From assembly GCF_001613805.1 (NCBI RefSeq), contig NZ_LPVY01000012.1, positions 124,001-188,000 of the forward strand: a stretch of DNA of 64,000 nt, given 5' to 3'. Origin of the DNA: Thalassospira lucentensis (GTDB lineage Bacteria > Pseudomonadota > Alphaproteobacteria > Rhodospirillales > Thalassospiraceae). Shown piece by piece: positions 1-64,000 of the stretch. Made by a program: the position numbers and the translations under genes. Positions within the stretch are counted from its first letter, which is position 1. Each line of letters begins with the position of its first letter. Under the pieces are notes generated by a model, which was given only the letters and a program-made list of their open reading frames with translations, was not told where the DNA came from and searched no databases.

Positions 1-155
1 CTTTCGACTTCGGCAACATGATAGTTCGGATATTCAACCACGGTCATGTTGCTGCACCCCGCCAGCAACAAGGCACTTCCCATAACGCCGCCCGCAAGCA
101 CGCGCAAAATGGCGCGCGGAGACAATTGTTTCGAAGCGTTGGAAAGGGGGCTCAT
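1..155 (-). CDS. Lipoprotein, N-terminal fragment cut by the window edge
   Basis: Reading leftward from an ATG at 153-155, about 51 residues are visible before the window ends. They show a basic start, a hydrophobic stretch and a lipobox ending in LAGC with the lipidated cysteine at about residue 34, then a short polar start of the mature protein. This is a typical signal peptidase II substrate, so the product should be a membrane-anchored lipoprotein; a Ser/Asn follows the Cys, so outer-membrane sorting is plausible. The functional domain lies outside the window and cannot be named. It is divergent from the cytochrome b561 gene. Confidence 0.6.
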   Translation of the reverse strand, partial: MSPLSNASKQLSPRAILRVLAGGVMGSALLLAGCSNMTVVEYPNYHVAEVE

Positions 156-293
156 GGGGGCTCCTTACGGGTGTGGGGCGATAAAATTCCGGTCTGCGAC
201 AAATTGATACAGATGCGACAAACCCTTGCGAAACTTTGCACCTAAAGTTTGGGCGGGATCAGTTTCATCATATTGCGTCATGAGGGTACAATT

Positions 294-845
294 ATGTCTG
301 TTATCTCTGAAAGGCAAATTTCGCGATGGCCGCACTGGTCGGTTCCGGTATTGCACTGGATCATGGTGCTTCTGATCATCGGTGCCTTTGTCATTGGTCA
401 GGTCATGGAGGATTTCCCGCGCTCTGAACGGGGGGCCATGATGGGATATCATGCCCTGCTGGGGATTTCGGTGCTGGTTCTTTTCCTGCCGCGCATTTGG
501 GCGGTCTTGCGCCAATCCCCGGTGGCGGTGGGCGATGATCCGCGTATCGTTAAAATAATGGCACGCATCGCGCATGGTTTGCTGTATCTGGTGATGATTG
601 CGATGCCGGTCACCGGGCTTTTGGCGGTGATGACATCGGGGCGCAGTTTTTCGGTCGCCGGATTGTTTTCATTACCCGATCTGGGGCGGATCGAATGGCT
701 TCATGAAGGGGGCGAGGAAATTCACGAATTTTTTGTCCCGGTTCTGGTGACATTGGTCGCGTTGCATGTGATTGCCGCCATTTGGCATCACTTTATCCGC
801 CATGATGAGGTTCTGGCGCGCTATGTGCCGTGGTTGCGGAAGTGA
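294..845 (+). CDS. Cytochrome b561 family protein
   Basis: A 183-residue integral membrane protein with four predicted membrane helices. The pattern fits the bacterial cytochrome b561 / Ni,Fe-hydrogenase b-type family: an HWxxxxLHW-type motif in helix 1, a conserved His in helix 2 (IAHGLLYL), and further His pairs in the last two helices (LHEGGEEIH and LHVIAAIWHH) that would ligate two b haems. Such proteins pass electrons between quinol and periplasmic or membrane acceptors. The ATG at 294 is chosen over an upstream in-frame codon at 249 because the conserved family sequence begins there and a GAGGG-like site precedes it. The gene is monocistronic and ends at a hairpin shared with the converging TetR gene. 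The electron acceptor is unknown. Confidence 0.85.
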   Translation: MSVISERQISRWPHWSVPVLHWIMVLLIIGAFVIGQVMEDFPRSERGAMMGYHALLGISVLVLFLPRIWAVLRQSPVAVGDDPRIVKIMARIAHGLLYLVMIAMPVTGLLAVMTSGRSFSVAGLFSLPDLGRIEWLHEGGEEIHEFFVPVLVTLVALHVIAAIWHHFIRHDEVLARYVPWLRK

Positions 846-864
846 TAAACAGCCAGGCATCAAT

Positions 865-896
865 CTCAAAACCCGGCCAACATGTCGGGTTTTGAG
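865..896. terminator. Bidirectional terminator between cytochrome b561 and TetR genes
   Basis: Perfect 11-bp arms (CTCAAAACCCG at 865-875 and its complement at 886-896) with a 10-nt loop. The stem ends are A/T-rich, so it can act for the gene on either side; the converging genes stop just outside it. Confidence 0.6.
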
Positions 897-901
897 ATTT
901 G

Positions 902-1462
902 TTATTTGATGACTCGTGTTACCCATTCTCGCAAGGCCGTCCGGATGGCGTGATCGGCCGACTGATCACGCGTAAATGCCCACCATGTATGGGCACCTTG
1001 CCAGATGCTTGCCATTTGCCAGCCAAGCTGTTTGCCTTCTACTTGGTTGTCCGACAGGCGGCGGCCAAGTATTTCGGCAAGGCGGTGCCCCCATGCGGCC
1101 CCGCGTTCGCGCAGTATCGGATTGCGGATATCTTCACGCAGCAAAAGAAGGCCGTCAGTGGTATCGCGTTCTGCCGTTTCGGGCGGCATCAGGCGCATCA
1201 AAAGGGCGATGGCGCCGTCTGGCGTTAGTGGTTCCTGCATATCCGCAGTGGACGTTTCAGTATCAAGCTGGTCCCATGCGCGTAGCAGAATAGCCAAAAC
1301 GAGTGCATCACGATTGCCATATCGCTGTACCAGTGTTGCCGGGGACAGGCCGCATGATTTTGCCGCTCGTGCAAAAGTCAGCCCGGCCGGGCCGGTTTCC
1401 AGCAGGGTTTCAAAAAGGGTGTCGAGCACCTGGTCATCGGGAATCGTCTTGCTTCTTGCCAT
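902..1462 (-). CDS. TetR/AcrR-family transcriptional regulator
   Basis: A 186-residue protein with an N-terminal TetR helix-turn-helix (about residues 8-55: a helix beginning DDQVLDTLFETLLE, then FARAAKSCGLSPATLVQRYGN, the recognition helix ending in the YGNRDAL stretch) and a variable C-terminal ligand-binding region. The third-helix signature is a little unusual for the family (LVQRYGN in place of LYYHFGS-like sequences). It is divergently transcribed from a RibD-like reductase gene; the perfect palindrome between them covers its own start region, so it probably represses itself and its neighbour. The inducer is unknown. Confidence 0.85.
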   Translation of the reverse strand: MARSKTIPDDQVLDTLFETLLETGPAGLTFARAAKSCGLSPATLVQRYGNRDALVLAILLRAWDQLDTETSTADMQEPLTPDGAIALLMRLMPPETAERDTTDGLLLLREDIRNPILRERGAAWGHRLAEILGRRLSDNQVEGKQLGWQMASIWQGAHTWWAFTRDQSADHAIRTALREWVTRVIK

Positions 1463-1466
1463 AAAG

Positions 1467-1494
1467 ATTTATAAATGTATGTTCATTTATAAAT
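1467..1494. promoter_or_regulatory. Probable TetR operator, perfect inverted repeat
   Basis: Arms ATTTATAAATG (1467-1477) and CATTTATAAAT (1484-1494) are exact complements around a 6-nt spacer. The site starts 4 nt from the TetR start codon and ends 16 nt before the GTG of the divergent RibD-like gene, so occupancy would block both. Size and symmetry fit a TetR dimer or pair of dimers; assignment to this regulator rests on position. Confidence 0.75.
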
Positions 1495-1510
1495 CAATGG
1501 AGAATTCATT

Positions 1511-2035
1511 GTGGCTAGAATTCTTGGATATATCGCCAGCAGTCTGGACGGAATGATTGCGGATCAGGATGACAACCTTGACTGGCTTTTTGCATATGAC
1601 GGCATGGAACTTGGTGATCATGATTATAACAAGTTTCTCAAGCGCATTCGTACCGTTGTGATGGGGCGGAGGACTTATGATTTCATTGCCCGACAGCCAT
1701 CAGACTGGGCATACGGTGCGCAACGAGTGATTGTTGTGACATCGCGTCCGATTGAGAATCCTGTTGCGGAAATTGAAGTGCGCAGTGATGTCGATGCCTT
1801 GATCAAGGAGCTTCGTGCGCTTGATGACGGGGATATCTGGATGTTGGGTGGTGGGCAACTGCAGATGGCATTTCTGGAACGCGGGGCGCTGGACGAAATC
1901 GAAATTTACGTCATGCCCGAAATGCTTGGCGGTGGAAGACAGCTTTTTCCAATGACGGGATTTCGCACCAGCCCGACGCTGATCAGTGTGCAGGCGCTTG
2001 ATCGTGGGTGTGTGCGGTTGCACTACCGGTTCTAG
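1511..2035 (+). CDS. Dihydrofolate reductase-like / RibD C-terminal domain protein
   Basis: A 174-residue cytoplasmic protein consisting of one RibD C-terminal domain (a DHFR-like fold). It opens with the family signature (LGYIASSLDGMIAD), followed by a VVMGRRTYDF NADPH-binding segment near residue 50 and a GGGQLQMAFLERGALDEI segment near residue 115. Relatives such as YyaP and YwjB are of unknown physiological substrate; the stand-alone domain lacks the deaminase half needed for riboflavin synthesis. The start is a GTG at 1511, which immediately precedes conserved sequence. It is divergent from, and probably repressed by, the adjacent TetR protein. Confidence 0.8.
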   Translation: MARILGYIASSLDGMIADQDDNLDWLFAYDGMELGDHDYNKFLKRIRTVVMGRRTYDFIARQPSDWAYGAQRVIVVTSRPIENPVAEIEVRSDVDALIKELRALDDGDIWMLGGGQLQMAFLERGALDEIEIYVMPEMLGGGRQLFPMTGFRTSPTLISVQALDRGCVRLHYRF

Positions 2036-2074
2036 AGACCTCCTGTAGGGCTGAGCGTCGGCCTGTTGTCCGGC

Positions 2075-2995
2075 TCAGAAAACGGATCGTCCTATGGCGC
2101 GGATCAGCATTTCAAGCGCCCTGATACCGGCCGCGGAATTACCCCGTGCGTCAAGGCGTGGGGACCAGACACAGACGGAAAATTCACCGGGAATGACACC
2201 GATGATGCCGCCGCCAACCCCGCTTTTGGCCGGAATGCCGACGGTAAAGGCAAAATCACCGACCCCGTCATACATGCCACATGTCAGCATCAGGGCGTTG
2301 ACGCGGCTGGTTTCTTCGGGGGCGATCACGGTGCGGTCATCGATGTCGACACCCTTGTTGGCAAGGAAGAAGGCGGCGCGCGCCATTTCACGGGCCGTCA
2401 TGGCGACCGAACATTGCTTGAAATAGGCGCGCACGACGTCTTCGACCGGGTTATCAAGTTTGCCGAAGCTTTTCATCAGATAGGCAATGGCACGGTTGCG
2501 ATCACCGTGCTGATCCTCGGACAGATAGACATCGTTATCAACGCGAATGCCGGGATTGCCGCAAAGCTGGCCAAGGAATTCGGCCACCGAACGATCTGGA
2601 TTGGCGTAGCGTGATGCGATCAGATCCGCAACACGGATCGCCCCGGCATTGATGAAGGGATTGCGCGGGATGCCGTGTTCCTGTTCAAGCTGGATCAGGG
2701 AATTGAAGGCCGAACCGGATGGCTCGCGCCGGACGGCTTTCCATAAGTCATCGCCGTGCGCGCGCTGGGCCAGCACAAGGGCGAAGACCTTGGAAATGCT
2801 TTGGATGGAAAAGGGCAGGTCGGCCTGGCCAATGGCAAGTTCGTTTCCGCCTGCGGTGCGCAGAACCATGGCAAAGTGATCATCCGGGACGCTGGCAAGG
2901 GCCGGGATGTAGTCGACCTTGCGGGCATCGGCAAAATCGGTCTGGTGGATCGCGTCCGAAATATCCTGGAGGATGGCGGCATAATTGTGGGTCAT
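2075..2995 (-). CDS. glsA: Glutaminase A
   Basis: A 306-residue protein that matches the serine-dependent glutaminase family over its full length; it hydrolyses L-glutamine to glutamate and ammonia in the cytoplasm. The SxxK catalytic pair is visible as SISK (Ser66/Lys69), followed by the PSGSAFNSL, NPFINAGAI and AKSGVGGGI segments characteristic of the family. No STAS or ankyrin extension is present, as in short bacterial forms. It converges on the RibD-like gene and lies downstream of parE, from which it is separated by a terminator. Confidence 0.95.
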   Translation of the reverse strand: MTHNYAAILQDISDAIHQTDFADARKVDYIPALASVPDDHFAMVLRTAGGNELAIGQADLPFSIQSISKVFALVLAQRAHGDDLWKAVRREPSGSAFNSLIQLEQEHGIPRNPFINAGAIRVADLIASRYANPDRSVAEFLGQLCGNPGIRVDNDVYLSEDQHGDRNRAIAYLMKSFGKLDNPVEDVVRAYFKQCSVAMTAREMARAAFFLANKGVDIDDRTVIAPEETSRVNALMLTCGMYDGVGDFAFTVGIPAKSGVGGGIIGVIPGEFSVCVWSPRLDARGNSAAGIRALEMLIRAIGRSVF

Positions 2996-3030
2996 TATGT
3001 GTCCGCTTTGTTTGTCAGGCTGTCAGGGAC

Positions 3031-3058
3031 AAAAAACCCGGTGCAGGACACCGGGTTT
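3031..3058 (-). terminator. Terminator of parE
   Basis: Ten-bp perfect stem (AAACCCGGTG 3034-3043 and complement 3049-3058), 5-nt loop, followed on the minus strand by a run of T residues. It lies between the parE stop and the glsA start. Confidence 0.85.
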
Positions 3059-3081
3059 GATGATGAAGAATTTTAATCCGA

Positions 3082-5064
3082 TCAGACGTCGATATCCTCG
3101 ACAAAGCGGGCATGTTCCTGAATGAACTGGAAGCGAAGCTCCGGCTTTTTGCCCATCAGGCGATTGACCAGATCCTTGGTCTGGCCACGGGCATCGGGTT
3201 CGGCCGCATCGGGCAGGCAGACACGCAGCAAGGTGCGCTTTTTCGGCGCCATCGTGGTTTCGCGAAGCTGCTGGGGCGGCATTTCACCCAGACCCTTGAA
3301 TCGGGAAATCTCGACCTTGCCGCGGTTCTTGAATTCGGTATCGAGCAGGACCTCTTTTTCCGCATCATCCATCGCATAGATGGATTTGCCGCCCTGTGTC
3401 AGGCGGTAAAGCGGCGGCATGGCAAGATACAGATTGCCGTTTTCAATCAGGCCAGCCATTTCCTGATAGAAGAAGGTCATCAGAAGGGATGCGATATGCG
3501 CGCCATCGACGTCCGCATCGGTCATGATGATGATGCGTTCATAGCGCAGATCGGAAAGCCGGAAATCGGAGCCGGAACCGCAGCCAAAGGCTTCGATCAT
3601 GTCCTTGATTTCCTGGTTGGCCATCATCTTTTCACGGGTCGCGGACGCCACGTTAAGGATTTTACCGCGCAGCGGCAGAACGGCCTGCGTTTCACGGTCA
3701 CGTGCCTGTTTGGCGGAACCACCTGCCGAGTCACCTTCGACGAGGAAGATTTCGGTTCCGGCGGCGATGGAACGTGAGCAATCGGCAAGCTTGCCCGGAA
3801 GGCGCAGGCGGCGGGTCGCCGACTGGCGTTTGGTTTCTTTCTTTTCCTTGCGGCGCTGGCGTTCTTCGGCGCGCAGGATGATGCGTTCAAGCAGGCGCTT
3901 GGCATTTTCGGTATCACCGGTCAGCCAGTGATCGAAATGGTCGCGAACCGCGGTTTCAACCAGCTTGGTGGCCGATGCGGTGCCAAGCTTTTCCTTGGTC
4001 TGGCCCTGGAACTGCGGATCGGGAATGAAGACGGAGAGCATGATGCAACCGCCACCAAAGACGTCCTCGGCGGTGATGGCCGCGGCCTTTTTCTGACCGA
4101 CCATGTCGCCATAAGTCTTGATCGCCTTGGTCAGGGCATAGCGGAAACCGGCCTCGTGCGTGCCGCCAAGCGGGGTCGGGACGGTGTTACAATAGGAATG
4201 GAAATACCCTTCGCCGCCATCTGGCCATGCGATCGCCCATTCAACGCGACCGGCACTTTCGGAAAACTTGGCTTCGCCTGCGAACGGGCGTTCGGTGATC
4301 AGATCACGACCTTCGATGGTCATGTTCAGGTAATCGAGAATCCCGTTGGGGAATTTCAGGACTTCGTTCTGCGGGGTCGGATCATCACTGGTCAGCAATT
4401 CCGGATCGACCGACCAGCGGATTTCAACACCCTTGAACAGATACGCCTTGGACCGCGCCATACGGAAGATCGTGGCGGGTTTCAGCTTGGCCCGGTTGCC
4501 GAAAATTTCGGGATCGGGGCGGAAGATGACCGTGGTGCCACGGCGGTTATTGACCGCACCGCCATCCTGAAGCGGACCGAGCGGGGTGCCCTTGGAATAT
4601 TCCTGAAACACCAGTTTGCGATCACGTGCGACTTCGACCCGGAATTTGTCGGTCAGCGCGTTCACGACCGACATACCCACCCCGTGCAGACCGCCGGATG
4701 TTTCATAGGCCTTGCCCGAAAACTTGCCGCCCGAATGAAGCGTGGTCAGGATGACTTCAAGCGCTGATTTATCGGGGAATTTCGGATGCGGATCGGTCGG
4801 AATACCACGCCCGTTATCGCGCACCATGACGGTGTTGTCGGTTCTGAGTTCCAGCTCGATCCAGTCGGCATGGCCGGCGACGGCCTCGTCCATCGAGTTA
4901 TCGAGGATTTCGGCAACCAGGTGATGCAGTGCGGCATCGTCCGTGCCCCCGATATACATACCGGGACGGCGGCGCACAGGCTCCAGGCCTTCGAGAACTT
5001 CGATATCCTTGGCGGAATAGGCGTTTGTGGTCGATTGGTTTGAATCTTCGAAAAGGTCGGTCAT
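3082..5064 (-). CDS. parE: DNA topoisomerase IV subunit B
   Basis: A 660-residue GHKL ATPase/Toprim subunit that, with ParC, decatenates daughter chromosomes. The N-terminal ATPase shows LDNSMDEA, the RDNGRGIP nucleotide-binding motif and the GGLHGVGMSVVNAL lid; the transducer domain follows; the Toprim segment shows EGDSAGGSA and DADVDGAHI with the metal-binding acidic residues. The length and the absence of the long GyrB insert favour ParE over GyrB. The C-terminus ends with the conserved RxQFIQEHA segment. No parC is in the window. Confidence 0.95.
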   Translation of the reverse strand: MTDLFEDSNQSTTNAYSAKDIEVLEGLEPVRRRPGMYIGGTDDAALHHLVAEILDNSMDEAVAGHADWIELELRTDNTVMVRDNGRGIPTDPHPKFPDKSALEVILTTLHSGGKFSGKAYETSGGLHGVGMSVVNALTDKFRVEVARDRKLVFQEYSKGTPLGPLQDGGAVNNRRGTTVIFRPDPEIFGNRAKLKPATIFRMARSKAYLFKGVEIRWSVDPELLTSDDPTPQNEVLKFPNGILDYLNMTIEGRDLITERPFAGEAKFSESAGRVEWAIAWPDGGEGYFHSYCNTVPTPLGGTHEAGFRYALTKAIKTYGDMVGQKKAAAITAEDVFGGGCIMLSVFIPDPQFQGQTKEKLGTASATKLVETAVRDHFDHWLTGDTENAKRLLERIILRAEERQRRKEKKETKRQSATRRLRLPGKLADCSRSIAAGTEIFLVEGDSAGGSAKQARDRETQAVLPLRGKILNVASATREKMMANQEIKDMIEAFGCGSGSDFRLSDLRYERIIIMTDADVDGAHIASLLMTFFYQEMAGLIENGNLYLAMPPLYRLTQGGKSIYAMDDAEKEVLLDTEFKNRGKVEISRFKGLGEMPPQQLRETTMAPKKRTLLRVCLPDAAEPDARGQTKDLVNRLMGKKPELRFQFIQEHARFVEDIDV

Positions 5065-5355
5065 GCCCCGGAACGCAACTTCTTTATTATGTTAAAACAA
5101 GGTCCAACGACGCATATCTGTTGATTGATTTTACGGGGTTGGATGCCTTTAGGCTTAACGAGTATCATATGTTTTCAGATGCGACCCATAAAAATGTTTT
5201 TTGGGCGTGAATGCAAGCGGTGGTCTTGCCAGAGATCATAATTTCGTTGTGGCAGCGCAGAAAACGGTGCCAGACTTGTCACGAAAACCGAGACCGTCAG
5301 GTCCAATAAAAATATCGGCCCGCGTGAATGGCGCGCCCAGACAGGAGTAAGCCCG

Positions 5356-5781
5356 ATGGCAAATGAGAGTGAGACCACACACGGTACCGACAACACCATG
5401 CCGCGCGGCGACATGTGCACCCGAACCCTTGCCATGCCCGCCGACACCAACCCGAGCGGTGATATTTTCGGCGGCTGGCTGATGTCGCAGATGGATATCG
5501 CGGGCGGGGTGATGGCAAGCCAGATTGCCGAGGGGCGCGTTGCCACGGTCGCGGTTGACGGCATGACGTTCCATCGTCCGGTCTATGTCGGGGATGTGGT
5601 GTGCGTGTATGGCGATATCGAACGGATCGGCAATACATCGATGGTGCTGCATCTTGAAAGCTGGGTGCTGCGCAAAAACCAGCCGCCGCGCATCAAGGTG
5701 ACAGAGGCAACCTTTACCTTTGTCGCGATTGACGCCGAAGGCCGTCCACGCCCGGTGCGCAAGGACGAGGTTGCGGTCTGA
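5356..5781 (+). CDS. Acyl-CoA thioesterase, YciA-like hotdog protein
   Basis: A 141-residue single hotdog domain that hydrolyses acyl-CoA to free acid and CoA. It carries the YciA-type signature: ADTNPSGDIFGGWLMSQMD near residue 30, where the Asp after the central helix is catalytic in the family, then VAVDGMTFHRPVYVGDVV and the C-terminal TEATFTFVAID strand. The ATG at 5356 is preceded by an AGGAGT-like site. It is divergent from parE across 291 bp in which I see no gene. Substrate chain length cannot be deduced. Confidence 0.9.
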   Translation: MANESETTHGTDNTMPRGDMCTRTLAMPADTNPSGDIFGGWLMSQMDIAGGVMASQIAEGRVATVAVDGMTFHRPVYVGDVVCVYGDIERIGNTSMVLHLESWVLRKNQPPRIKVTEATFTFVAIDAEGRPRPVRKDEVAV

Positions 5782-5869
5782 GTTTGCCCGCCAACAGTTT
5801 CAAGAGTCCTGCTTTGGCGCATCCCATCCGAAACGTGCTTTTGTGATTACGATGCTGTCAGGCAGGACT

Positions 5870-6424
5870 TTAAGTCGGAAACTGGTGCAGCGGCGCGTCG
5901 TCCCATAACTGCATTTCAATGAATGGCTGCCGCCCGGACTGCGTAGAGGAAAAGTTTGTCGGCATGCCCCAATTTTGAAGGGCCTCTTTCAAACTTTTCA
6001 GAGTGAACAGCTTTCTGGGAAAAGGTGGCGATTGTTCGTCACTTGCGTTCGCGCTTTCGAAGCAACTCATGCTGTCCGAGTAGGTGAAGGTAACAACATC
6101 TTCTGGAAAGGTGTCCAAACGCATTCGAAGCGATTTTGGACGCAACGGGTCCCTACCGTCAGCGAAGTCACCGACGAAAAAATAGATTGGTATATTTCGG
6201 CTTGTCGAACCAATCAGCTTCTGACGTTCCGTTCGCAACCACTTCTCAACATGCAATCGGCGATCAAGATAGTTCGCCTTTAGTCGTGATTGGTGCGACT
6301 GGCGAATTTCCTGAAGAATGCGTTCAGCTTCTGATCTTGGTAAATCGCAGATGTTCTGGAAACGGCCCCTGATGGGATCATAATTGTGTGTCACGATATC
6401 AGGAAGGCCGTTTTGTGTTCTCAT
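5870..6424 (-). CDS. Conserved hypothetical protein, last gene of the peptide operon
   Basis: A 184-residue soluble protein without signal peptide or membrane helix. The N-terminal third is rich in charged residues (LPDIVTHNYDP, then a helical segment with many Arg/Glu); the middle contains IYFFVGDFADGRDPLRP and a VTFTYSDSM segment; the C-terminal part ends KSLKEALQNWGMP and a short tail. I do not recognise a named domain, but the alternation of conserved-looking blocks and codon use say it is a real gene. The ATG at 6424 lies 16 nt after the dipeptidase stop; an upstream ATG at 6478 would overlap that gene by 38 nt. Its place behind importer and dipeptidase genes suggests co-transcription; no function can be assigned. 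Confidence 0.65.
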   Translation of the reverse strand: MRTQNGLPDIVTHNYDPIRGRFQNICDLPRSEAERILQEIRQSHQSRLKANYLDRRLHVEKWLRTERQKLIGSTSRNIPIYFFVGDFADGRDPLRPKSLRMRLDTFPEDVVTFTYSDSMSCFESANASDEQSPPFPRKLFTLKSLKEALQNWGMPTNFSSTQSGRQPFIEMQLWDDAPLHQFPT

Positions 6425-6440
6425 TGCCCAGATTGATCCA

Positions 6441-7457
6441 CTACCAGCATTCCTTTGCCACGCGGATAAAGTTTTCACCCATGATCTTGTCGACGTCGTC
6501 GGGTTTGTAGCCCCCGGCGATCAGGGCGTCGGCAAGGGCGGGGAGCTTTTTCGGGTCGAACACCGCGGCACCACCCGCATTGGGGCCATAGCCGCGTTCG
6601 GCGGGCCAGTAATAGGCGCGGTCAACGCCATCGGGGAAGTCGTTGGTGCCCGCGACACTGGGCATCGTATCGAGGCCGATGCCGACATGATCCACGCCGA
6701 CCAGTTTTACCGCATAGTCGATATGGCGGATCATATCGGGGACTTCGGGGGCGTTGGGCGATTTGATGAAGCGCTGGAAGCCGCAAATGCCGATCACCCC
6801 ACCGGTATCGGCACAGGCCTTGATCTGTTCATCATCAATGCAGCGTTCATGCCCGCCAAGCACCTTGGGATTGGCGTGGCTGAAGACGACCGGTTTGATC
6901 GATGCCTTCATGATATCAAGGCTGCTTTGACGACCGGTATGCGAGCAATCCATGATCATGCCGCCGTTATTAACAGCCCGGACCATGGCATGACCCAGCG
7001 CGGTGAGCGGGATATCGTCATCATGGCAACCGCCCGCCACCGAATTGTTGCGGTTATAGGCAAAGTGGATCTGCTTTACGCCCAGTTTGGCAAAGACCGG
7101 GACCATTTCGGGCATGTCCTGCAACATGACCGAGCCTTCGAGGTCGAAACCAACCCCCAGCAACCCCTTTGATTTGGCAATTGCCAGATCATCAAAGCAT
7201 TCGATCTGCATGTATTTGTCGGGGTGGGCGGCGATTTTGGCCCGGAAGGCGGCAATCACGCGCAGGATATGGGCAACGGAATTCATATCCATGCCGACAT
7301 TGACGCAAACATAATCAACATCGCCCGCGACATAGTTATCAAGCAGGCTGATCGGGGTTTTGGGATCAAGCGGCAGACAGGCATGCGCATCCCACGTGAA
7401 GGCGGGGCGATGGCGTGACGGGTTGGCGGGGGTATGCGGGGCGGTGGTGACGTTCAT
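6441..7457 (-). CDS. Membrane-dipeptidase-type (M19) metallopeptidase
   Basis: A 338-residue member of peptidase family M19 (renal dipeptidase fold), which cleaves dipeptides, often including D-amino-acid or modified ones, with a binuclear zinc site in a TIM barrel. Ligand positions are recognisable: DAHACLPL near the N-terminus in place of the usual DGHxDL, GFDLEGS (bridging Glu), MDCSHTG, VFSHANP and GIGLDTM. There is no signal peptide, so the enzyme is cytoplasmic. The ATG at 7457 is preferred because it begins 38 nt after the upstream ATPase stop; the longer form would overlap it. Placement after a peptide ABC importer suggests it digests the imported dipeptides. Confidence 0.88.
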   Translation of the reverse strand: MNVTTAPHTPANPSRHRPAFTWDAHACLPLDPKTPISLLDNYVAGDVDYVCVNVGMDMNSVAHILRVIAAFRAKIAAHPDKYMQIECFDDLAIAKSKGLLGVGFDLEGSVMLQDMPEMVPVFAKLGVKQIHFAYNRNNSVAGGCHDDDIPLTALGHAMVRAVNNGGMIMDCSHTGRQSSLDIMKASIKPVVFSHANPKVLGGHERCIDDEQIKACADTGGVIGICGFQRFIKSPNAPEVPDMIRHIDYAVKLVGVDHVGIGLDTMPSVAGTNDFPDGVDRAYYWPAERGYGPNAGGAAVFDPKKLPALADALIAGGYKPDDVDKIMGENFIRVAKECW

Positions 7458-7495
7458 GATGTCCCTTGTTCTTCTGGCGCGTGCGGGGCCGGTGT

Positions 7496-8269
7496 TCAGT
7501 CCCAATCCACGAAACTGTCGATGACGGCGCGGTCATATCCCCCGGCGGCCTTGAAAAGCTGCTGCGAATAGGGATTTTCCAGTTTGCCGTCGGCAAGCTG
7601 GCCCGCGGTGGCGCGTTCGACGATACGGCCGTGGTTCATGATCGCGATATCGTCGCACATATGGGCGACCACGGCGAGATCGTGACTGACCATGATATAG
7701 GTAAGGCCCAGATCATTGCGCAACCGGGTTAGCAGGTTCAATACTTCGGCCTGGATCGAGACATCAAGGGCCGAGGTCGGTTCATCGAGCAGCAGAATTT
7801 TCGGTTCGAGAATAAGCGCACGTGCAATCGCGACACGCTGGCGCTGCCCGCCGGAAAGCTGATGGGGGTAGCGGAAGCGGAAGGAATTATCGAGCCCGAC
7901 CTGTTTTAGCGCCTCGACCACGCGGGCATCCGAATTGCCGAGTTTGTGGATATTGACCGGTTCGGTCAGGATGCGGTCAATCGTGTGACGCGGATGAAGC
8001 GATCCGAACGGGTCCTGAAAGACCATCTGCGCCAGACGGTAAAATGTCTTGTCGCGCTTTTTGGTCAGTTCCTTGTTATTCACAAGGATGTTGCCTTCCC
8101 AGTCATCGACAAGGCCGGTGATGGTGCGAAGGACGGTTGATTTGCCCGATCCTGACTCGCCCACCAGACCAAATGATCCGTTGGCCGGGATCGAAATATC
8201 GATATCCTTGAGGACGTGGTTGTCATCAAACCAGGCGTTGAGTTTGGTGATTTCAATCATGGCAGTCAT
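7496..8269 (-). CDS. Peptide ABC transporter ATP-binding protein (DppF/OppF type)
   Basis: A 257-residue ABC ATPase: Walker [10 protein letters not shown] near residue 38, Q-loop FQDPFGSLHPR, signature LSGGQRQRVAIA, Walker [12 protein letters not shown], and the H-loop SHDLAVVAHM. The DPFGSLHPR segment is typical of the F subunit of oligopeptide/dipeptide importers. The C-terminal oligopeptide-transporter extension is short and the protein is smaller than E. coli DppF (about 330 residues). It starts 7 nt after the stop of the D-type subunit, with which it should form the heterodimeric motor. Confidence 0.9.
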   Translation of the reverse strand: MTAMIEITKLNAWFDDNHVLKDIDISIPANGSFGLVGESGSGKSTVLRTITGLVDDWEGNILVNNKELTKKRDKTFYRLAQMVFQDPFGSLHPRHTIDRILTEPVNIHKLGNSDARVVEALKQVGLDNSFRFRYPHQLSGGQRQRVAIARALILEPKILLLDEPTSALDVSIQAEVLNLLTRLRNDLGLTYIMVSHDLAVVAHMCDDIAIMNHGRIVERATAGQLADGKLENPYSQQLFKAAGGYDRAVIDSFVDWD

Positions 8270-8276
8270 TTTTATC

Positions 8277-9119
8277 TCAGGCCTCCGCCCAACTGGCTTC
8301 GCGGGTCAGGACGGGAAGTTCGGCATGATTGCCATCCATCTTCGGCAGGCAGTTCAGAAGGCCCTGCGTATAGGGGTGTTTGGCCTGATCCAGTTCGGAT
8401 GCGCGGATTTCTTCGACGACATGGCCCTGATACATTACCAGAACCCGGTCGCAGAAGCTTGAGACCAGATGCAGGTCGTGGCTGATGAAGACCAGCGCCA
8501 TGCCGCGTTCGCGCACCAGATCATCAAGGATCGCCATCACCTGAAGCTGTACCGTGACATCAAGGGCTGATGTCGGTTCATCGGCAATCAGGATTTCCGG
8601 ATCGGGGATCAGCATCATGGCGATCATGACGCGTTGGCCCATCCCGCCCGATACTTCGTGCGGATAGGATTTGAACACGCGTTCCGGATCGCGGATTTTA
8701 ACCGCGGCCAGCATATCAAGGGCGCGACGTTTGGCTTCTTGCGCGTTGACCTTATGATGTTCGCGGTAGGCTTCGATGATCTGATCGCCGATGGTCATCA
8801 CAGGATTTAGCGAATATTTCGGGTCCTGCATGATCATGGAAATGCGCGCACCGCGGACCTTGCGCCAGTCGCGTCTGGACAGGTTGCGCAGGTCCAGATC
8901 ATGGAATTGCATCTGATCGGCGGTGATTTTGCCATTCGCCGCCGTCAGGCCCAGAATGGCGCGCCCTGTCTGGGACTTGCCCGAACCGGATTCGCCAACA
9001 ATCCCAAGCCGTTCACGTCCAAGATCGAACGATACGCCGCGCACGGCATGGACTGGTCCCTTGGAGGTCGAAAAGGTAATGGCGAGGTTTTTGACAGACA
9101 GAAGGGTGTCGCTAGACAT
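8277..9119 (-). CDS. Peptide ABC transporter ATP-binding protein (DppD/OppD type)
   Basis: A 280-residue ABC ATPase with Walker [10 protein letters not shown] (Gln where most family members have Ser/Thr after the Lys-Ser), Q-loop [11 protein letters not shown], signature [12 protein letters not shown], Walker [13 protein letters not shown] and H-loop ISHDL. The SLNPV and MGQR variants are typical of D subunits of peptide/nickel importers. The C-terminus carries a short oligopeptide-transporter-type tail with the HPYTQGLL segment. It begins 2 nt after the stop of the upstream permease, indicating tight translational coupling. Confidence 0.9.
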
Positions 9120-9121
9120 GA

Positions 9122-10045
9122 TCAGTCACCTCCGCGTGGGTCAAGAACATCGCGCAGGCCATCGCCCAGCAGGTTGAATCCAAGGCTGACGATAAAGATT
9201 GCAAGGCCCGGCACGGTCGATACCCACCATTGTTCCAGAAGGAACTGGCGGCCTTCGGACACCATTGCGCCCCATTCGGGCATCGGCGGCTGTGCGCCAA
9301 GGCCAAGGAAGCCAAGACCCGCCGCAATCAGGATCATGCCTGCCATATCAAGCGTAACACGCACCACAAGCGAGCTTATGCACATCGGGGTGATGTGGCC
9401 AAGGATCAGACCCATATTCGAGACACCCTGTAAACGGGCGGCTTCGATATAGTCGGATTTGCGGACGGTGATGGTTTCGGCGCGCGCAATACGGGCATAG
9501 GGTGGCCATGCGGTCAGTGCAATGGCCAGAACCGCATTTTCGATCCCCGGTCCCAATGCGGAAACAAAGGCCAGCGCCAGGATCAGTTTCGGGAAGGCGA
9601 GAAAGATATCGGTGATGCGCATCAATGTCGCATCAATCCAGCCGCCGAAGAACCCGGCAGCGGTTCCGACCAGAAGCCCGACGGGGGCTGCGGTAATCAC
9701 CACGAGGGCAACGATCATCAGGGTGTATTGCGCGCCGTAAATCAGACGCGACAGGATATCACGACCCAATTGATCGGTGCCAAACCAGTGTTCGGCACTG
9801 GGTGACTGAATACGGTTTGTAAGGTCCGCCGCCAGCGGGTCATATGGGGCCAGAAGCGGGGCAAAGATGGTGACAAGGATCAGGGCCAGCACGATCGACA
9901 GGCCGATCATGGCGAGCCTGTTTTCCGTGAATTTAAGCCAGCCCAGCCATGCGCGACCGCATTTTGCCTGCCAGCGCGATTGCGGGGTATCGGATGTCAG
10001 CCATTGTTTCAGGCCGGGTTTTGCGGTGGTGCTTGAGATATTCAT
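9122..10045 (-). CDS. Peptide ABC transporter permease (DppC/OppC type)
   Basis: A 307-residue inner-membrane permease of the BPD_transp_1 family with an N-terminal OppC_N-type helix (about residues 40-65), the GTDQLGRDILSRL entrance motif near residue 95 and five further helices. The cytoplasmic EAA loop that docks the ATPase reads EAARLQGVSNMGLILGHI near residue 205. It ends with the LGDGLRDVLDPR signature common to DppC and OppC. It pairs with the permease gene 6 nt upstream and with the two ATPases downstream. Confidence 0.92.
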   Translation of the reverse strand: MNISSTTAKPGLKQWLTSDTPQSRWQAKCGRAWLGWLKFTENRLAMIGLSIVLALILVTIFAPLLAPYDPLAADLTNRIQSPSAEHWFGTDQLGRDILSRLIYGAQYTLMIVALVVITAAPVGLLVGTAAGFFGGWIDATLMRITDIFLAFPKLILALAFVSALGPGIENAVLAIALTAWPPYARIARAETITVRKSDYIEAARLQGVSNMGLILGHITPMCISSLVVRVTLDMAGMILIAAGLGFLGLGAQPPMPEWGAMVSEGRQFLLEQWWVSTVPGLAIFIVSLGFNLLGDGLRDVLDPRGGD

Positions 10046-10051
10046 GGTGAC

Positions 10052-11119
10052 CTATCTCCGTGCGCGCGGGTCAAGCAGGCGATAGAGCACATCGGACAGC
10101 ATATTGACCCCGATGAACACCGCACCCACGACGACGGTACCGCCCAGAACCGCATTCATATCGGCATTGAGCAGCGAATTGGTGATGTAAAGACCCAGTC
10201 CCGGCCAGGCAAAGATGATTTCGGTCAGAACCGATCCTTCGAGCAGGTTGGCATAAGACAGCGCAATCACGGTAACCAGCGGCACCATCACATTGCCAAG
10301 GGCATGACGCCAGATGATGCGGGTTTCCGAGATACCCTTTACCCGTGCGGTCAGGATGTATTCCTGACTGAGCTGTTCGAGCATGAAGGAACGCGTCATG
10401 CGCGCGATATAAGCCAGCGAGAAATAGGCAAGGATGGAGGCCGGCAGGATGATATGCGATACCGCATTCCAGAACAGATCCATATCGCCTTCGATCAGGG
10501 TATCGATCAGCATAAGCCCCGTGGTCGGTTCAATGAAATCGACATAAAAGGCATCCAGTCGGCCCGGGCCGGCAACCCAGTCGAGTTTCAGGTAAAATAC
10601 CAGAAGGCCCATCAGGCCCAGCCAGAAGATCGGCATTGAATACCCTGCAAGCCCGATAATGCGCACGATATGATCGGGCCATTTGCCCTTGTTGATCGCG
10701 GCAAAGACACCGGCCGGAACCCCAAGGAAAACACCGATGATGGTGGCAAGGGTGGCCAGTTCCAGTGTGGCGGGGAAGACGCGCTTGATGTCTTCGAGGA
10801 CCGGGTTTGACGTCAGAACCGATGTTCCGAAATCACCCTGAACCACATTGCTGATATAGACAAAGAACTGCTGCCAAAGTGGCAGGTTCAGGCCCATTTC
10901 TTCCTTGACGCGCTGATAGACCTGTTCGGAGGCATGATCGCCAACGGCGGCCAGAACCGGGTCAATGGGCAGGACGCGCCCGATCAGGAAGGTGACCAGC
11001 AGCAGGCCGATAAAAGTGATCAGCAGCGAGAAGACGATCCGCACAAGGCTTGCGCCGGTGCGGGAAAAGAGACGGGCGCGTTTGCGCCCGTCCGATGCCT
11101 TTCGAGTAACGGCGAACAT
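10052..11119 (-). CDS. Peptide ABC transporter permease (DppB/OppB type)
   Basis: A 355-residue inner-membrane permease. After a basic cytoplasmic leader of about 25 residues the first helix leads into the GRVLPIDPV segment, then the periplasmic loop with MGLNLPLWQQF and GDFGTSV, five more helices and an EAA-type loop near residue 255 (LTARVKGISETRIIWRHAL). It ends YRLLDPRARR, the usual DppB tail. It contains a longer cytoplasmic/periplasmic loop in the middle (around residues 185-215) than E. coli DppB. It is the first permease after the binding protein gene. Confidence 0.92.
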   Translation of the reverse strand: MFAVTRKASDGRKRARLFSRTGASLVRIVFSLLITFIGLLLVTFLIGRVLPIDPVLAAVGDHASEQVYQRVKEEMGLNLPLWQQFFVYISNVVQGDFGTSVLTSNPVLEDIKRVFPATLELATLATIIGVFLGVPAGVFAAINKGKWPDHIVRIIGLAGYSMPIFWLGLMGLLVFYLKLDWVAGPGRLDAFYVDFIEPTTGLMLIDTLIEGDMDLFWNAVSHIILPASILAYFSLAYIARMTRSFMLEQLSQEYILTARVKGISETRIIWRHALGNVMVPLVTVIALSYANLLEGSVLTEIIFAWPGLGLYITNSLLNADMNAVLGGTVVVGAVFIGVNMLSDVLYRLLDPRARR

Positions 11120-11134
11120 TCGACCGTTGTCTCC

Positions 11135-12724
11135 TTAGTCCTTGGTTACAAAGCGATAATAGTTGTTATCGAACGACGGACCGAGGACGAGATTGTTCAC
11201 ATTGCCCCGCATCGCGGCGATTTCGGTTTCCTGGAACATGATCACGAACGGACCGCTTTCGAGAACCTTTTTCTGAAGGTCCACATACATTGCAGCACGT
11301 TTTTCGCCATCACGTTCAAGAATGGCCTTATCGACCTCGGCGGTCATGTCACCCGGATTCCAGGAGTTGCGCCATGCAAGTGGCTTGGCCGATGCATCGT
11401 CGGAATTGTCCGGGTTCCACGCAAAGGTGGAGGCGTTGGTGTGCGGATCCTGATAATCCGGGCCCCAGCGACCGATATAGATATCGTGCTGACGGGCGCG
11501 GTATTTGGTCAGGGTCTGTTTGTTATCACCCGGAATGATTTCCAGATTGATACCTGCCTGTGCCCAGGTCGCCTGGATCGATTGTGCCATCGACATCACT
11601 GCCGTGGTGTTACGCGTATCCATGGTCACCTTGAAGCCATCGGCAAGGCCTGCGTCAGCAAGCAGCGACTTGGCTTTTTCGACGTCAAGCGAGTAAGGGT
11701 TTTCGTTGTAGGCGCCAAGGAAACCTTCGGGCAGGAATGCCTGATGGGTTTGAGCGCGGCCCGCCATGATGGTCTGGGTGATGCCATCATAATCGACAAG
11801 GTATTTGAGCGCTTCGCGAACTTCCGGTTTGGACAGGAATTCGTTTTTCTGCGACAGGCCAAGATACCAGAGCGCGCCTTTGCCTTTGGACAGCAGCTTG
11901 ATGTTTTCGTCACCCTTGACCGAGGCAAGCTGATCGGCTTCGAGGTTACGCGCGATATCGATATCGCCTTTCTGCAACAGGAGCTGCTGGGATGCGGCTT
12001 CTTTGACGTTGCGGATGATGACGCGCTTCATGGCCGGTGCGCCGTCCCAGTAATCTTCGTTTGCCGTCAGGCTGAGGCTTTCACCCGGGGTCCATTTGTT
12101 CAGGGCGAACGGACCGGAACCGGCATAGTTGGTTTTCATCCATTCTGCGCCAAGGTCGCCGTCTTTTTCGTGTTCAAGAACGACTTTCTTGTCGACAACG
12201 GCACCGACGCCCGCGGTCAGGCAGTACAACACGAAGCTTGGTGCGTAGGGCTGATCGACTTCCATGACCAGCGTGTTTTCGTCGGTTGCGCGGATCCTGT
12301 CCTTGACGTTATCGGCGGTAAAGCCGAACTGGCCAAGAATGAAGGCCGGGGACTGATCAAGCAGGACAACACGTTGCAGCGAGAAGGCAGCGTCTTCGGC
12401 GGTCAGGTCATTGCCCGACGCGAATTTGATGCCGTCGCGAATCTTGAAGGTAAAGGTCAGGCCGTCTTCGGAGACGTCCCAGCTTTCGGCGACGACACCG
12501 TAAATTTTCGAGACGTCGTCATTATCGAAGCCGATCAGGCGATCATATGTGTTGCCAGCATATTCCAGGGCGGAAAATTCGAACATTCCGGCCGGATCAA
12601 GTGTGATGAGATCGTCGATGGCAAACGCCATGACGAGTGCATTTTTCGGTGTTTCGGCCTGTGCGGCCATTGGCGTGGTAGCCAGTGCGGTTCCCAGAAC
12701 CAGCCCTGCGATCAGTCTGCGCAT
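11135..12724 (-). CDS. Periplasmic peptide-binding protein of ABC importer (SBP family 5)
   Basis: A 529-residue family-5 extracytoplasmic solute-binding protein. Residues 1-23 form a Sec signal peptide ending AAQA, and the mature protein follows the DppA/OppA/NikA pattern: LDPAGMFEFSALEYAGNTYD at the start, the SWDVSEDGLTFTFKIRDGIKFASG segment near residue 90, and the C-terminal lobe with IYIGRWGPDYQDPHTNASTF. It delivers peptides or a related substrate to the downstream permeases and heads the operon. The ligand cannot be read from sequence, but the M19 dipeptidase in the operon favours dipeptides. Confidence 0.92.
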   Translation of the reverse strand: MRRLIAGLVLGTALATTPMAAQAETPKNALVMAFAIDDLITLDPAGMFEFSALEYAGNTYDRLIGFDNDDVSKIYGVVAESWDVSEDGLTFTFKIRDGIKFASGNDLTAEDAAFSLQRVVLLDQSPAFILGQFGFTADNVKDRIRATDENTLVMEVDQPYAPSFVLYCLTAGVGAVVDKKVVLEHEKDGDLGAEWMKTNYAGSGPFALNKWTPGESLSLTANEDYWDGAPAMKRVIIRNVKEAASQQLLLQKGDIDIARNLEADQLASVKGDENIKLLSKGKGALWYLGLSQKNEFLSKPEVREALKYLVDYDGITQTIMAGRAQTHQAFLPEGFLGAYNENPYSLDVEKAKSLLADAGLADGFKVTMDTRNTTAVMSMAQSIQATWAQAGINLEIIPGDNKQTLTKYRARQHDIYIGRWGPDYQDPHTNASTFAWNPDNSDDASAKPLAWRNSWNPGDMTAEVDKAILERDGEKRAAMYVDLQKKVLESGPFVIMFQETEIAAMRGNVNNLVLGPSFDNNYYRFVTKD

Positions 12725-12977
12725 TTTGCGCCTCCCGTTTTGTTGTTTGTTGGGTCAGCAGGCCATTCTAAGTGGGGCGACCTGCGTGATCTTCGACTAG
12801 AACCTGCAGAGCGAAGCATAAATTATACGATTAATCAATGACCAGACGGTCAGGAATGCCTAAAAAGCACGCAAGATATTATGTGGTATCTTGCATGTTC
12901 TCGTGTCGGTTGTGACGACTGGATCGGGGATGGCCCGGAGAGCAGTTTGGGATGAGAAGGGGCCAGATTTCAGGCAC

Positions 12978-13004
12978 AAAAAAAGCCGCTGTTAAAGCGA
13001 CTTT
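12978..13004 (-). terminator. Terminator of the first tRNA-Asp gene
   Basis: AAAGCCGCT (12982-12990) pairs with AGCGACTTT (12996-13004) with one G-T pair and a 5-nt loop; a run of seven A at 12978-12984 gives the T tract on the minus strand. It lies 20 nt beyond the tRNA 3' end. Confidence 0.85.
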
Positions 13005-13023
13005 CCGTACTCTTTAAGAAGAG

Positions 13024-13100
<77 letters not shown>

Positions 13101-13114
13101 TTGGTGTGGCGCGG

Positions 13115-13143
13115 TTTATATAAGGGGTGGTTCGGTCTGGCAA
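13115..13143 (-). promoter_or_regulatory. Sigma-70-type promoter of tRNA-Asp copy 1
   Basis: On the minus strand, TTGCCA (13138-13143) and TATAAA (13115-13120) are separated by 17 bp, placing the start about 7-8 nt before the tRNA. The fit to the housekeeping consensus is good. Confidence 0.7.
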
Positions 13144-13374
13144 GGGCTTTTTTTCAAAAAAATGAAGCCCTGATTGGTCAGGGTAAAAGGGGCATTGCAA
13201 ATGCGTTGAAAACCGGATGTCGGAATGCGTGGACGGTGGGGTGGAAATGCCGTTTTCGCGCGGCACAGGATTGGGAAATCGACTTGGCTGTTTTTGCGAC
13301 GTGTTGCGCATGAGCGATGGACGCCAAGTCGCTCGTCGGCATGTCAGTTCAATACGAAAAAGGGGATGAGAAAC
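13144..13374. other. Spacer between the two tRNA-Asp genes, no gene seen
   Basis: The tRNA-to-tRNA gap is 332 bp. Apart from the promoter of copy 1 and the terminator of copy 2 it holds no open frame with coding character and no recognisable RNA. Confidence 0.5.
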
Positions 13375-13403
13375 AAAAAAACGCCAACGGCGAACCGTGG
13401 CGT
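13375..13403 (-). terminator. Terminator of the second tRNA-Asp gene
   Basis: ACGCCA (13381-13386) pairs with TGGCGT (13398-13403), preceded by A6 at 13375-13380 that becomes the T tract on the minus strand. T6 follows at 13405-13410, so it could also act in the other direction. Confidence 0.75.
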
Positions 13404-13432
13404 CTTTTTTGAACTTTCCATCAGGAGGAAAG

Positions 13433-13509
<77 letters not shown>

Positions 13510-13525
13510 TCGGTGTGTGGCGCGG

Positions 13526-13554
13526 TTTCTAACAGCAGCTCCGAGGGGGCGCAA
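13526..13554 (-). promoter_or_regulatory. Sigma-70-type promoter of tRNA-Asp copy 2
   Basis: On the minus strand TTGCGC (13549-13554) and TAGAAA (13526-13531) lie 17 bp apart, in the same position relative to the tRNA as in copy 1. Confidence 0.6.
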
Positions 13555-13738
13555 GACCTTTTTTGATCGTGTTCGACACTTTTTTGGATGTCTACACCAT
13601 GGCGCGTTTTGTGTCGTGTAAAATGTATCCCTTGGGTGGTGGCAGATTGTGTTGGGGCCTGTTTGATGCTGATCAAAGTACAGGCGGGCAAGCAGATGTA
13701 AAAGTTTGGGATGATTCAAAAACGGGGCGGGGGCCCTG

Positions 13739-14110
13739 ATGGTGGATAATCGAAGCGGGGGCCTGATGACCGATACGATCCTTGCCGTGCTTGACGACAT
13801 AGACGCCGGTTTGGCGACCCATCTTGCGACAAAGCCATCAAAGGCGGCGTATTCGACCCGTCCGGGCGATATGGCGATGTGCGATCTGCGTATCGTGCGC
13901 AGTCTGGTCCTGTTGTGGAGTGGGCAGAACGCGGCATTGACCGGGGACAATGATGATGTCCGGCAATGGATCATGGATCGTCTGCCCGATATTACCGAAC
14001 GGCTGGAACGGATTGATGCGCATATCGACCGCGCCATTGATGACGACGACCGGAATGCGGCCAGGCAGATGATTTTCCCGGTAATAAACGGGGGCAGGGA
14101 TGCACAGTGA
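13739..14110 (+). CDS. Small hypothetical protein
   Basis: A 123-residue acidic soluble protein (113 residues if the second ATG at 13766 is used; both have G-rich ribosome-binding sequence upstream). It is predicted mostly helical, with a central segment (residues about 55-75) containing LLWSGQNAAL and a C-terminal helix rich in Asp/Glu/Arg (LPDITERLERIDAHIDRAID). Codon use matches neighbouring genes, which is the main support for reality. No signal peptide, membrane helix or known domain was recognised. It converges on the Hpt-like gene. Confidence 0.5.
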   Translation: MVDNRSGGLMTDTILAVLDDIDAGLATHLATKPSKAAYSTRPGDMAMCDLRIVRSLVLLWSGQNAALTGDNDDVRQWIMDRLPDITERLERIDAHIDRAIDDDDRNAARQMIFPVINGGRDAQ

Positions 14111-14161
14111 AATTGAAATGTGCTGCCGATGGCGGGCTGTCACCGCATCCCGAAAATCCGG

Positions 14162-14710
14162 TTATTCGCGCGGTAATTCGTAGCGTTCGGCAAGCTTTGT
14201 CAGGGCGGCGACAGTTGCCTGTTCGACGGTGGTGCCAAACCCGGTGACGCGGCTTGCCAGAATGACATAAAGAGAATCAATGTGAAGCTGAATGACCAGA
14301 AGCTGCTTCATGTTGGCAGTCGTCCGGTCCGCAACAAAAATCTCAAGCGATTTTGCAATTTGCGTCATCAGCGGATACTGGAACGTGCCGCCAAGTGCCT
14401 TGACCGAATAGGCGAGGTCGGCACTGTTTTCCAGTGCGGCCGGTGCCTTTGAGTTGTTGCTGACAGCCTCGACCACGAGTTTCCGGCAATCGGCAAGTTC
14501 CTTGCCGATATCGCGAACGAAAGTCTCGGTGCTGCGCTGAACGACTTTTTCGAGTTCTTCGAGCTGTTCAGGGGACAGATTGATGTCAAAGCCCTTGACG
14601 AAATTGACCGCACGCCGCTTCAGATCCGTCTGAGGCGGAATGATCTGGGCTTTTTTCTTTTTCTTTTCGGGCGTCACGATTGCTCCGGTCCCCCAATCAT
14701 AATGGGTCAT
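14162..14710 (-). CDS. Hpt-like protein lacking the phosphoacceptor histidine
   Basis: A 182-residue soluble helical protein. Residues 10-25 form a lysine-rich linker (PEKKKKK), and a long helix follows. Residues 97-125 resemble the Hpt consensus around the phosphohistidine (typically AHxLKGxGGxFGxPLLxxI): here AYSVKALGGTFQYPLMTQI, with Tyr101 (codon 14408-14410) exactly where the His should be, while the Lys, the GG pair, Phe and the PL segment are kept. The family assignment is therefore inference from pattern. Its start overlaps the stop of the receiver-domain gene upstream (TAATG), so the two are translated together and probably act together. It cannot be an ordinary phosphotransfer protein. 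Confidence 0.6.
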   Translation of the reverse strand: MTHYDWGTGAIVTPEKKKKKAQIIPPQTDLKRRAVNFVKGFDINLSPEQLEELEKVVQRSTETFVRDIGKELADCRKLVVEAVSNNSKAPAALENSADLAYSVKALGGTFQYPLMTQIAKSLEIFVADRTTANMKQLLVIQLHIDSLYVILASRVTGFGTTVEQATVAALTKLAERYELPRE

Positions 14711-15204
14711 TAATCATCAGGGCTCCGTCTGTCGGGCCCATCGAAGGCGACCTGTCTGCGGCGGCGATCCGGACCGAAATAGGTGCCAGTATTCACGAAA
14801 TGCCGCGGACGGGTAATGACCGATACCAGTCTGCTGTAAAGTGCCTTGGCATTGAACGGTTTGGCAAGAAATTCCGTAATGCCGAGATCACGCGCAGTTG
14901 TGACGTATCGTTGCTCCGAATGTGCCGTCAACATGATTACCGGAATGAAGCGGTTGGGCGAATTGACGGAATTCCTGAGAACATCAAGGAATTCAAGACC
15001 ATCCATCCCGCGCAGGCGCCATTCCGTGACGATGATATCAATCTGCTGGGTTCGGAGAACCTCGAACGCATCGTTCGGGGATCGCACACGCTGTACGGCT
15101 GTCGCACCAAGATACGAAAGGGTATCGAAGACTACCTGGGCCGAAATCTTGTCGCCGTCGACGACCAGAAAACTGATTTTACTGAAATCGATCTTTGCGC
15201 TCAT
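14710..15204 (-). CDS. Receiver-domain protein with Glu at the phosphorylation site
   Basis: A 164-residue stand-alone receiver domain (residues 8-130) with a short basic tail containing YFGPDRRRR and a second GPDRR, a tail I associate with Rhodospirillales receivers. The conserved Thr (IMLTAHSE) and Lys (LAKPF) are present, but the phosphoacceptor Asp is Glu61 (IIVTEWRLRGMDG; codon GAA at 15022-15024) and the acidic pair near the N-terminus reads VVDGD. Asp-to-Glu changes can mimic the phosphorylated state, so it may be locked active. The ATG at 15204 is chosen because AGAAGG lies 6-8 nt upstream; the in-frame GTG at 15231 lacks one. It has no output domain and is coupled to the Hpt-like gene. 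Confidence 0.8.
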   Translation of the reverse strand: MSAKIDFSKISFLVVDGDKISAQVVFDTLSYLGATAVQRVRSPNDAFEVLRTQQIDIIVTEWRLRGMDGLEFLDVLRNSVNSPNRFIPVIMLTAHSEQRYVTTARDLGITEFLAKPFNAKALYSRLVSVITRPRHFVNTGTYFGPDRRRRQVAFDGPDRRSPDD

Positions 15205-15482
15205 CCGGCCTTCTATCCTGTGCGTCGTCACGATCCCGGTCCTTGTTCCGGTCAGGACCTTTTTTGCGTGATGATCGTACTACCGTGGTACTAAATGCTT
15301 ATACCTTTGTCTGATTAGCGGCAAGGCCAAAGCGGTGTTTTATCAGCAGGAAAATCTGACAAATACTGACGCCTAACCTTGTGCAGGTATTGAACAAACG
15401 ACGTTTACGTTCTTTTTGCTCGTGCTCGTAATCCCACGGATCACCGTATATTGGGCGAGCGGACAAAATTAAAAGGGGGCGA

Positions 15483-15977
15483 TCACGAATGATCCGGAAC
15501 GGCATCGGGAAGGGGTTCGGTTGTGCCTTCTTCGTCAATGACCTTAACGGCGACACCTGCCTCGCCAAACATTTCGGTCGAGATGATCATGTCCTGCTGC
15601 CAGCGTTCCAGAAAATCAGGTGTTAGTTTGCTTTTATCGACAAAGACCTCGGCGATGCCTGCCTGAATGATGGCGCGTGCGCAGTCACAGCACGGGAAGT
15701 GGGTGACATAAAGTGCGCACCCGTCAAGCGATGTGCCGGTGTAGCTGGCATTATAAATCGCATTGCGTTCGGCATGTTCGGTATAGGCGTATTTTTCCGG
15801 GCGCTGATGGCGGCTTTCGATATTGTCGTCAACGCCGCGCGGAAAACCGTTATAACCGACGGCGCGAATTTCCTTTTTGGGGCCGATGACAACGGCGCCG
15901 ACCTGGGTGCTGCGGTCCTTTGACCATTCGGCAATATGGGATGCCAGTCCCAGAAAACGATGATGCCATTTGCTCAT
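15483..15977 (-). CDS. Deoxycytidylate (dCMP) deaminase family protein
   Basis: A 164-residue zinc-dependent deaminase that would convert dCMP to dUMP for thymidylate synthesis. The zinc site is clear: EHAERNAIYNA (His ligand and catalytic Glu) and PCCDCARAII (two Cys ligands), preceded by the DRSTQVGAVVIG and GYNGFPRGVDD segments typical of the ComEB/dCMP deaminase group. Length is normal. The C-terminal 25 residues are acidic and variable. It is divergent from pyk; between it and the receiver gene lie about 280 bp with no convincing gene. Confidence 0.88.
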   Translation of the reverse strand: MSKWHHRFLGLASHIAEWSKDRSTQVGAVVIGPKKEIRAVGYNGFPRGVDDNIESRHQRPEKYAYTEHAERNAIYNASYTGTSLDGCALYVTHFPCCDCARAIIQAGIAEVFVDKSKLTPDFLERWQQDMIISTEMFGEAGVAVKVIDEEGTTEPLPDAVPDHS

Positions 15978-16286
15978 TTGTCCGGTCCCCGATCTGTCTG
16001 CGCGCTGTTTCTATCGCGTGGGTGCCAATGCGATTGCCGGGCAGGGCCGGCGGCCAGCTTTGAAATGCTGCACTGCTTCTTTAAAGGAGTGCCTGCTTGT
16101 AATTGTCCAGCGAAAAATCACATTTTTGTAAAGGCATTTGGCGAAAAGTCCCTATTCAAACAGGGCTTGATTGACTATTAAGGGGTTACCCCCAGAAAAA
16201 AATCAGGACGTCTCGACGCCTCGCCGGGAAGCTATGGCCGAAGCGAAGAGACCCAATGGAAACCGAAAAACAAGAGGTAATAGCCG
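15978..16286. other. Intergenic region upstream of pyk, no gene seen
   Basis: A 309-bp divergent region between the dCMP deaminase and pyruvate kinase genes. It becomes A/T-rich around 16100-16190, where the pyk promoter probably lies, and contains small inverted repeats (CCCT/AGGG near 16150 and GGGG/CCCC near 16181-16193). I see no open frame with coding character and cannot place the promoter exactly. Confidence 0.4.
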
Positions 16287-17711
16287 ATGCGCCGACAACG
16301 TAAGGCGAAGATCATCGCAACCCTGGGGCCAGCGAGCTCGCATCCGGAAACTCTGGAAAAGATCGTCAAGGCGGGTGTTGATGTATTCCGGCTGAATTTC
16401 TCGCATGGTGAGCATGCGGAGCATCAGGCGCGTTTTGAAACAATCCGTGAAGTCGAGGCCAAGCTTGGCCGTCCGATTGGCGTGCTGATGGATTTGCAGG
16501 GCCCGAAGATCAGGTGCGGTACTTTTGCCGACGAGAAGATCGAACTTGAAGCCGGTGCGACCTTCCATTTTGACATGGACAAGAAGCCGGGTGACAAAAA
16601 CCGCGTTTCGTTGCCCCATCCCGAAGTTTTCGCAGCACTCAAGCCAGGTGCGAACCTGTTGCTTGACGATGGCAAGCTGCGCATGCGGGTGGAAAAATGT
16701 GATAGCAAGTCGGCCGAATGCACGGTGATCACCGGTGGTCCGCTTTCGAACCGCAAGGGCGTTAACCTGCCTGACGTGATGTTGCCGATGTCCCCCCTGA
16801 CCGATAAGGATCGCATCGATCTGGATTACGGTCTTGAGATGGGTGTTGATTTCGTCGCACTGTCCTTCGTCCAGCGTCCCGAAGACGTTGCTGAAGCACG
16901 CAAGATTATCAATGGTCGTGCGGCGATTGTTTCCAAACTGGAAAAGCCGCAGGCGATTGAACATCTTGACGAAATCGTCGCCCTTTCGGACATCATCATG
17001 GTCGCACGTGGCGATCTTGGCGTTGAATGCCCGCCGGAAGATGTTCCGATCCTGCAGAAACGTATCATCAAGGCCTGTCGCGAAGCCGGCAAGCCGGTGA
17101 TTGTTGCGACCCAGATGCTGGATTCTATGGTCAGCAACCCAGCACCGACCCGTGCCGAGGCATCCGACGTTGCAACCGCCATTTATGATGGTGCCGATGC
17201 GGTGATGCTTTCGGCGGAAAGTGCGGTTGGCAAATATCCGATCGAAACCGTCAGCATCATGGACCGGATCATGATCCGGGTCGAACAGGACGAACTTTAT
17301 TATCGTCTGCGCGATGCCAACCGTCCGGACCCCGAACATAACGCGCCGGACGCGATCAGTGCGGCGGCCCGTCAGGTGGCCGGTACGATTGGTGCCAAGG
17401 CGGTGGTGACCTATACCACGTCGGGATCGACATCGCTTCGTGCGGCGCGTGAACGGCCGGAAGTTCCGATCCTTGGTCTGACACCGAAAATCCAGACAGC
17501 CCGTCGCATGACGCTTTGCTGGGGCGTGCATGCGGTATTCACCCGTGATGCCACCAACTTTGCCGAAATGGTCGGCATTGCCTGCGAAGTCGCCAAGCGC
17601 GAGGAATTTGCAGGTGCCGGTGATTCGCTGGTGATTACGGCTGGCGTGCCATTCGGTACGCCGGGGGCTACCAATATTCTGCGCATTGCGTGGCTGACAT
17701 CGAAAAACTGA
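16287..17711 (+). CDS. pyk: Pyruvate kinase
   Basis: A 474-residue glycolytic enzyme transferring phosphate from phosphoenolpyruvate to ADP. Family landmarks appear in order: KIIATLGPASS at the N-terminus, FRLNFSHG (K+ and ATP contacts), MDLQGPKIRCG, the catalytic region with VSKLEKP and MVARGDLGVE (divalent-metal Glu/Asp), ATQMLDSM, and a C-terminal allosteric domain with TTSGSTSLRAARERP. Length is standard. AGAGG precedes the ATG. Transcription ends at a strong terminator 26 bp downstream. Confidence 0.97.
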   Translation: MRRQRKAKIIATLGPASSHPETLEKIVKAGVDVFRLNFSHGEHAEHQARFETIREVEAKLGRPIGVLMDLQGPKIRCGTFADEKIELEAGATFHFDMDKKPGDKNRVSLPHPEVFAALKPGANLLLDDGKLRMRVEKCDSKSAECTVITGGPLSNRKGVNLPDVMLPMSPLTDKDRIDLDYGLEMGVDFVALSFVQRPEDVAEARKIINGRAAIVSKLEKPQAIEHLDEIVALSDIIMVARGDLGVECPPEDVPILQKRIIKACREAGKPVIVATQMLDSMVSNPAPTRAEASDVATAIYDGADAVMLSAESAVGKYPIETVSIMDRIMIRVEQDELYYRLRDANRPDPEHNAPDAISAAARQVAGTIGAKAVVTYTTSGSTSLRAARERPEVPILGLTPKIQTARRMTLCWGVHAVFTRDATNFAEMVGIACEVAKREEFAGAGDSLVITAGVPFGTPGATNILRIAWLTSKN

Positions 17712-17736
17712 TCAGGCCATTGCGCGATGAAACGGG

Positions 17737-17764
17737 ACGGGCGGCAATATGCCGCCCGTTTTTT
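17737..17764 (+). terminator. Terminator of pyk
   Basis: ACGGGCGGC (17737-17745) and its complement (17751-17759) form a perfect 9-bp stem with loop AATAT, followed by six T. Confidence 0.92.
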
Positions 17765-17950
17765 ATGCCGATGCATGAATAAAACCGGGAAGCCCGTTAT
17801 ATCGCCGGATAGTGGACTGTATTGTTAATGCTTTTTTGAGTGTTTGCCGTAATAGTCAGAGTGTTATGGCATATATCTTCGTGTTTTGCGGGGATTGAGC
17901 CATGACCATGAGTTTAAAAGGTTTTTGGCTCTTGTATTGTTGTTTGGGGA

Positions 17951-17974
17951 GGATTGCTTTGCTATAAGCAATCC
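17951..17974. repeat. Hairpin upstream of the DUF2336 operon
   Basis: GGATTGCTT (17951-17959) and AAGCAATCC (17966-17974) are exact complements around a 6-nt loop, 83 bp before the start codon and without a T tract. The surrounding 346-bp gap (17712-18057) is A/T-rich, contains the pyk terminator and no supported gene. The hairpin could be an operator or an RNA leader structure. Confidence 0.5.
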
Positions 17975-18057
17975 AAGGCCAGATAAAAAACGTCGGTGTT
18001 GCAAGGGGTTGGCGCCGATATGCCGCAAGGCAGGGGATCAGGGGAATTGCTGCGATA

Positions 18058-19521
18058 ATGCTGAACTGGATGTTCAATCGGCAGAAATCGAAGGATGACG
18101 GTGCGCTTGACGACAAGTCGGCGGCCAAGCTTCGTGATCTGGCGGAAACGGTCCGGAGCATCGCGCCAGACGAGTTTGGCGCGGCGGAGCAGGCAAATTC
18201 GCGTGCAGCCCGAATCCCGCGTAAAAAAGATTCTGATGATCAGGCCGCCCAAAGCGGCATCGATTATGCCGCGCGCATGTCTGCCGATCTTGTCGATGAT
18301 GACGAGGATCAGGACGGCCAGCCTGATTTTGACAGCGATGTCCGCATGGATGTGGCGCGCCGCCTGCGGCGCCATCTGAGCGAGCTTAGCCCGTCCGAGC
18401 GCCTCGACATGGTCGAGGAGTTTGTTACCGCAATCGGCAATATGGCAGATTGTTATCGCCCGCAGGTCATCGCCCTGATCGAGCAGGAACTGAGCCACAC
18501 ACCCTATATGACCCGCCAGGCCGCGATGCGCCTGCGTCAGGATATTGCGGCGATTGGCCGGGTGTCGCTTGGGGAATATGTTGAACTTCTGAGCGATGCG
18601 GATTTCCTTGATATTCTGCGCGGGCGCGGCGAATTCGTTCAGACCGCGGCCGAAAAACTTGAAGCCGAACAGGAAGCCGCCGCACAGGCACGTCTGGCAC
18701 GGGATCGTTCGGAGAAGGAAAAGGGCGGGTTGCTGAACCGGTTGCTGTCATCGGATGACGCGCCGCGCAATGTGGTTGCCTTGACGCCGCAGTTCGGCAG
18801 CAAGAAAGAGACATCCAGCAAAACACCGCTTGGTGAGATGATGGATGGCCGCAACAAGATTTCGCGCCAGGCACAACGCCGTGTGGCGCATTTCATTCTG
18901 GCGTCGCTGTTTGATACGCTGGTTGAACGGGGCCGTATGCGGGCCGAAGTGGCGCGTGCCATGCGCCAGTCGGTGCGTCAGCGCATTGAAAAGGCAAAGT
19001 TCGAAAACCGTATCGTGAATCGCACGGCACCGGTATCGTCCGAGCATGATCTTGACGATGCGATGCAGGATGACGCGGGCGAGCAGGGCGGCGTTGCCGA
19101 GCCGGTAACCATTGATCATTACATTCTTGATGCGCTCTCGCGCAATGAAGACGCCCTTGTGGTTCAGAGCCTTGCGCATTATGCGCAGATGCCTGCGGCA
19201 ATCGTTTCCAAAATCCTTGATTCGGGAAGTGCACGCGCGATCACCGCGCTGGCATGGCGTGCGGGCATGTCAGCCCCGTCAGCCGTCGTTTTGCAGATGA
19301 GTGCTGCAATCCCCGAAGACAGCATCGAGCGTCCGGCTGCGGGCGGCCGTTATGCCATGGCATCGACGGATATGGACTGGTATATCGATTTCTTCAACGA
19401 GCTTCAGCCTTCCGGACCACGTGGTCGTGCTGCGGGTGCGACATCGTCACGTAGTCCGGAAAAGTCTGGTCGTACACGCCGCCTGTCGGATGAACGACCC
19501 CAGGGGCCGAAGGGAGAATAA
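18058..19521 (+). CDS. DUF2336 domain-containing protein
   Basis: A 487-residue soluble protein. The first 90 residues are charged and low-complexity (many Asp, Lys, Glu). The remainder is an all-helical, HEAT-like array similar to DUF2336 proteins of alphaproteobacteria: LSELSPSERLDMVEEFVTA near residue 110, an Ala/Glu-rich coiled-coil-like helix around residues 200-225, and the signature LSRNEDALVVQSLAHYA with AIVSKILDSGSARAITALAW near residues 360-400. The function of DUF2336 is unknown; its relatives often sit near motility or cell-cycle genes (family knowledge). AGGGGAA precedes the ATG. The stop is 5 nt from the next start, so the pair is an operon. Confidence 0.75.
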   Translation: MLNWMFNRQKSKDDGALDDKSAAKLRDLAETVRSIAPDEFGAAEQANSRAARIPRKKDSDDQAAQSGIDYAARMSADLVDDDEDQDGQPDFDSDVRMDVARRLRRHLSELSPSERLDMVEEFVTAIGNMADCYRPQVIALIEQELSHTPYMTRQAAMRLRQDIAAIGRVSLGEYVELLSDADFLDILRGRGEFVQTAAEKLEAEQEAAAQARLARDRSEKEKGGLLNRLLSSDDAPRNVVALTPQFGSKKETSSKTPLGEMMDGRNKISRQAQRRVAHFILASLFDTLVERGRMRAEVARAMRQSVRQRIEKAKFENRIVNRTAPVSSEHDLDDAMQDDAGEQGGVAEPVTIDHYILDALSRNEDALVVQSLAHYAQMPAAIVSKILDSGSARAITALAWRAGMSAPSAVVLQMSAAIPEDSIERPAAGGRYAMASTDMDWYIDFFNELQPSGPRGRAAGATSSRSPEKSGRTRRLSDERPQGPKGE

Positions 19522-19526
19522 ACGGG

Positions 19527-20468
19527 ATGCGCAAGGATCTCGGGATCTCCTACGACGGGTTGAAATATGCCCTTTCCATCAAAGACAATTATCTTAGCGG
19601 TGAACCACTGACTGTTATGGGGGCAGGGGCGCAGCAGCGCCTTTTGATGCCGGAGCATTTGCTGAGCAATGATCTGGCATTGATGCAGTATGACGATCCG
19701 CTTGCGCTTGCCGTGATTGCGACCAAGGACCCGGAAAGCCCGATGGCCTTGGCCGCGGCGATCCGCATGGGGCCGCACGCCAAATGCAAGGAACTGATTA
19801 CCGGGGTTTTTGAAGTCGTATCGGATGCAACCAAGCACGAGCTGGTGGCGGATTGCGCCAAGCTGTTGTCGCGCAATGCATTCAGTCCGGAAGCCTTCCA
19901 GCTTGTACGCAATCGTGCAAGCAACCATGTTGTTGAAATACGCGAAGCCTATCGCCGGGCTATGGCGGGCAATTTGCGTGCCCTTCTTGATGGCAAGATG
20001 GCGGCCCGTGAATTTGTCGAGGAATTTATCGAACTAGCGTCGCATGGCAATCTGCGGATCGATATTTATCGCCGGTTGGTGATGAAACTGATGCGTTCGG
20101 ATGCGGTGCGGCCAAGCGTGAAATTCATGCTGCTGGAGCGGCTCGACAAGTTTCCGCAGATGGTCAAGGTGCAGATTGTTAACGAGGTTAACTCTGCCCC
20201 CGATACGCCGGAATACCAGACCCTGAAACAGGAATTGCGTTGGATATACGAAAGCAAGGCACGGGCAAAAACGGCCACAACAGACGTGCCGGAAACGTCA
20301 AAAAACTGGTTTGGTGGCTCGTCACTGGATTATGGCGCAGCGGCAGGCTTGCAAAGCCGCAACGCGATCATCAAGCCGCAGCAACCAGTCCTGAGGCGCC
20401 CTGGCGTGCCATCCATGCAGTCAAGTGGCGGTTTCAGCACGCGCGAAATTGCGTCCTGGCTTAACTGA
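19527..20468 (+). CDS. Hypothetical protein paired with the DUF2336 gene
   Basis: A 313-residue soluble protein, almost wholly helical through residue 245, then a disordered tail rich in Ser, Gly, Pro and Gln that ends with a short conserved-looking segment (FSTREIASWLN). No known domain was recognised; the helical repeats (for example LVADCAKLLSRNAFSPEAFQLV and IELASHGNLRIDIYRRLVM) suggest a scaffold. AGGGAG overlapping the previous stop gives a good ribosome-binding site. Cotranscription with the DUF2336 protein suggests they form a complex. A strong palindromic terminator follows. Confidence 0.7.
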   Translation: MRKDLGISYDGLKYALSIKDNYLSGEPLTVMGAGAQQRLLMPEHLLSNDLALMQYDDPLALAVIATKDPESPMALAAAIRMGPHAKCKELITGVFEVVSDATKHELVADCAKLLSRNAFSPEAFQLVRNRASNHVVEIREAYRRAMAGNLRALLDGKMAAREFVEEFIELASHGNLRIDIYRRLVMKLMRSDAVRPSVKFMLLERLDKFPQMVKVQIVNEVNSAPDTPEYQTLKQELRWIYESKARAKTATTDVPETSKNWFGGSSLDYGAAAGLQSRNAIIKPQQPVLRRPGVPSMQSSGGFSTREIASWLN

Positions 20469-20492
20469 CAGACCACAACACCGAAAAACTGA

Positions 20493-20807
20493 TCAGCCCG
20501 CCAGACGTCTGGCGGGTTTTGTCGTTTCCGGCGTGACCGCGATCCCCGCCTGATGTTCAAGATAGACGGTGCAGACCACGCGCAGAAGCGATGCGAAGTT
20601 GGGAATGTCATCGCGCTGGCTGACGACTTCGTCGTGCAGTTTGCCCAGAAATTGCGGTGTGCTGAACCCTTCGCCGGCGGCAATTTCATCAAGGATTTGC
20701 CAGAAGCGTTGTTCGAGCCGGACACTCGTGACCATGCCATTGATGCGAAGCGAGCGACTGACAGATTGATAAAGTTCGGGATCGGTGCCGGAATAGATCT
20801 GACACAT
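20493..20807 (-). CDS. Ribbon-helix-helix domain protein (RHH_4 type)
   Basis: A 104-residue protein with an RHH_4-like DNA-binding domain: the strand SRSLRINGMVTSVRLEQRFW near residue 25, then two helices (QILDEIAAGEGFSTPQFLGKLHDEV). In this family a dimer inserts a two-stranded ribbon into the major groove; targets are unknown. The ATG at 20807 is chosen because AGGAGAGG lies just upstream; 24 further in-frame residues upstream look non-coding. Its last codons overlap the palindromic terminator of the converging operon. It lies downstream of the DJ-1 gene on the same strand. Confidence 0.82.
   Translation of the reverse strand: MCQIYSGTDPELYQSVSRSLRINGMVTSVRLEQRFWQILDEIAAGEGFSTPQFLGKLHDEVVSQRDDIPNFASLLRVVCTVYLEHQAGIAVTPETTKPARRLAG
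20497..20520. terminator. Palindromic terminator overlapping the RHH coding sequence
   Basis: A perfect 20-bp palindrome (20497-20516; half site CCCGCCAGAC) followed by TTTT on the plus strand. It ends the DUF2336 operon but lies inside the last codons of the converging RHH gene. Confidence 0.8.
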
Positions 20808-20918
20808 GATGACGACCTCTCCTGTTTTGCCACCGGCGATATGACGCCGGTGGTCGGTTACAGGTTTATGGTCCGGCATATGGCCCGGAAACGCAATCAG
20901 TGATTGCGCGAAAACACC

Positions 20919-21500
20919 TTAGTGGGTGATTTCGGTACCCAGCAAGGTCAGGAACCCGGCCAGCCATTTCGGATGGGCTGGCCATGCCGGGGCGGTGACG
21001 AGATTGCCATCGATGCAGGCATCATCAATCGCGATTTCGGCATAGGTCCCGCCAGCAAGGCGTACTTCGGGGGCGCAGGCCGGGTAAGCCGATACACGAC
21101 GGTCCTTGATGATATCGGCAGCGGCCAGAATTTGCGCACCGTGGCAGACGGCGGCAATCGGTTTGTCGGCATCGTTGAAGTCACGGACCAGACGGATGAC
21201 ATCCTCGTTCAGGCGCAGATATTCCGGTGCACGGCCGCCAGGAATCAGAAGGGCGTCGTAATCTTCGACGCGGGCTTTGGCGAAATCGGCATTCAGTGCA
21301 AAATTGTGACCACGTTTTTCGCTGTAAGTCTGATCGCCTTCAAAGTCGTGAATGGCGGTTGCAACGGTGTCACCGGCCTTTTTGTCCGGACAGACAGCAT
21401 CAACCGAATGACCGACGGCAAGCAGGGTCTGGAACGGAACCATGGTTTCGTAATCTTCGGCATAATCGCCGACCAGCATCAGGATTTTTTTCGCTGACAT
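20919..21500 (-). CDS. DJ-1/PfpI family protein
   Basis: A 193-residue single-domain protein of the DJ-1/PfpI superfamily. The nucleophile elbow is AVCHGAQIL (Cys at about residue 119, followed by His), the conserved acidic residue is in the [10 protein letters not shown] segment near the N-terminus, and the [11 protein letters not shown] segment matches the PfpI-type core. Members include proteases, glyoxalases and chaperones, so the reaction cannot be fixed from sequence. A GAGGATAA site precedes the ATG. Confidence 0.9.
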
Positions 21501-21610
21501 TATTTTATCCTCCCGTTTGGTGTGATCCTGAAACTATAGACCATGGCGGGGATCAGCGGGTAACAGCGGGCTACTACGCGCGAAAACGATTGGGAAGGGC
21601 TGCGCAAAAT

Positions 21611-21640
21611 AAAAAAAGACGGCCCGGTGGGGCCGCCTTT
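21611..21640 (-). terminator. Terminator of the MscS-type channel gene
   Basis: Stem AAAGACGGCCC (21615-21625) with GGGCCGCCTTT (21630-21640), one mismatch/wobble, 4-nt loop, preceded by A7 that becomes the T tract on the minus strand. Confidence 0.8.
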
Positions 21641-21664
21641 GGCAGATCAAATTTTTATGACAAA

Positions 21665-22675
21665 TCAGCTTTTGGTCGTTGTTGATTTGCTGGCTGCGGG
21701 TTTTTTGGCAGCCGTGGATTTGGTTGCGGCGGTTTTTGTCGCGGCTGTCTTGGTTGCCGGTTTGGCTGCGGTGCTGCGCGCTGCGGGCTTTTTCGCCGGG
21801 GTCGATGTGGCAGGGGCAGCTTTGGCCGGAGCGGCCGTTGATGCCGTTTCGGCACCTTCCTTGATATGCAGATCGCGTTGCGGGAAGGGAATCGAGAAAC
21901 CGGCTGCTTCCAGTTCGGTTTTCGAGCGGCGGCTGAGGTCCCAGAAGGTCACCCAGAAATCCGCCGTATTGGTCCAGCCGCGTGCGGTCAGATCAACCGA
22001 GCTTTCGCCAAGGGTCGCAACGAAACTCATGGGTTCCGGATCTTTCAAGACGCGTGGATCGCTTGCGACCAGATTTTTAAGGAAGTCGAGTGCGGCATCG
22101 ACATCATCGTCATAGGAAATACCAACCTTGATATCCAGACGGCGGGTCGGATTCCGCGAATAGTTTTTGATCGCGCTGTTCCAGATTTGCGAATTCGGGG
22201 CGGAAATAAACACACCATCGGCTGTTTTAAACAGTGTGGTGAACAGGGTGATTTCAACGACCGTGCCCGAAACGGAACCTGCTTCAACAAATTCGTCGAC
22301 CTTTAACGGACGCAGGACCAGGATCATTACACCGGCGGCAATATTGGACAATGTACCTTGCAGAGCCAGACCGATGGCGAGACCGGCGGCACCCAGAACG
22401 GCGATGATGCTTGCGGTTTGCACACCGAAGTTCGAAAGGACTGCGATCAGGACAATGATCAGAATCACATAGCGTACGATGCTTGCGGCCAGCGGCTTGA
22501 TCGTCGTGTCGACAAATTTTGCGTTTCTGAGAGAATGACGAACCAATGCTGCCGCACGACCGGCAACCCACCAGCCGACAATCAGAATAAGAATTGCGCC
22601 AAGCAGGTCCAGTCCGAACCCCAGCGCAAATGCTTTCAGCATCTCTGCAATTGTCGCCATATCTGTTTCCATCAT
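21665..22675 (-). CDS. MscS-family mechanosensitive channel with a Lys/Ala/Thr-rich tail
   Basis: A 336-residue membrane protein. Three membrane helices occupy about residues 10-110; the pore helix carries the Gly/Ala pattern ending LGAAGLAIGLALQGTLSNIAAG, followed by the beta domain with VDEFVEAGSVSGTVVEI and the mixed C-terminal domain ending near residue 270. The last 65 residues are an Ala/Lys/Thr/Pro repeat (AAKPA, TAATK, TAAKKPA units) resembling the C-terminal domain of histone H1 or AlgP, which is not part of MscS. The channel should release osmolytes on osmotic downshock; the tail faces the cytoplasm. Own terminator downstream. Confidence 0.88.
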   Translation of the reverse strand: MMETDMATIAEMLKAFALGFGLDLLGAILILIVGWWVAGRAAALVRHSLRNAKFVDTTIKPLAASIVRYVILIIVLIAVLSNFGVQTASIIAVLGAAGLAIGLALQGTLSNIAAGVMILVLRPLKVDEFVEAGSVSGTVVEITLFTTLFKTADGVFISAPNSQIWNSAIKNYSRNPTRRLDIKVGISYDDDVDAALDFLKNLVASDPRVLKDPEPMSFVATLGESSVDLTARGWTNTADFWVTFWDLSRRSKTELEAAGFSIPFPQRDLHIKEGAETASTAAPAKAAPATSTPAKKPAARSTAAKPATKTAATKTAATKSTAAKKPAASKSTTTKS

Positions 22676-22902
22676 TTAAACCTCGCTTGCTCGGTGCCAA
22701 AGTTGTAGTCTAGTTTAATCATACTACCGTATTAACTGGTAGCATCGCAGGTTTAGGCGATCTTGAAAAGTGACCTCAAAATACCACTTGAACCTAATGT
22801 CATGGAACTTTTCGCATTTTCGGTCGTTTAGAGACATAATATGACCATCATTGGTGATATTGTAGGTTACTGAATAACAACCTGAACTATAGGGGCAAAA
22901 AC

Positions 22903-23802
22903 ATGCAGCTTCGTCCGTCTTTTATTTGTGCTATCGGGGGCGTCGCCCTTCTTAGCGCGTGTAGCAGTGTCGACAATTCGGGTACGGCCGTCATGTACGG
23001 TGGTAACCCGCTGACCTATGGCAGCTCTGTCAATGAAGCCGTGACCGGTGCCGAGCCGACCACCGCATTTGGCAAGGCGCTTAAAGCCGAATATATCGCC
23101 TACGCACAGCGTGAAGCCGACGAATGGTACGATTTCTTCGACGCCGACTTCTTTGCGAAGAAAGCAGGCAAAGTCGCTGAAAACGAAACCATCCTTCCGG
23201 AAGATCCGGCCAACTGGCGTTTTGACGCCGAAGAAATCGCACAGAAACGTGCAGTTCGTGATGAACTGATCGCGCTTCTTGACGATGGCAAGCGTGAAGA
23301 AAAACCGGATACTGCCGCAATTGCGCAGGCCCGTTACGATTGCTGGATTGAAGAAAGCGAAGAAGGTTGGCAGACCGAGCTGATCAGCCAGTGCTGGAAA
23401 GATTTCGAAGCCGCGATGGCCGAACTTCGTGCGGAGCCTGAAATGGTTGCCACCCCGGCACCGGTTGCAGCAGCACCGCGTCTGTTCACCATCTTCTTCG
23501 ACTTTGACAGCACCGCCATCACCCCGGTTTCCGAGCGTGTTCTTGATGCCGCTGCCGAGCAGTGGGCTTCGAGCATGAGCAACGTTACCGTTGTTGGCCA
23601 TACCGATGCGTCTGGTCCGGCAACCTACAACCAGGGCCTGTCCGAGCGTCGTGCGGCCGCAGCACTGTCCGAGCTGACCAATCGTGGTGTTACGGCTGAC
23701 AAGGTCGACAGCGAGGCCGTTGGTGAAGGCGAACTGCTGATCCCGACTCCGGATGGTGTTCGCGAACCGCGTAACCGTCGTGTGACGATCTCGATCGACT
23801 AA
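22903..23802 (+). CDS. OmpA-family lipoprotein
   Basis: A 299-residue protein with a lipoprotein signal (LLSAC, Cys20), an intermediate region of about 150 residues rich in Glu, Ala and Trp that contains a DEWYDFFDADFFAKK segment, and a C-terminal OmpA-like peptidoglycan-binding domain from about residue 190 (TIFFDFDSTAITPVSERVL, then VVGHTDASGPATYNQGLSERRA and NRRVTISID). It should tether the outer membrane to the cell wall. The first region is shared with alphaproteobacterial OmpA-like proteins of unknown role. AGGGGC precedes the ATG. It is monocistronic with a terminator after the stop. Confidence 0.9.
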   Translation: MQLRPSFICAIGGVALLSACSSVDNSGTAVMYGGNPLTYGSSVNEAVTGAEPTTAFGKALKAEYIAYAQREADEWYDFFDADFFAKKAGKVAENETILPEDPANWRFDAEEIAQKRAVRDELIALLDDGKREEKPDTAAIAQARYDCWIEESEEGWQTELISQCWKDFEAAMAELRAEPEMVATPAPVAAAPRLFTIFFDFDSTAITPVSERVLDAAAEQWASSMSNVTVVGHTDASGPATYNQGLSERRAAAALSELTNRGVTADKVDSEAVGEGELLIPTPDGVREPRNRRVTISID

Positions 23803-23828
23803 TTCGCGGTCATTTACCAAATCTTTGG

Positions 23829-23863
23829 CAACGGGGTGGCATTATGCCACCCCGTTGTTTTTT
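23829..23863 (+). terminator. Terminator of the OmpA lipoprotein gene
   Basis: Perfect 12-bp stem (CAACGGGGTGGC 23829-23840 with complement 23846-23857), loop ATTAT, then six T. Confidence 0.93.
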
Positions 23864-23975
23864 ATGGAAACTCGATCAAATACACAGTCGGGCATGTGAA
23901 TAACGGTTGAAATTGGGCGCAATACACCTAATGTCTGCGAGACATCCCAGCCGCGAAAGGGAGAGACGGGGGAAA

Positions 23976-24617
23976 ATGATCAGAAATTTGTGCCGTTCAT
24001 TGCGCGGTGCCGGTATCTGCGCGATGGCCGTTTTGGTAATCTCAGGAAGTTTCGCCGAGCAAGGTCAAGCTGCAGATAAGACGCCACCGGTTCCTTTTGA
24101 GAAGTTGTATGCTGCCGAGCGCGGTGACGGAAAATATCTTAGCTTCAATGTATTCTCTGGCGAAATACCCGGCAAACGAATCAAGGCGTTGCTGCGGTCC
24201 GGCCAGGTTGTTGGCGACCGGATTCTTCTTGCGGAAGATGTCGCGGTCTATTTCCCCGATGGATATATCGTTCAATCGCAAGTCCGGTTTGGCAAATATA
24301 TCCCCCGTGCGGGTTTGATTGCCGGAGCCGTCGCCAAACGCGATCATCTGGTCGAAAACCCGCGTTATGCGCTGGTCGAACAGTTTGACCAGATTCTTGG
24401 CAAAGAATGCGCGCGTACCGAATATGCCAACGGGTTTGCAGCACTTCGGATCAAGTCCGATGGTGTGATGTCGCTGGTTATGGAAACGGCCGGTCTTTAC
24501 GATCCGCTGGTGAACGAAGCCACGACCACCTATACGGTAACAAGCGCGGTACAGCCGGTCTTTATCGGCAATCAGGGGCTTGTCCCCGATCTTATGAAAA
24601 TCTGCGGTCGCGGCTGA
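23976..24617 (+). CDS. Exported hypothetical protein
   Basis: A 213-residue protein with a Sec signal peptide (basic MIRNLCRSLR, hydrophobic core, cleavage likely after GQA near residue 33). The mature part alternates beta-like segments (VVGDRILLAEDVAVYFPDG, IVQSQVRFGKYIPRAG) and contains a Cys near residue 151 and a near-C-terminal Cys that could form a disulfide. No known domain recognised. The ATG at 23976 has a GGGGG site 5 nt upstream; the in-frame ATG at 23907 would put an unlikely Arg/Glu-rich leader before the signal peptide. It is monocistronic with a shared terminator. Confidence 0.7.
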   Translation: MIRNLCRSLRGAGICAMAVLVISGSFAEQGQAADKTPPVPFEKLYAAERGDGKYLSFNVFSGEIPGKRIKALLRSGQVVGDRILLAEDVAVYFPDGYIVQSQVRFGKYIPRAGLIAGAVAKRDHLVENPRYALVEQFDQILGKECARTEYANGFAALRIKSDGVMSLVMETAGLYDPLVNEATTTYTVTSAVQPVFIGNQGLVPDLMKICGRG

Positions 24618-24639
24618 TGATGGCCTGCTGAGAGCAAAG

Positions 24640-24667
24640 AAAAGGCACTGCTAATGCAGTGCCTTTT
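24640..24667. terminator. Bidirectional terminator between exported protein and CoA-binding protein genes
   Basis: Twelve-bp perfect stem AAAAGGCACTGC (24640-24651) with complement (24656-24667), loop TAAT, T and A tracts at the ends. It serves two converging genes. Confidence 0.88.
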
Positions 24668-24694
24668 GGTTTTTCTGTCCCGGTGAATGATTGC

Positions 24695-25138
24695 TCAGGC
24701 GACTTTCCAGTCCGGGGCAAACAGCCGGGGAATTTCAATCGCGGGGCAGCGGTTCATCACGACATCAAGCCCGGCATCCTGTGCGCGGGTCGCGGCACCG
24801 ACATTGATCACGCCAAGCTGCATCCAGATGGATTTGGCACCTATCGCGATCGCCTCGTCAACCACACCACCGGCATCCTCGCTATTGCGGAAGATATCGA
24901 CCATATCGACCGGTTCGGAAATATCGCCCAAGGTGGCGACGACTTTCTGGCCATGGATCTCACCACCTGCCTGACCGGGATTGACCGGGATAACGTGATA
25001 GCCGCGCGACAGCAGGAACTTCATAACGCCGTTTGACGGGCGTTCGGGTTTCGGGCTGGCACCGACCAGTGCAATGGTTCTGGTACGTTCAAGCAGTGCC
25101 TGGGTGGCATTGTCGTCGGGATTTTTAAAATCGCTCAT
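24695..25138 (-). CDS. CoA-binding domain protein (CoA_binding_2)
   Basis: A 147-residue Rossmann-fold protein of the succinyl-CoA-ligase-like CoA-binding family. The glycine-rich start is [18 protein letters not shown] at residues 21-38, followed by the [11 protein letters not shown] strand, [16 protein letters not shown], and the IWMQLGVIN segment. Single-domain relatives (YccU type) bind CoA and have unknown physiological roles. The ATG at 25138 is preferred because the conserved domain starts soon after it and AAGG lies upstream. It converges on the exported protein gene. Confidence 0.85.
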
Positions 25139-25346
25139 GTCATCTGCCTTTGGTTTGCGATACGGCATCGTTATATCTGTATGATACATAAGGTTTTGAT
25201 CTGCTGCCGCAATCTTCTGGCGTCGGGATTGTGTGATGCCGCGGCGCTCGCAGAAAGTTGATGGCGGATTTAACTGACGGGGCGTGAAAAACCGGGTTGA
25301 GTAAGGGATATGATTCCAAACGCGCAAAATATCAAAGGTGCCCTGC

Positions 25347-26228
25347 ATGTATCCGTGGCTTGATCCGTCCGGCAGATTTTCGGTTTTCAAACTGACCGTG
25401 TTTGTTTTGCTGCTTGTGCCGGGCTGTTTCATTCTATGGCCGGTCATTGCCGAAGGCGGAGCGACCATTCCGGTCAAGGAAGCGATCCTTGAAAGCGGGG
25501 ACTGGGCAATCAGAATGTTGCTGATCTCGCTTCTGATCACGCCGCTTCGCCGGATTACACGCGCGAGCAAGCTTGTCCAGATCCGGCGTCAGGTCGGTTT
25601 GGCCGCCCTGGCATATGCCGTGATCCATCTGTTGTTATATATGCTGAGCCAGTCGTGGGATGTCTTGCGCGTTGCCAATGAAATTCTGGTGCGGATTTAT
25701 CTGACCATCGGCTTTGTGGCGCTGACGGGGCTTGTCATCCTTGGGGTGACGTCAACCAAATCAGCGATGCGCAGTCTGGGCAAGAACTGGAGCCGATTGC
25801 ACAGCATCAGCTATGGCATCGGTGTTCTTGCGGCCCTTCATTTCTTCATGCAGTCGAAAATTGATGTCAGCGAAGCGACCCTGATGTCGGGATTCTTTGT
25901 CGCCCTGATGCTGTATCGCATAGCGCATGCCCGTGACTGGTCGCTGCGATCGCCGCTTGTTCTGGTATCAATTGCGGTTCTGGCGGGGCTGGCAACCGCA
26001 GGGATCGAATATGCGTGGTACGGATTGGCGACCGGTGTACCGCCATCGGCTGTTTTTGCCGCCAATCTTGAATTCATGTGGCCATTGCGCCCGGCATGGA
26101 ATGTGCTGCTGAGCGGGTTGTTCGTTGCAGTCATCAGCCTGTTCGGGCGCGATGCGATTGGCCGTGAATGGCTTGGCCAGATCGCATCGAGCCTGTTTGT
26201 CAGACCGCAGCGCTCGCGCGGCGGGTAA
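25347..26228 (+). CDS. MsrQ/YedZ-like haem-binding membrane protein
   Basis: A 293-residue protein with about eight membrane helices. Residues near 75-95 match the MsrQ motif ([20 protein letters not shown], with the haem-binding His), and a second His cluster is in [19 protein letters not shown]. MsrQ passes quinol electrons through b haems to the periplasmic methionine sulfoxide reductase MsrP. No msrP is adjacent, so the partner, if any, lies elsewhere. The ATG at 25347 has AAAGG upstream. The C-terminal 90 residues, with two or three extra helices, are longer than in E. coli MsrQ (211 residues). The 3' end overlaps the converging LysE gene by 29 bp. Confidence 0.75.
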
Positions 26229-26835
26229 GGGCGGTCAGAAGGCCCGCACCAATCATGACGGCACCCCCGGCACGCGTCAGGCGGCGCATGGCGGCTGGGT
26301 TACGGAATTTTTCGCGCAGGGCACCGGCCATGATTGCCCAGATCGCAACATTGACCGCCGCCAGCGAGACGAAGGTCGCCGTCATGATGACGAATTGGGG
26401 AACAACCGGCATTGACGCATTCACGAATTGCGGCACAAAGGCGATAAAGAACACGATCCCCTTAGGGTTCAGGGCCGTCACGATATAGGCCTGCAGGAAC
26501 ATGCGGGACGGCCGGTTGCGTTTGGCATCGGGATTGTCTTCAAGTGTGCCCGGTTTTTCCCGCAGCATCTTGATGCCAAGATAAATCAGATAACCCGCCC
26601 CGCACAGTTTAAGCACCGTAAAGGCATTTGCCGACGCCGCCAGCAATGCACCAGCACCAGCCAGCGAAATCGTCATCGCCGTCAGATCGCCAAGCGCCAC
26701 ACCGGGAACAGTTGCCCATGCGGTCTGGCGTCCCTTGCCAAGGGCGTAGCTGACCACAAGCATGATGGTCGGGCCGGGAATGGCCAGAACGATTGTGCAG
26801 GCCAGAACGAAGGCCAGCCAGATTTCAAGATTCAT
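26200..26835 (-). CDS. LysE/RhtB-family exporter
   Basis: A 211-residue inner-membrane protein with six predicted helices and the LysE-family signature near the N-terminus (IPGPTIMLVVSYALGKGRQTAWATVPGVALGD; family GPN/GPG loop), a cytoplasmic loop around residues 95-115 and NPKGIVFFIAFVPQF after helix 3. Such carriers export amino acids or similar solutes by antiport. Substrate unknown. Its stop overlaps the end of the converging MsrQ gene; upstream is the enoyl-CoA hydratase gene on the same strand, about 90 bp away. Confidence 0.9.
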   Translation of the reverse strand: MNLEIWLAFVLACTIVLAIPGPTIMLVVSYALGKGRQTAWATVPGVALGDLTAMTISLAGAGALLAASANAFTVLKLCGAGYLIYLGIKMLREKPGTLEDNPDAKRNRPSRMFLQAYIVTALNPKGIVFFIAFVPQFVNASMPVVPQFVIMTATFVSLAAVNVAIWAIMAGALREKFRNPAAMRRLTRAGGAVMIGAGLLTALTRRASAAV

Positions 26836-26923
26836 CTTTACCCTCCTTCAGGTGCTTTTCATCCAATCATAAATCCTGATCCCGATTGCGAAGTCGAGGG
26901 CAAAGTCACAGGTAGCAAAGCAA

Positions 26924-27733
26924 TCATTCGTGGCGCCATTCCGGATGGCGTTTTTCAACAAAGGCCTCGATGCCTTCACGGGCGTCATGTTTTTGCATGT
27001 TTTCGGTCATCACCCCGGATGCGTAATCATAGGCCGCCGATAATGGCATTTCGAGCTGGCGATAGAATGCTTCCTTGCCCAGTTTGACCGTCATGCCCGA
27101 ACGCGATGCGATCCGTTTGGCAAGATCATCGGTGGCGGTGATCAGATCGTCATCTTCAACGACATCGGAAATCAGCCCCATCTGCCAGGCGGTTTGCGCA
27201 TCAATCGGGTCGCCCGTCAGTAACATGCGCATCGCGTGTTTGCGCGATACATTGCGGCTGAGTGCGACCATCGGGGTCGAACAGAACAGCCCGATATTGA
27301 CCCCGGGCGTGGCGAATTTCGCATATGATCCGGCGACCGCCAGATCACAGCTTGCTACCAGTTGGCACCCGGCGGCCGTGGCCACGGCGTGAACCCGTGC
27401 GATCACCGGCTGGGGCAGGGTCACAATCCGCATCATCAAGGCGCTGCATTGTGAAAACAGGGCGGCGTGGCCGTCACAGGCTGAAATCCCGTTCATTTCC
27501 TTAAGATCGTGTCCGGCGCAAAAGGCCGGGCCGTTTGCAGCAAGGATCACGCAACGGATGGTTTCGTCATTGGCGATTTTGTCCAGCGCTGTATGGAGGG
27601 CTCCCATCATCGCCCCTGACAGGGCGTTGCGGCTTTGCGGGGCATTCAGGGTCAGTGTCGCGACCGGACCTTGATCCTCGCGCAGGACAAGTTCGTTTGC
27701 ATCAGTATGGCTGGTGGGGGAATTGCTGGTCAT
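26924..27733 (-). CDS. Enoyl-CoA hydratase/isomerase family protein
   Basis: A 269-residue crotonase-fold protein. The oxyanion-hole segments are recognisable: PAFCAGHDLKEMNG (residues about 70-83) and AAGCQLVASCDLAVAG (residues about 120-135); the fatty-acid-binding helix and the C-terminal EKRHPEW-type end follow. It lacks the two catalytic Glu of classical short-chain hydratases at the usual spot (GMVALSRN here), so hydratase, isomerase or another crotonase reaction is possible. It resembles the ECHDC3/short enoyl-CoA hydratase-like branch in the HAL-type CAGHDLKE motif. Confidence 0.85.
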   Translation of the reverse strand: MTSNSPTSHTDANELVLREDQGPVATLTLNAPQSRNALSGAMMGALHTALDKIANDETIRCVILAANGPAFCAGHDLKEMNGISACDGHAALFSQCSALMMRIVTLPQPVIARVHAVATAAGCQLVASCDLAVAGSYAKFATPGVNIGLFCSTPMVALSRNVSRKHAMRMLLTGDPIDAQTAWQMGLISDVVEDDDLITATDDLAKRIASRSGMTVKLGKEAFYRQLEMPLSAAYDYASGVMTENMQKHDAREGIEAFVEKRHPEWRHE

Positions 27734-27887
27734 TCGGGCCTCCCTGTGATGGCGCGCACTGCAGGTTTTTTACTTTTGCGTCAGTATATTGTCGTTGTAG
27801 AATTTCACGTCCCGGTTTTGTTGAAAACCAAAAATGCAAAAAGACTGCTTCATGCCGGGCGACGATCCCATGTGAGGACGATTGGGA

Positions 27888-28781
27888 ATGAGCAACGACG
27901 AACAACGTAAGCCGCGACGCGCTCCTGGTCGTTTTGTCACCACCAAGGAGATCGTTGAAAAACGCAAACCGGTTTCGCCGGTCGCGAAGACGAAAATGAA
28001 ACGCTATGACCGCAAGGAGGTCATGGACTGGGACATGGAACGTCAGCGTGCCGAAGCACGTGCGCGGTTGTTAAGTCGCGGTTTTGACGTGCCTGAAATT
28101 CTTCAGCCCCGTCGACCGGAAGTGGATCCGGATGATCCGGAAGCCAGCACCATTGATCCCGATGCCGTGCGCGATATTTCCGGGGCGGCGATGGCCGGGC
28201 CCAAACCGGCGGCCCCGAAAAAAAGCCGACCGGTAACGGCAGGCGACCTTCACAACGCCGCGAAGCAGGGGGATCGCCCCAAGCCCAATCGTCATTTCCT
28301 TGCGAGCAATGTCGCCCTGCATCAGGCGGGACCGAATGTGGCGCAGGCCGAGGCACCACAGAATGACGGGCAGGACGGCGATTATTCCGACGGCAGTGCA
28401 TATCGCGAATATCTGGAAGGCTTGGGGGACGATGCGAAAACCGGTCTGGACATCCACAATGATATTACCGGTCGCGTCGATGATCTGAAATCGGCATCAA
28501 AAACCGGATCGGGCAATATTGATTTACCCGATAACAGTTCAAGCTGGGTCAGTCAGGAAGAAGCCCGGCGGCGCAATGTGACCAGGGAATCGCAGGCACA
28601 TTCCGTCAAACGAAAATCCGCAAGGCAGGCCAAGGCCGAAAAAAAGGCAAGGGCGCGGGGCAATGCGCTGGCGCTTGACAAGGTCCTGCCGAAACTTGGT
28701 GCCTATATGGTGGCGGCCATTGCGGTCGGTTATGTGCTGGTGCTGGTCTATACCGAGCTTGGCAAACTGATTGGCGGATAA
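27888..28781 (+). CDS. Tail-anchored hypothetical protein 1 of a tandem trio
   Basis: A 297-residue protein. Residues 1-260 are hydrophilic, charged and probably disordered, with Pro-rich and Asp/Arg-rich segments and a KKARARG-like basic cluster just before the membrane. The only hydrophobic segment is a single C-terminal helix (about residues 268-290), beginning LPKLGAYMV and ending YTELGKL. The same LPxxG...I...V...EL pattern recurs in the next two proteins. The ATG at 27888 has GAGGA nine bases upstream. Topology is predicted N-in. No domain recognised. Divergent from the enoyl-CoA hydratase gene. Confidence 0.68.
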   Translation: MSNDEQRKPRRAPGRFVTTKEIVEKRKPVSPVAKTKMKRYDRKEVMDWDMERQRAEARARLLSRGFDVPEILQPRRPEVDPDDPEASTIDPDAVRDISGAAMAGPKPAAPKKSRPVTAGDLHNAAKQGDRPKPNRHFLASNVALHQAGPNVAQAEAPQNDGQDGDYSDGSAYREYLEGLGDDAKTGLDIHNDITGRVDDLKSASKTGSGNIDLPDNSSSWVSQEEARRRNVTRESQAHSVKRKSARQAKAEKKARARGNALALDKVLPKLGAYMVAAIAVGYVLVLVYTELGKLIGG

Positions 28782-29057
28782 GCGAACGAACAATCAGCAA
28801 TAGAAAATGCATCCTGCATTTTGCCTCAAACCTGCCCGAATCTTCACGTCTAGTATAATTGTTGCATAATGAACCATGTGACAGGCATCGGGCTTTTGAC
28901 GAAATTGTCCGGTGTTTCGAGATCAGATAATGGGGAGATTGGACGACGAGGGGGTGATGGCCTGAATTGACCGGCAAGGTATGTCGGCAATGAAAGGTGG
29001 TCAGAGTGTGACATAACCCTTGTTGCAGGAGACGGCGGAGGTACCGCCGTAGTCGCC

Positions 29058-29345
29058 ATGGAAAGTGACGTAAAAGGTCAGGAAGACCGACACCCGGTTT
29101 ATCTTCCGGAAAACCGGTATCATTGGGCGTCCAACGATGAAGTGGACAAGCCCACAGTTATCCTGCGTGGCCCGGTCAGGCCAAGATTTCGAAGGTCCGG
29201 CTCAGGTGCCGGTTCTGACTTTGATCTGACCGATTGGATGCAGAAAAATCTGCCGCGCGTCGGGGCGTCCCTGATTGTCAGTATCGTAATTGCGAGTGTT
29301 GTCCTCGCGACATATTCAGAGCTTGCTGTTCTGTTGTCGCGTTGA
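29058..29345 (+). CDS. Tail-anchored hypothetical protein 2 of a tandem trio
   Basis: A 95-residue protein that is mostly a minimal version of its neighbours: a charged N-terminal region of about 60 residues with a basic PVRPRFRRSG patch, then one C-terminal membrane helix from LPRVGASLIV to YSELAVLL. The helix matches protein 1 and protein 3 at the Leu-Pro, Gly, Ile, Val and Glu-Leu positions. GGAGG lies about 15 bases upstream of the ATG. It follows protein 1 after 276 bp with no gene in between and precedes protein 3 after 65 bp. Confidence 0.62.
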   Translation: MESDVKGQEDRHPVYLPENRYHWASNDEVDKPTVILRGPVRPRFRRSGSGAGSDFDLTDWMQKNLPRVGASLIVSIVIASVVLATYSELAVLLSR

Positions 29346-29413
29346 TTGCGTATGTCTGTTTGGCCGGTGATGTCATCACATACCGGACAAAACATCTGGC
29401 AACGGAGACGATG

Positions 29414-30016
29414 ATGAAAAGCCAGAGATTGCGTGTATCGGGTGTCTATAATGCTTCGGCATCAAGAACGCTGTCTGCGGGCATTCATCGCCGCCGCCCC
29501 GGGCAGGGCGATTTGACGCCGGAACCCGATATTGCCGATCAGAAGAACGGTGGCCAGGACCCGGAACCACAATCGGACCATCAGAGCCCGGGACATCGCC
29601 GCCATGTCAAAAGCCAGACGGCAACGTCGTCCAAATCCGGTCGCGATCCGGATAATGATGTGAAAAATGGAAAGACGAATGTTGCGGTATCGGACGAGGG
29701 ACCGGAAGATCACCCGTTCATCAATTTCATTGCATCAATAATGCCATCGGGCGAAGCCCCGAATGACAACCCGGAATTTCCAGTATCTGCGGATGATCGC
29801 CAAGCCGGCGGGTATCGTTCCGACAATCAAGGCAGTCGGATTTTACGGAACGCACCGGAAGTCAGAACTGCATTACCTGTTCATACACTCGCCATCAGGC
29901 GGCGGGGCATGGAAAGATGGCTGCCCAATATCGGCTCCTTTCTGATTACCGGGATCGTTATTGTTGCGGTGATCTGGATGACGGTGATCGAGCTTTCGGT
30001 AATCCTTGGCAGATAA
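29414..30016 (+). CDS. Tail-anchored hypothetical protein 3 of a tandem trio
   Basis: A 200-residue protein (one longer if the preceding ATG at 29411 is used; GGAG at 29404-29407 is better spaced for 29414). Residues 1-165 are polar, with many Ser, Asp, Gln and Arg, and contain a short hydrophobic patch HPFINFIASIMPSG. The single membrane helix at the extreme C-terminus starts LPNIGSFLITG and ends IELSVIL, matching the other two proteins. A basic IRRRGMER cluster precedes it, so the N-terminus should face the cytoplasm. No known domain. Confidence 0.62.
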   Translation: MKSQRLRVSGVYNASASRTLSAGIHRRRPGQGDLTPEPDIADQKNGGQDPEPQSDHQSPGHRRHVKSQTATSSKSGRDPDNDVKNGKTNVAVSDEGPEDHPFINFIASIMPSGEAPNDNPEFPVSADDRQAGGYRSDNQGSRILRNAPEVRTALPVHTLAIRRRGMERWLPNIGSFLITGIVIVAVIWMTVIELSVILGR

Positions 30017-30082
30017 AGGCGGTCACTGAGCCGGACATGGTGGTTTGCGACTTTATGCCAAGGGGCAGGTATGCTGAAATAG

Positions 30083-30101
30083 TTGACGTTAACGTAAACG
30101 T
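30083..30101. promoter_or_regulatory. MerR-type promoter/operator upstream of the thioesterase gene
   Basis: TTGACG at 30083-30088 resembles a -35 box and runs into ACGTTAACGTAAACGT (30086-30101), a near-perfect palindrome. Such ACGTxxACGTxxACGT sites are typical of MerR-family regulators, in particular LiuR-type regulators of branched-chain acyl-CoA catabolism (family knowledge). No such regulator gene is in the window. Confidence 0.45.
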
Positions 30102-30169
30102 TATGTCAGGCTGTTGGTCAAAGGGAACAGGGCCATCCGTCCAAGGTTGGCGACAGGGAGGAACCCGAT

Positions 30170-30640
30170 ATGACAGCCATGCCACCCCGCACCGGCATAG
30201 GATTGGCGGACTTCGACGCCATCATGCGTGAAAAAGTCCCGTTTGTCGGGGATATGAATGTCAGGACAGAGGAGCTTTCGGGGGATCGCGCCCTGTTGCG
30301 CTTGCCATTCAATGAACGGCACATTCGGCCGGGCAATGTTATTTGCGGTCCGGCGATCTTTGCGCTGGCTGATATTGCGCTTTATGCGGTGGCGTGGCTT
30401 GTGGTACCCAAGGCCGATCTGGCGGTTACGACCGAGGCGACGGTGCATTTCCTTTCCGGGGCAAAGCCCGGTGATTTGCTGGCGGAGGCGAAGATCCTCA
30501 AGGCAGGCAAGCGCCTTCTGATTGCGGAATGCCATATCCGGTCTGCCGTTGATGGCGCACTTTGCGCGCATGTCATCGGAACCTATGCGATGCCACCGGA
30601 AAAGGGGCCGGAAAATGGGACCGAGCCAAAACCGGTCTGA
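30170..30640 (+). CDS. PaaI-type hotdog thioesterase
   Basis: A 156-residue single hotdog-fold protein. The signature region reads NERHIRPGNVICGPAIFALADI (residues about 44-65), aligning with the usual NxxGxxHGGxxxxLxD motif; the Gly-Gly pair is replaced by Cys-Gly, but Asp at the helix end is kept. The strand TTEATVHFLSGAKPGDLLAEA follows. It probably hydrolyses acyl-CoA thioesters. A strong GGAGG ribosome-binding site precedes the ATG. A MerR-like operator lies about 70 bp upstream. Confidence 0.82.
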   Translation: MTAMPPRTGIGLADFDAIMREKVPFVGDMNVRTEELSGDRALLRLPFNERHIRPGNVICGPAIFALADIALYAVAWLVVPKADLAVTTEATVHFLSGAKPGDLLAEAKILKAGKRLLIAECHIRSAVDGALCAHVIGTYAMPPEKGPENGTEPKPV

Positions 30641-30755
30641 AAATGATGAAAATCAGTGTGGTAAAATAATACCTATTGATTTAAGTTGTTGAAATATAAC
30701 GAAATATTCCTGTTGCTTTCCTGTTTAATGCTGGCATACTGCGCCGACTTTCAAC

Positions 30756-30771
30756 GAGGGGCGATTCCCTC
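30756..30771 (+). promoter_or_regulatory. Hairpin in the rplM 5' leader
   Basis: GAGGG (30756-30760) and CCCTC (30767-30771) enclose a 6-nt loop, 30 nt before the rplM start codon. In many bacteria rplM-rpsI is autoregulated by L13 at its leader, so this is a candidate site; the stem is short. Confidence 0.3.
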
Positions 30772-30800
30772 CGTGGAACCCAGTTTTCGAGTATTAAATT

Positions 30801-31268
30801 ATGAAAACCTTCACTGCGACACCGAGTGACATCGAGCGCAAATGGTTTGTAGTCGACGCAGAAGACGTCGTACTCGGCCGTCTTGCAGCCGTTGTTGCCA
30901 ACCGTCTTCGTGGTAAACACAAAGCGATGTTTACCCCGCACATGGATTGTGGCGATCACATCGTCATCGTCAATGCCGAAAAAGTCAAACTGACCGGCCG
31001 TAAACTTCAGAACAAGAAGTTTTACTGGCACACCGGTTATCCGGGCGGCATCAAAGAACGCACCATGGACAAGCTGCTGAATGGCGAGCATCCGGAACGT
31101 GTGATCATCAAAGCTGTCGAGCGTATGATGTCCCGTGGTCCGCTGCGCAGCCAGGTTCTTTCCAAGCTGCACGTCTATGCCGGTACCGAGCATCCGCATG
31201 ATGCACAGAAGCCGGAAGTTCTCGATCTTGCCGCAATGAACGACAAGAATAAGCGGAGTGCTAAGTAA
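30801..31268 (+). CDS. rplM: 50S ribosomal protein L13
   Basis: A 155-residue ribosomal protein of normal length. Typical segments: [59 protein letters not shown] and the [22 protein letters not shown] helix. L13 is an early-assembly protein of the large subunit. The stop and the rpsI start share one base (TAATG), giving translational coupling. Confidence 0.98.
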
Positions 31269-31753
31269 TGGCCGACACCAAAACTCTTGAAGATCTCAAG
31301 GATCTCGCACAGGGCGGTGAAGCTGCTGCTGCAGAAGGCACCCTGCCGGAACCGAAGATCGACGCACAGGGCCGTTCCTATGCAACCGGTCGTCGTAAGA
31401 ACGCAATTGCACGCGTCTGGATCAAACCGGGCTCGGGTAAAGTCACCGTCAATGGCCGCGAATTCGAAGATTACTTCGCACGTCCGGTTCTGCGCATGGT
31501 GATCAACCAGCCGTTCGGCGTTGCCAATCGTAAAGATCAGTTCGACGTCGTTTGCACCGTTACCGGTGGTGGTCTTTCCGGTCAGGCCGGTGCTGTTCGT
31601 CACGGTATCTCGCGCGCGCTGACCCTGTTCGAACCGGCACTGCGTCCGTCGCTCAAGGCTGGTGGCTTCCTGACCCGTGACCCGCGTGCAGTCGAACGTA
31701 AAAAATACGGTCGCGCCAAAGCACGTCGTAGCTTCCAGTTCTCGAAACGTTAA
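31268..31753 (+). CDS. rpsI: 30S ribosomal protein S9
   Basis: A 161-residue ribosomal protein with about 30 extra acidic residues at the N-terminus compared with E. coli S9, as is common in alphaproteobacteria. The conserved core has [31 protein letters not shown] and [17 protein letters not shown]; the C-terminal tail ends [17 protein letters not shown], which reaches the P-site tRNA. Second gene of the rplM-rpsI operon, followed by a terminator. Confidence 0.98.
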
Positions 31754-31788
31754 TTCGTTTTCGGGCATCAGGCTCGCGATTTTATTGG

Positions 31789-31817
31789 AAAAGCGTCACC
31801 TTCGGGTGGCGCTTTTT
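31789..31817 (+). terminator. Terminator of rplM-rpsI
   Basis: AAAAGCGTCACC (31789-31800) pairs with GGTGGCGCTTTT (31805-31816) with one G-T pair around a stable TTCG loop, followed by a T tract. Confidence 0.92.
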
Positions 31818-31860
31818 CTTTTTGCGGGTTTGACTTTTTCTGTGGCAAAAGCGAACAAAA

Positions 31861-31893
31861 AAACGGCGCCTTCACCAGTGGAAGACGCCGTTT
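31861..31893. terminator. Terminator of lldD
   Basis: Thirteen-bp stem (31861-31873 with 31881-31893, one mismatch), 7-nt loop, A tract on the left and T tract on the right, so it works in both directions. Confidence 0.85.
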
Positions 31894-31930
31894 TTGTTTC
31901 GCGTTTAAAGGCTGAGCAGTCTCTGGCGCG

Positions 31931-33094
31931 TTATTGCCAGCGATCCGAGAAATCGCGCGGGATCATAAGAATATCGCGATCCACTTTGGTCACGTCAGTA
32001 TGGCCGCAAAGCGCCATGGAAACTTCAAGTTCCTTGTGAATGATCTCAAGCGCCTTGGTCACACCGGCTTCGCCCATAGCGCCCAGACCATAAACATATG
32101 CGCGCCCGATATAGGTGCCCTTGGCACCCAGTGCCAGCGCTTTCAGCACATCCTGGCCGGAACGGATCCCGCTATCCAGATGGACCTCGATCTTGTCGCC
32201 GACGGCATCCATGATGGCTGGCAATGCACGGATTGAGGACAGGGCGCCATCAAGCTGGCGTCCGCCATGGTTGGAAACAATGATGGCATCTGCGCCAACG
32301 TTAAGTGCCTCCAGGGCATCACGCGGATCAATGATCCCCTTGATGATCAAGGGCCCGTCCCACATTTTGCGGAACTCGCGAATACGCTCCCAATCAAGGG
32401 ATACATCAAACGCCTCGGCCGTCCATGTGGTCAGCGATGATGCGTCGGCAACCCCCTTGGCGTGGCCAACAATATTGCCAAAGAACCGGCGTTTGGTGCC
32501 GAGCATGCCAAGGCCCCATTGGACTTTGGTCATCATGTTGGTAACCGATTTGAAAGTCAGTTTGGGTGGGGCGGAGAGGCCGTTCTTCAGATCCTTGTGA
32601 CGTTGGCCGAGCATCTGAAGATCCACCGTGATGACCGCAGCCGAGCATTTGGCGGCCTTCGCCCGATCAAACAGGCGCTTCATGAAGTCATCGTCCTTGA
32701 GCGTATAAACCTGCAACCAGAAGGGCCTGGAGGTGTTTTCGGCGACATCCTCGATCGAACAGATCGACATGGTCGACAATGTGTACGGGACACCGAACTT
32801 TTCAGCCGCGCGGGCAGCCTTGATTTCGCCGTCTGCACATTGCATGCCGGTCAGTCCGACCGGGGCAAGGGCGACAGGCATGGCTACATCCTGACCGATC
32901 ATCCGGCTTTTGGTTGAGCGCCCGGCCATGTCGATCGCGACCCGCTGACGGAGGTGAATATCCTGAAAGTCGGTGGTGTTTTCACGGAATGTCTGCTCGG
33001 TCCAGCTTCCGGATTCTGCGTAATCGTAAAACATGCGCGGTGCGCGACGTTTATAGATACGTTTCAGGTCTTCGACGCAGGTGATCACTGGCAT
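31931..33094 (-). CDS. lldD: FMN-dependent alpha-hydroxy-acid (L-lactate) dehydrogenase
   Basis: A 387-residue FMN-dependent TIM-barrel enzyme of the LldD/glycolate oxidase family, peripheral to the inner membrane and reducing quinone with 2-hydroxy acids. Landmarks: MPVALAPVGLTGMQ near residue 70, LQVYTLKDDDF, ITVDLQMLGQRHKD, LIIKGI (FMN-contacting Lys), IIVSNHGGRQLDG (catalytic His plus Arg) and HLDSGIRSGQDVLKAL. Length agrees with L-lactate dehydrogenases (about 380). Substrate could also be another 2-hydroxy acid. Its promoter region carries a perfect palindrome about 100 bp upstream. Confidence 0.9.
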   Translation of the reverse strand: MPVITCVEDLKRIYKRRAPRMFYDYAESGSWTEQTFRENTTDFQDIHLRQRVAIDMAGRSTKSRMIGQDVAMPVALAPVGLTGMQCADGEIKAARAAEKFGVPYTLSTMSICSIEDVAENTSRPFWLQVYTLKDDDFMKRLFDRAKAAKCSAAVITVDLQMLGQRHKDLKNGLSAPPKLTFKSVTNMMTKVQWGLGMLGTKRRFFGNIVGHAKGVADASSLTTWTAEAFDVSLDWERIREFRKMWDGPLIIKGIIDPRDALEALNVGADAIIVSNHGGRQLDGALSSIRALPAIMDAVGDKIEVHLDSGIRSGQDVLKALALGAKGTYIGRAYVYGLGAMGEAGVTKALEIIHKELEVSMALCGHTDVTKVDRDILMIPRDFSDRWQ

Positions 33095-33191
33095 GAGGTT
33101 AGCTCCGAATAAAATGCGCTTGGTAATGGTAATACCAGTTTCGGAGGTTATCGCAAACCGAATTGAAAATCAGCTTCTTGCAAGGCCCAAA

Positions 33192-33214
33192 CTGTTTCCG
33201 GATTCCGGAAACAG
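33192..33214. promoter_or_regulatory. Perfect palindrome upstream of lldD
   Basis: Arms CTGTTTCCGG (33192-33201) and CCGGAAACAG (33205-33214) are exact complements with a 3-bp centre, about 100 bp from the lldD start. The tight symmetry suits a dimeric repressor; the protein is not known. Confidence 0.6.
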
Positions 33215-33402
33215 GGTGATGTTGTGGTTGGAAAAGAATTTTAAAAAGAAGGATCGAAAATTCGGAAGGTTGTGATAATAAGAATCCATCGAAGAGAGAT
33301 TTTTTGAATTTAAGGTGACATCCAATGGTCGGAACGATGCGACGAGCTTTCAAGACATAAGTGTTTGAGCCTCTGTTGGATTACCTTGCGATATGTGAAG
33401 GG
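33215..33402 (+). ncRNA. Possible small RNA between lldD and the GNAT gene
   Basis: The 387-bp gap 33095-33481 has no supported gene, yet a plus-strand terminator stands at 33403-33427, and the gene to its left (lldD) is transcribed away from it. Something must be transcribed rightward into it. The interval contains A/T-rich promoter-like sequence around 33240-33310. Boundaries are guesses; this may instead be a terminator for readthrough. Confidence 0.25.
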
Positions 33403-33427
33403 CCGCTAATGGAGCGGTCTTTTTTTA
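33403..33427 (+). terminator. Orphan terminator upstream of the GNAT gene
   Basis: CCGCT (33403-33407) pairs with AGCGG (33413-33417), extendable by flanking G-C/G-T pairs, followed by TCTTTTTTT. Confidence 0.75.
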
Positions 33428-33481
33428 TGCCAATTCGGAAGGTTGGCAATTACCTGAAGCCCAAAGAAAGGGACCCCCGAT

Positions 33482-34375
33482 ATGCAGTACAGAAAGCTGC
33501 AAGATGACGATCTTCATGCTCTTGACGCATTTCTCGCAACCCATGCCGAAACCAGCATGGTCCTGCGCAGCAATTTGCGAAAAATCGGCATGAACCGACG
33601 TCATCATCCGCTTTCGGGCTGCTATTACGGCGAAGTTTCCGGCTATGGTGCTGTGACGGCGGTTTTGACGATATTTGGCAACGGCAATGTCTTTGTGCAA
33701 ACCGGCGGAAAGCCTGTGCCGCGTGGTTTGATTGATCTGTCTTGTACCGAAAATGCACAACCGGTGGCCGGTTTCTTTGGCCCGGCCGATCAGGCACAGG
33801 ACGTGATTGATCTTCTGGGGCTTGGCGATGCGCAATTTGCCATCAATGCATGCGATGCTTTTTATCGGCTTGATCTCGCCAATTTGATCCTGCCGCAAAA
33901 TGTGCGGTCGGACAGCTTCCAGATGGTGGATGCGGAACGGATTGATCGCAATACGCTTCTGCGCTGGCTGCGCGCCTACGAGATCGAGGCATTGGGCGGA
34001 GAGGATACACCAGCCCTTGATAGCCGGATCGCCAGTCGCCTTGTCCATGCACTTAATGACCGCAATATGTGGGCGCTTGTCGTTGATGGCGTTCCGGTCA
34101 GTCTTTCGGGGTTCAACGCCGAACTGCCCGACATGGTCCAGATCGGCCCGGTCTGGACGCCGCCCGAACAGCGCAGCAACGGCTATGCGCGTATTCTTGT
34201 CGCCAAAACGCTTCTGGCGGCTCGCGCGCGTGGCGTAACCCGTGCGGTGCTGTCAACGGATAGCCCGGCCGCGGCAAAGGCTTATGAGGCGATCGGGTTT
34301 GAGAGAGATGGGGCGTATCGCTTGGCGTTGCTGGCGAACCCGGTTAAGCTGACCAGAGAGCTTTCATGTCAATGA
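33482..34375 (+). CDS. GNAT-family N-acetyltransferase
   Basis: A 297-residue protein with an N-terminal region of about 125 residues of unclear fold and a C-terminal GNAT domain. The acetyl-CoA site is PPEQRSNGYARILVAKTLL near residue 233 (relaxed R/QxxGxG/A motif), followed by the strand RAVLSTDSPAAAKAYEAIGFERDGAYRL typical of the end of the fold. The substrate is unknown. AAAGGGA gives a good ribosome-binding site. The stop is within 10 nt of the start of the next gene, whose ribosome-binding site it overlaps, so they are co-transcribed. Confidence 0.85.
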   Translation: MQYRKLQDDDLHALDAFLATHAETSMVLRSNLRKIGMNRRHHPLSGCYYGEVSGYGAVTAVLTIFGNGNVFVQTGGKPVPRGLIDLSCTENAQPVAGFFGPADQAQDVIDLLGLGDAQFAINACDAFYRLDLANLILPQNVRSDSFQMVDAERIDRNTLLRWLRAYEIEALGGEDTPALDSRIASRLVHALNDRNMWALVVDGVPVSLSGFNAELPDMVQIGPVWTPPEQRSNGYARILVAKTLLAARARGVTRAVLSTDSPAAAKAYEAIGFERDGAYRLALLANPVKLTRELSCQ

Positions 34376-34384
34376 GGTGCGCCC

Positions 34385-35731
34385 GTGACGGGGCCTGAGA
34401 GATTGCTGCGCTTTAAACAAATCCTGCTGCCGGTCCTTGGGCTGGCGGCAGGGCTATTTGCCGGTGCAATGCCCATTGATGCAGTCGCACAGAATTTGTC
34501 CCAGGTTTTATACCGTTTCGAAGACCGGCCGCTGGTTTTAGGGAAATACGGTGCGATTGCCGATTTTCAGAGCCGGTTGTTTGTTGCTGCGGCAAGTTGC
34601 AAGCGTGGCAGTACGTCTGCCTATGGGGCGGCGGATGGTATTGTCGGGGACAAGACGCGTCGTGCGATCATGGATTTGCAGCCCTGCCTTGATTCAAGCG
34701 TTAAAGCGGCCATCGGGGCCGGGAACCCCGGCGCGATCACGGTCGGTTTGTGGAAACTGTTGATGCCAGCAGAGCAGCCCTTTCCCGACGCGATCACGCG
34801 GGCCAATCATCTGACCTTTGCGCTTGAGGGCACGGATTATGATGCCATTCAGTTCAATTTCTGCCAGTCGCGCAACCCGCGGAGCGGCAAGCGGTATCTG
34901 GAAGGCGATCCGTGGTGTTACACCAATGATCCAAATGCCTATCTGACCTGGGGGCCGCGTGGGGCAACCGCCGGGGCGGGGGCGGAAATCCAGCAGATCA
35001 TCTTTGCCGCTGAACGCGCCAACCCCGGCCTGCTTAATGCCGTCTTTGGCCCGCATACGGATGCGATGCATCGTCTGGCGCTGGGGAACAATCAAAGCGC
35101 ATTTGATATCCTGTGTGCGATCTGGATCGATCCGAAACGCCGGGCCGATTTTACCGCCCGGTTTGCACAATATGGCGCATTGCCCGAAGTACAGCGTGCC
35201 TATCGCCGGGTTTATGATGCTGCCAATGCCGACGGCGGAAAAATCGCCCGGTTTTTCAAGATTTATGCCGCCCTGAAACCCGTTATTGGCCGTGATCCGA
35301 CCGAGATTGATCTGGCCTATTTTATCGACATGGCGACCCACGGCATGGCACCACCCGGCAATGTTTCCGATCTGTCGGCAAAGATGGTCAATTTCGCCAG
35401 CCGGACGCGCAATGTGCCAAGCCCCGGCGAATTGCGCCGTCAGCTTGCGGCATGGTTACCGTCCCAGCATAAATATAACGACCGGATCGCCCGCGATGCG
35501 ATTTTCCTGATTGATGATCCCGAAATCAAGTTATCGGATACCCATCGCCGGATCTGGCAGCAACGATCCGGGTTAAAGGCCAGCGATTTTGGCCTTTCGG
35601 ATCATCGTTATGTTTCGGGCTACCCGGTGGCAGCCCCGACCGGGTTTGAGCAGATCGAACGGTTTTATACCGTTCTGCCCGAGGATAAGCGCGCCTGTCC
35701 GGCCAATGTCCGCAAGTCGCGACGACCTTGA
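34385..35731 (+). CDS. Exported protein, possible lysozyme-like hydrolase
   Basis: A 448-residue protein starting at GTG, with a signal peptide (hydrophobic core LLPVLGLAAGLFAGA, cleavage after VAQ near residue 36). After a segment with two Cys (residues about 70-98) that looks like a peptidoglycan-binding module (DGIVGDKTRRAIMDLQ), residues about 142-200 contain LTFALEGTDYDAIQFNFC and YLTWGPRGATAGAGAEIQ, whose Glu and Asp pattern recalls lysozyme/chitosanase-fold glycosidases. This is a low-confidence fold guess. It ends with a Cys near the C-terminus. It shares an operon with the GNAT gene. Confidence 0.7.
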   Translation: MTGPERLLRFKQILLPVLGLAAGLFAGAMPIDAVAQNLSQVLYRFEDRPLVLGKYGAIADFQSRLFVAAASCKRGSTSAYGAADGIVGDKTRRAIMDLQPCLDSSVKAAIGAGNPGAITVGLWKLLMPAEQPFPDAITRANHLTFALEGTDYDAIQFNFCQSRNPRSGKRYLEGDPWCYTNDPNAYLTWGPRGATAGAGAEIQQIIFAAERANPGLLNAVFGPHTDAMHRLALGNNQSAFDILCAIWIDPKRRADFTARFAQYGALPEVQRAYRRVYDAANADGGKIARFFKIYAALKPVIGRDPTEIDLAYFIDMATHGMAPPGNVSDLSAKMVNFASRTRNVPSPGELRRQLAAWLPSQHKYNDRIARDAIFLIDDPEIKLSDTHRRIWQQRSGLKASDFGLSDHRYVSGYPVAAPTGFEQIERFYTVLPEDKRACPANVRKSRRP

Positions 35732-35915
35732 TCGAAGAGTTGATTGTGCGGGACCAATGTGATGCATGTCATCACTGCATGGGTCCCGATCCGGGAATGC
35801 AGGGGAAAAGCCGCCTAAAGGCTTGCATCTGCGGGGCTTGTTTGCCAACATCCGCCCGTTAACCGCGCCCGGTGACCATGAAGGTCAGGGTGAGCCTATA
35901 GGAGCAAGATTTGAA

Positions 35916-36962
35916 ATGAGCGACGTTAAGGTCAAAGTCGGAATTCTCGGTGCCAGCGGATATACCGGGGCGGAACTGGTTCGTATTCTTGCGCACCATG
36001 CCGCTTCTGAAATCACCCTGCTGACCGCAGACCGACGCGCCGGACGTCCGTTCGGGGAGGTTTTCCCGCATCTTGCCCATCTGGAATTACCGACCATGAT
36101 CCGGATCGAGGATGCGGACTGGTCGATGGTCGATGTGATTTTCTGCGCGCTGCCGCATGGCACGACGCAGGAAGTGATTGCCGGTCTGCCGGACCATGTC
36201 AAAGTTGTCGATCTGTCGGCGGATTTCCGTTTGTTCGATGCCGCGACCTACAAGGAGTGGTACGGGGCGGAGCATGCCGCGCAGGATTTGCAGAAAGAGG
36301 TCGTTTATGGCCTGACCGAACTGCACCGTGAAAAGATCAAAAAGGCGCGCGTTGTTGCCAATCCGGGATGTTATCCAACCCCGGTGCAGCTTTCGCTGAC
36401 GCCGCTTCTGGAACAGAAGCTGGTGCATGCCGATGACATTATCATTGATGCGAAATCCGGTGTGACCGGTGCAGGCCGTTCGCCGAAAGAAGGCATTTTG
36501 TATGCCGAAGTCACCGAAGGCATTCACGCCTATGGCACCGGCGGGCATCGCCATGCACCCGAGATCGAGCAGGGCCTTGCCTGGGCCGCCGGACAGGATG
36601 TTGTGGTGAACTTTTCACCGCACCTGATGCCGATGAGCCGCGGCATCCTTGAAAGCATCTATGTCAAAATGACCGATGGCACCTCGGCCGAAGACATTCA
36701 GGCCGCCCTTGAAAAACGTTATGCCGACGAGCCGTTCGTGCGTGTTCTGCCGTTCGGGGTGACGCCGCAGACCCGTCATGTGCGTGGGTCGAATTATGTG
36801 CTGATTGGCGTGGTCAAGGATCGCGTGCCGGGCCGTGTGATCATTGTTGCGGTCGAGGATAACCTGGTTAAAGGCGCATCGGGGCAGGCGGTTCAGAACA
36901 TGAATGTCATGCTGGGCCTGCCGGAAACCATGGGGCTTGAGATCGAGCCACTGTTCCCGTAA
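35916..36962 (+). CDS. argC: N-acetyl-gamma-glutamyl-phosphate reductase
   Basis: A 348-residue arginine-biosynthesis enzyme that reduces N-acetylglutamyl phosphate to the semialdehyde with NADPH. Shows the Rossmann start VGILGASGYTGAELVRIL, the catalytic Cys in VANPGCYPTPVQL, and the GVTGAGRSPKEG and HRHAPEIEQG segments typical of the type 1 enzyme. The ATG at 35916 starts 6 residues before the Rossmann motif and has TAGGAG upstream; an in-frame ATG at 35766 would add 50 non-conserved residues. Followed by its own terminator. Confidence 0.96.
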   Translation: MSDVKVKVGILGASGYTGAELVRILAHHAASEITLLTADRRAGRPFGEVFPHLAHLELPTMIRIEDADWSMVDVIFCALPHGTTQEVIAGLPDHVKVVDLSADFRLFDAATYKEWYGAEHAAQDLQKEVVYGLTELHREKIKKARVVANPGCYPTPVQLSLTPLLEQKLVHADDIIIDAKSGVTGAGRSPKEGILYAEVTEGIHAYGTGGHRHAPEIEQGLAWAAGQDVVVNFSPHLMPMSRGILESIYVKMTDGTSAEDIQAALEKRYADEPFVRVLPFGVTPQTRHVRGSNYVLIGVVKDRVPGRVIIVAVEDNLVKGASGQAVQNMNVMLGLPETMGLEIEPLFP

Positions 36963-36982
36963 TCGCGCGACAGCATCCTGTC

Positions 36983-37018
36983 AAAAGGGGCGTGTCCGGT
37001 CTGGATGCGCCCCTTTTT
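36983..37018 (+). terminator. Terminator of argC
   Basis: AAAAGGGGCG (36983-36992) pairs with CGCCCCTTTT (37008-37017) with T after it; loop of 15 nt. The MocR gene ends just to the right. Confidence 0.85.
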
Positions 37019-37028
37019 CGTGGCCGCA

Positions 37029-38438
37029 TCATGCGTTTGAGATCGCCCGTTCAAGAACGGTGAAAACACGATCGTCTTCGCATTGTGCGATGTTAAATCG
37101 CATCAGGTTTCCGGCCGATTGTGAGATGCTGAAAACATTGCCGGGTGCCAGAACCACACCATCGGCCAGCGCATTGCGGGCAAGTGTTGCGGCATCGATG
37201 GGGGCGGGCAGGTGACACCACAGGAAAATCCCGGCATCGGGTCTGATCGCCGGTGTGATGCCAAGCGCGCCAAGACGGGTTTCGGTGACGGACATGGTCC
37301 GCGTCAGCCGGTCGCGCAGGGCGTCCATATGTTTGCGATAAGTGCCGTCCTTCAGGACCGAGAAAATCAGTTCGGCCGAAAAATTCGGGCTTGAAAATCC
37401 CGTCGCGATCTTGAGGTCCGTCAGGCCTTCGATCCAGTCGGGACTTGCCGCGATATAGCCGCACCGGACCGAGGCCGAAAGCGTTTTGGAAAAGCTTCCG
37501 ATATGGACAACCCGGTCAAGCCCGCCAAGAGCTGCCAGCCTTGGGGCAGGGGTGTTTTCGAAATCGGCAAAAATATCGTCTTCGATGATGATCAGGTCAT
37601 GTTCTTCGGCAATGTTCAAAACGCGGTGCGCGACCATCGGCGACAGTGACGCGCCGGTCGGGTTGTGCAGTCCGGAATTGGTAATGTAGAGGCGGGGCTT
37701 GTGCGCGGCGGCAATCCGGGCAAAGGCATCGATATCAGGGCCATTGGCGGTAAAGGGCACGCCGATAATGTTGGCGCGATGCGCGCGCAGCAATGCCTGA
37801 AAATTGAAATAGCACGGATCATCGATCAGCACCGTATCGCCCGGTTCGATCAGGAACCGGCACAGCATATCGATTGCCTGTGTCCCGGACTCGGTCAACA
37901 GAATCTGGCCGGGATCGGCATTGATGCCATAGGTGCCCATTCGGCGCGACAGGAGTTGGCGCAGGGCGGGCAGGCCAAGCGGTGTGCCGTAATCGACGAG
38001 CGTGGCATCATCAGCGCGTGACAGATTGCGAAGCGCGCGTCTGATGGCTGTTTCAGGCATCCAGTCCGCCGGAAGCCAGCCGCAACCAGGTTTGATCATA
38101 TCCGGTCGGGCATCAAGCGACTGGCGCGAAACCCAGAACGGATCAATGGCCCGATCCAGTTTCGGGCCGATTTGGGCAATCGAAAGCGGTGCGGTGTGAC
38201 CTGACACATAAAAACCAGATCCGCGGCGGGCCTCGATCATGCCTTCGGCCACCAGCCGGTCATAGGCTTCGACCACGGTCGAGTTTGACACCTTCATCTG
38301 TCGCGCAAGCCCCCGGATCGAGGGCAGGCGATCCCCGGCAAGCAGATTGCGTGCACCAATCCGGTCGCGGATTACGGCCATGACGCGGGCGACAAGTGTT
38401 CCGTTGTCCGACTGTTTTGGTGATCCGTCAGGTGCCAC
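37029..38438 (-). CDS. MocR-type GntR/aminotransferase transcriptional regulator
   Basis: A 469-residue fusion. Residues about 15-85 form a GntR winged helix (LPSIRGLARQMKVSNSTVVEAYDRLVAEG, then GSGFYVSG); residues 110-469 form a type I aminotransferase fold with the PLP-binding Lys in GSFSKTLSASVRCGYI. MocR proteins sense PLP or amino compounds and control divergent genes. The start is GTG at 38436-38438 with AGGAG upstream. It is divergent from an EamA transporter gene 109 bp away, the classical MocR arrangement, so it probably controls that exporter. Confidence 0.92.
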   Translation of the reverse strand: MAPDGSPKQSDNGTLVARVMAVIRDRIGARNLLAGDRLPSIRGLARQMKVSNSTVVEAYDRLVAEGMIEARRGSGFYVSGHTAPLSIAQIGPKLDRAIDPFWVSRQSLDARPDMIKPGCGWLPADWMPETAIRRALRNLSRADDATLVDYGTPLGLPALRQLLSRRMGTYGINADPGQILLTESGTQAIDMLCRFLIEPGDTVLIDDPCYFNFQALLRAHRANIIGVPFTANGPDIDAFARIAAAHKPRLYITNSGLHNPTGASLSPMVAHRVLNIAEEHDLIIIEDDIFADFENTPAPRLAALGGLDRVVHIGSFSKTLSASVRCGYIAASPDWIEGLTDLKIATGFSSPNFSAELIFSVLKDGTYRKHMDALRDRLTRTMSVTETRLGALGITPAIRPDAGIFLWCHLPAPIDAATLARNALADGVVLAPGNVFSISQSAGNLMRFNIAQCEDDRVFTVLERAISNA

Positions 38439-38448
38439 TGTATTGCTC

Positions 38449-38463
38449 CTGTAATCAGTACAG
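38449..38463. promoter_or_regulatory. Candidate MocR operator
   Basis: CTGTA (38449-38453) and TACAG (38459-38463) form an inverted repeat with a 5-bp spacer, just upstream of the MocR start in the divergent promoter region. Assignment is by position only. Confidence 0.35.
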
Positions 38464-38547
38464 TTTGTTTGAATTGTATTTTATTGTGTCTGGTCGATGT
38501 GCGGCTGGCAAGCGATAGATAAACCTTCGAACATGACGGAGGTTTTG

Positions 38548-39423
38548 ATGGCAATTGCAGTGCAACGGACAAGTGGTGGTTGGATCAGCGGGATGATCGG
38601 TATCCTGATTTTCAGCGGGTCGTTACCCGCCACCCGGATTGCCGTCATGGATTTTGATCCGCTGTTTCTGACCGTTGCGCGTGCGGCAATTGCCGGTCTG
38701 CTGGCCGCCATATTGCTTGTGGTGTCGCGAACCGCCCGGCCGCAGGCATCGGACTGGATGTCATTGCTGGTGGTGGCGGGCGGGGTTGTTGTCGGCTTTC
38801 CGTTGCTGACCGCCCTTGCACTTGAACATATCACCTCGGCCAGATCGATTGTGTTTATCGGTTTGCTGCCGCTGGCGACGGCGATTTTCGGTGTGCTGCG
38901 CGGTGGTGAGCGGCCAAAGGTCGTGTTCTGGCTTTTTTCGGTTCTTGGCAGTGCACTTGTCGCCGGCTTTGCTGCCATGGAAAGCAATGCAGGGTCATTA
39001 CGCGGTGATCTTTACATGCTGGGGGCGGTGATCGTTTGCGGGCTCGGTTATGCCGAGGGTGCAAAACTGTCCCGATGTCTTGGTGGATGGCAGGTGATCT
39101 GCTGGGCGCTGGTGATTTCGCTGGTGCCGATGCTTGCACTTTGTGTTGCGACCTTGCCGGATAGCTTTGCCGGAGTTGGCATTCCCGCTTGGTTTGGTCT
39201 TGGTTATGTTTCGCTGTTCAGCATGCTGATCGGGTTTTTCTTCTGGTATCGCGGATTGGCCCTGGGCGGAATTGCGGCGGTCGGGCAGTTGCAATTGCTG
39301 CAGCCGTTCTTTGGTCTGCTGCTGGCAGGGTTGCTTCTGGCCGAGCCGGTGGGTGGCCTGATGATCGTGGTGACAGTCGGCGTGGTTGCCTGTGTTGCCG
39401 GGGCCAAACGGTTTGCCCGATAG
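38548..39423 (+). CDS. EamA/DMT-family transporter
   Basis: A 291-residue inner-membrane protein with ten predicted helices in two EamA repeats (helices 1-5 ending with the short amphipathic loop near residue 145; helices 6-10 beginning LRGDLYMLGAVIVCGL). Such carriers export amino acids or metabolites; substrate unknown. The ATG at 38548 has GGAGG five bases upstream; earlier ATGs at 38497 and 38533 lack such a site. It converges on a solute-binding protein gene 14 bp away. Confidence 0.9.
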   Translation: MAIAVQRTSGGWISGMIGILIFSGSLPATRIAVMDFDPLFLTVARAAIAGLLAAILLVVSRTARPQASDWMSLLVVAGGVVVGFPLLTALALEHITSARSIVFIGLLPLATAIFGVLRGGERPKVVFWLFSVLGSALVAGFAAMESNAGSLRGDLYMLGAVIVCGLGYAEGAKLSRCLGGWQVICWALVISLVPMLALCVATLPDSFAGVGIPAWFGLGYVSLFSMLIGFFFWYRGLALGGIAAVGQLQLLQPFFGLLLAGLLLAEPVGGLMIVVTVGVVACVAGAKRFAR

Positions 39424-39437
39424 GTTTCAATATCTGG

Positions 39438-40298
39438 CTATTCGGTTGGTGCGAGTTGGTCCGGGTATTTCGCATCGTCACTTGCGGGCCAGTACCGGGC
39501 ATGGATCCGGGCAATGAAACCTTCCTCGCGCAGGTCGGTGATGATTTTCGATATCTGATCTGTCTGGCTCATCAATGGGGAATTTCGTGATACCGCGATA
39601 TGGATATCATTGTGATGATCGGGTCTGAAATCGGCCTTGCGGATGATATCTCCAAGGTTGTTGCGCCGGATTTCAAAATCGACATTGGCGTCGGACCCGA
39701 CAATGACATCGACACGGCTTGCCTCGAGCATGCGCAGCAGTAGCATTTCGCTGCTGGCTTCGAATTTGTTCAGTGATGTGTCGCTGTCGAATGGCTCGAA
39801 ATAGCGAGAGTCAACCACGGAGCCGACTGCAAGCGTTTTGAGGTCGTTATATTGTGATATCTGGGTGTTCTTGCCCTGTCGGACATAAAATACCGGGCTG
39901 ACACGGCTATAGGCGGGCTTGATGTAAAACGCGAATTTTTCGCGTTCGGCTGTGTAGGCAAAGCTTGAAAGAACGTCGATATCACCTTCTTCAAGCATTT
40001 TAAGACACCGCCGCCACGGGCAGGGCTGAAGCACGAGAACCTTGCCCATACGGTGCGACAGTTCGGTCAGGATCGCCATATCGATCCCGTGTGGTCCCGA
40101 CGCGTCATCAATCACAAACGGTTCCCATACCGAAAAAGCGGCACGCAATTGTCCCTGACGAAGAGGTTCTGACTGCGCGCGCGCATCCCTGGTAATTGCG
40201 ACACCACATACAATAATGATCGCAGCCAGCAGAATGAAGCCGACAAGCTGTCTGGGTCGTTTTGGGAGGTCAAATTTCCGATGTGCTGGCATGATCAC
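39438..40298 (-). CDS. Periplasmic solute-binding protein, family 3, without transporter
   Basis: A 286-residue family-3 extracellular solute-binding protein. The N-terminal helix (LVGFILLAAIIIVCGVAI, then cleavage near ARAQ at residue 41) is a signal peptide. The mature part has the pattern FSVWEPFVIDDASGPHGIDMAIL, CPWRRCLKMLEEGDIDVLSSF, and EREKFAFYIKPAYS, similar to the two binding proteins near 56.3 and 58.2 kb. No permease or ATPase gene adjoins it, so it may act as a sensor or supply a distant transporter. It contains two Cys in the CPWRRC segment, unusual for the family. Confidence 0.8.
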   Translation of the reverse strand: MIMPAHRKFDLPKRPRQLVGFILLAAIIIVCGVAITRDARAQSEPLRQGQLRAAFSVWEPFVIDDASGPHGIDMAILTELSHRMGKVLVLQPCPWRRCLKMLEEGDIDVLSSFAYTAEREKFAFYIKPAYSRVSPVFYVRQGKNTQISQYNDLKTLAVGSVVDSRYFEPFDSDTSLNKFEASSEMLLLRMLEASRVDVIVGSDANVDFEIRRNNLGDIIRKADFRPDHHNDIHIAVSRNSPLMSQTDQISKIITDLREEGFIARIHARYWPASDDAKYPDQLAPTE

Positions 40299-40434
40299 GA
40301 TTTGGATGAGAACGGGGTTTCCATATCCACATGTTAGAATTTAAACTGTCAAATCAAGATGCCGCTATTGTCCCGGTAAGGGGCAGGTGCAGAGCCAGTC
40401 AAAAATGATCCTACAATTGAAAGGTCGTCAGACC

Positions 40435-40968
40435 ATGATCCTGACCTATCGCGGGGTGCGCCCCACCATTGATGAAACGGCCTTTATCGCGCCGAATGCG
40501 ACAATCACCGGCGATGTTGAAATCGGGGCGGAAACCGGGATCTGGTTTGGCTGTGTCATCCGTGGTGACGTCCATGAAATCCGCATCGGATCGCGCACCA
40601 ATATTCAGGACCTGACCATGGTGCATGTCGCCAAGGGCAAGTTCGGCACCTATATCGGGGACGATGTGACCATCGGCCATTCTGCTGTCATCCATGCCTG
40701 CACGCTCGAAGACAGAAGTTTCGTCGGCATGAGTGCTACTGTCATGGATGGTTGCGTGATCGAGCAGGGGGCGATGCTTGGAGCCGGTGCGCTTCTGGCA
40801 CCGGGGAAACGTATTCCGGCGGGGGAACTTTGGGCCGGTGTTCCGGCGCGCAAGGTGCGTGACCTGACACAGGAAGAAATCGAATTTTTCAAAGTTTCCG
40901 CGGATCGTTATGCCGATCTTGGGCAGGAATATCGTGTGACAATTCCAGATGACCTGAAATCTGAATGA
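40435..40968 (+). CDS. Gamma-class carbonic anhydrase-like hexapeptide protein
   Basis: A 177-residue left-handed beta-helix protein (hexapeptide repeats across the first 140 residues). Ligand positions for the trimeric zinc site are recognisable: His in MVHVAKG and the two His in IGHSAVIHAC. The RGD segment (CVIRGDVHEIRIG) and the C-terminal helix EEIEFFKVSADRYADL fit the YrdA/PaaY/gamma-CA group. Catalytic activity varies within this family. The ATG at 40435 is chosen as it directly precedes the repeat and has GAAAGG upstream. Confidence 0.9.
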   Translation: MILTYRGVRPTIDETAFIAPNATITGDVEIGAETGIWFGCVIRGDVHEIRIGSRTNIQDLTMVHVAKGKFGTYIGDDVTIGHSAVIHACTLEDRSFVGMSATVMDGCVIEQGAMLGAGALLAPGKRIPAGELWAGVPARKVRDLTQEEIEFFKVSADRYADLGQEYRVTIPDDLKSE

Positions 40969-41104
40969 CAACTGCGATTGTCGAACGCCAAGGAACTTCT
41001 TGCCTGCGTCAGGACCCTGCGTTAGCAAGCAATTCAGATATCCATAAAAACATATAACCTGCCGCGCGCCACCACGCCCGGCGACCAGAAAACGGAACCG
41101 GGAA

Positions 41105-42004
41105 ATGACGCGTTGGCAGGCGAATGCCGTAATCGTTTTTGTTGCCCTTATTTGGGGTACGACTTTTGTCGTCCAGCAAACCAGCATGGACAATATCGGC
41201 CCGCAATATTTTACCGGTGTACGGTTCCTGTTGGGGACGTTTGTGGTGTTGCCGTTTGCCCTTCGTGAAGTGCGCAGAATGAAGCGCGAAGGACGCACGC
41301 TTTCGAGGGCTAACAAGCTTGGCCTGATCTTTACCGGCGTTTCGATGTATCTGGCCAGCATCCTTCAGCAGATCGGCATCATGGATACCACCGTCACCAA
41401 TGCGGCCTTTCTGACGGCATTTTATGTGCCGCTGGTGCCGGTTCTGGCTTTTATGGTGTTTCGGACAAAGCCCCACTGGTCGGTTTGGCCGGGGGGCGTG
41501 ATGTGTGTTTTCGGTACGTATCTGCTGAGTGGTGGTAACCTGTCGGCGCTTGGGGCCGGTGATTTCTGGGTCATGGGAAGTGCGCTTTTCTGGGCCGTTC
41601 AGGTGGTGATGATCGGTGTAATGGTGACCCGGACCAACGCCCCGGCACTGGTCGCGACGGTGCAATTCTTCATTACCGGTATTTTCGGCATGGCGATGGG
41701 CGGCATGCTTGAGACTTTCAGCTTTGCCGATATCTACAATGCCGGGTTTGAAATCCTCTATGCCGGGATCATGTCGGCGGGGATCGCCTTTACCCTGCAG
41801 GCGGTGGCCCAGAATTATACCGAGGCCGCAGATGCCGCGATCATCATGAGTGCGGAGGCGGTATTTGCCGCAATCGCCGGGGCATTCTTCCTTGGAGAAC
41901 GACTGGCACCCGCCGAATATGCCGGTTGCGGGGTGATCCTTGCGGCGATCATCGGAGTACAATTGTTGCCGATGATGGGGCGCCGTCCCAAGGTTGCGAT
42001 CTAA
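41105..42004 (+). CDS. DMT-family transporter (EamA)
   Basis: A 299-residue inner-membrane protein with ten predicted helices in two EamA repeats (first: FVALIWGTTFVVQQTSMDNIGP, second: GDFWVMGSALFWAVQVVMIG). The motif YTEAADAAIIMSAEAVFAAI near residue 240 is a classic EamA helix. It exports an unidentified metabolite. GGAA precedes the ATG. About 140 bp separate it from the carbonic-anhydrase gene. Confidence 0.92.
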   Translation: MTRWQANAVIVFVALIWGTTFVVQQTSMDNIGPQYFTGVRFLLGTFVVLPFALREVRRMKREGRTLSRANKLGLIFTGVSMYLASILQQIGIMDTTVTNAAFLTAFYVPLVPVLAFMVFRTKPHWSVWPGGVMCVFGTYLLSGGNLSALGAGDFWVMGSALFWAVQVVMIGVMVTRTNAPALVATVQFFITGIFGMAMGGMLETFSFADIYNAGFEILYAGIMSAGIAFTLQAVAQNYTEAADAAIIMSAEAVFAAIAGAFFLGERLAPAEYAGCGVILAAIIGVQLLPMMGRRPKVAI

Positions 42005-42067
42005 GCTGAATTATCCGGCTGGTACCATTGACCTTTATCAAGGCAAGGTGCAATTAGGATGTTGTAA

Positions 42068-43426
42068 GTGATTATTGGTCGCGATAATGCGGCCAATATT
42101 GAATGCCGGATATCGAATATGCCTGTCTTGCCGTCTGTTTCCAGCTTTCCTGTTCGCAGGTTTCTTGGCCTTGGTTGTGTCTTCGCAACCACGATGTTGA
42201 TGGCTGGTATCAGCACTGGCGCTATTAACAGCGCTGCACAGGCAGCCGATGGCATCCCGACACAGATGCAAAAACCGCCTGCTGTCTTGCTGAGCGAACT
42301 GGCAAGCAATACCTCCCCGTTTGCCGATAAGGCAGCGTTGGGGGAGGCACTTTATTTCGATACCAATCTTTCGAAAAACAGGACGCAGGCCTGTGCAAGT
42401 TGTCATGAACCGACAACCGCATTCCGCGATCCGCGTGGCGAAATAGCCAAGGGCGCCTTTTCGCTTGGCGATGATGGCAGCTCGCTTGGCGATCGCAATG
42501 CACCAATGGCGGCTTATGCCAAGTTCGCACCCGATTTCCATTTCAAGGAGGACGGGACGCCGGTTGGCGGGCAGTTCTGGGATGGACGCGCAAGGAATCT
42601 CGCAGAGCAGGCTGGCGGGCCACCGTTAAATCCGGTTGAAATGGGCATGCCCGACAAGGCAGCCGTTGTCGCGCGTCTTAAGGAAGATGATGATTATGTT
42701 GAAAGCTTCAAGGCGCTGTTTGGTGACGGTGTCTGGAATGATACGGATCGTGCTTATGCGGCGATGACGGACGCGATTGCCGCGTTCGAGCGTACTGATC
42801 AGTTTTCGCCATTTGATTCAAAATATGACCGGTTCCTGCGCGGGGAATACAAAATGACGCCGCAGGAAGAATTGGGGCGTGTGCTTTTCTTCTCGCAGCA
42901 ATTTACCAATTGCAATGTGTGCCATCAGCTAAAAACGTCGCCTACGGCAGAGGGCGAGACATTCACCAATTACGAATATCACAATATCGGTGTGCCGCGG
43001 AACGTGGCGGTACGCAACGAGAATAACAAGGACCCCGATTTTACCGATAACGGGCTTCTGGATAATCCGGCGATTGATGATGTTGCGCATAAGGGCAAAT
43101 ACAAAACGCCCGGGCTTCGCAATGTCGCGGTGACCGGGCCGTATATGCATAACGGCGTGTTTGCCGATCTGCGGACCGTGATCAAATTCTACAACAAATA
43201 TAACAGCCGCGCGAAATCGGCCCAACTTAACCCGGAAACCAAACAGCCCTGGGGTGATGCCGAGGTCCCCGAAACCATTTCCCTTAAAGAGCTGGAGCAG
43301 GGAGATGCGCTTGATACCAAGCGCATTGATGCGCTGGTCGCGTTTCTTAAAACGCTGACCGATGCGCGATACGAGCCGCTTCTGGCCGAGCAGGAAGAAG
43401 CCGCTGCCAAGGCCAAGAAGAAATAG
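42068..43426 (+). CDS. Di-haem cytochrome c peroxidase (MauG/CcpA family)
   Basis: A 452-residue exported di-haem protein. Two CxxCH haem-attachment sites are visible: CASCH in the N-terminal (peroxidatic) half and CNVCH in the C-terminal (electron-transfer) half, with the GPYMHNGVF segment supplying the Met ligand. A signal peptide is present (core FLGLGCVFATTMLMAGI, cleavage near AQA). Reduces hydrogen peroxide in the periplasm or modifies a substrate (MauG type). The start is uncertain: GTG at 42068 with TAGGA upstream, or ATG at 42119, which gives a neater signal peptide but no ribosome-binding site. It ends 2 nt before a converging gene. Confidence 0.9.
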   Translation: MIIGRDNAANIECRISNMPVLPSVSSFPVRRFLGLGCVFATTMLMAGISTGAINSAAQAADGIPTQMQKPPAVLLSELASNTSPFADKAALGEALYFDTNLSKNRTQACASCHEPTTAFRDPRGEIAKGAFSLGDDGSSLGDRNAPMAAYAKFAPDFHFKEDGTPVGGQFWDGRARNLAEQAGGPPLNPVEMGMPDKAAVVARLKEDDDYVESFKALFGDGVWNDTDRAYAAMTDAIAAFERTDQFSPFDSKYDRFLRGEYKMTPQEELGRVLFFSQQFTNCNVCHQLKTSPTAEGETFTNYEYHNIGVPRNVAVRNENNKDPDFTDNGLLDNPAIDDVAHKGKYKTPGLRNVAVTGPYMHNGVFADLRTVIKFYNKYNSRAKSAQLNPETKQPWGDAEVPETISLKELEQGDALDTKRIDALVAFLKTLTDARYEPLLAEQEEAAAKAKKK

Positions 43427-43428
43427 GC

Positions 43429-44304
43429 CTACCTGCCGCGAATTGTTTCCAGCACCGCACTTTGCGCAAGGTCGCCAAATCCAGCTTCGATTGCGCGATC
43501 AAACATCTCGGTGGCAGATCGGCCGACTGGCAGGTCAAGGCCAAGTTCATCGGCAAGCCACATGGCATAACCGGCATCCTTGGCGCGTAACGCAGTTGTA
43601 AAATGAATGCCTTCGATATGATTGCCGCTGATCATGCCTGGGATTGTCATGACACCGGCCCGGCTGGCGACGGCACCATTGGCAAATGCATCGGCAACCA
43701 GATTGCCATCCAGTCCTGCCTTTTGTGCGACCGCGACCAGTTCGGCGGCGGCAGCAATATGGACCGCGCCCAAAAGGTTGTTCATCAGCTTATAGACCGT
43801 ACCCGATCCGACAGGGCCGAAATGCACGATACGGTTGGCAACGGCTTCCATGATCGGGCGAGCCTGTTCAAGGGCGACTTTTTCCGCACCGATCAAAAAC
43901 ATTGTTTCCCCTGCAGCGACCTGTGCCGGAACAGCAGTAACCGGCGCATCGATATAAAGGCGGCCCGCAGTCATGACCTTGTTTGAGAGTTCCAGGACGA
44001 AGCCGTGTGAAAGGGTGGAACATTCGATGGCAAGGGCGCCCGGTGTCATTGCGCAAAGCGCACCATTTTCGCCGAGCCAGACGGCTTCGGCAGCGATATC
44101 GTCGGCCATGAAGGAAATGATGGCGTCAACATCATTTGCAGCTTCGGCCGGCGTGTTACAGGCAGTCGCACCCTTGGCAGCGAGTGGCTTGATCTTTTCC
44201 GGGCTGCGGTTCCAGACCTTGACCGGATAACCCTGTTCCAGCAGGCGGGAAATCATTGCTGATGCCATGCGTCCTGCGCCAAGGAAGCCGATTTTCTGAG
44301 GCAT
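43429..44304 (-). CDS. NAD(P)-dependent beta-hydroxyacid dehydrogenase
   Basis: A 291-residue enzyme of the 3-hydroxyisobutyrate/tartronate-semialdehyde reductase family. N-terminal Rossmann GFLGAGRMASAMISRLLEQG, substrate-binding FIDAPVTAVPAQ-type loop (here YIDAPVTAVPAQVAAG), and catalytic Lys in GSGTVYKLMNNLLGAV. ATG at 44304 matches the conserved start (MPQKIGFLGAG); a further in-frame ATG at 44328 adds eight residues. Substrate not determinable. Confidence 0.88.
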   Translation of the reverse strand: MPQKIGFLGAGRMASAMISRLLEQGYPVKVWNRSPEKIKPLAAKGATACNTPAEAANDVDAIISFMADDIAAEAVWLGENGALCAMTPGALAIECSTLSHGFVLELSNKVMTAGRLYIDAPVTAVPAQVAAGETMFLIGAEKVALEQARPIMEAVANRIVHFGPVGSGTVYKLMNNLLGAVHIAAAAELVAVAQKAGLDGNLVADAFANGAVASRAGVMTIPGMISGNHIEGIHFTTALRAKDAGYAMWLADELGLDLPVGRSATEMFDRAIEAGFGDLAQSAVLETIRGR

Positions 44305-44333
44305 GATATCTATTGTCCTTAGGGCCAAAGAAA

Positions 44334-44357
44334 CGGCCCGCCATCTCGGGCGGGCCG
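44334..44357 (-). terminator. Hairpin after phaC
   Basis: Nine-bp perfect stem CGGCCCGCC (44334-44342) with complement (44349-44357), 6-nt loop, and A/T residues (TTTCTTT on the minus strand) after it. Ends phaC, just before the dehydrogenase start. Confidence 0.8.
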
Positions 44358-44380
44358 GAAATTCCAGTTATGACGGATAA

Positions 44381-46183
44381 TCAGGAAAGCTGCACTTTGA
44401 CATATTCACCCGGTGCCGGGCCAAGCACCTTAAGCTTGCCGTCGCCCGGTTTGCGGGCTTCGACCTGACCACCCGAACGGCGGCTGATCCAGTTCTGCCA
44501 GTCGGTCCACCATGATCCTTCATGCTGGGTGGCCTTGGCGATCCAGTCGTCGGGATTGGCGGGATTGCGGTTGTATGTCCAGTAGCAGTATTTCTTGGCG
44601 GCGGGTGGATTAACCACACCGGCAATATGACCCGACGCCGAAAGGACGAATTTCACCTGACCCGACATCAGTTGCGTTCCGGCATAGGTTGCCTGCCACG
44701 GGGCGATGTGATCTTCACGGGTGGACAGGAAATAGACCGGAATTTTGATATCGCGCAGGTCGATCTTTTCACCCAGAATCGTAATGCCACCGGGTTCGCG
44801 CAGCAGGTTCTTGTTATACATATTGCGCAGATAGAAACTGTGCATGGCTTTGGGCATCCGGGTCGAATCGGAGTTCCAGTACAGCAGGTCGAACGGGAAG
44901 GGGTCCTTGCCCAGCATGTAGTTGTTCACCACGAACGACCAGATCAGATCATTGGCGCGCAGCATGTTAAACGACATCGCCATATCGCGACCGTCAAGAT
45001 AGCCTTCTTTCGACATGCGGTTTTCAAGGCTTTCGATCTGTTCGTCATCGACAAAGACCGAAAGTTCGCCCGGTTTTTCAAAGTCGGTCAGGGTGGTAAA
45101 GAAGGTTGCCGATTTGATCCGTTCATCACCAACCTTGGCCATATAGGCCAGCATCGCTGATAGAAGCGTGCCGCCAAGGCAATAGCCGATTGCATTGACT
45201 TCTTTTTCGCCGGTGGCCTTTTCGATCATGTCAAGTGCTGCCAGCACACCATCGCGCCCGTAATCTTCAAAGCTTTCTTCGGCCAGTTTGCTGTCGGGAT
45301 TGACCCAGGACAGGACAAACACCGTGTGCCCCTGATCAACAGCCCACTTGATGAAGGAATTTTCCGGACGCAGATCAAGAATGTAATATTTGTTGATCCA
45401 TGGCGGCACGATCATCAGCGGGCGCTTCGCGACCTTGTCTGTTGCCGGTTTGTATTGCAGCAATTCCATCAACGGCGTTCGGCCGATCACGGATCCTTCG
45501 GTGGTTGCGACATTCTCGCCGATCTTGAAAGCATCCAGATCGGTCATTTTGATCTGAAGCTTGCCCTTGCCGCGTTCGAGATCGTCCAGAAGGTTGCTAA
45601 GCCCCTTAAGAAGGTTTTCGCCGCCACTTTCGATGGTGGCGCGCAGAACTTCCGGATTGGTCATCATGAAGTTGGTCGGCGAAATCGCATCGGCAAACTG
45701 CCGTGTATAAAACTCGACCTTCTGGGCTGTTTTTTCATCCAGCCCGTCAACATTATGGACGACATTCTGCATCCATTGAGATGACAGCAGATAGGATTGC
45801 TTGATGAAATCAAACAATTCGTTGTTTTCCCAAGCCTCGTCGCGGAAACGGCGATCACCCTTTTGCGGGGATGCGACGGGTTCCGATTCCTGCCCCAGCA
45901 TGCGCATCGTCGTATTGTGCCAGAGCATATAATATTGCTGCCACAGATCCATTTGTGCTTCGACCAGTTTGGTCGGATTTTGCATCATATGGGTGGTCAG
46001 TTCGACAAAGGCCGAGCCGATATTGAGCGGATCAGGATCGGAAATTTCCGGATCTTCTGCCTGTTTGGCGAGGAAGTCAGACACAAGTCTTTGACTTCTC
46101 TCGGCTATTTCTGCCATAGCAGATGACAGTTCCTCGGGATCAGGAAGATGAATTTCGGTTTCTTTGGCCTGTTGATCGTTCAT
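44381..46183 (-). CDS. phaC: Class I poly(R)-hydroxyalkanoate synthase
   Basis: A 600-residue cytoplasmic, granule-associated enzyme that polymerises (R)-3-hydroxyacyl-CoA. The N-terminal PhaC_N region precedes an alpha/beta-hydrolase core with the lipase-like box GYCLGG (Cys335), the Asp in REDHIAPW and the His in SGHIAGVV, forming the catalytic triad. Length fits class I (about 560-650). The ATG at 46183 has AAGGGA upstream, whereas the in-frame start at 46258 lacks support. No phaA, phaB or phasin genes adjoin it. A palindrome lies 62 bp upstream. Confidence 0.95.
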   Translation of the reverse strand: MNDQQAKETEIHLPDPEELSSAMAEIAERSQRLVSDFLAKQAEDPEISDPDPLNIGSAFVELTTHMMQNPTKLVEAQMDLWQQYYMLWHNTTMRMLGQESEPVASPQKGDRRFRDEAWENNELFDFIKQSYLLSSQWMQNVVHNVDGLDEKTAQKVEFYTRQFADAISPTNFMMTNPEVLRATIESGGENLLKGLSNLLDDLERGKGKLQIKMTDLDAFKIGENVATTEGSVIGRTPLMELLQYKPATDKVAKRPLMIVPPWINKYYILDLRPENSFIKWAVDQGHTVFVLSWVNPDSKLAEESFEDYGRDGVLAALDMIEKATGEKEVNAIGYCLGGTLLSAMLAYMAKVGDERIKSATFFTTLTDFEKPGELSVFVDDEQIESLENRMSKEGYLDGRDMAMSFNMLRANDLIWSFVVNNYMLGKDPFPFDLLYWNSDSTRMPKAMHSFYLRNMYNKNLLREPGGITILGEKIDLRDIKIPVYFLSTREDHIAPWQATYAGTQLMSGQVKFVLSASGHIAGVVNPPAAKKYCYWTYNRNPANPDDWIAKATQHEGSWWTDWQNWISRRSGGQVEARKPGDGKLKVLGPAPGEYVKVQLS

Positions 46184-46244
46184 GGCGCATTCCCTTATGA
46201 TACGGCCGCCTGAGCATAGGAACATAAAGCAGGAAATTCGATCT

Positions 46245-46258
46245 TTGCGATATCGCAA
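46245..46258. promoter_or_regulatory. Perfect 14-bp palindrome upstream of phaC
   Basis: TTGCGATATCGCAA lies 62-75 bp upstream of the phaC start. TGC...GCA-bearing symmetric sites are bound by PhaR-type regulators in related bacteria (family knowledge), but the fit here is untested. Confidence 0.4.
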
Positions 46259-46448
46259 TCATTTTCCCGTTTTATGATCCAATGCCCTCAAACAGCGTGT
46301 CGGGTTGAAACTCTGCTTGATCCCAAGCTTATCATGGCCTTAGCCTAGCCCGCTGATGAGGGGTAATACAAGAATTATAAGGTGACGGATTTGTCGCAAT
46401 CTTCAACGGCAACGTCACACAAAACATAGTTTGGAGCAGCGAAATCAA

Positions 46449-47951
46449 ATGGGCGTTCTGAAATCGACGACATGGCGGTGGTCGGAGCACGGGTCCGCGA
46501 AAATCAAATTGCGGCCATTGCTGCATGCCGGATCGGCGCTTGCTGTTGTGCTGATGCTGGGCGCCTGTTCTTCGGTCCCTGATGCGATCAACCCGGTTGA
46601 GTGGGGCAAATCGATTGGTGATGCCTTTGACGGCGAAGATGAAACTGCTGCCAAATCGGATCAGCCGATTCCGGGTGAAGACGAAGATTACCCGCGTCTG
46701 GCTGATACACCCGCCAAGCCGGTTGTTACCGGCGATGCGGAACGTGATGCGCTTGTTGCCGGGCTTGCTGCGGACCGGGCGAATGCGCAATATACCCAGT
46801 CGGGCCGCCGTCAAAGCACCCCGCCGGTCAATGCACTTCAGCCTGAACCGGCGCCAAGTGCTGCAAATGTCGATCAGCCGGAAATCACCCCGGCACCAAC
46901 GACGGCGGTTAGCAGCAGTGCAATGGCAGAACCAAAAGCACAGGCTGCCGAAGCGCAATCAACCGCAACCGAAATGCAGAAATCGGCTGAAACCACAGCC
47001 AGGGCTGCTGAAACCAAAACCGCGGCAGCAGCAGGTGCCGCCGGGGCGGCGACGGGAAGTGCTGTAACATCGGCACAATCGGGTTCGAAAATTGCGGATG
47101 AATGGAATGCCAAGGCGCCGACTTCGGGACCGGTACCGACGCCGGCCCCCGTACCTGAAAAGCCGGAAGTGCTGGAAGAAAAGGCACCTGCTGCTCCCTC
47201 ATCTCCCGAAATGACCGATGAAGATCGTGCTGCGATTGCCAAAGCGGAGGCTGCACTTGTTGCTGCGGAGGCCGGTAATGCCGCGTCTTCGGCCAGTTCT
47301 GCCCCGGCCTCTTCCGGCGATCCGGTGATGGATCAGTACAACAAGCGCCTCGCCGAAGGTGAAGGCGTGTTTGCCAATGAACCGACCCCGGGGTCGGGGC
47401 CTGCAGCACAGGCGCAGGCATTCGATTATTCGGTTTATTCCGATAACGGGTCGGTAATTGTCGATGAAAGCCAGCTTGGCGGTGGCGGCAATCCTTATCT
47501 GTCCGATTCTGCCATGCCTTATGCTGAAACCGCGAATGAGGTTCTGGCCGCACGTCTTGGCGTTCGTTCCGTCGATACGCTGGGGCCAAGCGTCAACGGA
47601 GTCCAGATTGCGCAAATCCAGTTCGGACACGGTTCGTCCAACCTGTCGGGTTCGGATAACAATGTCCTGAGCCAGGTTGCCCAGGCATGGCGTCAGACGG
47701 GCGGGATCCTTCGGATTATCGGTCATGCATCAATGCGTACCGCGAATATGAGCCTTGAAGAACACATGGCGATCAACCGTCAGGTTTCGGAACGGCGCGC
47801 ATCGGCGGTGGTATCGGAACTGGTGTCTCTCGGTGTTAACCCTGACGCGATCTTTGTCGGGGCGGATGGATCGGCGGATCCGCGCTATTATGAAGGCGTT
47901 CCTGCCGGTGAGGCCGGAAACCGTCGTGTTGAAATCTTTATGGATTATTGA
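46449..47951 (+). CDS. OmpA-family lipoprotein with a long Ala/Pro/Glu-rich linker
   Basis: A 500-residue protein with a long basic N-terminus, lipobox LGAC at Cys40, an unstructured region (residues about 60-310) dominated by Ala, Pro, Glu, Thr and Ser, and a C-terminal OmpA-like domain (residues about 380-500) with IQFGHGSSNLSGSDNNVLS, IIGHASMRTANMSLEEHMA and NRRVEIFMDY. It should bridge the outer membrane and peptidoglycan with a flexible linker. ATG at 46449 with GGAG 12 nt upstream; an upstream TTG at 46431 is possible. Divergent from phaC. Confidence 0.88.
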   Translation: MGVLKSTTWRWSEHGSAKIKLRPLLHAGSALAVVLMLGACSSVPDAINPVEWGKSIGDAFDGEDETAAKSDQPIPGEDEDYPRLADTPAKPVVTGDAERDALVAGLAADRANAQYTQSGRRQSTPPVNALQPEPAPSAANVDQPEITPAPTTAVSSSAMAEPKAQAAEAQSTATEMQKSAETTARAAETKTAAAAGAAGAATGSAVTSAQSGSKIADEWNAKAPTSGPVPTPAPVPEKPEVLEEKAPAAPSSPEMTDEDRAAIAKAEAALVAAEAGNAASSASSAPASSGDPVMDQYNKRLAEGEGVFANEPTPGSGPAAQAQAFDYSVYSDNGSVIVDESQLGGGGNPYLSDSAMPYAETANEVLAARLGVRSVDTLGPSVNGVQIAQIQFGHGSSNLSGSDNNVLSQVAQAWRQTGGILRIIGHASMRTANMSLEEHMAINRQVSERRASAVVSELVSLGVNPDAIFVGADGSADPRYYEGVPAGEAGNRRVEIFMDY

Positions 47952-48088
47952 TCCTAAAAAAGGTACATCCTTCGAATTGTACGGCGCGCCGCCCGCATTT
48001 TGTCGTGTGGCGCGCAATTTTTTTCAATTCGACGATCCGGTTTTCGCAGAAAATTCGAAAATCGGCGAAGTGACGAGGATGTAGGATA

Positions 48089-49330
48089 ATGTCCCAGGAA
48101 TTCCATCGCATAAAACGCCTCCCGCCATACGTATTTGCTGAAGTAAATGCGATGAAAGCGGCGGCGCGGCGAGCGGGAGAGGACATTATTGATTTCGGCA
48201 TGGGCAATCCGGACCCGGCCACCCCACAGCATATTGTCGACAAGCTGGTTGAAACCGTCCAGAACCCGCGCACCCATGGTTATTCGATGTCGCGCGGTAT
48301 CCCCGGCCTGCGCAAGGCACTTGCGGCCTATTACGGCCGTCGTTTCGGGGTGGATATCGATCCGGAGACCGAAACCGTTGTCACGTTGGGCTCCAAGGAA
48401 GGGCTTGCCAACCTTGCGGCTGCCATCACCAGTCCCGGTGACATCATTCTGGTGCCCAACCCATCCTATCCGATCCATGCGTTCGGTTTCATTATTGCCG
48501 GTGCGGCATTGCGTCACATCCCGATTGGCCATGACGAGCAGGGTGAATTCAACGCCGAAAGCTTTATGGAGCAGCTGCATCGCGCGGTGAAACATTCGGT
48601 CCCGAAACCGAGTGCCGTTGTGCTGAATTTCCCGGCCAACCCGACATCGCTGGTGGTTGATCTTGATTTCTATAAGGAAGTTGTCGATTTCTGCCGGGCG
48701 CAGGAAATCTATATCCTGTCGGATATCGCTTATTCGGAAATCTATTTCGATGGCAACCCGCCGCCCTCGATCCTTCAGGTCGAAGGGGCAAAGGAGATTG
48801 CCGTTGAATTCTATTCGCTGTCGAAGACCTATTCGATGGCGGGCTGGCGTATCGGTTTTGCGACCGGTAACAAGAAGCTTATCAATGCGCTGACGCGGAT
48901 CAAATCATATCTTGATTACGGTGCATTTACCCCGATTCAGGTGGCGGCGACCGCGGCGCTTAACGGCCCGCAGGATTGTGTCGAGGAATTCCGCAATCTG
49001 TATCGTGACCGTCGCGATATCTTTATCGAGGGGATGCAAAGTGCCGGATGGAATATTCCGGTCCCGGCGGCAACCATGTTTGCATGGGCGCCGATTCCCA
49101 AGGCGTTCGAGGAACTCGGGTCACTTGATTTCTCGAAGCTTCTTTTGCAGGAAGCAGGTGTCGCCGTGGCCCCCGGTCTTGGCTTTGGCGAGTATGGCGA
49201 TCGCCATGTTCGTATCGCCCTTGTTGAAAACAAGCACCGCATCCGGCAGGCCAATCGCAACATCAAGGCATTCTTCCAGAAATATCCCGATGCAGAATCT
49301 GCACGTGAACTGTTGAAGAAATCTGTCTGA
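48089..49330 (+). CDS. alaC: Alanine-type class I aminotransferase
   Basis: A 413-residue PLP-dependent transaminase close to E. coli AlaC (glutamate-pyruvate) and LL-diaminopimelate aminotransferases. Landmarks: DFGMGNPDPATPQ near residue 35, the THGYSMSRGIPGLRKA segment, NFPANPTS, the YILSDIAYSEIYFDG strand, and PLP-Lys in YSLSKTYSMAGWRIGF. Transfers amino groups between alanine and 2-oxoglutarate. It lies immediately before hom, the arrangement seen in many alphaproteobacteria. A strong palindromic terminator separates the two, so hom is not simply co-transcribed. Confidence 0.9.
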   Translation: MSQEFHRIKRLPPYVFAEVNAMKAAARRAGEDIIDFGMGNPDPATPQHIVDKLVETVQNPRTHGYSMSRGIPGLRKALAAYYGRRFGVDIDPETETVVTLGSKEGLANLAAAITSPGDIILVPNPSYPIHAFGFIIAGAALRHIPIGHDEQGEFNAESFMEQLHRAVKHSVPKPSAVVLNFPANPTSLVVDLDFYKEVVDFCRAQEIYILSDIAYSEIYFDGNPPPSILQVEGAKEIAVEFYSLSKTYSMAGWRIGFATGNKKLINALTRIKSYLDYGAFTPIQVAATAALNGPQDCVEEFRNLYRDRRDIFIEGMQSAGWNIPVPAATMFAWAPIPKAFEELGSLDFSKLLLQEAGVAVAPGLGFGEYGDRHVRIALVENKHRIRQANRNIKAFFQKYPDAESARELLKKSV

Positions 49331-49352
49331 TATTCGATAAAGCATTCTATGT

Positions 49353-49384
49353 TTCGCCCGGGACATGTCCCGGGCGAAGTTTTG
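49353..49384. terminator. Palindromic terminator of alaC
   Basis: A 26-bp perfect palindrome (49353-49378; half site TTCGCCCGGGACA) followed by GTTTTG on the plus strand. Confidence 0.85.
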
Positions 49385-49454
49385 TGTGCGCACCGGATGT
49401 TGTAAAAGACTCCGTCACCTATGCGCAAATCCAACCACGGCATGAGGAGTTATT

Positions 49455-50759
49455 GTGCAAAACGTCGTAAAGATCGGTGTGGCAGGCCTTGGTACGGTCG
49501 GTGCCGGAACCGTTAAACTGCTGAGCGAACACAGGGACAATCTGGCGGACCGTTCCGGTTCCCCGATGATTGTCACAGCAGTATCGGCGCGCGATCGAAC
49601 TCGGGACCGTGGATTTTCGACCGAAGGCATTACGTGGTACGAAGATGCCCGTGATCTTGCAACCGACAAGAATGTCGATGTGGTTGTTGAAACCATCGGC
49701 GGTTCGAACGGCATTGCCTATGACGTCTGCAAGGCTGCCCTTGAAAACGGCAAGCATGTTGTCACCGCGAACAAGGCACTGATTGCCCTGCATGGTGTCG
49801 AAATGGCGCGCATTGCCGATGCGAACAATGTCACTATCGCCTATGAAGCGGCCGTTGCTGGCGGTATCCCGGTGATCAAGGCGCTTCGCGAAGGATTGGC
49901 GGGGAATGTCATTTCGCGCGTGACCGGGATTCTGAACGGGACGTGCAACTATATCCTGACCACCATGCGCGAACAGGGGCGTGATTTTGCCGATGTTCTG
50001 GCCGAAGCCCAGAAGCTTGGTTACGCCGAAGCCGATCCGACATTCGATGTTGATGGTATCGATGCCGCACACAAACTTGCGATTCTGACCAGCCTTGCCT
50101 TTGGCGTCGAAGTCGACTTTGACGCGATTGCGGTTGAAGGCATTCGCAGCGTTTCCGCCCTTGATATCCAACTGGCCGAGGAACTTGGATATCGCATCAA
50201 GTTGCTTGCGATTGCCAAGCAGACTCCGGAAGGCATAGAACAGCGCGTATCGCCGGTTCTTGTCGATCGCAGCACCCAGATATCAAAAGTCGAAGGCGTG
50301 TTTAACGCCGTCGTGCTTGAAGGTGATTATGTTGGGCCGGTCGTCCTGCAGGGACGCGGGGCGGGGGAACGCCCGACGGCATCGGCCGTGGTTGCCGACC
50401 TTGTTGATATTGCTGCCGGACGCAATGCACCGGTGTTTGGTGTTCCGGCAGATCGCCTGAAAAAGAACGTGCGCGCGTCCCTCGAAAAGCATGTCGGGCC
50501 TTATTACCTGCGCCTGATGGTCTGGGATCGCCCCGGTGTCATGGCCGAGGTCACCGCGACCCTCGCCAAGCATGGTGTGTCGATGGCGTCCATGATCCAG
50601 CATGGGCGGGCCGAGACCGAGGGTGGTGTTGTTCCGGTGGTCTTCGTGACCCACGAAACCAGCGAAGCGGCGATGTCCGGGGCGCTTTCCGACATTTCGG
50701 CATTCGAAAGCAATTCGCAGCCGCCGGTCCTGATGCGGATCGAAGGATTTACTTCGTAA
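49455..50759 (+). CDS. hom: Homoserine dehydrogenase
   Basis: A 434-residue enzyme converting aspartate semialdehyde to homoserine in threonine/methionine synthesis. NAD(P) binding GVAGLGTVGAGTVKLL at residue 8, catalytic region with TANKALIALHG and ILNGTCNYILTTM, and substrate Asp in DPTFDVDGIDAAHKL. C-terminal ACT domain (LRLMVWDRPGVMAEVTATL) for threonine feedback. Length is normal for the ACT-containing form. Start is GTG at 49455 preceded by GAGGAG. hom-glpX-recJ order is conserved in alphaproteobacteria. Confidence 0.96.
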   Translation: MQNVVKIGVAGLGTVGAGTVKLLSEHRDNLADRSGSPMIVTAVSARDRTRDRGFSTEGITWYEDARDLATDKNVDVVVETIGGSNGIAYDVCKAALENGKHVVTANKALIALHGVEMARIADANNVTIAYEAAVAGGIPVIKALREGLAGNVISRVTGILNGTCNYILTTMREQGRDFADVLAEAQKLGYAEADPTFDVDGIDAAHKLAILTSLAFGVEVDFDAIAVEGIRSVSALDIQLAEELGYRIKLLAIAKQTPEGIEQRVSPVLVDRSTQISKVEGVFNAVVLEGDYVGPVVLQGRGAGERPTASAVVADLVDIAAGRNAPVFGVPADRLKKNVRASLEKHVGPYYLRLMVWDRPGVMAEVTATLAKHGVSMASMIQHGRAETEGGVVPVVFVTHETSEAAMSGALSDISAFESNSQPPVLMRIEGFTS

Positions 50760-50781
50760 CAAAACAAAAAAAAGACATATG

Positions 50782-50809
50782 CGCCTCGCAGGTATAATAC
50801 CGCGAGGCG
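50782..50809. terminator. Strong hairpin between hom and glpX
   Basis: CGCCTCGC (50782-50789) and GCGAGGCG (50802-50809) pair, with an inner GGT/ACC stem and a single bulged A, giving about 11 bp. No clear T tract follows on the plus strand (TAATTAT only), but an A tract precedes it. Could be a terminator of hom or an RNA leader element; two smaller inverted repeats follow before glpX. Confidence 0.45.
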
Positions 50810-50896
50810 TAATTATAAGTCCCGGGCCAAACGGGACGCGCCGGGAAACAAAGAGACGGGGCCCCCAGACCCCGCGTTAACGACGAGGATGAAGTT

Positions 50897-51856
50897 ATGG
50901 ATCGAAATCTCGCGCTTGAAACCGTTCGTGTTACCGAGGCCGCGGCACTTGCCTGTTCCGGGCTTATGGGGCGCGGTGATGAAAAGGCCGCCGATCAGGC
51001 TGCCGTGGATGCAATGCGCAATGCACTGAACAGCATGGACATTCGCGGTACCGTCGTGATCGGCGAAGGCGAACGCGACGAAGCTCCGATGCTGTTCATC
51101 GGTGAAGAGGTCGGTTCGGGTGAAGGCCCGGAAATCGACATCGCGCTTGATCCGCTTGAAGGCACAACCATTTGTGCGACCGGTGGTCCCAACTCGTTGG
51201 CCGTTGTCGCCATGGCGGAAAAGGGCGGGTTCCTGAACGCACCGGACACCTACATGGATAAAATCGCCGTTGGCGGTGGTTTGCCCGACGATGTTGTCGA
51301 CCTCGATGCCAGCCCGGCTGAAAACCTGAAAAGCCTTGCCTTGGCAAAAGGCTGCGATGTTTCCGATCTGGTGGTTTGCATTCTTGATCGTCCACGCCAT
51401 CAGGAAATCATTGCGAAAACCCGCGAAGCCGGTGCGCGCATCATGTTGATCGGCGATGGTGACGTTGCCGGTGTTATCGCGACCTCTCAGAAAACGTCGG
51501 GTATCGATCTTTACATGGGGACCGGTGGTGCGCCCGAGGGCGTTCTGGCGGCTGCTGCCCTTCGTTGCATTGGTGGCCAGTTCCAGGGCCGTCTTGTTTT
51601 CCGCAATGATGACGAAATCGCACGCGCCAAGAAATGGGGCATCGAAGACCTGACCCGCAAATACAAACTGACCGAACTTGCCAAGGGCAATGTCATGTTT
51701 GCTGCAACCGGTGTAACCGACGGGGCGATGCTGCGCGGTGTTCGTCGTTTCGCCAATGGTGCGGAAACCGAAAGCATCGTGATGCGTTCGCAGTCGGGCA
51801 CGGTTCGCTATGTGCGTGCGGTTCACGATTTCAGCCGGAAAATCTGGTACAAATAA
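50897..51856 (+). CDS. glpX: Class II fructose-1,6-bisphosphatase
   Basis: A 319-residue gluconeogenic enzyme that dephosphorylates fructose-1,6-bisphosphate. Metal-binding motifs: IGEGERDEAPML near residue 55 and DPLEGTTICATGG near residue 85, followed by the GDGDVAGVI and MGTGGAPEGVLAAAALRC segments. Length and order agree with GlpX proteins. GAGGATGAAGTT precedes the ATG. It has a terminator and is the second gene of the hom-glpX neighbourhood. Confidence 0.96.
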   Translation: MDRNLALETVRVTEAAALACSGLMGRGDEKAADQAAVDAMRNALNSMDIRGTVVIGEGERDEAPMLFIGEEVGSGEGPEIDIALDPLEGTTICATGGPNSLAVVAMAEKGGFLNAPDTYMDKIAVGGGLPDDVVDLDASPAENLKSLALAKGCDVSDLVVCILDRPRHQEIIAKTREAGARIMLIGDGDVAGVIATSQKTSGIDLYMGTGGAPEGVLAAAALRCIGGQFQGRLVFRNDDEIARAKKWGIEDLTRKYKLTELAKGNVMFAATGVTDGAMLRGVRRFANGAETESIVMRSQSGTVRYVRAVHDFSRKIWYK

Positions 51857-51882
51857 TCCGCTTTGGCGGATGGCGAAAACGG

Positions 51883-51908
51883 GGGAGTGCCTTTGCGCTC
51901 CCTTTTTT
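51883..51908 (+). terminator. Terminator of glpX
   Basis: GGGAGTGC (51883-51890) pairs with GCGCTCCC (51895-51902) with one G-T pair, loop CTTT, then six T. Confidence 0.88.
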
Positions 51909-51990
51909 CGTTTATTGCTTGCGGGCTGGGGCTGTCCGGGTTACATCCTCCGCCCCCTTGAAAATGAAATGCCTTTGCCGGAGCCACCAT

Positions 51991-53283
51991 ATGTCCGAGA
52001 TTATCGCCCTTGATTTTGGTACGACCAACTCGGTACTGGCCGTTGCCGATAGCAACGGCAATGTGCAATCGGCAACGTTCGAGGTTGGTCAGAACAGTTT
52101 TGATACCTATCGAACCATCCTGTATTTCTGGGAAGAACAGAAACTGACCGCTCCGGGTGCGCCGATCAGTCTGCAAAGCTGTTCCGGGCCGTTTGCCATG
52201 GCCGAATATCTGAAGGAAAGTCAGGATTGCCGACTGATCCAGTCGATCAAATCCTATCTGGCATCCAAGGATTTCGAGGGCACAGAGATTTTTGGCAATG
52301 TCTATACGATCGAGGATCTGATCGCGACGTTCCTGACCCAGATACATCATCACGCGCAATACAGCCTTGGTGGCCTTGGCTATCGCGTTATTTCCGGGCG
52401 TCCGGTTGCGTTTGCCGGAACAAATCCCGATAACGATTATGCCGAAATGCGACTACGTGCGGCCTATGAACAGGCCGGGTTCGAGGTTGAGGCAATGGTG
52501 TTCGAACCCCTGGCCGCAAGCTACTATTACGGTCGGCAGCTTGATAAACCCGAAACCGTTCTGGTCGCCGACTTTGGCGGGGGTACCAGTGACTTTTCGG
52601 TTATCCGCTTTACACCGGGCATGGGCATTCGCGGGGTCAAGGCGCTTTCGCATACCGGTCTTGGCATTGCGGGAGACAGTTTTGATTACCGCATCATCCA
52701 GAAAGCCATCTGGCCGCGTCTTGGCTTTGGCAGCGAATATCGCATGATGGGCACCGCACTTCCGGTACCGCGGCAGTATTACACCGCGTTTTCGCGCTGG
52801 CATTACCTGTCGATGATGCGCCAGCCCAAGGTGATCAACGAAATCAGAAGCCTTATCCGGACCGCCGAACAGCCCGACGATATCGAAGATCTGGTAACGA
52901 TCATCGAAGAAGAACTTGGGTTCCACCTGTATCAGGCGGTGTCAAAAGCCAAGGCGGAACTTTCAAGTGCGGAAAGCACGATGCTGCAATTCAATCATGC
53001 CGGCGTCGAGATCGAGGAACGCCTGACACGTGCCGATTTTGAAGCCGCGATTGCGCCCGATATTGCCGATATTGAAAAGGCTGCAAAGCTTTGCCTTGAG
53101 CAGGCAGGCATTCAGCCACACGAGGTTTCGCGCGTTTTCATGACCGGCGGTACTTCTTATGTCCCGGCCGTGCGTCGCCTGTTTGAAGAGGGTTTTGGCA
53201 AGGAACGGGTCGAGATCGGCCAGCCGTTCCTGTCGGTTGCGCACGGTCTCGCATTGATTGCAGCCGATGAAGGCATTGTTTGA
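51991..53283 (+). CDS. YegD-like Hsp70-family protein
   Basis: A 430-residue actin/Hsp70-fold ATPase without a C-terminal substrate-binding domain. Phosphate-binding loops: ALDFGTTNSVLA at the start, VADFGGGTSDFSVIRF near residue 200, and the adenosine motif FMTGGTSYVPAVRRL near residue 390. Length is close to E. coli YegD (450), so it belongs to that orphan branch rather than to DnaK. Function unknown. It begins at 51991 with CGGAG upstream; no RBS supports the longer in-frame extension. It sits between glpX and recJ, as an insertion in a conserved neighbourhood, and has its own promoter region after the glpX terminator. Confidence 0.9.
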   Translation: MSEIIALDFGTTNSVLAVADSNGNVQSATFEVGQNSFDTYRTILYFWEEQKLTAPGAPISLQSCSGPFAMAEYLKESQDCRLIQSIKSYLASKDFEGTEIFGNVYTIEDLIATFLTQIHHHAQYSLGGLGYRVISGRPVAFAGTNPDNDYAEMRLRAAYEQAGFEVEAMVFEPLAASYYYGRQLDKPETVLVADFGGGTSDFSVIRFTPGMGIRGVKALSHTGLGIAGDSFDYRIIQKAIWPRLGFGSEYRMMGTALPVPRQYYTAFSRWHYLSMMRQPKVINEIRSLIRTAEQPDDIEDLVTIIEEELGFHLYQAVSKAKAELSSAESTMLQFNHAGVEIEERLTRADFEAAIAPDIADIEKAAKLCLEQAGIQPHEVSRVFMTGGTSYVPAVRRLFEEGFGKERVEIGQPFLSVAHGLALIAADEGIV

Positions 53284-53297
53284 TCAAGTCTTGCGTT

Positions 53298-53615
53298 CTA
53301 GCAACTGAAACTGCCCTGGCATTGGGTTTCAAGCAGGATGACGGCGACCGTGATCAGGACAAACCCGATCACGCCAAGCCCGTAAAGCCAAAGCGATTTC
53401 GGGTGATTTTTTAAAATCCATGGCAGGATGCCGCCCATCAGGCACAGTACCGGAAATGCCAGAACGGCAAAAAACAGAAACCAGGTCAGGTTGTTTTCGT
53501 CCGATCCCGGTGCATCGAATATCATCGGCGAAAACATGACAAGCGGGACTGCCATCAGTGCGCCCAGAATGGAAAGGACAGTCAGTCCTATCCGCAATCC
53601 TTTTCTATGATCCAT
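53298..53615 (-). CDS. Small membrane protein
   Basis: A 105-residue protein with three predicted membrane helices (LTVLSILGALMAVPLVMF; FLFFAVLAFPVLCLMGGIL; GVIGFVLITVAVILL) and a short C-terminal tail with two Cys (QCQGSFSC). Unknown. ATG at 53615 preferred since the three-helix pattern starts soon after it, although a longer reading frame continues upstream. It is convergent to the Hsp70-like gene with 14 bp between the stops. Confidence 0.6.
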   Translation of the reverse strand: MDHRKGLRIGLTVLSILGALMAVPLVMFSPMIFDAPGSDENNLTWFLFFAVLAFPVLCLMGGILPWILKNHPKSLWLYGLGVIGFVLITVAVILLETQCQGSFSC

Positions 53616-53818
53616 TGCGCGTACCCGTTTTTTGTTTATCCCGGCAGTCTGCACAGCTTTGGCGTGTATGCAAGCGATTGCGGGCAGGCGCATGTTTTTC
53701 ACAATGCGAAATCGTCGCTTCTTTTGTCGCGGATTGATCACGCCTATCTTCAGAATATGAAGGGTTGGGTATTGTCCGACCTATCAAGTCCGGCGACCTG
53801 TTTCAGGGAGGATGATCA

Positions 53819-54355
53819 ATGAGTTCGGAAAGTGATGCACATATTATTGAACGGCTGACGGGGCAAATCCTGCCTTCTTTTGCGTTGGCGGCAACCAATG
53901 ATCAGCCGGTTGATCTTGCGACCCTGAGTGGGCGCACGGTAGTTTATGCGTATCCCCGCACAGCCGAACCTGACAAACCATCCCCAGCAGGCTGGGATGA
54001 AATCCCCGGTGCCAAGGGATGCACGCCGCAATCCTGTTCGTTCCGTGATCATGCCAAGGAACTGTTGGCTGTTGGTGTGGATCATCTTTTCGGGCTTTCC
54101 AGCCAGACGACCGACTATCAAAAGGAAGCGGCGGAACGGCTGCACTTGCCATTTGCGCTTTTGTCTGATGCCGATCACCGGTTCAAGGAATCGATGGCGA
54201 TGCCGGATTTCGTTGCTGATGACATGCGGTTGTTTAAACGCCTGACCATGATCATTGATGACGGACGTATCAGCAAAGTTTTCTATCCGGTTGATGCCCC
54301 GGCCGAGGATGCCGAAAATGTTTTGCGTTGGTGCCGGGATAATACGCGGGGCTGA
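53819..54355 (+). CDS. Peroxiredoxin, PrxQ-like
   Basis: A 178-residue thioredoxin-fold peroxidase. The active site reads GCTPQSCSFRDHAKEL with peroxidatic Cys and a second Cys five residues later, the PrxQ arrangement forming an intramolecular disulfide. A longer insert than usual (PRTAEPDKPSPAGWDEIPG) precedes the Cys. The helix after the active site and the LFGLSSQTTDYQKEA strand match the family. Reduces hydrogen or organic peroxides with thioredoxin. AGGGAGG precedes the ATG. Upstream of recJ with about 80 bp between. Confidence 0.88.
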   Translation: MSSESDAHIIERLTGQILPSFALAATNDQPVDLATLSGRTVVYAYPRTAEPDKPSPAGWDEIPGAKGCTPQSCSFRDHAKELLAVGVDHLFGLSSQTTDYQKEAAERLHLPFALLSDADHRFKESMAMPDFVADDMRLFKRLTMIIDDGRISKVFYPVDAPAEDAENVLRWCRDNTRG

Positions 54356-54438
54356 CGTGGAAGGGGAATTCGATCTGCTGTGCCTCAAGGAAAATTATCC
54401 GGTTTAAGCGCGGCCTGTATTACGCTATTTCATTGGGC

Positions 54439-56235
54439 ATGACAGATCATGCGCAAGAAAAGACATTTTTGGGGATAGAGCGATCCGTTACCGGTAAATG
54501 GTGGCGTGAACGCAATCTGGATGACCGGCTGGCAATCACCATTGCCCAGCGTTTTGGCGTTCCCGAAGTCGTCGGGCGTGTTATGGCCGCCCGCGATATC
54601 GGGCTAGATGATGCCGAAAGTTTCCTGAACCCGACCCTGCGCGATCTGATGCCCGATCCATCGACCTTAAAGGACATGGACAAGGCGGCATCGCGCATTG
54701 CCGATGCGGTGATCATGGGTGAAAATATTGCGATATTTGGTGATTATGACGTTGATGGTGCGACCAGCACTGCGCTGTTAAAGCGCCTGTTCGCGGCCCT
54801 TGGGCGCGATGTGGTGGTTCATATCCCGGACCGACAGAAGGAAGGGTATGGCCCCAACAGTTCGGCATTGCTGGATTTGCAGCGCCGTGGCGCCAATCTG
54901 ATCCTGACGGTCGATTGCGGGGTGACGGCCTATGCGCCACTGACCGATGCCAAGGAAGCCGGGATCGAGATCATTGTCGTTGATCACCATGCTGCCGAGC
55001 CGGAATTGCCGCCCGCCGTTGCGGTCGTGAACCCGAACCGCCTTGATGATGAAAGCGGCCTTGGGCATTTGTGTGCCGCGGGTGTTGCCTTTTTGCTGTC
55101 GGTCGCAATCCTGCGCGAATTGCGGTCGCGCGGCTGGCTGGAACAGTCGGGCATCCGTCCGCCGGATTTGCGCAACTGGCTTGATCTTGTGGCACTTGGA
55201 ACTGTCTGTGATGTGGTGCCGTTGCGCGGACTTAACCGTGCTTTCGTGACACAGGGCATCAAGATCATGCGCCATCGCCACAATATCGGTATGGCTGCAT
55301 TGGCCGATATTGCCGGGGTCAATGAAACGCCGAGTGCCTATCATCTTGGCTTCATGCTGGGGCCGCGGGTGAATGCTGGTGGGCGTGTCGGGGAATCTTT
55401 CCTGGGGACCACATTGCTTTCGGGTGATGATCCCGCGCAGGCGCTCGATATCGCGCGCAAGCTTGACGAATATAATCGTGAACGCAAGGCGATCGAGGAT
55501 ATCGTGCTTGATCAGGCGATCAGTGCGGTCGAAAGCCAGTCAAAGGTCGGTGCAATGGTTCTGGTCGGTGGCGAAGACTGGCACCCCGGAGTGATCGGCA
55601 TCGTCGCAAGCCGTTTGAAGGATCGTTATCATGTTCCCGCCCTTGTGATGGGCATGGTTGACGGCGTGTTTAAGGGATCGGCGCGTTCGGTGCGTGGAAT
55701 TGACCTTGGGGCTGCGATCATTGCCGCACGGCAGGCGGGCCTTCTGATCAATGGTGGCGGGCATGGGATGGCGGCTGGTTTCACCCTTGATCCGGAAAAA
55801 CGTCCGGCATTCGAAGAATTTCTTGAAACCCGGTTTGCCAAAATCATCGCTGAAAATGATATTCGCCCGACCATGACGGTTGATGGTGGCTTGCATGCAA
55901 TGGGGGCGACGGTTGATCTGATCGAGGCCCTCGAAAAGCTTGGCCCGTTTGGTGCAGGCAATGCCGAGCCGCGCTTTGTTTTCCCGGAATGCCGGGTAGT
56001 CAAGGCCGATGTGGTGGGCGCTGATCACGTGCGCTGCATTTTATCGGGAAGCAACGGCAAGGGGCGGCTTAAGGCCATCGCATTCCGTTGCCTTGATAAT
56101 GATATGGGCCAGACCCTTCTGAAGCACGGTGGGCGTCCCCTGCATATCCTTGGGCATTTGCGGCGCGATAGCTGGCAGGGGCGCGAAGGTGTGCAGCTTA
56201 TGATCGATGATGTTGCATTGCCCGTTTTGGAGTAG
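54439..56235 (+). CDS. recJ: Single-stranded-DNA-specific exonuclease RecJ
   Basis: A 598-residue 5'-3' exonuclease of the DHH family acting in recombination and mismatch repair. DHH domain motifs: FGDYDVDGATSTALL (residues about 93-107), TVDCGVTA, VVDHHAAEP (the DHH), and LDLVALGTVCDVVPL; the DHHA1 domain follows with the RSVRGIDLGAAI and NGGGHGMAAGFTL motifs, then an OB-like C-terminal region. The ATG at 54439 is chosen over a TTG six bases upstream. Length is normal. Confidence 0.96.
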   Translation: MTDHAQEKTFLGIERSVTGKWWRERNLDDRLAITIAQRFGVPEVVGRVMAARDIGLDDAESFLNPTLRDLMPDPSTLKDMDKAASRIADAVIMGENIAIFGDYDVDGATSTALLKRLFAALGRDVVVHIPDRQKEGYGPNSSALLDLQRRGANLILTVDCGVTAYAPLTDAKEAGIEIIVVDHHAAEPELPPAVAVVNPNRLDDESGLGHLCAAGVAFLLSVAILRELRSRGWLEQSGIRPPDLRNWLDLVALGTVCDVVPLRGLNRAFVTQGIKIMRHRHNIGMAALADIAGVNETPSAYHLGFMLGPRVNAGGRVGESFLGTTLLSGDDPAQALDIARKLDEYNRERKAIEDIVLDQAISAVESQSKVGAMVLVGGEDWHPGVIGIVASRLKDRYHVPALVMGMVDGVFKGSARSVRGIDLGAAIIAARQAGLLINGGGHGMAAGFTLDPEKRPAFEEFLETRFAKIIAENDIRPTMTVDGGLHAMGATVDLIEALEKLGPFGAGNAEPRFVFPECRVVKADVVGADHVRCILSGSNGKGRLKAIAFRCLDNDMGQTLLKHGGRPLHILGHLRRDSWQGREGVQLMIDDVALPVLE

Positions 56236-56329
56236 GCCTGCTACCTGATCATCTTCGTCGCATTGTATTATCCGTTGGCATGATTATATGTTCGAAGGTA
56301 TAGGTTTGATGCGATAGGGCGGCGAAATT

Positions 56330-57187
56330 TTGCACCGTGTTTCATTCTACGGATTGGTGTTTGGAAAGCTGCGGCTGGCTGCTTTGATATTGGTGCCTTT
56401 TTGGGCTGTATTGCCGGAAACAGCGCGTGCCGATCATGATGATTTAAAGGCCCCCGGTGCGATAGCCGACGCACTTTCCATTACTCTTCTGACAGAAGAG
56501 TATCCACCTTTCAATTATACTGAAAACGGCCAAATTCTGGGAGCTGGCGGTGAGGTTGTCCGTGCGATGGCAGCCCACCTTGGTTATCACAAACCGATCC
56601 AGTCACTGCCTTGGAAACGGGTAATACTGCGTCTTGAATCTGACCCGGATGTTGCGGCCTTTTCCATGACCCGGACATCGCAGCGCGAAGACCTTTACCA
56701 ATGGGTCGGCCCGATTGTCGAAATAGAGGCGGGTATTTATGAATTTGCCGATCATCCTGACCCGGTGAGATCGCTTGACGATATCCGCAATGTGCCCGCG
56801 ATTGGTGTGCAAGCCGGAGGGGCAGACGAAATCGCCCTTCGTCAGTATGGCATGGTCAATCTGGAACCGTTACATAATCCGGAAGTCGGGTTGCAAATGC
56901 TTGCCGCGGGGCGAATTGATCTGCTGGTTTCATCGGATATTGAATTGCACCGCCAGCTTGCCGATACCGGTATCGCTTCCAGTCTGATCCGTCGGGTTTA
57001 TTCGTTCGGTTCAAGCGGCCTCTATCTGGCATTTTCCCGTGATACCGATCAAAGGGTGGTTACAATCTGGCAATCTGCACTGGATGCTGTCGTCGCGAGT
57101 GGCCAGTTTGCCAGAATCATGGCGCAATATGGTGCGGTCTCAGATCAGACCACACCTTTTTCCGGAAGCCTTGCACCGGGACAATGA
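56330..57187 (+). CDS. Periplasmic solute-binding protein, family 3 (orphan, paralogue A)
   Basis: A 285-residue family-3 binding protein with an N-terminal signal peptide (LRLAALILVPFWAVL, cleavage near ARA at residue 34). The mature part starts TLLTEEYPPFNYTENGQILG and contains SLPWKRVILRLESDPDVAAFSM, QWVGPIVEIEAGIYEFA and a GVQAGGADEI segment. About half of the residues are shared with the product at 58241. The start is TTG at 56330; an alternative is GTG at 56357. No permease or ATPase gene is adjacent. Separated from its paralogue by a minus-strand HTH gene. Confidence 0.8.
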   Translation: MHRVSFYGLVFGKLRLAALILVPFWAVLPETARADHDDLKAPGAIADALSITLLTEEYPPFNYTENGQILGAGGEVVRAMAAHLGYHKPIQSLPWKRVILRLESDPDVAAFSMTRTSQREDLYQWVGPIVEIEAGIYEFADHPDPVRSLDDIRNVPAIGVQAGGADEIALRQYGMVNLEPLHNPEVGLQMLAAGRIDLLVSSDIELHRQLADTGIASSLIRRVYSFGSSGLYLAFSRDTDQRVVTIWQSALDAVVASGQFARIMAQYGAVSDQTTPFSGSLAPGQ

Positions 57188-57230
57188 AAGGCCCGATGAA
57201 AACGGTCACTTAAACCGGTCATCACGCCAA

Positions 57231-57764
57231 TCAATTCTTGGTGTCGCCTGCAAGACGTTGCTGCTGCCGTCCAAGAATGATGGAGATGGCCTGAGACAGG
57301 ACGGTTGCCATTTTGCTGTTATCTCGATTATTTTCGAGGTCGCCGACAATCTGGTCATAGGCCGTGATGATGTCATGGGCGATTTGCGGACTGTTAGAGA
57401 TGCCTTCGGCAGCCAGAAATCCGCTGATAATGGCCATAAGTACTTCGCGTTCGACCGGATCGGCACAGCTTGGCGATGATGCTGTTTCAAGCTCGTCAGG
57501 AGGCAATTCCGCCCCGGCTGTGCTTTGACCTTCGCCTGTTGCAATCCATTCCATGCGAATGCCTTTGGAAATGGCAAGGCGTGCAATCCCGACAAAACGG
57601 GGTTCGGATTGTGCCTGGCACCATCTGTTTAACTGTTCGGGGATGATGCCCGCGATCCGGGCAGCATCCTTTTTGCGATCAAACAGTTCAACGACCTGGC
57701 GAATGCGATCCCCCAGCGCGCTATCAAGTACGGGCAGGGGACCTTGGGTATTCCGCCTATCCAT
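57231..57764 (-). CDS. HTH (phage-repressor-like) regulator
   Basis: A 177-residue protein. Residues about 16-75 form a CI/XRE-like helix-turn-helix (LGDRIRQVVELFDRKKDAARIAG, IIPEQLNRWCQAQSEPRFVGIARLAISKGIRMEWIATGEG); the WIATGEG end is the hallmark of the phage C1-repressor-type N-terminal domain. No S24 peptidase domain follows; instead a helical C-terminal region, so it is not cleaved like LexA. Adjacent direct repeats just upstream (57829-57861) are candidate operators. It lies between two paralogous binding-protein genes and is divergent from the second. Confidence 0.75.
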   Translation of the reverse strand: MDRRNTQGPLPVLDSALGDRIRQVVELFDRKKDAARIAGIIPEQLNRWCQAQSEPRFVGIARLAISKGIRMEWIATGEGQSTAGAELPPDELETASSPSCADPVEREVLMAIISGFLAAEGISNSPQIAHDIITAYDQIVGDLENNRDNSKMATVLSQAISIILGRQQQRLAGDTKN

Positions 57765-57828
57765 GCTGCACGCTGGATGTTGCAGGTTGTAAAGTGTCGC
57801 TACCCGTTTTCCGCGAAAAACCGGATTG

Positions 57829-57861
57829 TCGAAATTTTTTAGTTGAATATCGAATTTTTTC
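57829..57861. repeat. Direct repeats in the HTH regulator promoter
   Basis: TCGAAATTTTTT (57829-57840) and TCGAATTTTTTC (57850-57861) differ at few positions and are spaced 21 bp start to start, i.e. on the same face of the helix. They stand about 65 bp upstream of the HTH start and lie in an A/T-rich, otherwise empty 476-bp gap (57765-58240). Confidence 0.5.
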
Positions 57862-58036
57862 GTTATAAATCTTGCTCATGTTCAACTTTAACTGGCTTTT
57901 TTAACCAAGTGGCTCGGTTTTGTTGTTCGGACTTGGGGATCGGCGAAGAGTGGGCGCCGAAAGAATCGATGACAGCATACTACATCAACATGTTCTAAAT
58001 TTAGACTGTTACCATTTTGGGGCGTAATCGTGCTCG

Positions 58037-58061
58037 CGCGTGATGTGAATGGCGTCACGCG
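58037..58061. promoter_or_regulatory. Inverted repeat upstream of the paralogue B binding-protein gene
   Basis: CGCGTGA (58037-58043) and TCACGCG (58055-58061) are exact complements with an 11-bp spacer, about 180 bp before the 58241 start. It may be an operator in the divergent region. Confidence 0.4.
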
Positions 58062-58240
58062 AAAGGATGTTCATATCCAAATGGATGGTTCCCTCCGAGT
58101 CTAGATATGTACGACGTCACTGGCAATCAACATGTCTGACTATCATGTTGAATAAACAGGTTATGTGACGACGTATTCTTTCGGTCTTGCAAGTTTCTTC
58201 TTTGCGGCTTTTTTGCATTTGATGGCTGACAGGGAAACAC

Positions 58241-59119
58241 ATGCGACGGGCAGGTATATTCTTTCAACCAAAGGAACGGCGGAGCATCACGATCTTGCGG
58301 CGTGTCGTCGTGATCGTTGTGTTTGTTATTGTTGCGCTCTGGTCGCGGGGAATGTTTGCTGCCCCTCAGGCCGAGGCGGCGATGGAAGCTGCGCGGTCCG
58401 TCAGAATATATACCGAAGATTTTGCCCCCTTTAATTACACCACCGATACCGGTTTGACCGGTGCTGGGGCTGATGTGGTCAGGGAGATGGCCCGGCGTCT
58501 GGGGCATGACGGAAAATTTGAAATCCTGCCATGGAAGCGGGCCCTGCAAATTGTGGATGACACGCCCGGTACGGCCGTCTTTTCCATGGTGCGAACCGCG
58601 GAACGCGAGCCGGAATATAAATGGGTCGGGCCGATTATCGTTACCCGGGGCTGGCTTTATAAAATGACCGACAGCGATCTTGATATCCGGGGGCTGGAAG
58701 ATGCCCGCAAAGTTGCCGCCATCGGTGTGCAGGCGGGCGGTGCCGCCGAACGGATACTGCATGAAAAGGGTTTCAAAAATCTGGCGTCCCTTTATACGCC
58801 GGGAAACGCGTTACAGCTTCTGGCAAGTGATCGTATCGACCTTTGGGAAGCATCCGATCTGGTGATGGAACACCAGCGCCGCAAATTCGAAATCGATCCT
58901 TCGGAAATCGAGCCGGTTATCGGCTTGGGAACTTACGAGCTTTATCTGGCATTCTCGCCGCAAACGCCTGATTTCGTTGTTGCGCCGTGGCAAAGGGTGC
59001 TTGATGAATTGCGAGGCGACGGCACGTTTGCCGAGATTGGCCGGAAATATGGCGTGATAATCCCCAGCGAAGAGGCCGAAGTGCTTTCGGATGGCGACAT
59101 CAACCTTATGACACGTTGA
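58241..59119 (+). CDS. Periplasmic solute-binding protein, family 3 (orphan, paralogue B)
   Basis: A 292-residue family-3 binding protein with a strongly hydrophobic N-terminal signal (ILRRVVVIVVFVIVALW; cleavage near AEA). The mature sequence begins VRIYTEDFAPFNYTTDTGLTG and has ILPWKRALQIVDDTPGTAVFSM, EYKWVGPIIVTRGWLYK, IGVQAGGAAERIL and DRIDLWEASDL. It shares long stretches with the product at 56330 (WVGPI, AAIGVQAGGA, DRIDL), so they are paralogues. No ABC permease or ATPase adjoins it. Confidence 0.82.
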   Translation: MRRAGIFFQPKERRSITILRRVVVIVVFVIVALWSRGMFAAPQAEAAMEAARSVRIYTEDFAPFNYTTDTGLTGAGADVVREMARRLGHDGKFEILPWKRALQIVDDTPGTAVFSMVRTAEREPEYKWVGPIIVTRGWLYKMTDSDLDIRGLEDARKVAAIGVQAGGAAERILHEKGFKNLASLYTPGNALQLLASDRIDLWEASDLVMEHQRRKFEIDPSEIEPVIGLGTYELYLAFSPQTPDFVVAPWQRVLDELRGDGTFAEIGRKYGVIIPSEEAEVLSDGDINLMTR

Positions 59120-59227
59120 TCGCGACAGAAGTTGAACTGAACCCCTCTGCGCCATTTTACGAAACGTATCACGGCAATACACCCGGATATATCGTGCGGG
59201 GGCTTGCGGGTATCTTGTGATCGGATT

Positions 59228-60496
59228 ATGCCATTTGGCATCATGAATGATCATACAAAAACACCAAAGCAGCCGTCGTATGGGCTTGGAACCTTTTTAT
59301 GGATCCTGGCGCCCGTGGTACTTTCTTTTTCGCTTAGTCAGTTTTTCCGTTCCGCGCAGGCATTGCTGGCGGAATCGCTTCGGATCGAAATTTCAACCTC
59401 GCCCGAGGAACTTGGGCTGATATCTGGCAGTTTCCATTTTGCCTTTGCCCTGATGCAAATTCCGGTCGGTGTGATGCTGGACCGGTACGGTCCGCGTTTG
59501 ACCAATGGGGTGATGATGATCATCACCGTTGCCGGTGTCCTGATTTTTGCCAATGCGCATAGTGTGGCCGGGTTGATGATAGGGCAGGCGGTGATTGGTC
59601 TTGGCTGTTCAGCGGCCTTTATGGCGGCACTTGTGCTGGCATCGCGGTGGGTGGCGCCGGAAAAGTTTGCTGCGACCTCCGGGCTGATCGTGGCCTTCAG
59701 CCTGCTGGGCGTTCTGGCATCGGCAACACCCTTGGCGGCCCTGATCGAGCTGCGCGGCTGGCGCGAGGTTTATTATGGTCTCGCCGTGCTCAGCGCACTT
59801 TCAGTCGTCCTGACCTTCACCATGGTGCGCGATGCCCCGCCAAACCACAGCTTCCATTCCCGCAAGGGCGAAACCGTGACCGAGGCCTTGCGCGGCATGG
59901 TTTCTGTCTGGAAGAACCGGCAGGTCTGGTTTCTGGTCGGTGTCGCCTTTTTCAGCTATCCGGCGATCCTGACGGTACGCGGGCTTTGGGGCGGGCCGTA
60001 CCTGCATGATGTTTTCCATCTCGGGGCGGTGGATGTCGGCAACGTCCTTCTGGTGATGACGATCGGCATGATCATCGGGCCGCCCGCCTATGGGCAGCTT
60101 TCGCGTCTGATGGGCGGGGCGGCGCATCCGTTGATCGTCTTTGCCGTTCTGATTGCGGCTGTGCTGTGCCTGTTGCAGGCGCTGCTGGGGACGACGGCCC
60201 TTTGGCTGGCGGCAGTCCTGATGGTCGCGCACGGGCTTCTGGGGAGCTGCGCAACGCTGAACTATGCCGCATCGCGCGCGGCTGTGCCCGAACATCTGAT
60301 TGGCCGTGCCCTGACCACGGTCAATCTGGCGACCTTTGGCGGGCTGTTTGTCCTTCAGGGGATTGCCGGTGTGATCATTGGCCGGTTTGAGCCGGGCGCA
60401 ACGGAGGGTTACCGCGTGATGTTTGCCTTCCTTGGTATCTGCCTTGCGATTGCCGGAACGGCCTTCTGGATGGGAACCCGAAAACGGTCGAATTGA
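59228..60496 (+). CDS. Major facilitator superfamily transporter
   Basis: A 422-residue inner-membrane protein with about twelve helices. Family motif A in loop 2-3 reads GVMLDRYGPRLTNGVMM; the second half begins around residue 210 with KNRQVWFLVGVAFFSYPAI. The N-terminal helix 1 contains LSQFFRSAQALLAESLRIE. Substrate unknown. The ATG at 59228 is one candidate, 59243 another, with no clear ribosome-binding site at either. A small inverted repeat (ATGCC/GGCAT) overlaps this start region. Confidence 0.88.
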   Translation: MPFGIMNDHTKTPKQPSYGLGTFLWILAPVVLSFSLSQFFRSAQALLAESLRIEISTSPEELGLISGSFHFAFALMQIPVGVMLDRYGPRLTNGVMMIITVAGVLIFANAHSVAGLMIGQAVIGLGCSAAFMAALVLASRWVAPEKFAATSGLIVAFSLLGVLASATPLAALIELRGWREVYYGLAVLSALSVVLTFTMVRDAPPNHSFHSRKGETVTEALRGMVSVWKNRQVWFLVGVAFFSYPAILTVRGLWGGPYLHDVFHLGAVDVGNVLLVMTIGMIIGPPAYGQLSRLMGGAAHPLIVFAVLIAAVLCLLQALLGTTALWLAAVLMVAHGLLGSCATLNYAASRAAVPEHLIGRALTTVNLATFGGLFVLQGIAGVIIGRFEPGATEGYRVMFAFLGICLAIAGTAFWMGTRKRSN

Positions 60497-60695
60497 TTTC
60501 AAACGGTTTTGGGCAGGTGCCTTTGCGGTTGTCGTTGCGGACATGCGTTCGTACATGTGTTGGACAAGGATATTGCATGATCGTGCGGTGATCCTTGCGG
60601 TTAAACAGGATGCTTGGATTTCCCGGCTTTTGGCGTGTTATCGCCCTATTTAAGGTGGGGGATTAAAAAAAACGTCACAGCGGCGAAAAACGCGC

Positions 60696-60724
60696 TTGAC
60701 CTTACCCGACCCAATCGCTAAAAA
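60696..60724 (+). promoter_or_regulatory. Promoter of the tRNA-Glu cluster
   Basis: TTGACC (60696-60701) and TAAAAA (60719-60724) are separated by 17 bp, with the first tRNA starting at 60746, about 15 nt after the expected start site. Confidence 0.7.
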
Positions 60725-60745
60725 CCGGCCTCGTTAACGCGCTGC

Positions 60746-60821
60746 GTCCCCTTCGTCTAGAGGCCTAGGACACTGCCCTTTCACGGCGGCAACAGGGGTT
60801 CGAATCCCCTAGGGGACGCCA
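60746..60821 (+). tRNA. tRNA-Glu (anticodon TTC), copy 1
   Basis: A 76-nt cloverleaf starting GTCCCCTTCGTCTAGAG; anticodon loop CTTTCAC with TTC anticodon in a TGCC/GGCG-type stem; T arm GGGGTTCGAATCCCC; acceptor stem closed by AGGGGAC, discriminator G and encoded CCA. First of three identical copies. Confidence 0.98.
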
Positions 60822-60853
60822 CTCGTTAACACGGACTGCATTTTGGTGACTGT

Positions 60854-60929
60854 GTCCCCTTCGTCTAGAGGCCTAGGACACTGCCCTTTCACGGCGGCAA
60901 CAGGGGTTCGAATCCCCTAGGGGACGCCA
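60854..60929 (+). tRNA. tRNA-Glu (anticodon TTC), copy 2
   Basis: Sequence identical to copy 1 (76 nt, encoded CCA), after a 32-nt spacer. No separate promoter or terminator is visible between copies, so they are likely processed from one transcript. Confidence 0.98.
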
Positions 60930-60967
60930 CCAAAGCAGACCATACATAAGATCGCATCGCGATTTGC

Positions 60968-61043
60968 GTCCCCTTCGTCTAGAGGCCTAGGACACTGCCC
61001 TTTCACGGCGGCAACAGGGGTTCGAATCCCCTAGGGGACGCCA
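60968..61043 (+). tRNA. tRNA-Glu (anticodon TTC), copy 3
   Basis: Sequence identical to copies 1 and 2, after a 38-nt spacer. A terminator follows 29 nt later. Confidence 0.98.
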
Positions 61044-61072
61044 TCTTCTTCCAAAAAGATTATCCTGATTGC

Positions 61073-61103
61073 AATGCTCGTTCGGTTCATGACGGGCATT
61101 TTT
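61073..61103 (+). terminator. Terminator of the tRNA-Glu cluster
   Basis: AATGCTCGT (61073-61081) pairs with ACGGGCATT (61092-61100) with one G-T pair, followed by TTT and further T residues. Confidence 0.85.
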
Positions 61104-61132
61104 CGTTTTTAGCCAATCAAGCAACTGAAACG

Positions 61133-62503
61133 CTAAAACCCGAAACGATGCTGACGCGATGTTTTTTTATGCAGGCGATACCGCCGTGTCAGGCTTTCGC
61201 GCAATTGTTCTGCCGTCGGCCGCGGGATTTGCGGGATCTGGCGGGCCGGGGGCAGGGTGCTTTCGCCGTTATCTTCGATCAATTCGACGGGTGCGGTTTC
61301 TTCGGCTTCGCCAAACAGATCGGCAGGGTCGGCTGTATCGGCCGGGAAAAGATCGGCAACACCGACGCCCAGAAGGCGATAACGCGTGCCATCAACTTCC
61401 TTTTTCAAAAGCGTCAGGGCGGTTTCAAGGATCAGATCCTCGCGCAATGTCGGGTAGGTCAGGCGCATGTTGCGCGTCCGCGTTTTGAAATCCGCTGATT
61501 TCAGTTTCAGGACAACGGTATGGCCCGCGATTTCCTTGCGTGCGAGGTCGCTGGCAACACGCGCCGTCAGGCGCTTGGCGATATCGACCAGCTCATCAAG
61601 GTCGGAAATGTCCTCGTTGAAGGTGGTTTCCGATGACAGGCTTTTACGCTCGCTGCATTGTTCGACCCGACGATTGTCCTGCCCGCGCGAAAAATGGAAG
61701 AACCGTTTGCCAATGCTGCCGTAACGGCCCTGCAAGGCATGTATATCAAGTTCCTGCATCTGTCCGATGGTGGTGATGCCGTCGTCGCGCAGCTTGCGCT
61801 CCATCGCCGGTCCAACGCCCCACATCATGCGTACCGGTTTATCGGCAAGGAACGATACGGCTTCTGCCGCGCCGATCATTGAAAAGCCGAACGGTTTATT
61901 GAGGTCCGATGCGATCTTGGCCAGAAACTTGTTGTAGGAAAGCCCGATGGAAACCGTGATGCCGACATCGCGCCGGATTTGCGCCTGAAGTTCGATCAGG
62001 CATTCGGCGGCTGTTTTGCCATGCGCTTCTTGCGCGTTGGTCAGGTCAAGAAACGCCTCGTCAATTGAAAGCGGTTCAATGTCCGGGGTTATGGCGCGCA
62101 TCATGTCACGTACCCGGTATCCCTCGCGCTGATATTTCGCCATGTCGGGTTTCAGGAAAACGCCATTCGGACATAATTCTCGCGCCTTGAAGGCGGGCAT
62201 CGCGGATCGCACGCCGAATTTGCGCGCAACATAACAACAGGTGGAAACAACCCCGCGATGTCCGCCGCCAATGATGACGGGCTGATCAATCAGTTCAGGC
62301 CGGTCGCGCTTTTCGATAGAGGCATAAAAGGCATCGCAATCTAGATGGCCGATCCGAAGGTCGGGCAACTCCGCATGCGCAATCCCGCGTTTTCCCCCAC
62401 AGACCGGGCAGGGCACATAGGCCCCTTCGCCGCTTTTGGCAAGCGGCCGGTCTGCGTGGAAGCGCCATTTGTGATGGCAATCGGGGCAAAGCGCATAGAT
62501 CAT
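61133..62503 (-). CDS. dinB: DNA polymerase IV with an N-terminal zinc-ribbon-like extension
   Basis: A 456-residue Y-family translesion polymerase. Catalytic residues: IGHLDCDAFYASIEKRD (first Asp), SIDEAFLDLT (Asp-Glu); helix-hairpin-helix region and little-finger domain follow. Residues 1-45 precede the usual start and carry two CxxC pairs (CPDC at 6-9, CPVC at 32-35) in a zinc-ribbon pattern not found in E. coli DinB. The C-terminus has a proline-rich segment and an RRYRLHKK tail; no canonical beta-clamp motif was picked out with certainty. ATG at 62503 is preferred; 18 upstream residues look non-coding. Confidence 0.92.
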   Translation of the reverse strand: MIYALCPDCHHKWRFHADRPLAKSGEGAYVPCPVCGGKRGIAHAELPDLRIGHLDCDAFYASIEKRDRPELIDQPVIIGGGHRGVVSTCCYVARKFGVRSAMPAFKARELCPNGVFLKPDMAKYQREGYRVRDMMRAITPDIEPLSIDEAFLDLTNAQEAHGKTAAECLIELQAQIRRDVGITVSIGLSYNKFLAKIASDLNKPFGFSMIGAAEAVSFLADKPVRMMWGVGPAMERKLRDDGITTIGQMQELDIHALQGRYGSIGKRFFHFSRGQDNRRVEQCSERKSLSSETTFNEDISDLDELVDIAKRLTARVASDLARKEIAGHTVVLKLKSADFKTRTRNMRLTYPTLREDLILETALTLLKKEVDGTRYRLLGVGVADLFPADTADPADLFGEAEETAPVELIEDNGESTLPPARQIPQIPRPTAEQLRESLTRRYRLHKKTSRQHRFGF

Positions 62504-62585
62504 GCCTATTTGTACTTCTTTTGTTCCCGTTCTGCCAAGAGGAGAAACGCGGGACAAAGCGGTCAGGTGACAGGAATTGTCAGGA

Positions 62586-63836
62586 TCAGCGTTTCTGGGC
62601 GGCGGCCGCGCGTTTGGCCCGGCGCTGACGGGCTATCATGTTGTCGATATAGCGACCCTGGAACAGGGTAATCCCGAGCGATTGGCCGAATTTGATGGCG
62701 GTCGGGCTGTCGCAACGACACAGGATCACGCGCTCCCGACCAGAGTTTTTCACAAGATTGTCCATTTCGGAGTATTTCTTGCGGATGACGTTATCGGTCA
62801 TTTCTTCGCGCCAGGCGACCTTGATGAAATCGGCCTTAAGGCTTTTGCGATCAACAAACGATAGGGCTTCAACAGTCAGGTTGTCGATCAAAACGCGATA
62901 GCCGCGTTCATGGAATTCATCGCGCAGCCGCAAATAGGTTTCGAGGTTCGAAAACAGATCAACCTGATTAAGCTCAAGGATCACATTGCCGGGCCATTTT
63001 TTGCGGACAACTTCATCAAAGCGCTCGAAGTCACGGGATGTCAGTGTTTCGAGATTAAGGTTGATCGAGAACGAAGTGGCATGTGTCTTGAAAGTCCGCT
63101 TGCACAGATAGTTCAGCATGCGTTTATCAAGGACTTCGGTCATGTGCTGGAAAAGCCAGCGATTTGATGCGAGGTCGATATTGGGCATTATCGCGTTGCG
63201 AAGATCGGCAATCGAGACAAAAAACTCGTCGAAAACCGGATGCAGTTCCTTCGACCCGGCACGGGCAAAGACGCAAACCGGTTGCTGACGGATATGCTCG
63301 GACAGATCGGCTGAATGAATGGTGTCTTCGAGCTGTGCCAGATTTTCCGCATTGATCGGGCTTAGTGCATCAATCGGTTTTTGCACCGGACGCAGGTTGT
63401 TGCTTTGCTGCAGTTTTTTGGCGCGTTCATCAAGGTGCTGGCAAAGAAGCAGGAATTCCTGAAATTCCGTATTCAGGTTGTACCATGTACAAAAGCCGGT
63501 TTCTTCGCTTTCGTCCTGGGATAGCGGATCATCGCGGAAAAGATAGCGCAGGGTATCAACAGCCGGCTCGACATCGGCAATCGATTTGTCTTTCCAGATG
63601 AACAGAAGGTCGTTGTTGCTCAGTACGAAAATACGGCCGACATAAAGCTTTACATAGCTTTCGAAAGTATTGGTCGCGACGCGAATATGATAGTCTCGCC
63701 GGTGGAAGGGTTTAAGCCGTGACAAATGAATATGAACAGCGCGGTGCCCGAATTTACGGGTTTCCAGGCGCTGGACATAGTCAAGCATCAGGTATTCCTG
63801 AAGGGCCTGTTGGCCATATTGTTTCGGCTCAATCAA
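62586..63836 (-). CDS. Degenerate EAL-domain protein
   Basis: A 416-residue soluble protein. The N-terminal 180 residues form an unrecognised domain (mixed alpha/beta, with a possible coiled helix QEFLLLCQHLDERAKKLQQ near 130-148). Residues about 190-405 match the fold of EAL phosphodiesterases, but the catalytic signatures are lost: no EAL tripeptide, VILELNQVDL in place of LxLEITE, DNLTVEAL in place of DDFGTG, and RCDSPTAIKFGQSLGITLFQGRYI in place of the E-V-E-x-x end. It should not hydrolyse c-di-GMP but may bind it or a protein. Lysine/arginine-rich tail. Confidence 0.75.
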   Translation of the reverse strand: MIEPKQYGQQALQEYLMLDYVQRLETRKFGHRAVHIHLSRLKPFHRRDYHIRVATNTFESYVKLYVGRIFVLSNNDLLFIWKDKSIADVEPAVDTLRYLFRDDPLSQDESEETGFCTWYNLNTEFQEFLLLCQHLDERAKKLQQSNNLRPVQKPIDALSPINAENLAQLEDTIHSADLSEHIRQQPVCVFARAGSKELHPVFDEFFVSIADLRNAIMPNIDLASNRWLFQHMTEVLDKRMLNYLCKRTFKTHATSFSINLNLETLTSRDFERFDEVVRKKWPGNVILELNQVDLFSNLETYLRLRDEFHERGYRVLIDNLTVEALSFVDRKSLKADFIKVAWREEMTDNVIRKKYSEMDNLVKNSGRERVILCRCDSPTAIKFGQSLGITLFQGRYIDNMIARQRRAKRAAAAQKR

Positions 63837-64000
63837 TATTCTTCCCCGACAGAGACAGGATTAATTCCTGATATTGTGAATTCATACAATGGTATGGAAC
63901 CATCTATCAAACCATATTGTCCCTGAATGCCGCGTTAACAGGGGGCACCCGGCATATAATATCTTTTTACAAATTATATTTTGGACATGTCCTATCGCAT
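63837..64000. other. Upstream region of the degenerate EAL gene, window end
   Basis: The last 164 bp are A/T-rich and probably hold the promoter of the minus-strand EAL gene; no open frame or RNA is evident up to the window edge. Confidence 0.4.

Follow-up and report, generated by a model that had tools for sequence, protein, structure and literature searches.

A Cle-like pseudo-receiver and its adjoining pseudo-Hpt protein in Thalassospira lucentensis: joint loss of both phosphorylation residues

What becomes of a receiver–Hpt pair when neither partner keeps the residue that would carry the phosphate? This question is raised by two genes of Thalassospira lucentensis, located in a window of 64,000 nucleotides—the whole stretch of DNA analyzed—and listed with their features in Table 1. 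The initial annotation had described them as a translationally coupled pair, and both reading frames are confirmed at its coordinates, on the minus strand, the stop codon TAA of the receiver gene and the ATG of the Hpt gene overlapping by one base (TAATG, position 14710). It had further proposed that the receiver carries a Glu in place of its phospho-acceptor Asp and the Hpt-like protein a Tyr in place of its phospho-His, and that a phosphorelay was hereby converted to a phosphorylation-independent protein pair. Downstream of the pair, at distances of about 0.7 and 1.1 kb, lie two tRNA-Asp genes (gtc; window positions 13024-13100 and 13433-13509, minus strand).

Table 1. Features of the receiver–Hpt pair in window coordinates
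Feature	Position	Strand	Description and basis
Receiver gene, Cle-type pseudo-receiver	14710..15204	minus	164 aa, ATG start, first gene of the bicistron
Pseudo-Hpt gene	14162..14710	minus	182 aa, second gene; Hpt homology via relatives, model and fold match
Asp16-Gly17	15154..15159	minus	Gly replaces second acid of the metal-binding DD pair; alignments
Glu61 codon GAA	15022..15024	minus	replaces phospho-acceptor Asp; reading frame, codon alignment, protein alignments
Thr93	14926..14928	minus	conserved switch Thr, kept; alignments
Arg105 in ARDxG motif	14890..14892	minus	by its position probably equivalent to CleD R113, the Arg in helix alpha4 of Cle proteins
Lys115	14860..14862	minus	conserved active-site Lys, kept; alignments
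Arg-rich region YFGPDRRRRQVAFDGPDRR	14725..14781	minus	receiver residues 142-160, tandem Cle tail motif; published motif and PDB match
Tyr101 codon TAT	14408..14410	minus	phospho-His position; reading frame, codon alignment, profile alignment
Lys104-Phe110 (KALGGTF)	14381..14401	minus	remainder of the Hpt motif, kept; alignments

The receiver matches the Pfam family Response_reg (E 5.6e-20), and its best matches in the PDB are CheY entries. Its active site is conserved in part: Thr93 and Lys115 are kept, as the initial annotation had it, the phospho-acceptor Asp is replaced by Glu61, and the DD pair reads Asp16-Gly17—a loss of the second metal-binding acid that adds to the earlier finding. With the phospho-acceptor Asp replaced and this acid lost, the receiver is very probably unable to take phosphate. 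The codons GAA for Glu61 and TAT for Tyr101 are found in the window and in all 16 orthologues of the codon alignment, which confirms the Glu. Among the receivers of the census described below, only one of the 43 Glu-receivers (L029) keeps the second DD acid, as against 72 of 73 Asp-receivers. The switch residues are a different matter—Thr or Ser, the Lys, a Phe at K-3, and the Arg of helix alpha4 are each present in 43/43 Glu-receivers, and Arg105 of the ARDxG motif is invariant in these and in the 12 aligned rows.

The Hpt-like protein has no Pfam Hpt match of its own, and its homology to PF01627 is found through its relatives and a family profile. All six His-bearing relatives score above the Pfam Hpt cut-off and the Tyr-bearing L029 below it. 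Like the window protein, L023 has no Hpt match; of the clade members from other genera, eight of nine fall under the cut-off, and the Glu-clade member L209, which bears a Phe, passes. A profile of 13 family rows, the window protein included, aligns the motif gap-free to Salmonella CheA P1 (1i5n, E 9e-8), whereby the column of Tyr101 falls on CheA His48 (position 48 counted from the printed alignment). Structure model and fold match give a four-helix bundle. The family hence shares with the Hpt domain its homology, its fold, and the HxxKGxGG motif with the exception of the His, which is replaced by Tyr, Leu, Phe, or Ile; the KxLGGxF part is kept. Tyr101 in the place of the phospho-His is thereby confirmed by codon and alignment alike.

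It is very improbable that the pair still carries phosphate on another residue, e.g., His143 of the Hpt-like protein or Tyr101 itself. Outside the genus, 13 of the 15 Hpts of the Glu clade indeed carry His143, but the other two have Gln there, and the receiver lacks both the Asp and the second DD acid. Phosphotyrosine at Tyr101 is ruled out by the Leu, Phe, or Ile of other clade members, and phospho-His at His143 by the variation of this position within the clade; since both positions vary, neither can be a common phospho-site.

How far the two losses go together can be read from a census of related loci. An order-wide search gave a match in 187 of 225 genomes at 1e-6, and a class sample in 135 of 387 at 1e-12. 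The census comprises the loci given by the search tool and further fetched regions, in which both residues were then read. These regions were hand-picked among the matches listed, with a preference for frames of ~160-300 aa and for a spread of genera, although several rows may come from a single genus. The class loci, in turn, are the best matches to a profile made of one His row and four Tyr rows and hence biased toward the Glu clade. For both reasons, the proportions below are not population frequencies. Left out of the count were L031-L078, which belong to the same genus or to places already included, and L217, which is the same place as L223; the dropped L031-L078 include G235, a genome of the same species, and one or two more, which were hence unread. 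This gave 180 Hpt rows. For 53 of these, some of which lie at contig ends, the adjoining 400 bases hold no Cle-type receiver on the strand of the Hpt. The other 127 are paired: His/Asp in 66 (three fused), Tyr/Glu in 29, Leu/Glu in eight, Phe/Glu in five, Ile/Glu in one, His/Asn in nine, His/Ala in one, and non-His/Asp in eight (two fused, and two of the eight sharing one receiver). Apart from Asp, Glu, Asn, and the one Ala, no other letter was found at the receiver phospho-site, and not one of the 127 pairs is His/Glu.

Each of the 43 Glu-receivers of the census hence has an Hpt partner with Tyr, Leu, Phe, or Ile in the place of the His. A search by a profile of non-His Hpts yielded 12 further Glu pairs, all non-His and all of family label f108 (17 Glu rows minus the two controls L001 and L197 and the three re-fetched places L298, L307, and L326), so that 55 of 55 Glu-receiver pairs lack the Hpt His, 28 of them from the window's genus. 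Within this genus, the Tyr and Glu pair is intact in 28/28 genomes read, the window's own included. The matched losses noted at the outset thus hold throughout the Glu pairs; they do not hold outside this clade, where single losses occur on either side—the eight non-His/Asp rows and the ten rows of His with Asn or Ala. For comparison, figures given in a 2025 review put the His as absent in 0.9% of Hpt domains and the Asp in 2.0% of receivers (PMC12632262). Across the class, pairs of a Cle-type receiver and an Hpt are widespread. One-sided loss is seen in Cle-type receivers with Asn (L081, L157, L158, L221, L230, L232, L234, L242, and L253) or Ala (L248) whose Hpt keeps the His. Hpt relatives of family f19 without an adjacent receiver bear Val (L122 and L141) or Gln (L139, L145, L146, and L150) at the His site.

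Do His/Asp and Tyr/Glu change together repeatedly, or did they change once? Trees were computed from 106 paired rows, for which eight of the 28 genus rows were kept, one row with a shared receiver was dropped, and the trait columns were removed. The 23 Glu/non-His rows form one clade in both the receiver and the Hpt tree (SH-aLRT 99 each, from quick searches without bootstrap), and, therefore, the double loss reads as a single ancient event rather than as repeated co-loss. The members of this clade fall today under eight family labels (f1, f30, f75, f108, f111, f121, f139, and f146), with a signature of their own in both proteins that is conserved in relatives of seven other family labels. The joint change that the initial annotation proposed to look for is accordingly found in one clade, as a single event. 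Repeated His/Asp coevolution is unsupported: an independent-pairs test finds two pairs on well-supported branches per tree, or five if all branches are taken. No pair changes in the same direction, and the test has no power, as fewer than six pairs cannot reach 0.05. Several of these families, and some of these genomes (e.g., G321, G356, and G558), also hold His/Asp sister pairs.

Given that catalytic residues are gone from both proteins, the genes might be considered degenerating and functionless. However, this is scarcely conceivable: both are under purifying selection, with median dN/dS values of 0.034 and 0.093 over the 16 orthologues and the window (rough ratios, the median dS being >1), which argues against decay, and the intactness in the genus and the conserved signature beyond it point the same way. 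No canonical copy of the pair was found in the window's genome; Pfam Hpt matches four other places there, the next match to the Hpt profile is a 294-aa frame (E 1.9e-8), and the next receiver match is 28% identical.

If not phosphate, which signal could act on the receiver? A point missed by the initial annotation is its C-terminal tail. The region YFGPDRRRRQVAFDGPDRR holds YFGPDRR and FDGPDRR, i.e., the tandem [YF]xGP[DE][RK]R motif, and a sequence search of the PDB with a limit of E 1 gives a sole match, the peptide of CleD in 6sft (E 0.0014). Cle proteins—CheY-like c-di-GMP effectors—are defined by such a c-di-GMP-binding tail in Nesper et al. 2017 (PMC5677366). Like them, the window protein combines a CheY-like receiver with a tandem Arg-rich motif, and it looks like a Cle protein; the comparison with CleD covers its tail peptide. 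By its position, Arg105 is the likely counterpart of CleD R113. The motif would offer a specific substitute for phosphorylation, the binding of c-di-GMP being predicted.

Alternatively, Glu61 might act as a fixed phosphomimic that locks the receiver in an active-like state, with the pseudo-Hpt as constitutive partner and control by expression level only. The consistent retention of Lys, Thr or Ser, and Phe fits such a lock, and a merely free site should show other letters in the clade, where Glu alone is seen. On the contrary, the Arg-rich tail is retained, which points to ligand control, and the paper on Cle proteins reports that the CleD E70A allele is fully functional in Caulobacter, that CleD requires its c-di-GMP site, and that CleA and CleD act without phosphorylation (PMC5677366). 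On our reading of this passage, E70 is the phospho-site residue, and CleD hence natively bears a Glu. We regard the phosphomimic as unlikely. The kept Glu is the main feature that a c-di-GMP switch does not account for so far.

On balance, the pair is probably a phosphorylation-independent, c-di-GMP-controlled Cle pseudo-receiver with a pseudo-Hpt binding partner, stemming from an old Cle–Hpt subfamily. Its ancestors probably passed phosphate between each other, and this subfamily would have given up phosphotransfer on both sides. The receiver, whose conformational switch (Thr, Phe at K-3, and Lys) is retained along with the Arg-rich motif, would most likely be switched by c-di-GMP. The pseudo-Hpt, with its helical-bundle fold and a hydrophobic or aromatic residue for the His, would then most likely be a dedicated binding partner of the receiver—a cap, stabilizer, or adaptor—and not a source of phosphate. 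As its output, the pair probably acts on the flagellar switch or on some other target of CheY-like proteins. The conversion proposed at the outset fits these data in so far as an Hpt homologue and a receiver, both devoid of their phospho-residues, overlap, are conserved, and are under purifying selection; it is to be read as the event of one clade. More tentatively, a phosphorelay step might have been converted as a unit to a second-messenger module. Pseudo-receiver and pseudo-Hpt would then stand as a complex that assembles, or grips the flagellar switch, under the control of c-di-GMP; the old Hpt fold would have become a binding partner, and the kept Glu a part of the new interface.

A quite doubtful alternative makes the pseudo-Hpt a decoy that blocks other, phosphorylatable Cle or CheY receivers, with the receiver of its own operon as competitor. 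The docking part of the Hpt motif is kept, several pseudo-Hpts of genus g244 have no adjacent receiver, and a search of 31 related genomes found further Cle-type receivers in every one, with between 2 and 18 matches. The gene overlap, the one clade on both trees, and natural receiver–Hpt fusions rather favor the neighbor as partner. Such fusions, in which receiver, Arg-rich region, and Hpt form a single chain, are L159:952-2025, L247, L257, L258, and L259. Genus g244 (G487, G410, G552, G612, G624, G625, and G626) has several such Hpts in each genome, with five to seven matches to the Hpt profile of the Glu clade; in those read, the His is replaced by Leu or Phe, and they either adjoin a Glu-receiver or stand alone.

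The surroundings of the pair were considered as well. The initial annotation had suggested looking for chemotaxis or c-di-GMP genes beside it, and neither family occurs among ten neighbor proteins scanned, which were hand-picked from the frame lists of eight sources. These are a deaminase, a DUF2336 protein (below cut-off), a thioesterase, an MscS-type channel, an ABC transporter, a periplasmic binding protein, a DAP epimerase, a Lon-like protease, UvrA, and one protein without a family. In L296, a second response regulator is flagged at a distance of ~2.6 kb from the Hpt, which is of the His type. FliM was found in all 20 genomes in which it was sought, among them that of the window and a further 17 belonging to the families of the clade; this permits a flagellar target and is no demonstration of one. 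A later study located CleD on the flagellar C ring (PMC7534056). For the pair itself, we infer c-di-GMP binding, complex formation, and a flagellar target.

Plant pseudo-HPts and atypical response regulators are proteins of the cytokinin pathway; by description, the pseudo-HPts resemble the window Hpt in the missing His. Bacterial pseudo-receivers as treated in the 2025 review (PMC12632262) share with the window receiver the missing Asp and second DD acid; the window receiver differs in keeping Thr, Lys, and the aromatic switch residue, and in having a matching pseudo-Hpt. In the main text of the Cle paper, the term hpt occurs 0 times, i.e., no Hpt partner appears there under that name (PMC5677366). 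A putative Hpt of Caulobacter, HmrX, is described in motile-sessile control (PMC11481889). According to a 2015 survey of Azospirillum, stand-alone Hpt proteins are absent in two strains and number one or two in two others, and low conservation hampers their detection (PMC4618731); such pairs may be overlooked for this reason. Cle proteins, Hpt domains, and pseudo-receivers are thus already known, and among the matches listed—titles and abstract openings of open-licence literature—a conserved Cle pseudo-receiver with a matched pseudo-Hpt, or a pseudo-Hpt in Thalassospira, is not described. The review calls activation and inactivation of bacterial pseudo-receivers a mystery (PMC12632262). Here, the pair provides a compact example, conserved over a wide range, of two partners that gave up phosphate chemistry jointly while the receiver kept its switch residues; the likely replacement signal, c-di-GMP, can be read from its sequence, and the His/Asp sister pairs serve as natural controls.

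A further tail was seen in the Asp-type receivers. Of the unfused Asp-type Cle receivers paired with an Hpt, 29/68 end in a peptide like LSQDEINALLNG (L092, L101, L108, L111, L116, and others), which is found in 0/43 Glu-type receivers and 0/136000 shuffled tails. A 22-residue query gave no match in the PDB, and among the literature matches listed, only the Cle paper and one unrelated paper appeared. This type of tail is close to the CheY-binding FliM motif LSQxEIDxLL published in the former (PMC5677366), and L108 comes from the genome G182, whose FliM has LNQDEIDSLLGF. That an Asp-type receiver should carry a FliM mimic of its own suggests that it inhibits itself or docks to other CheYs.
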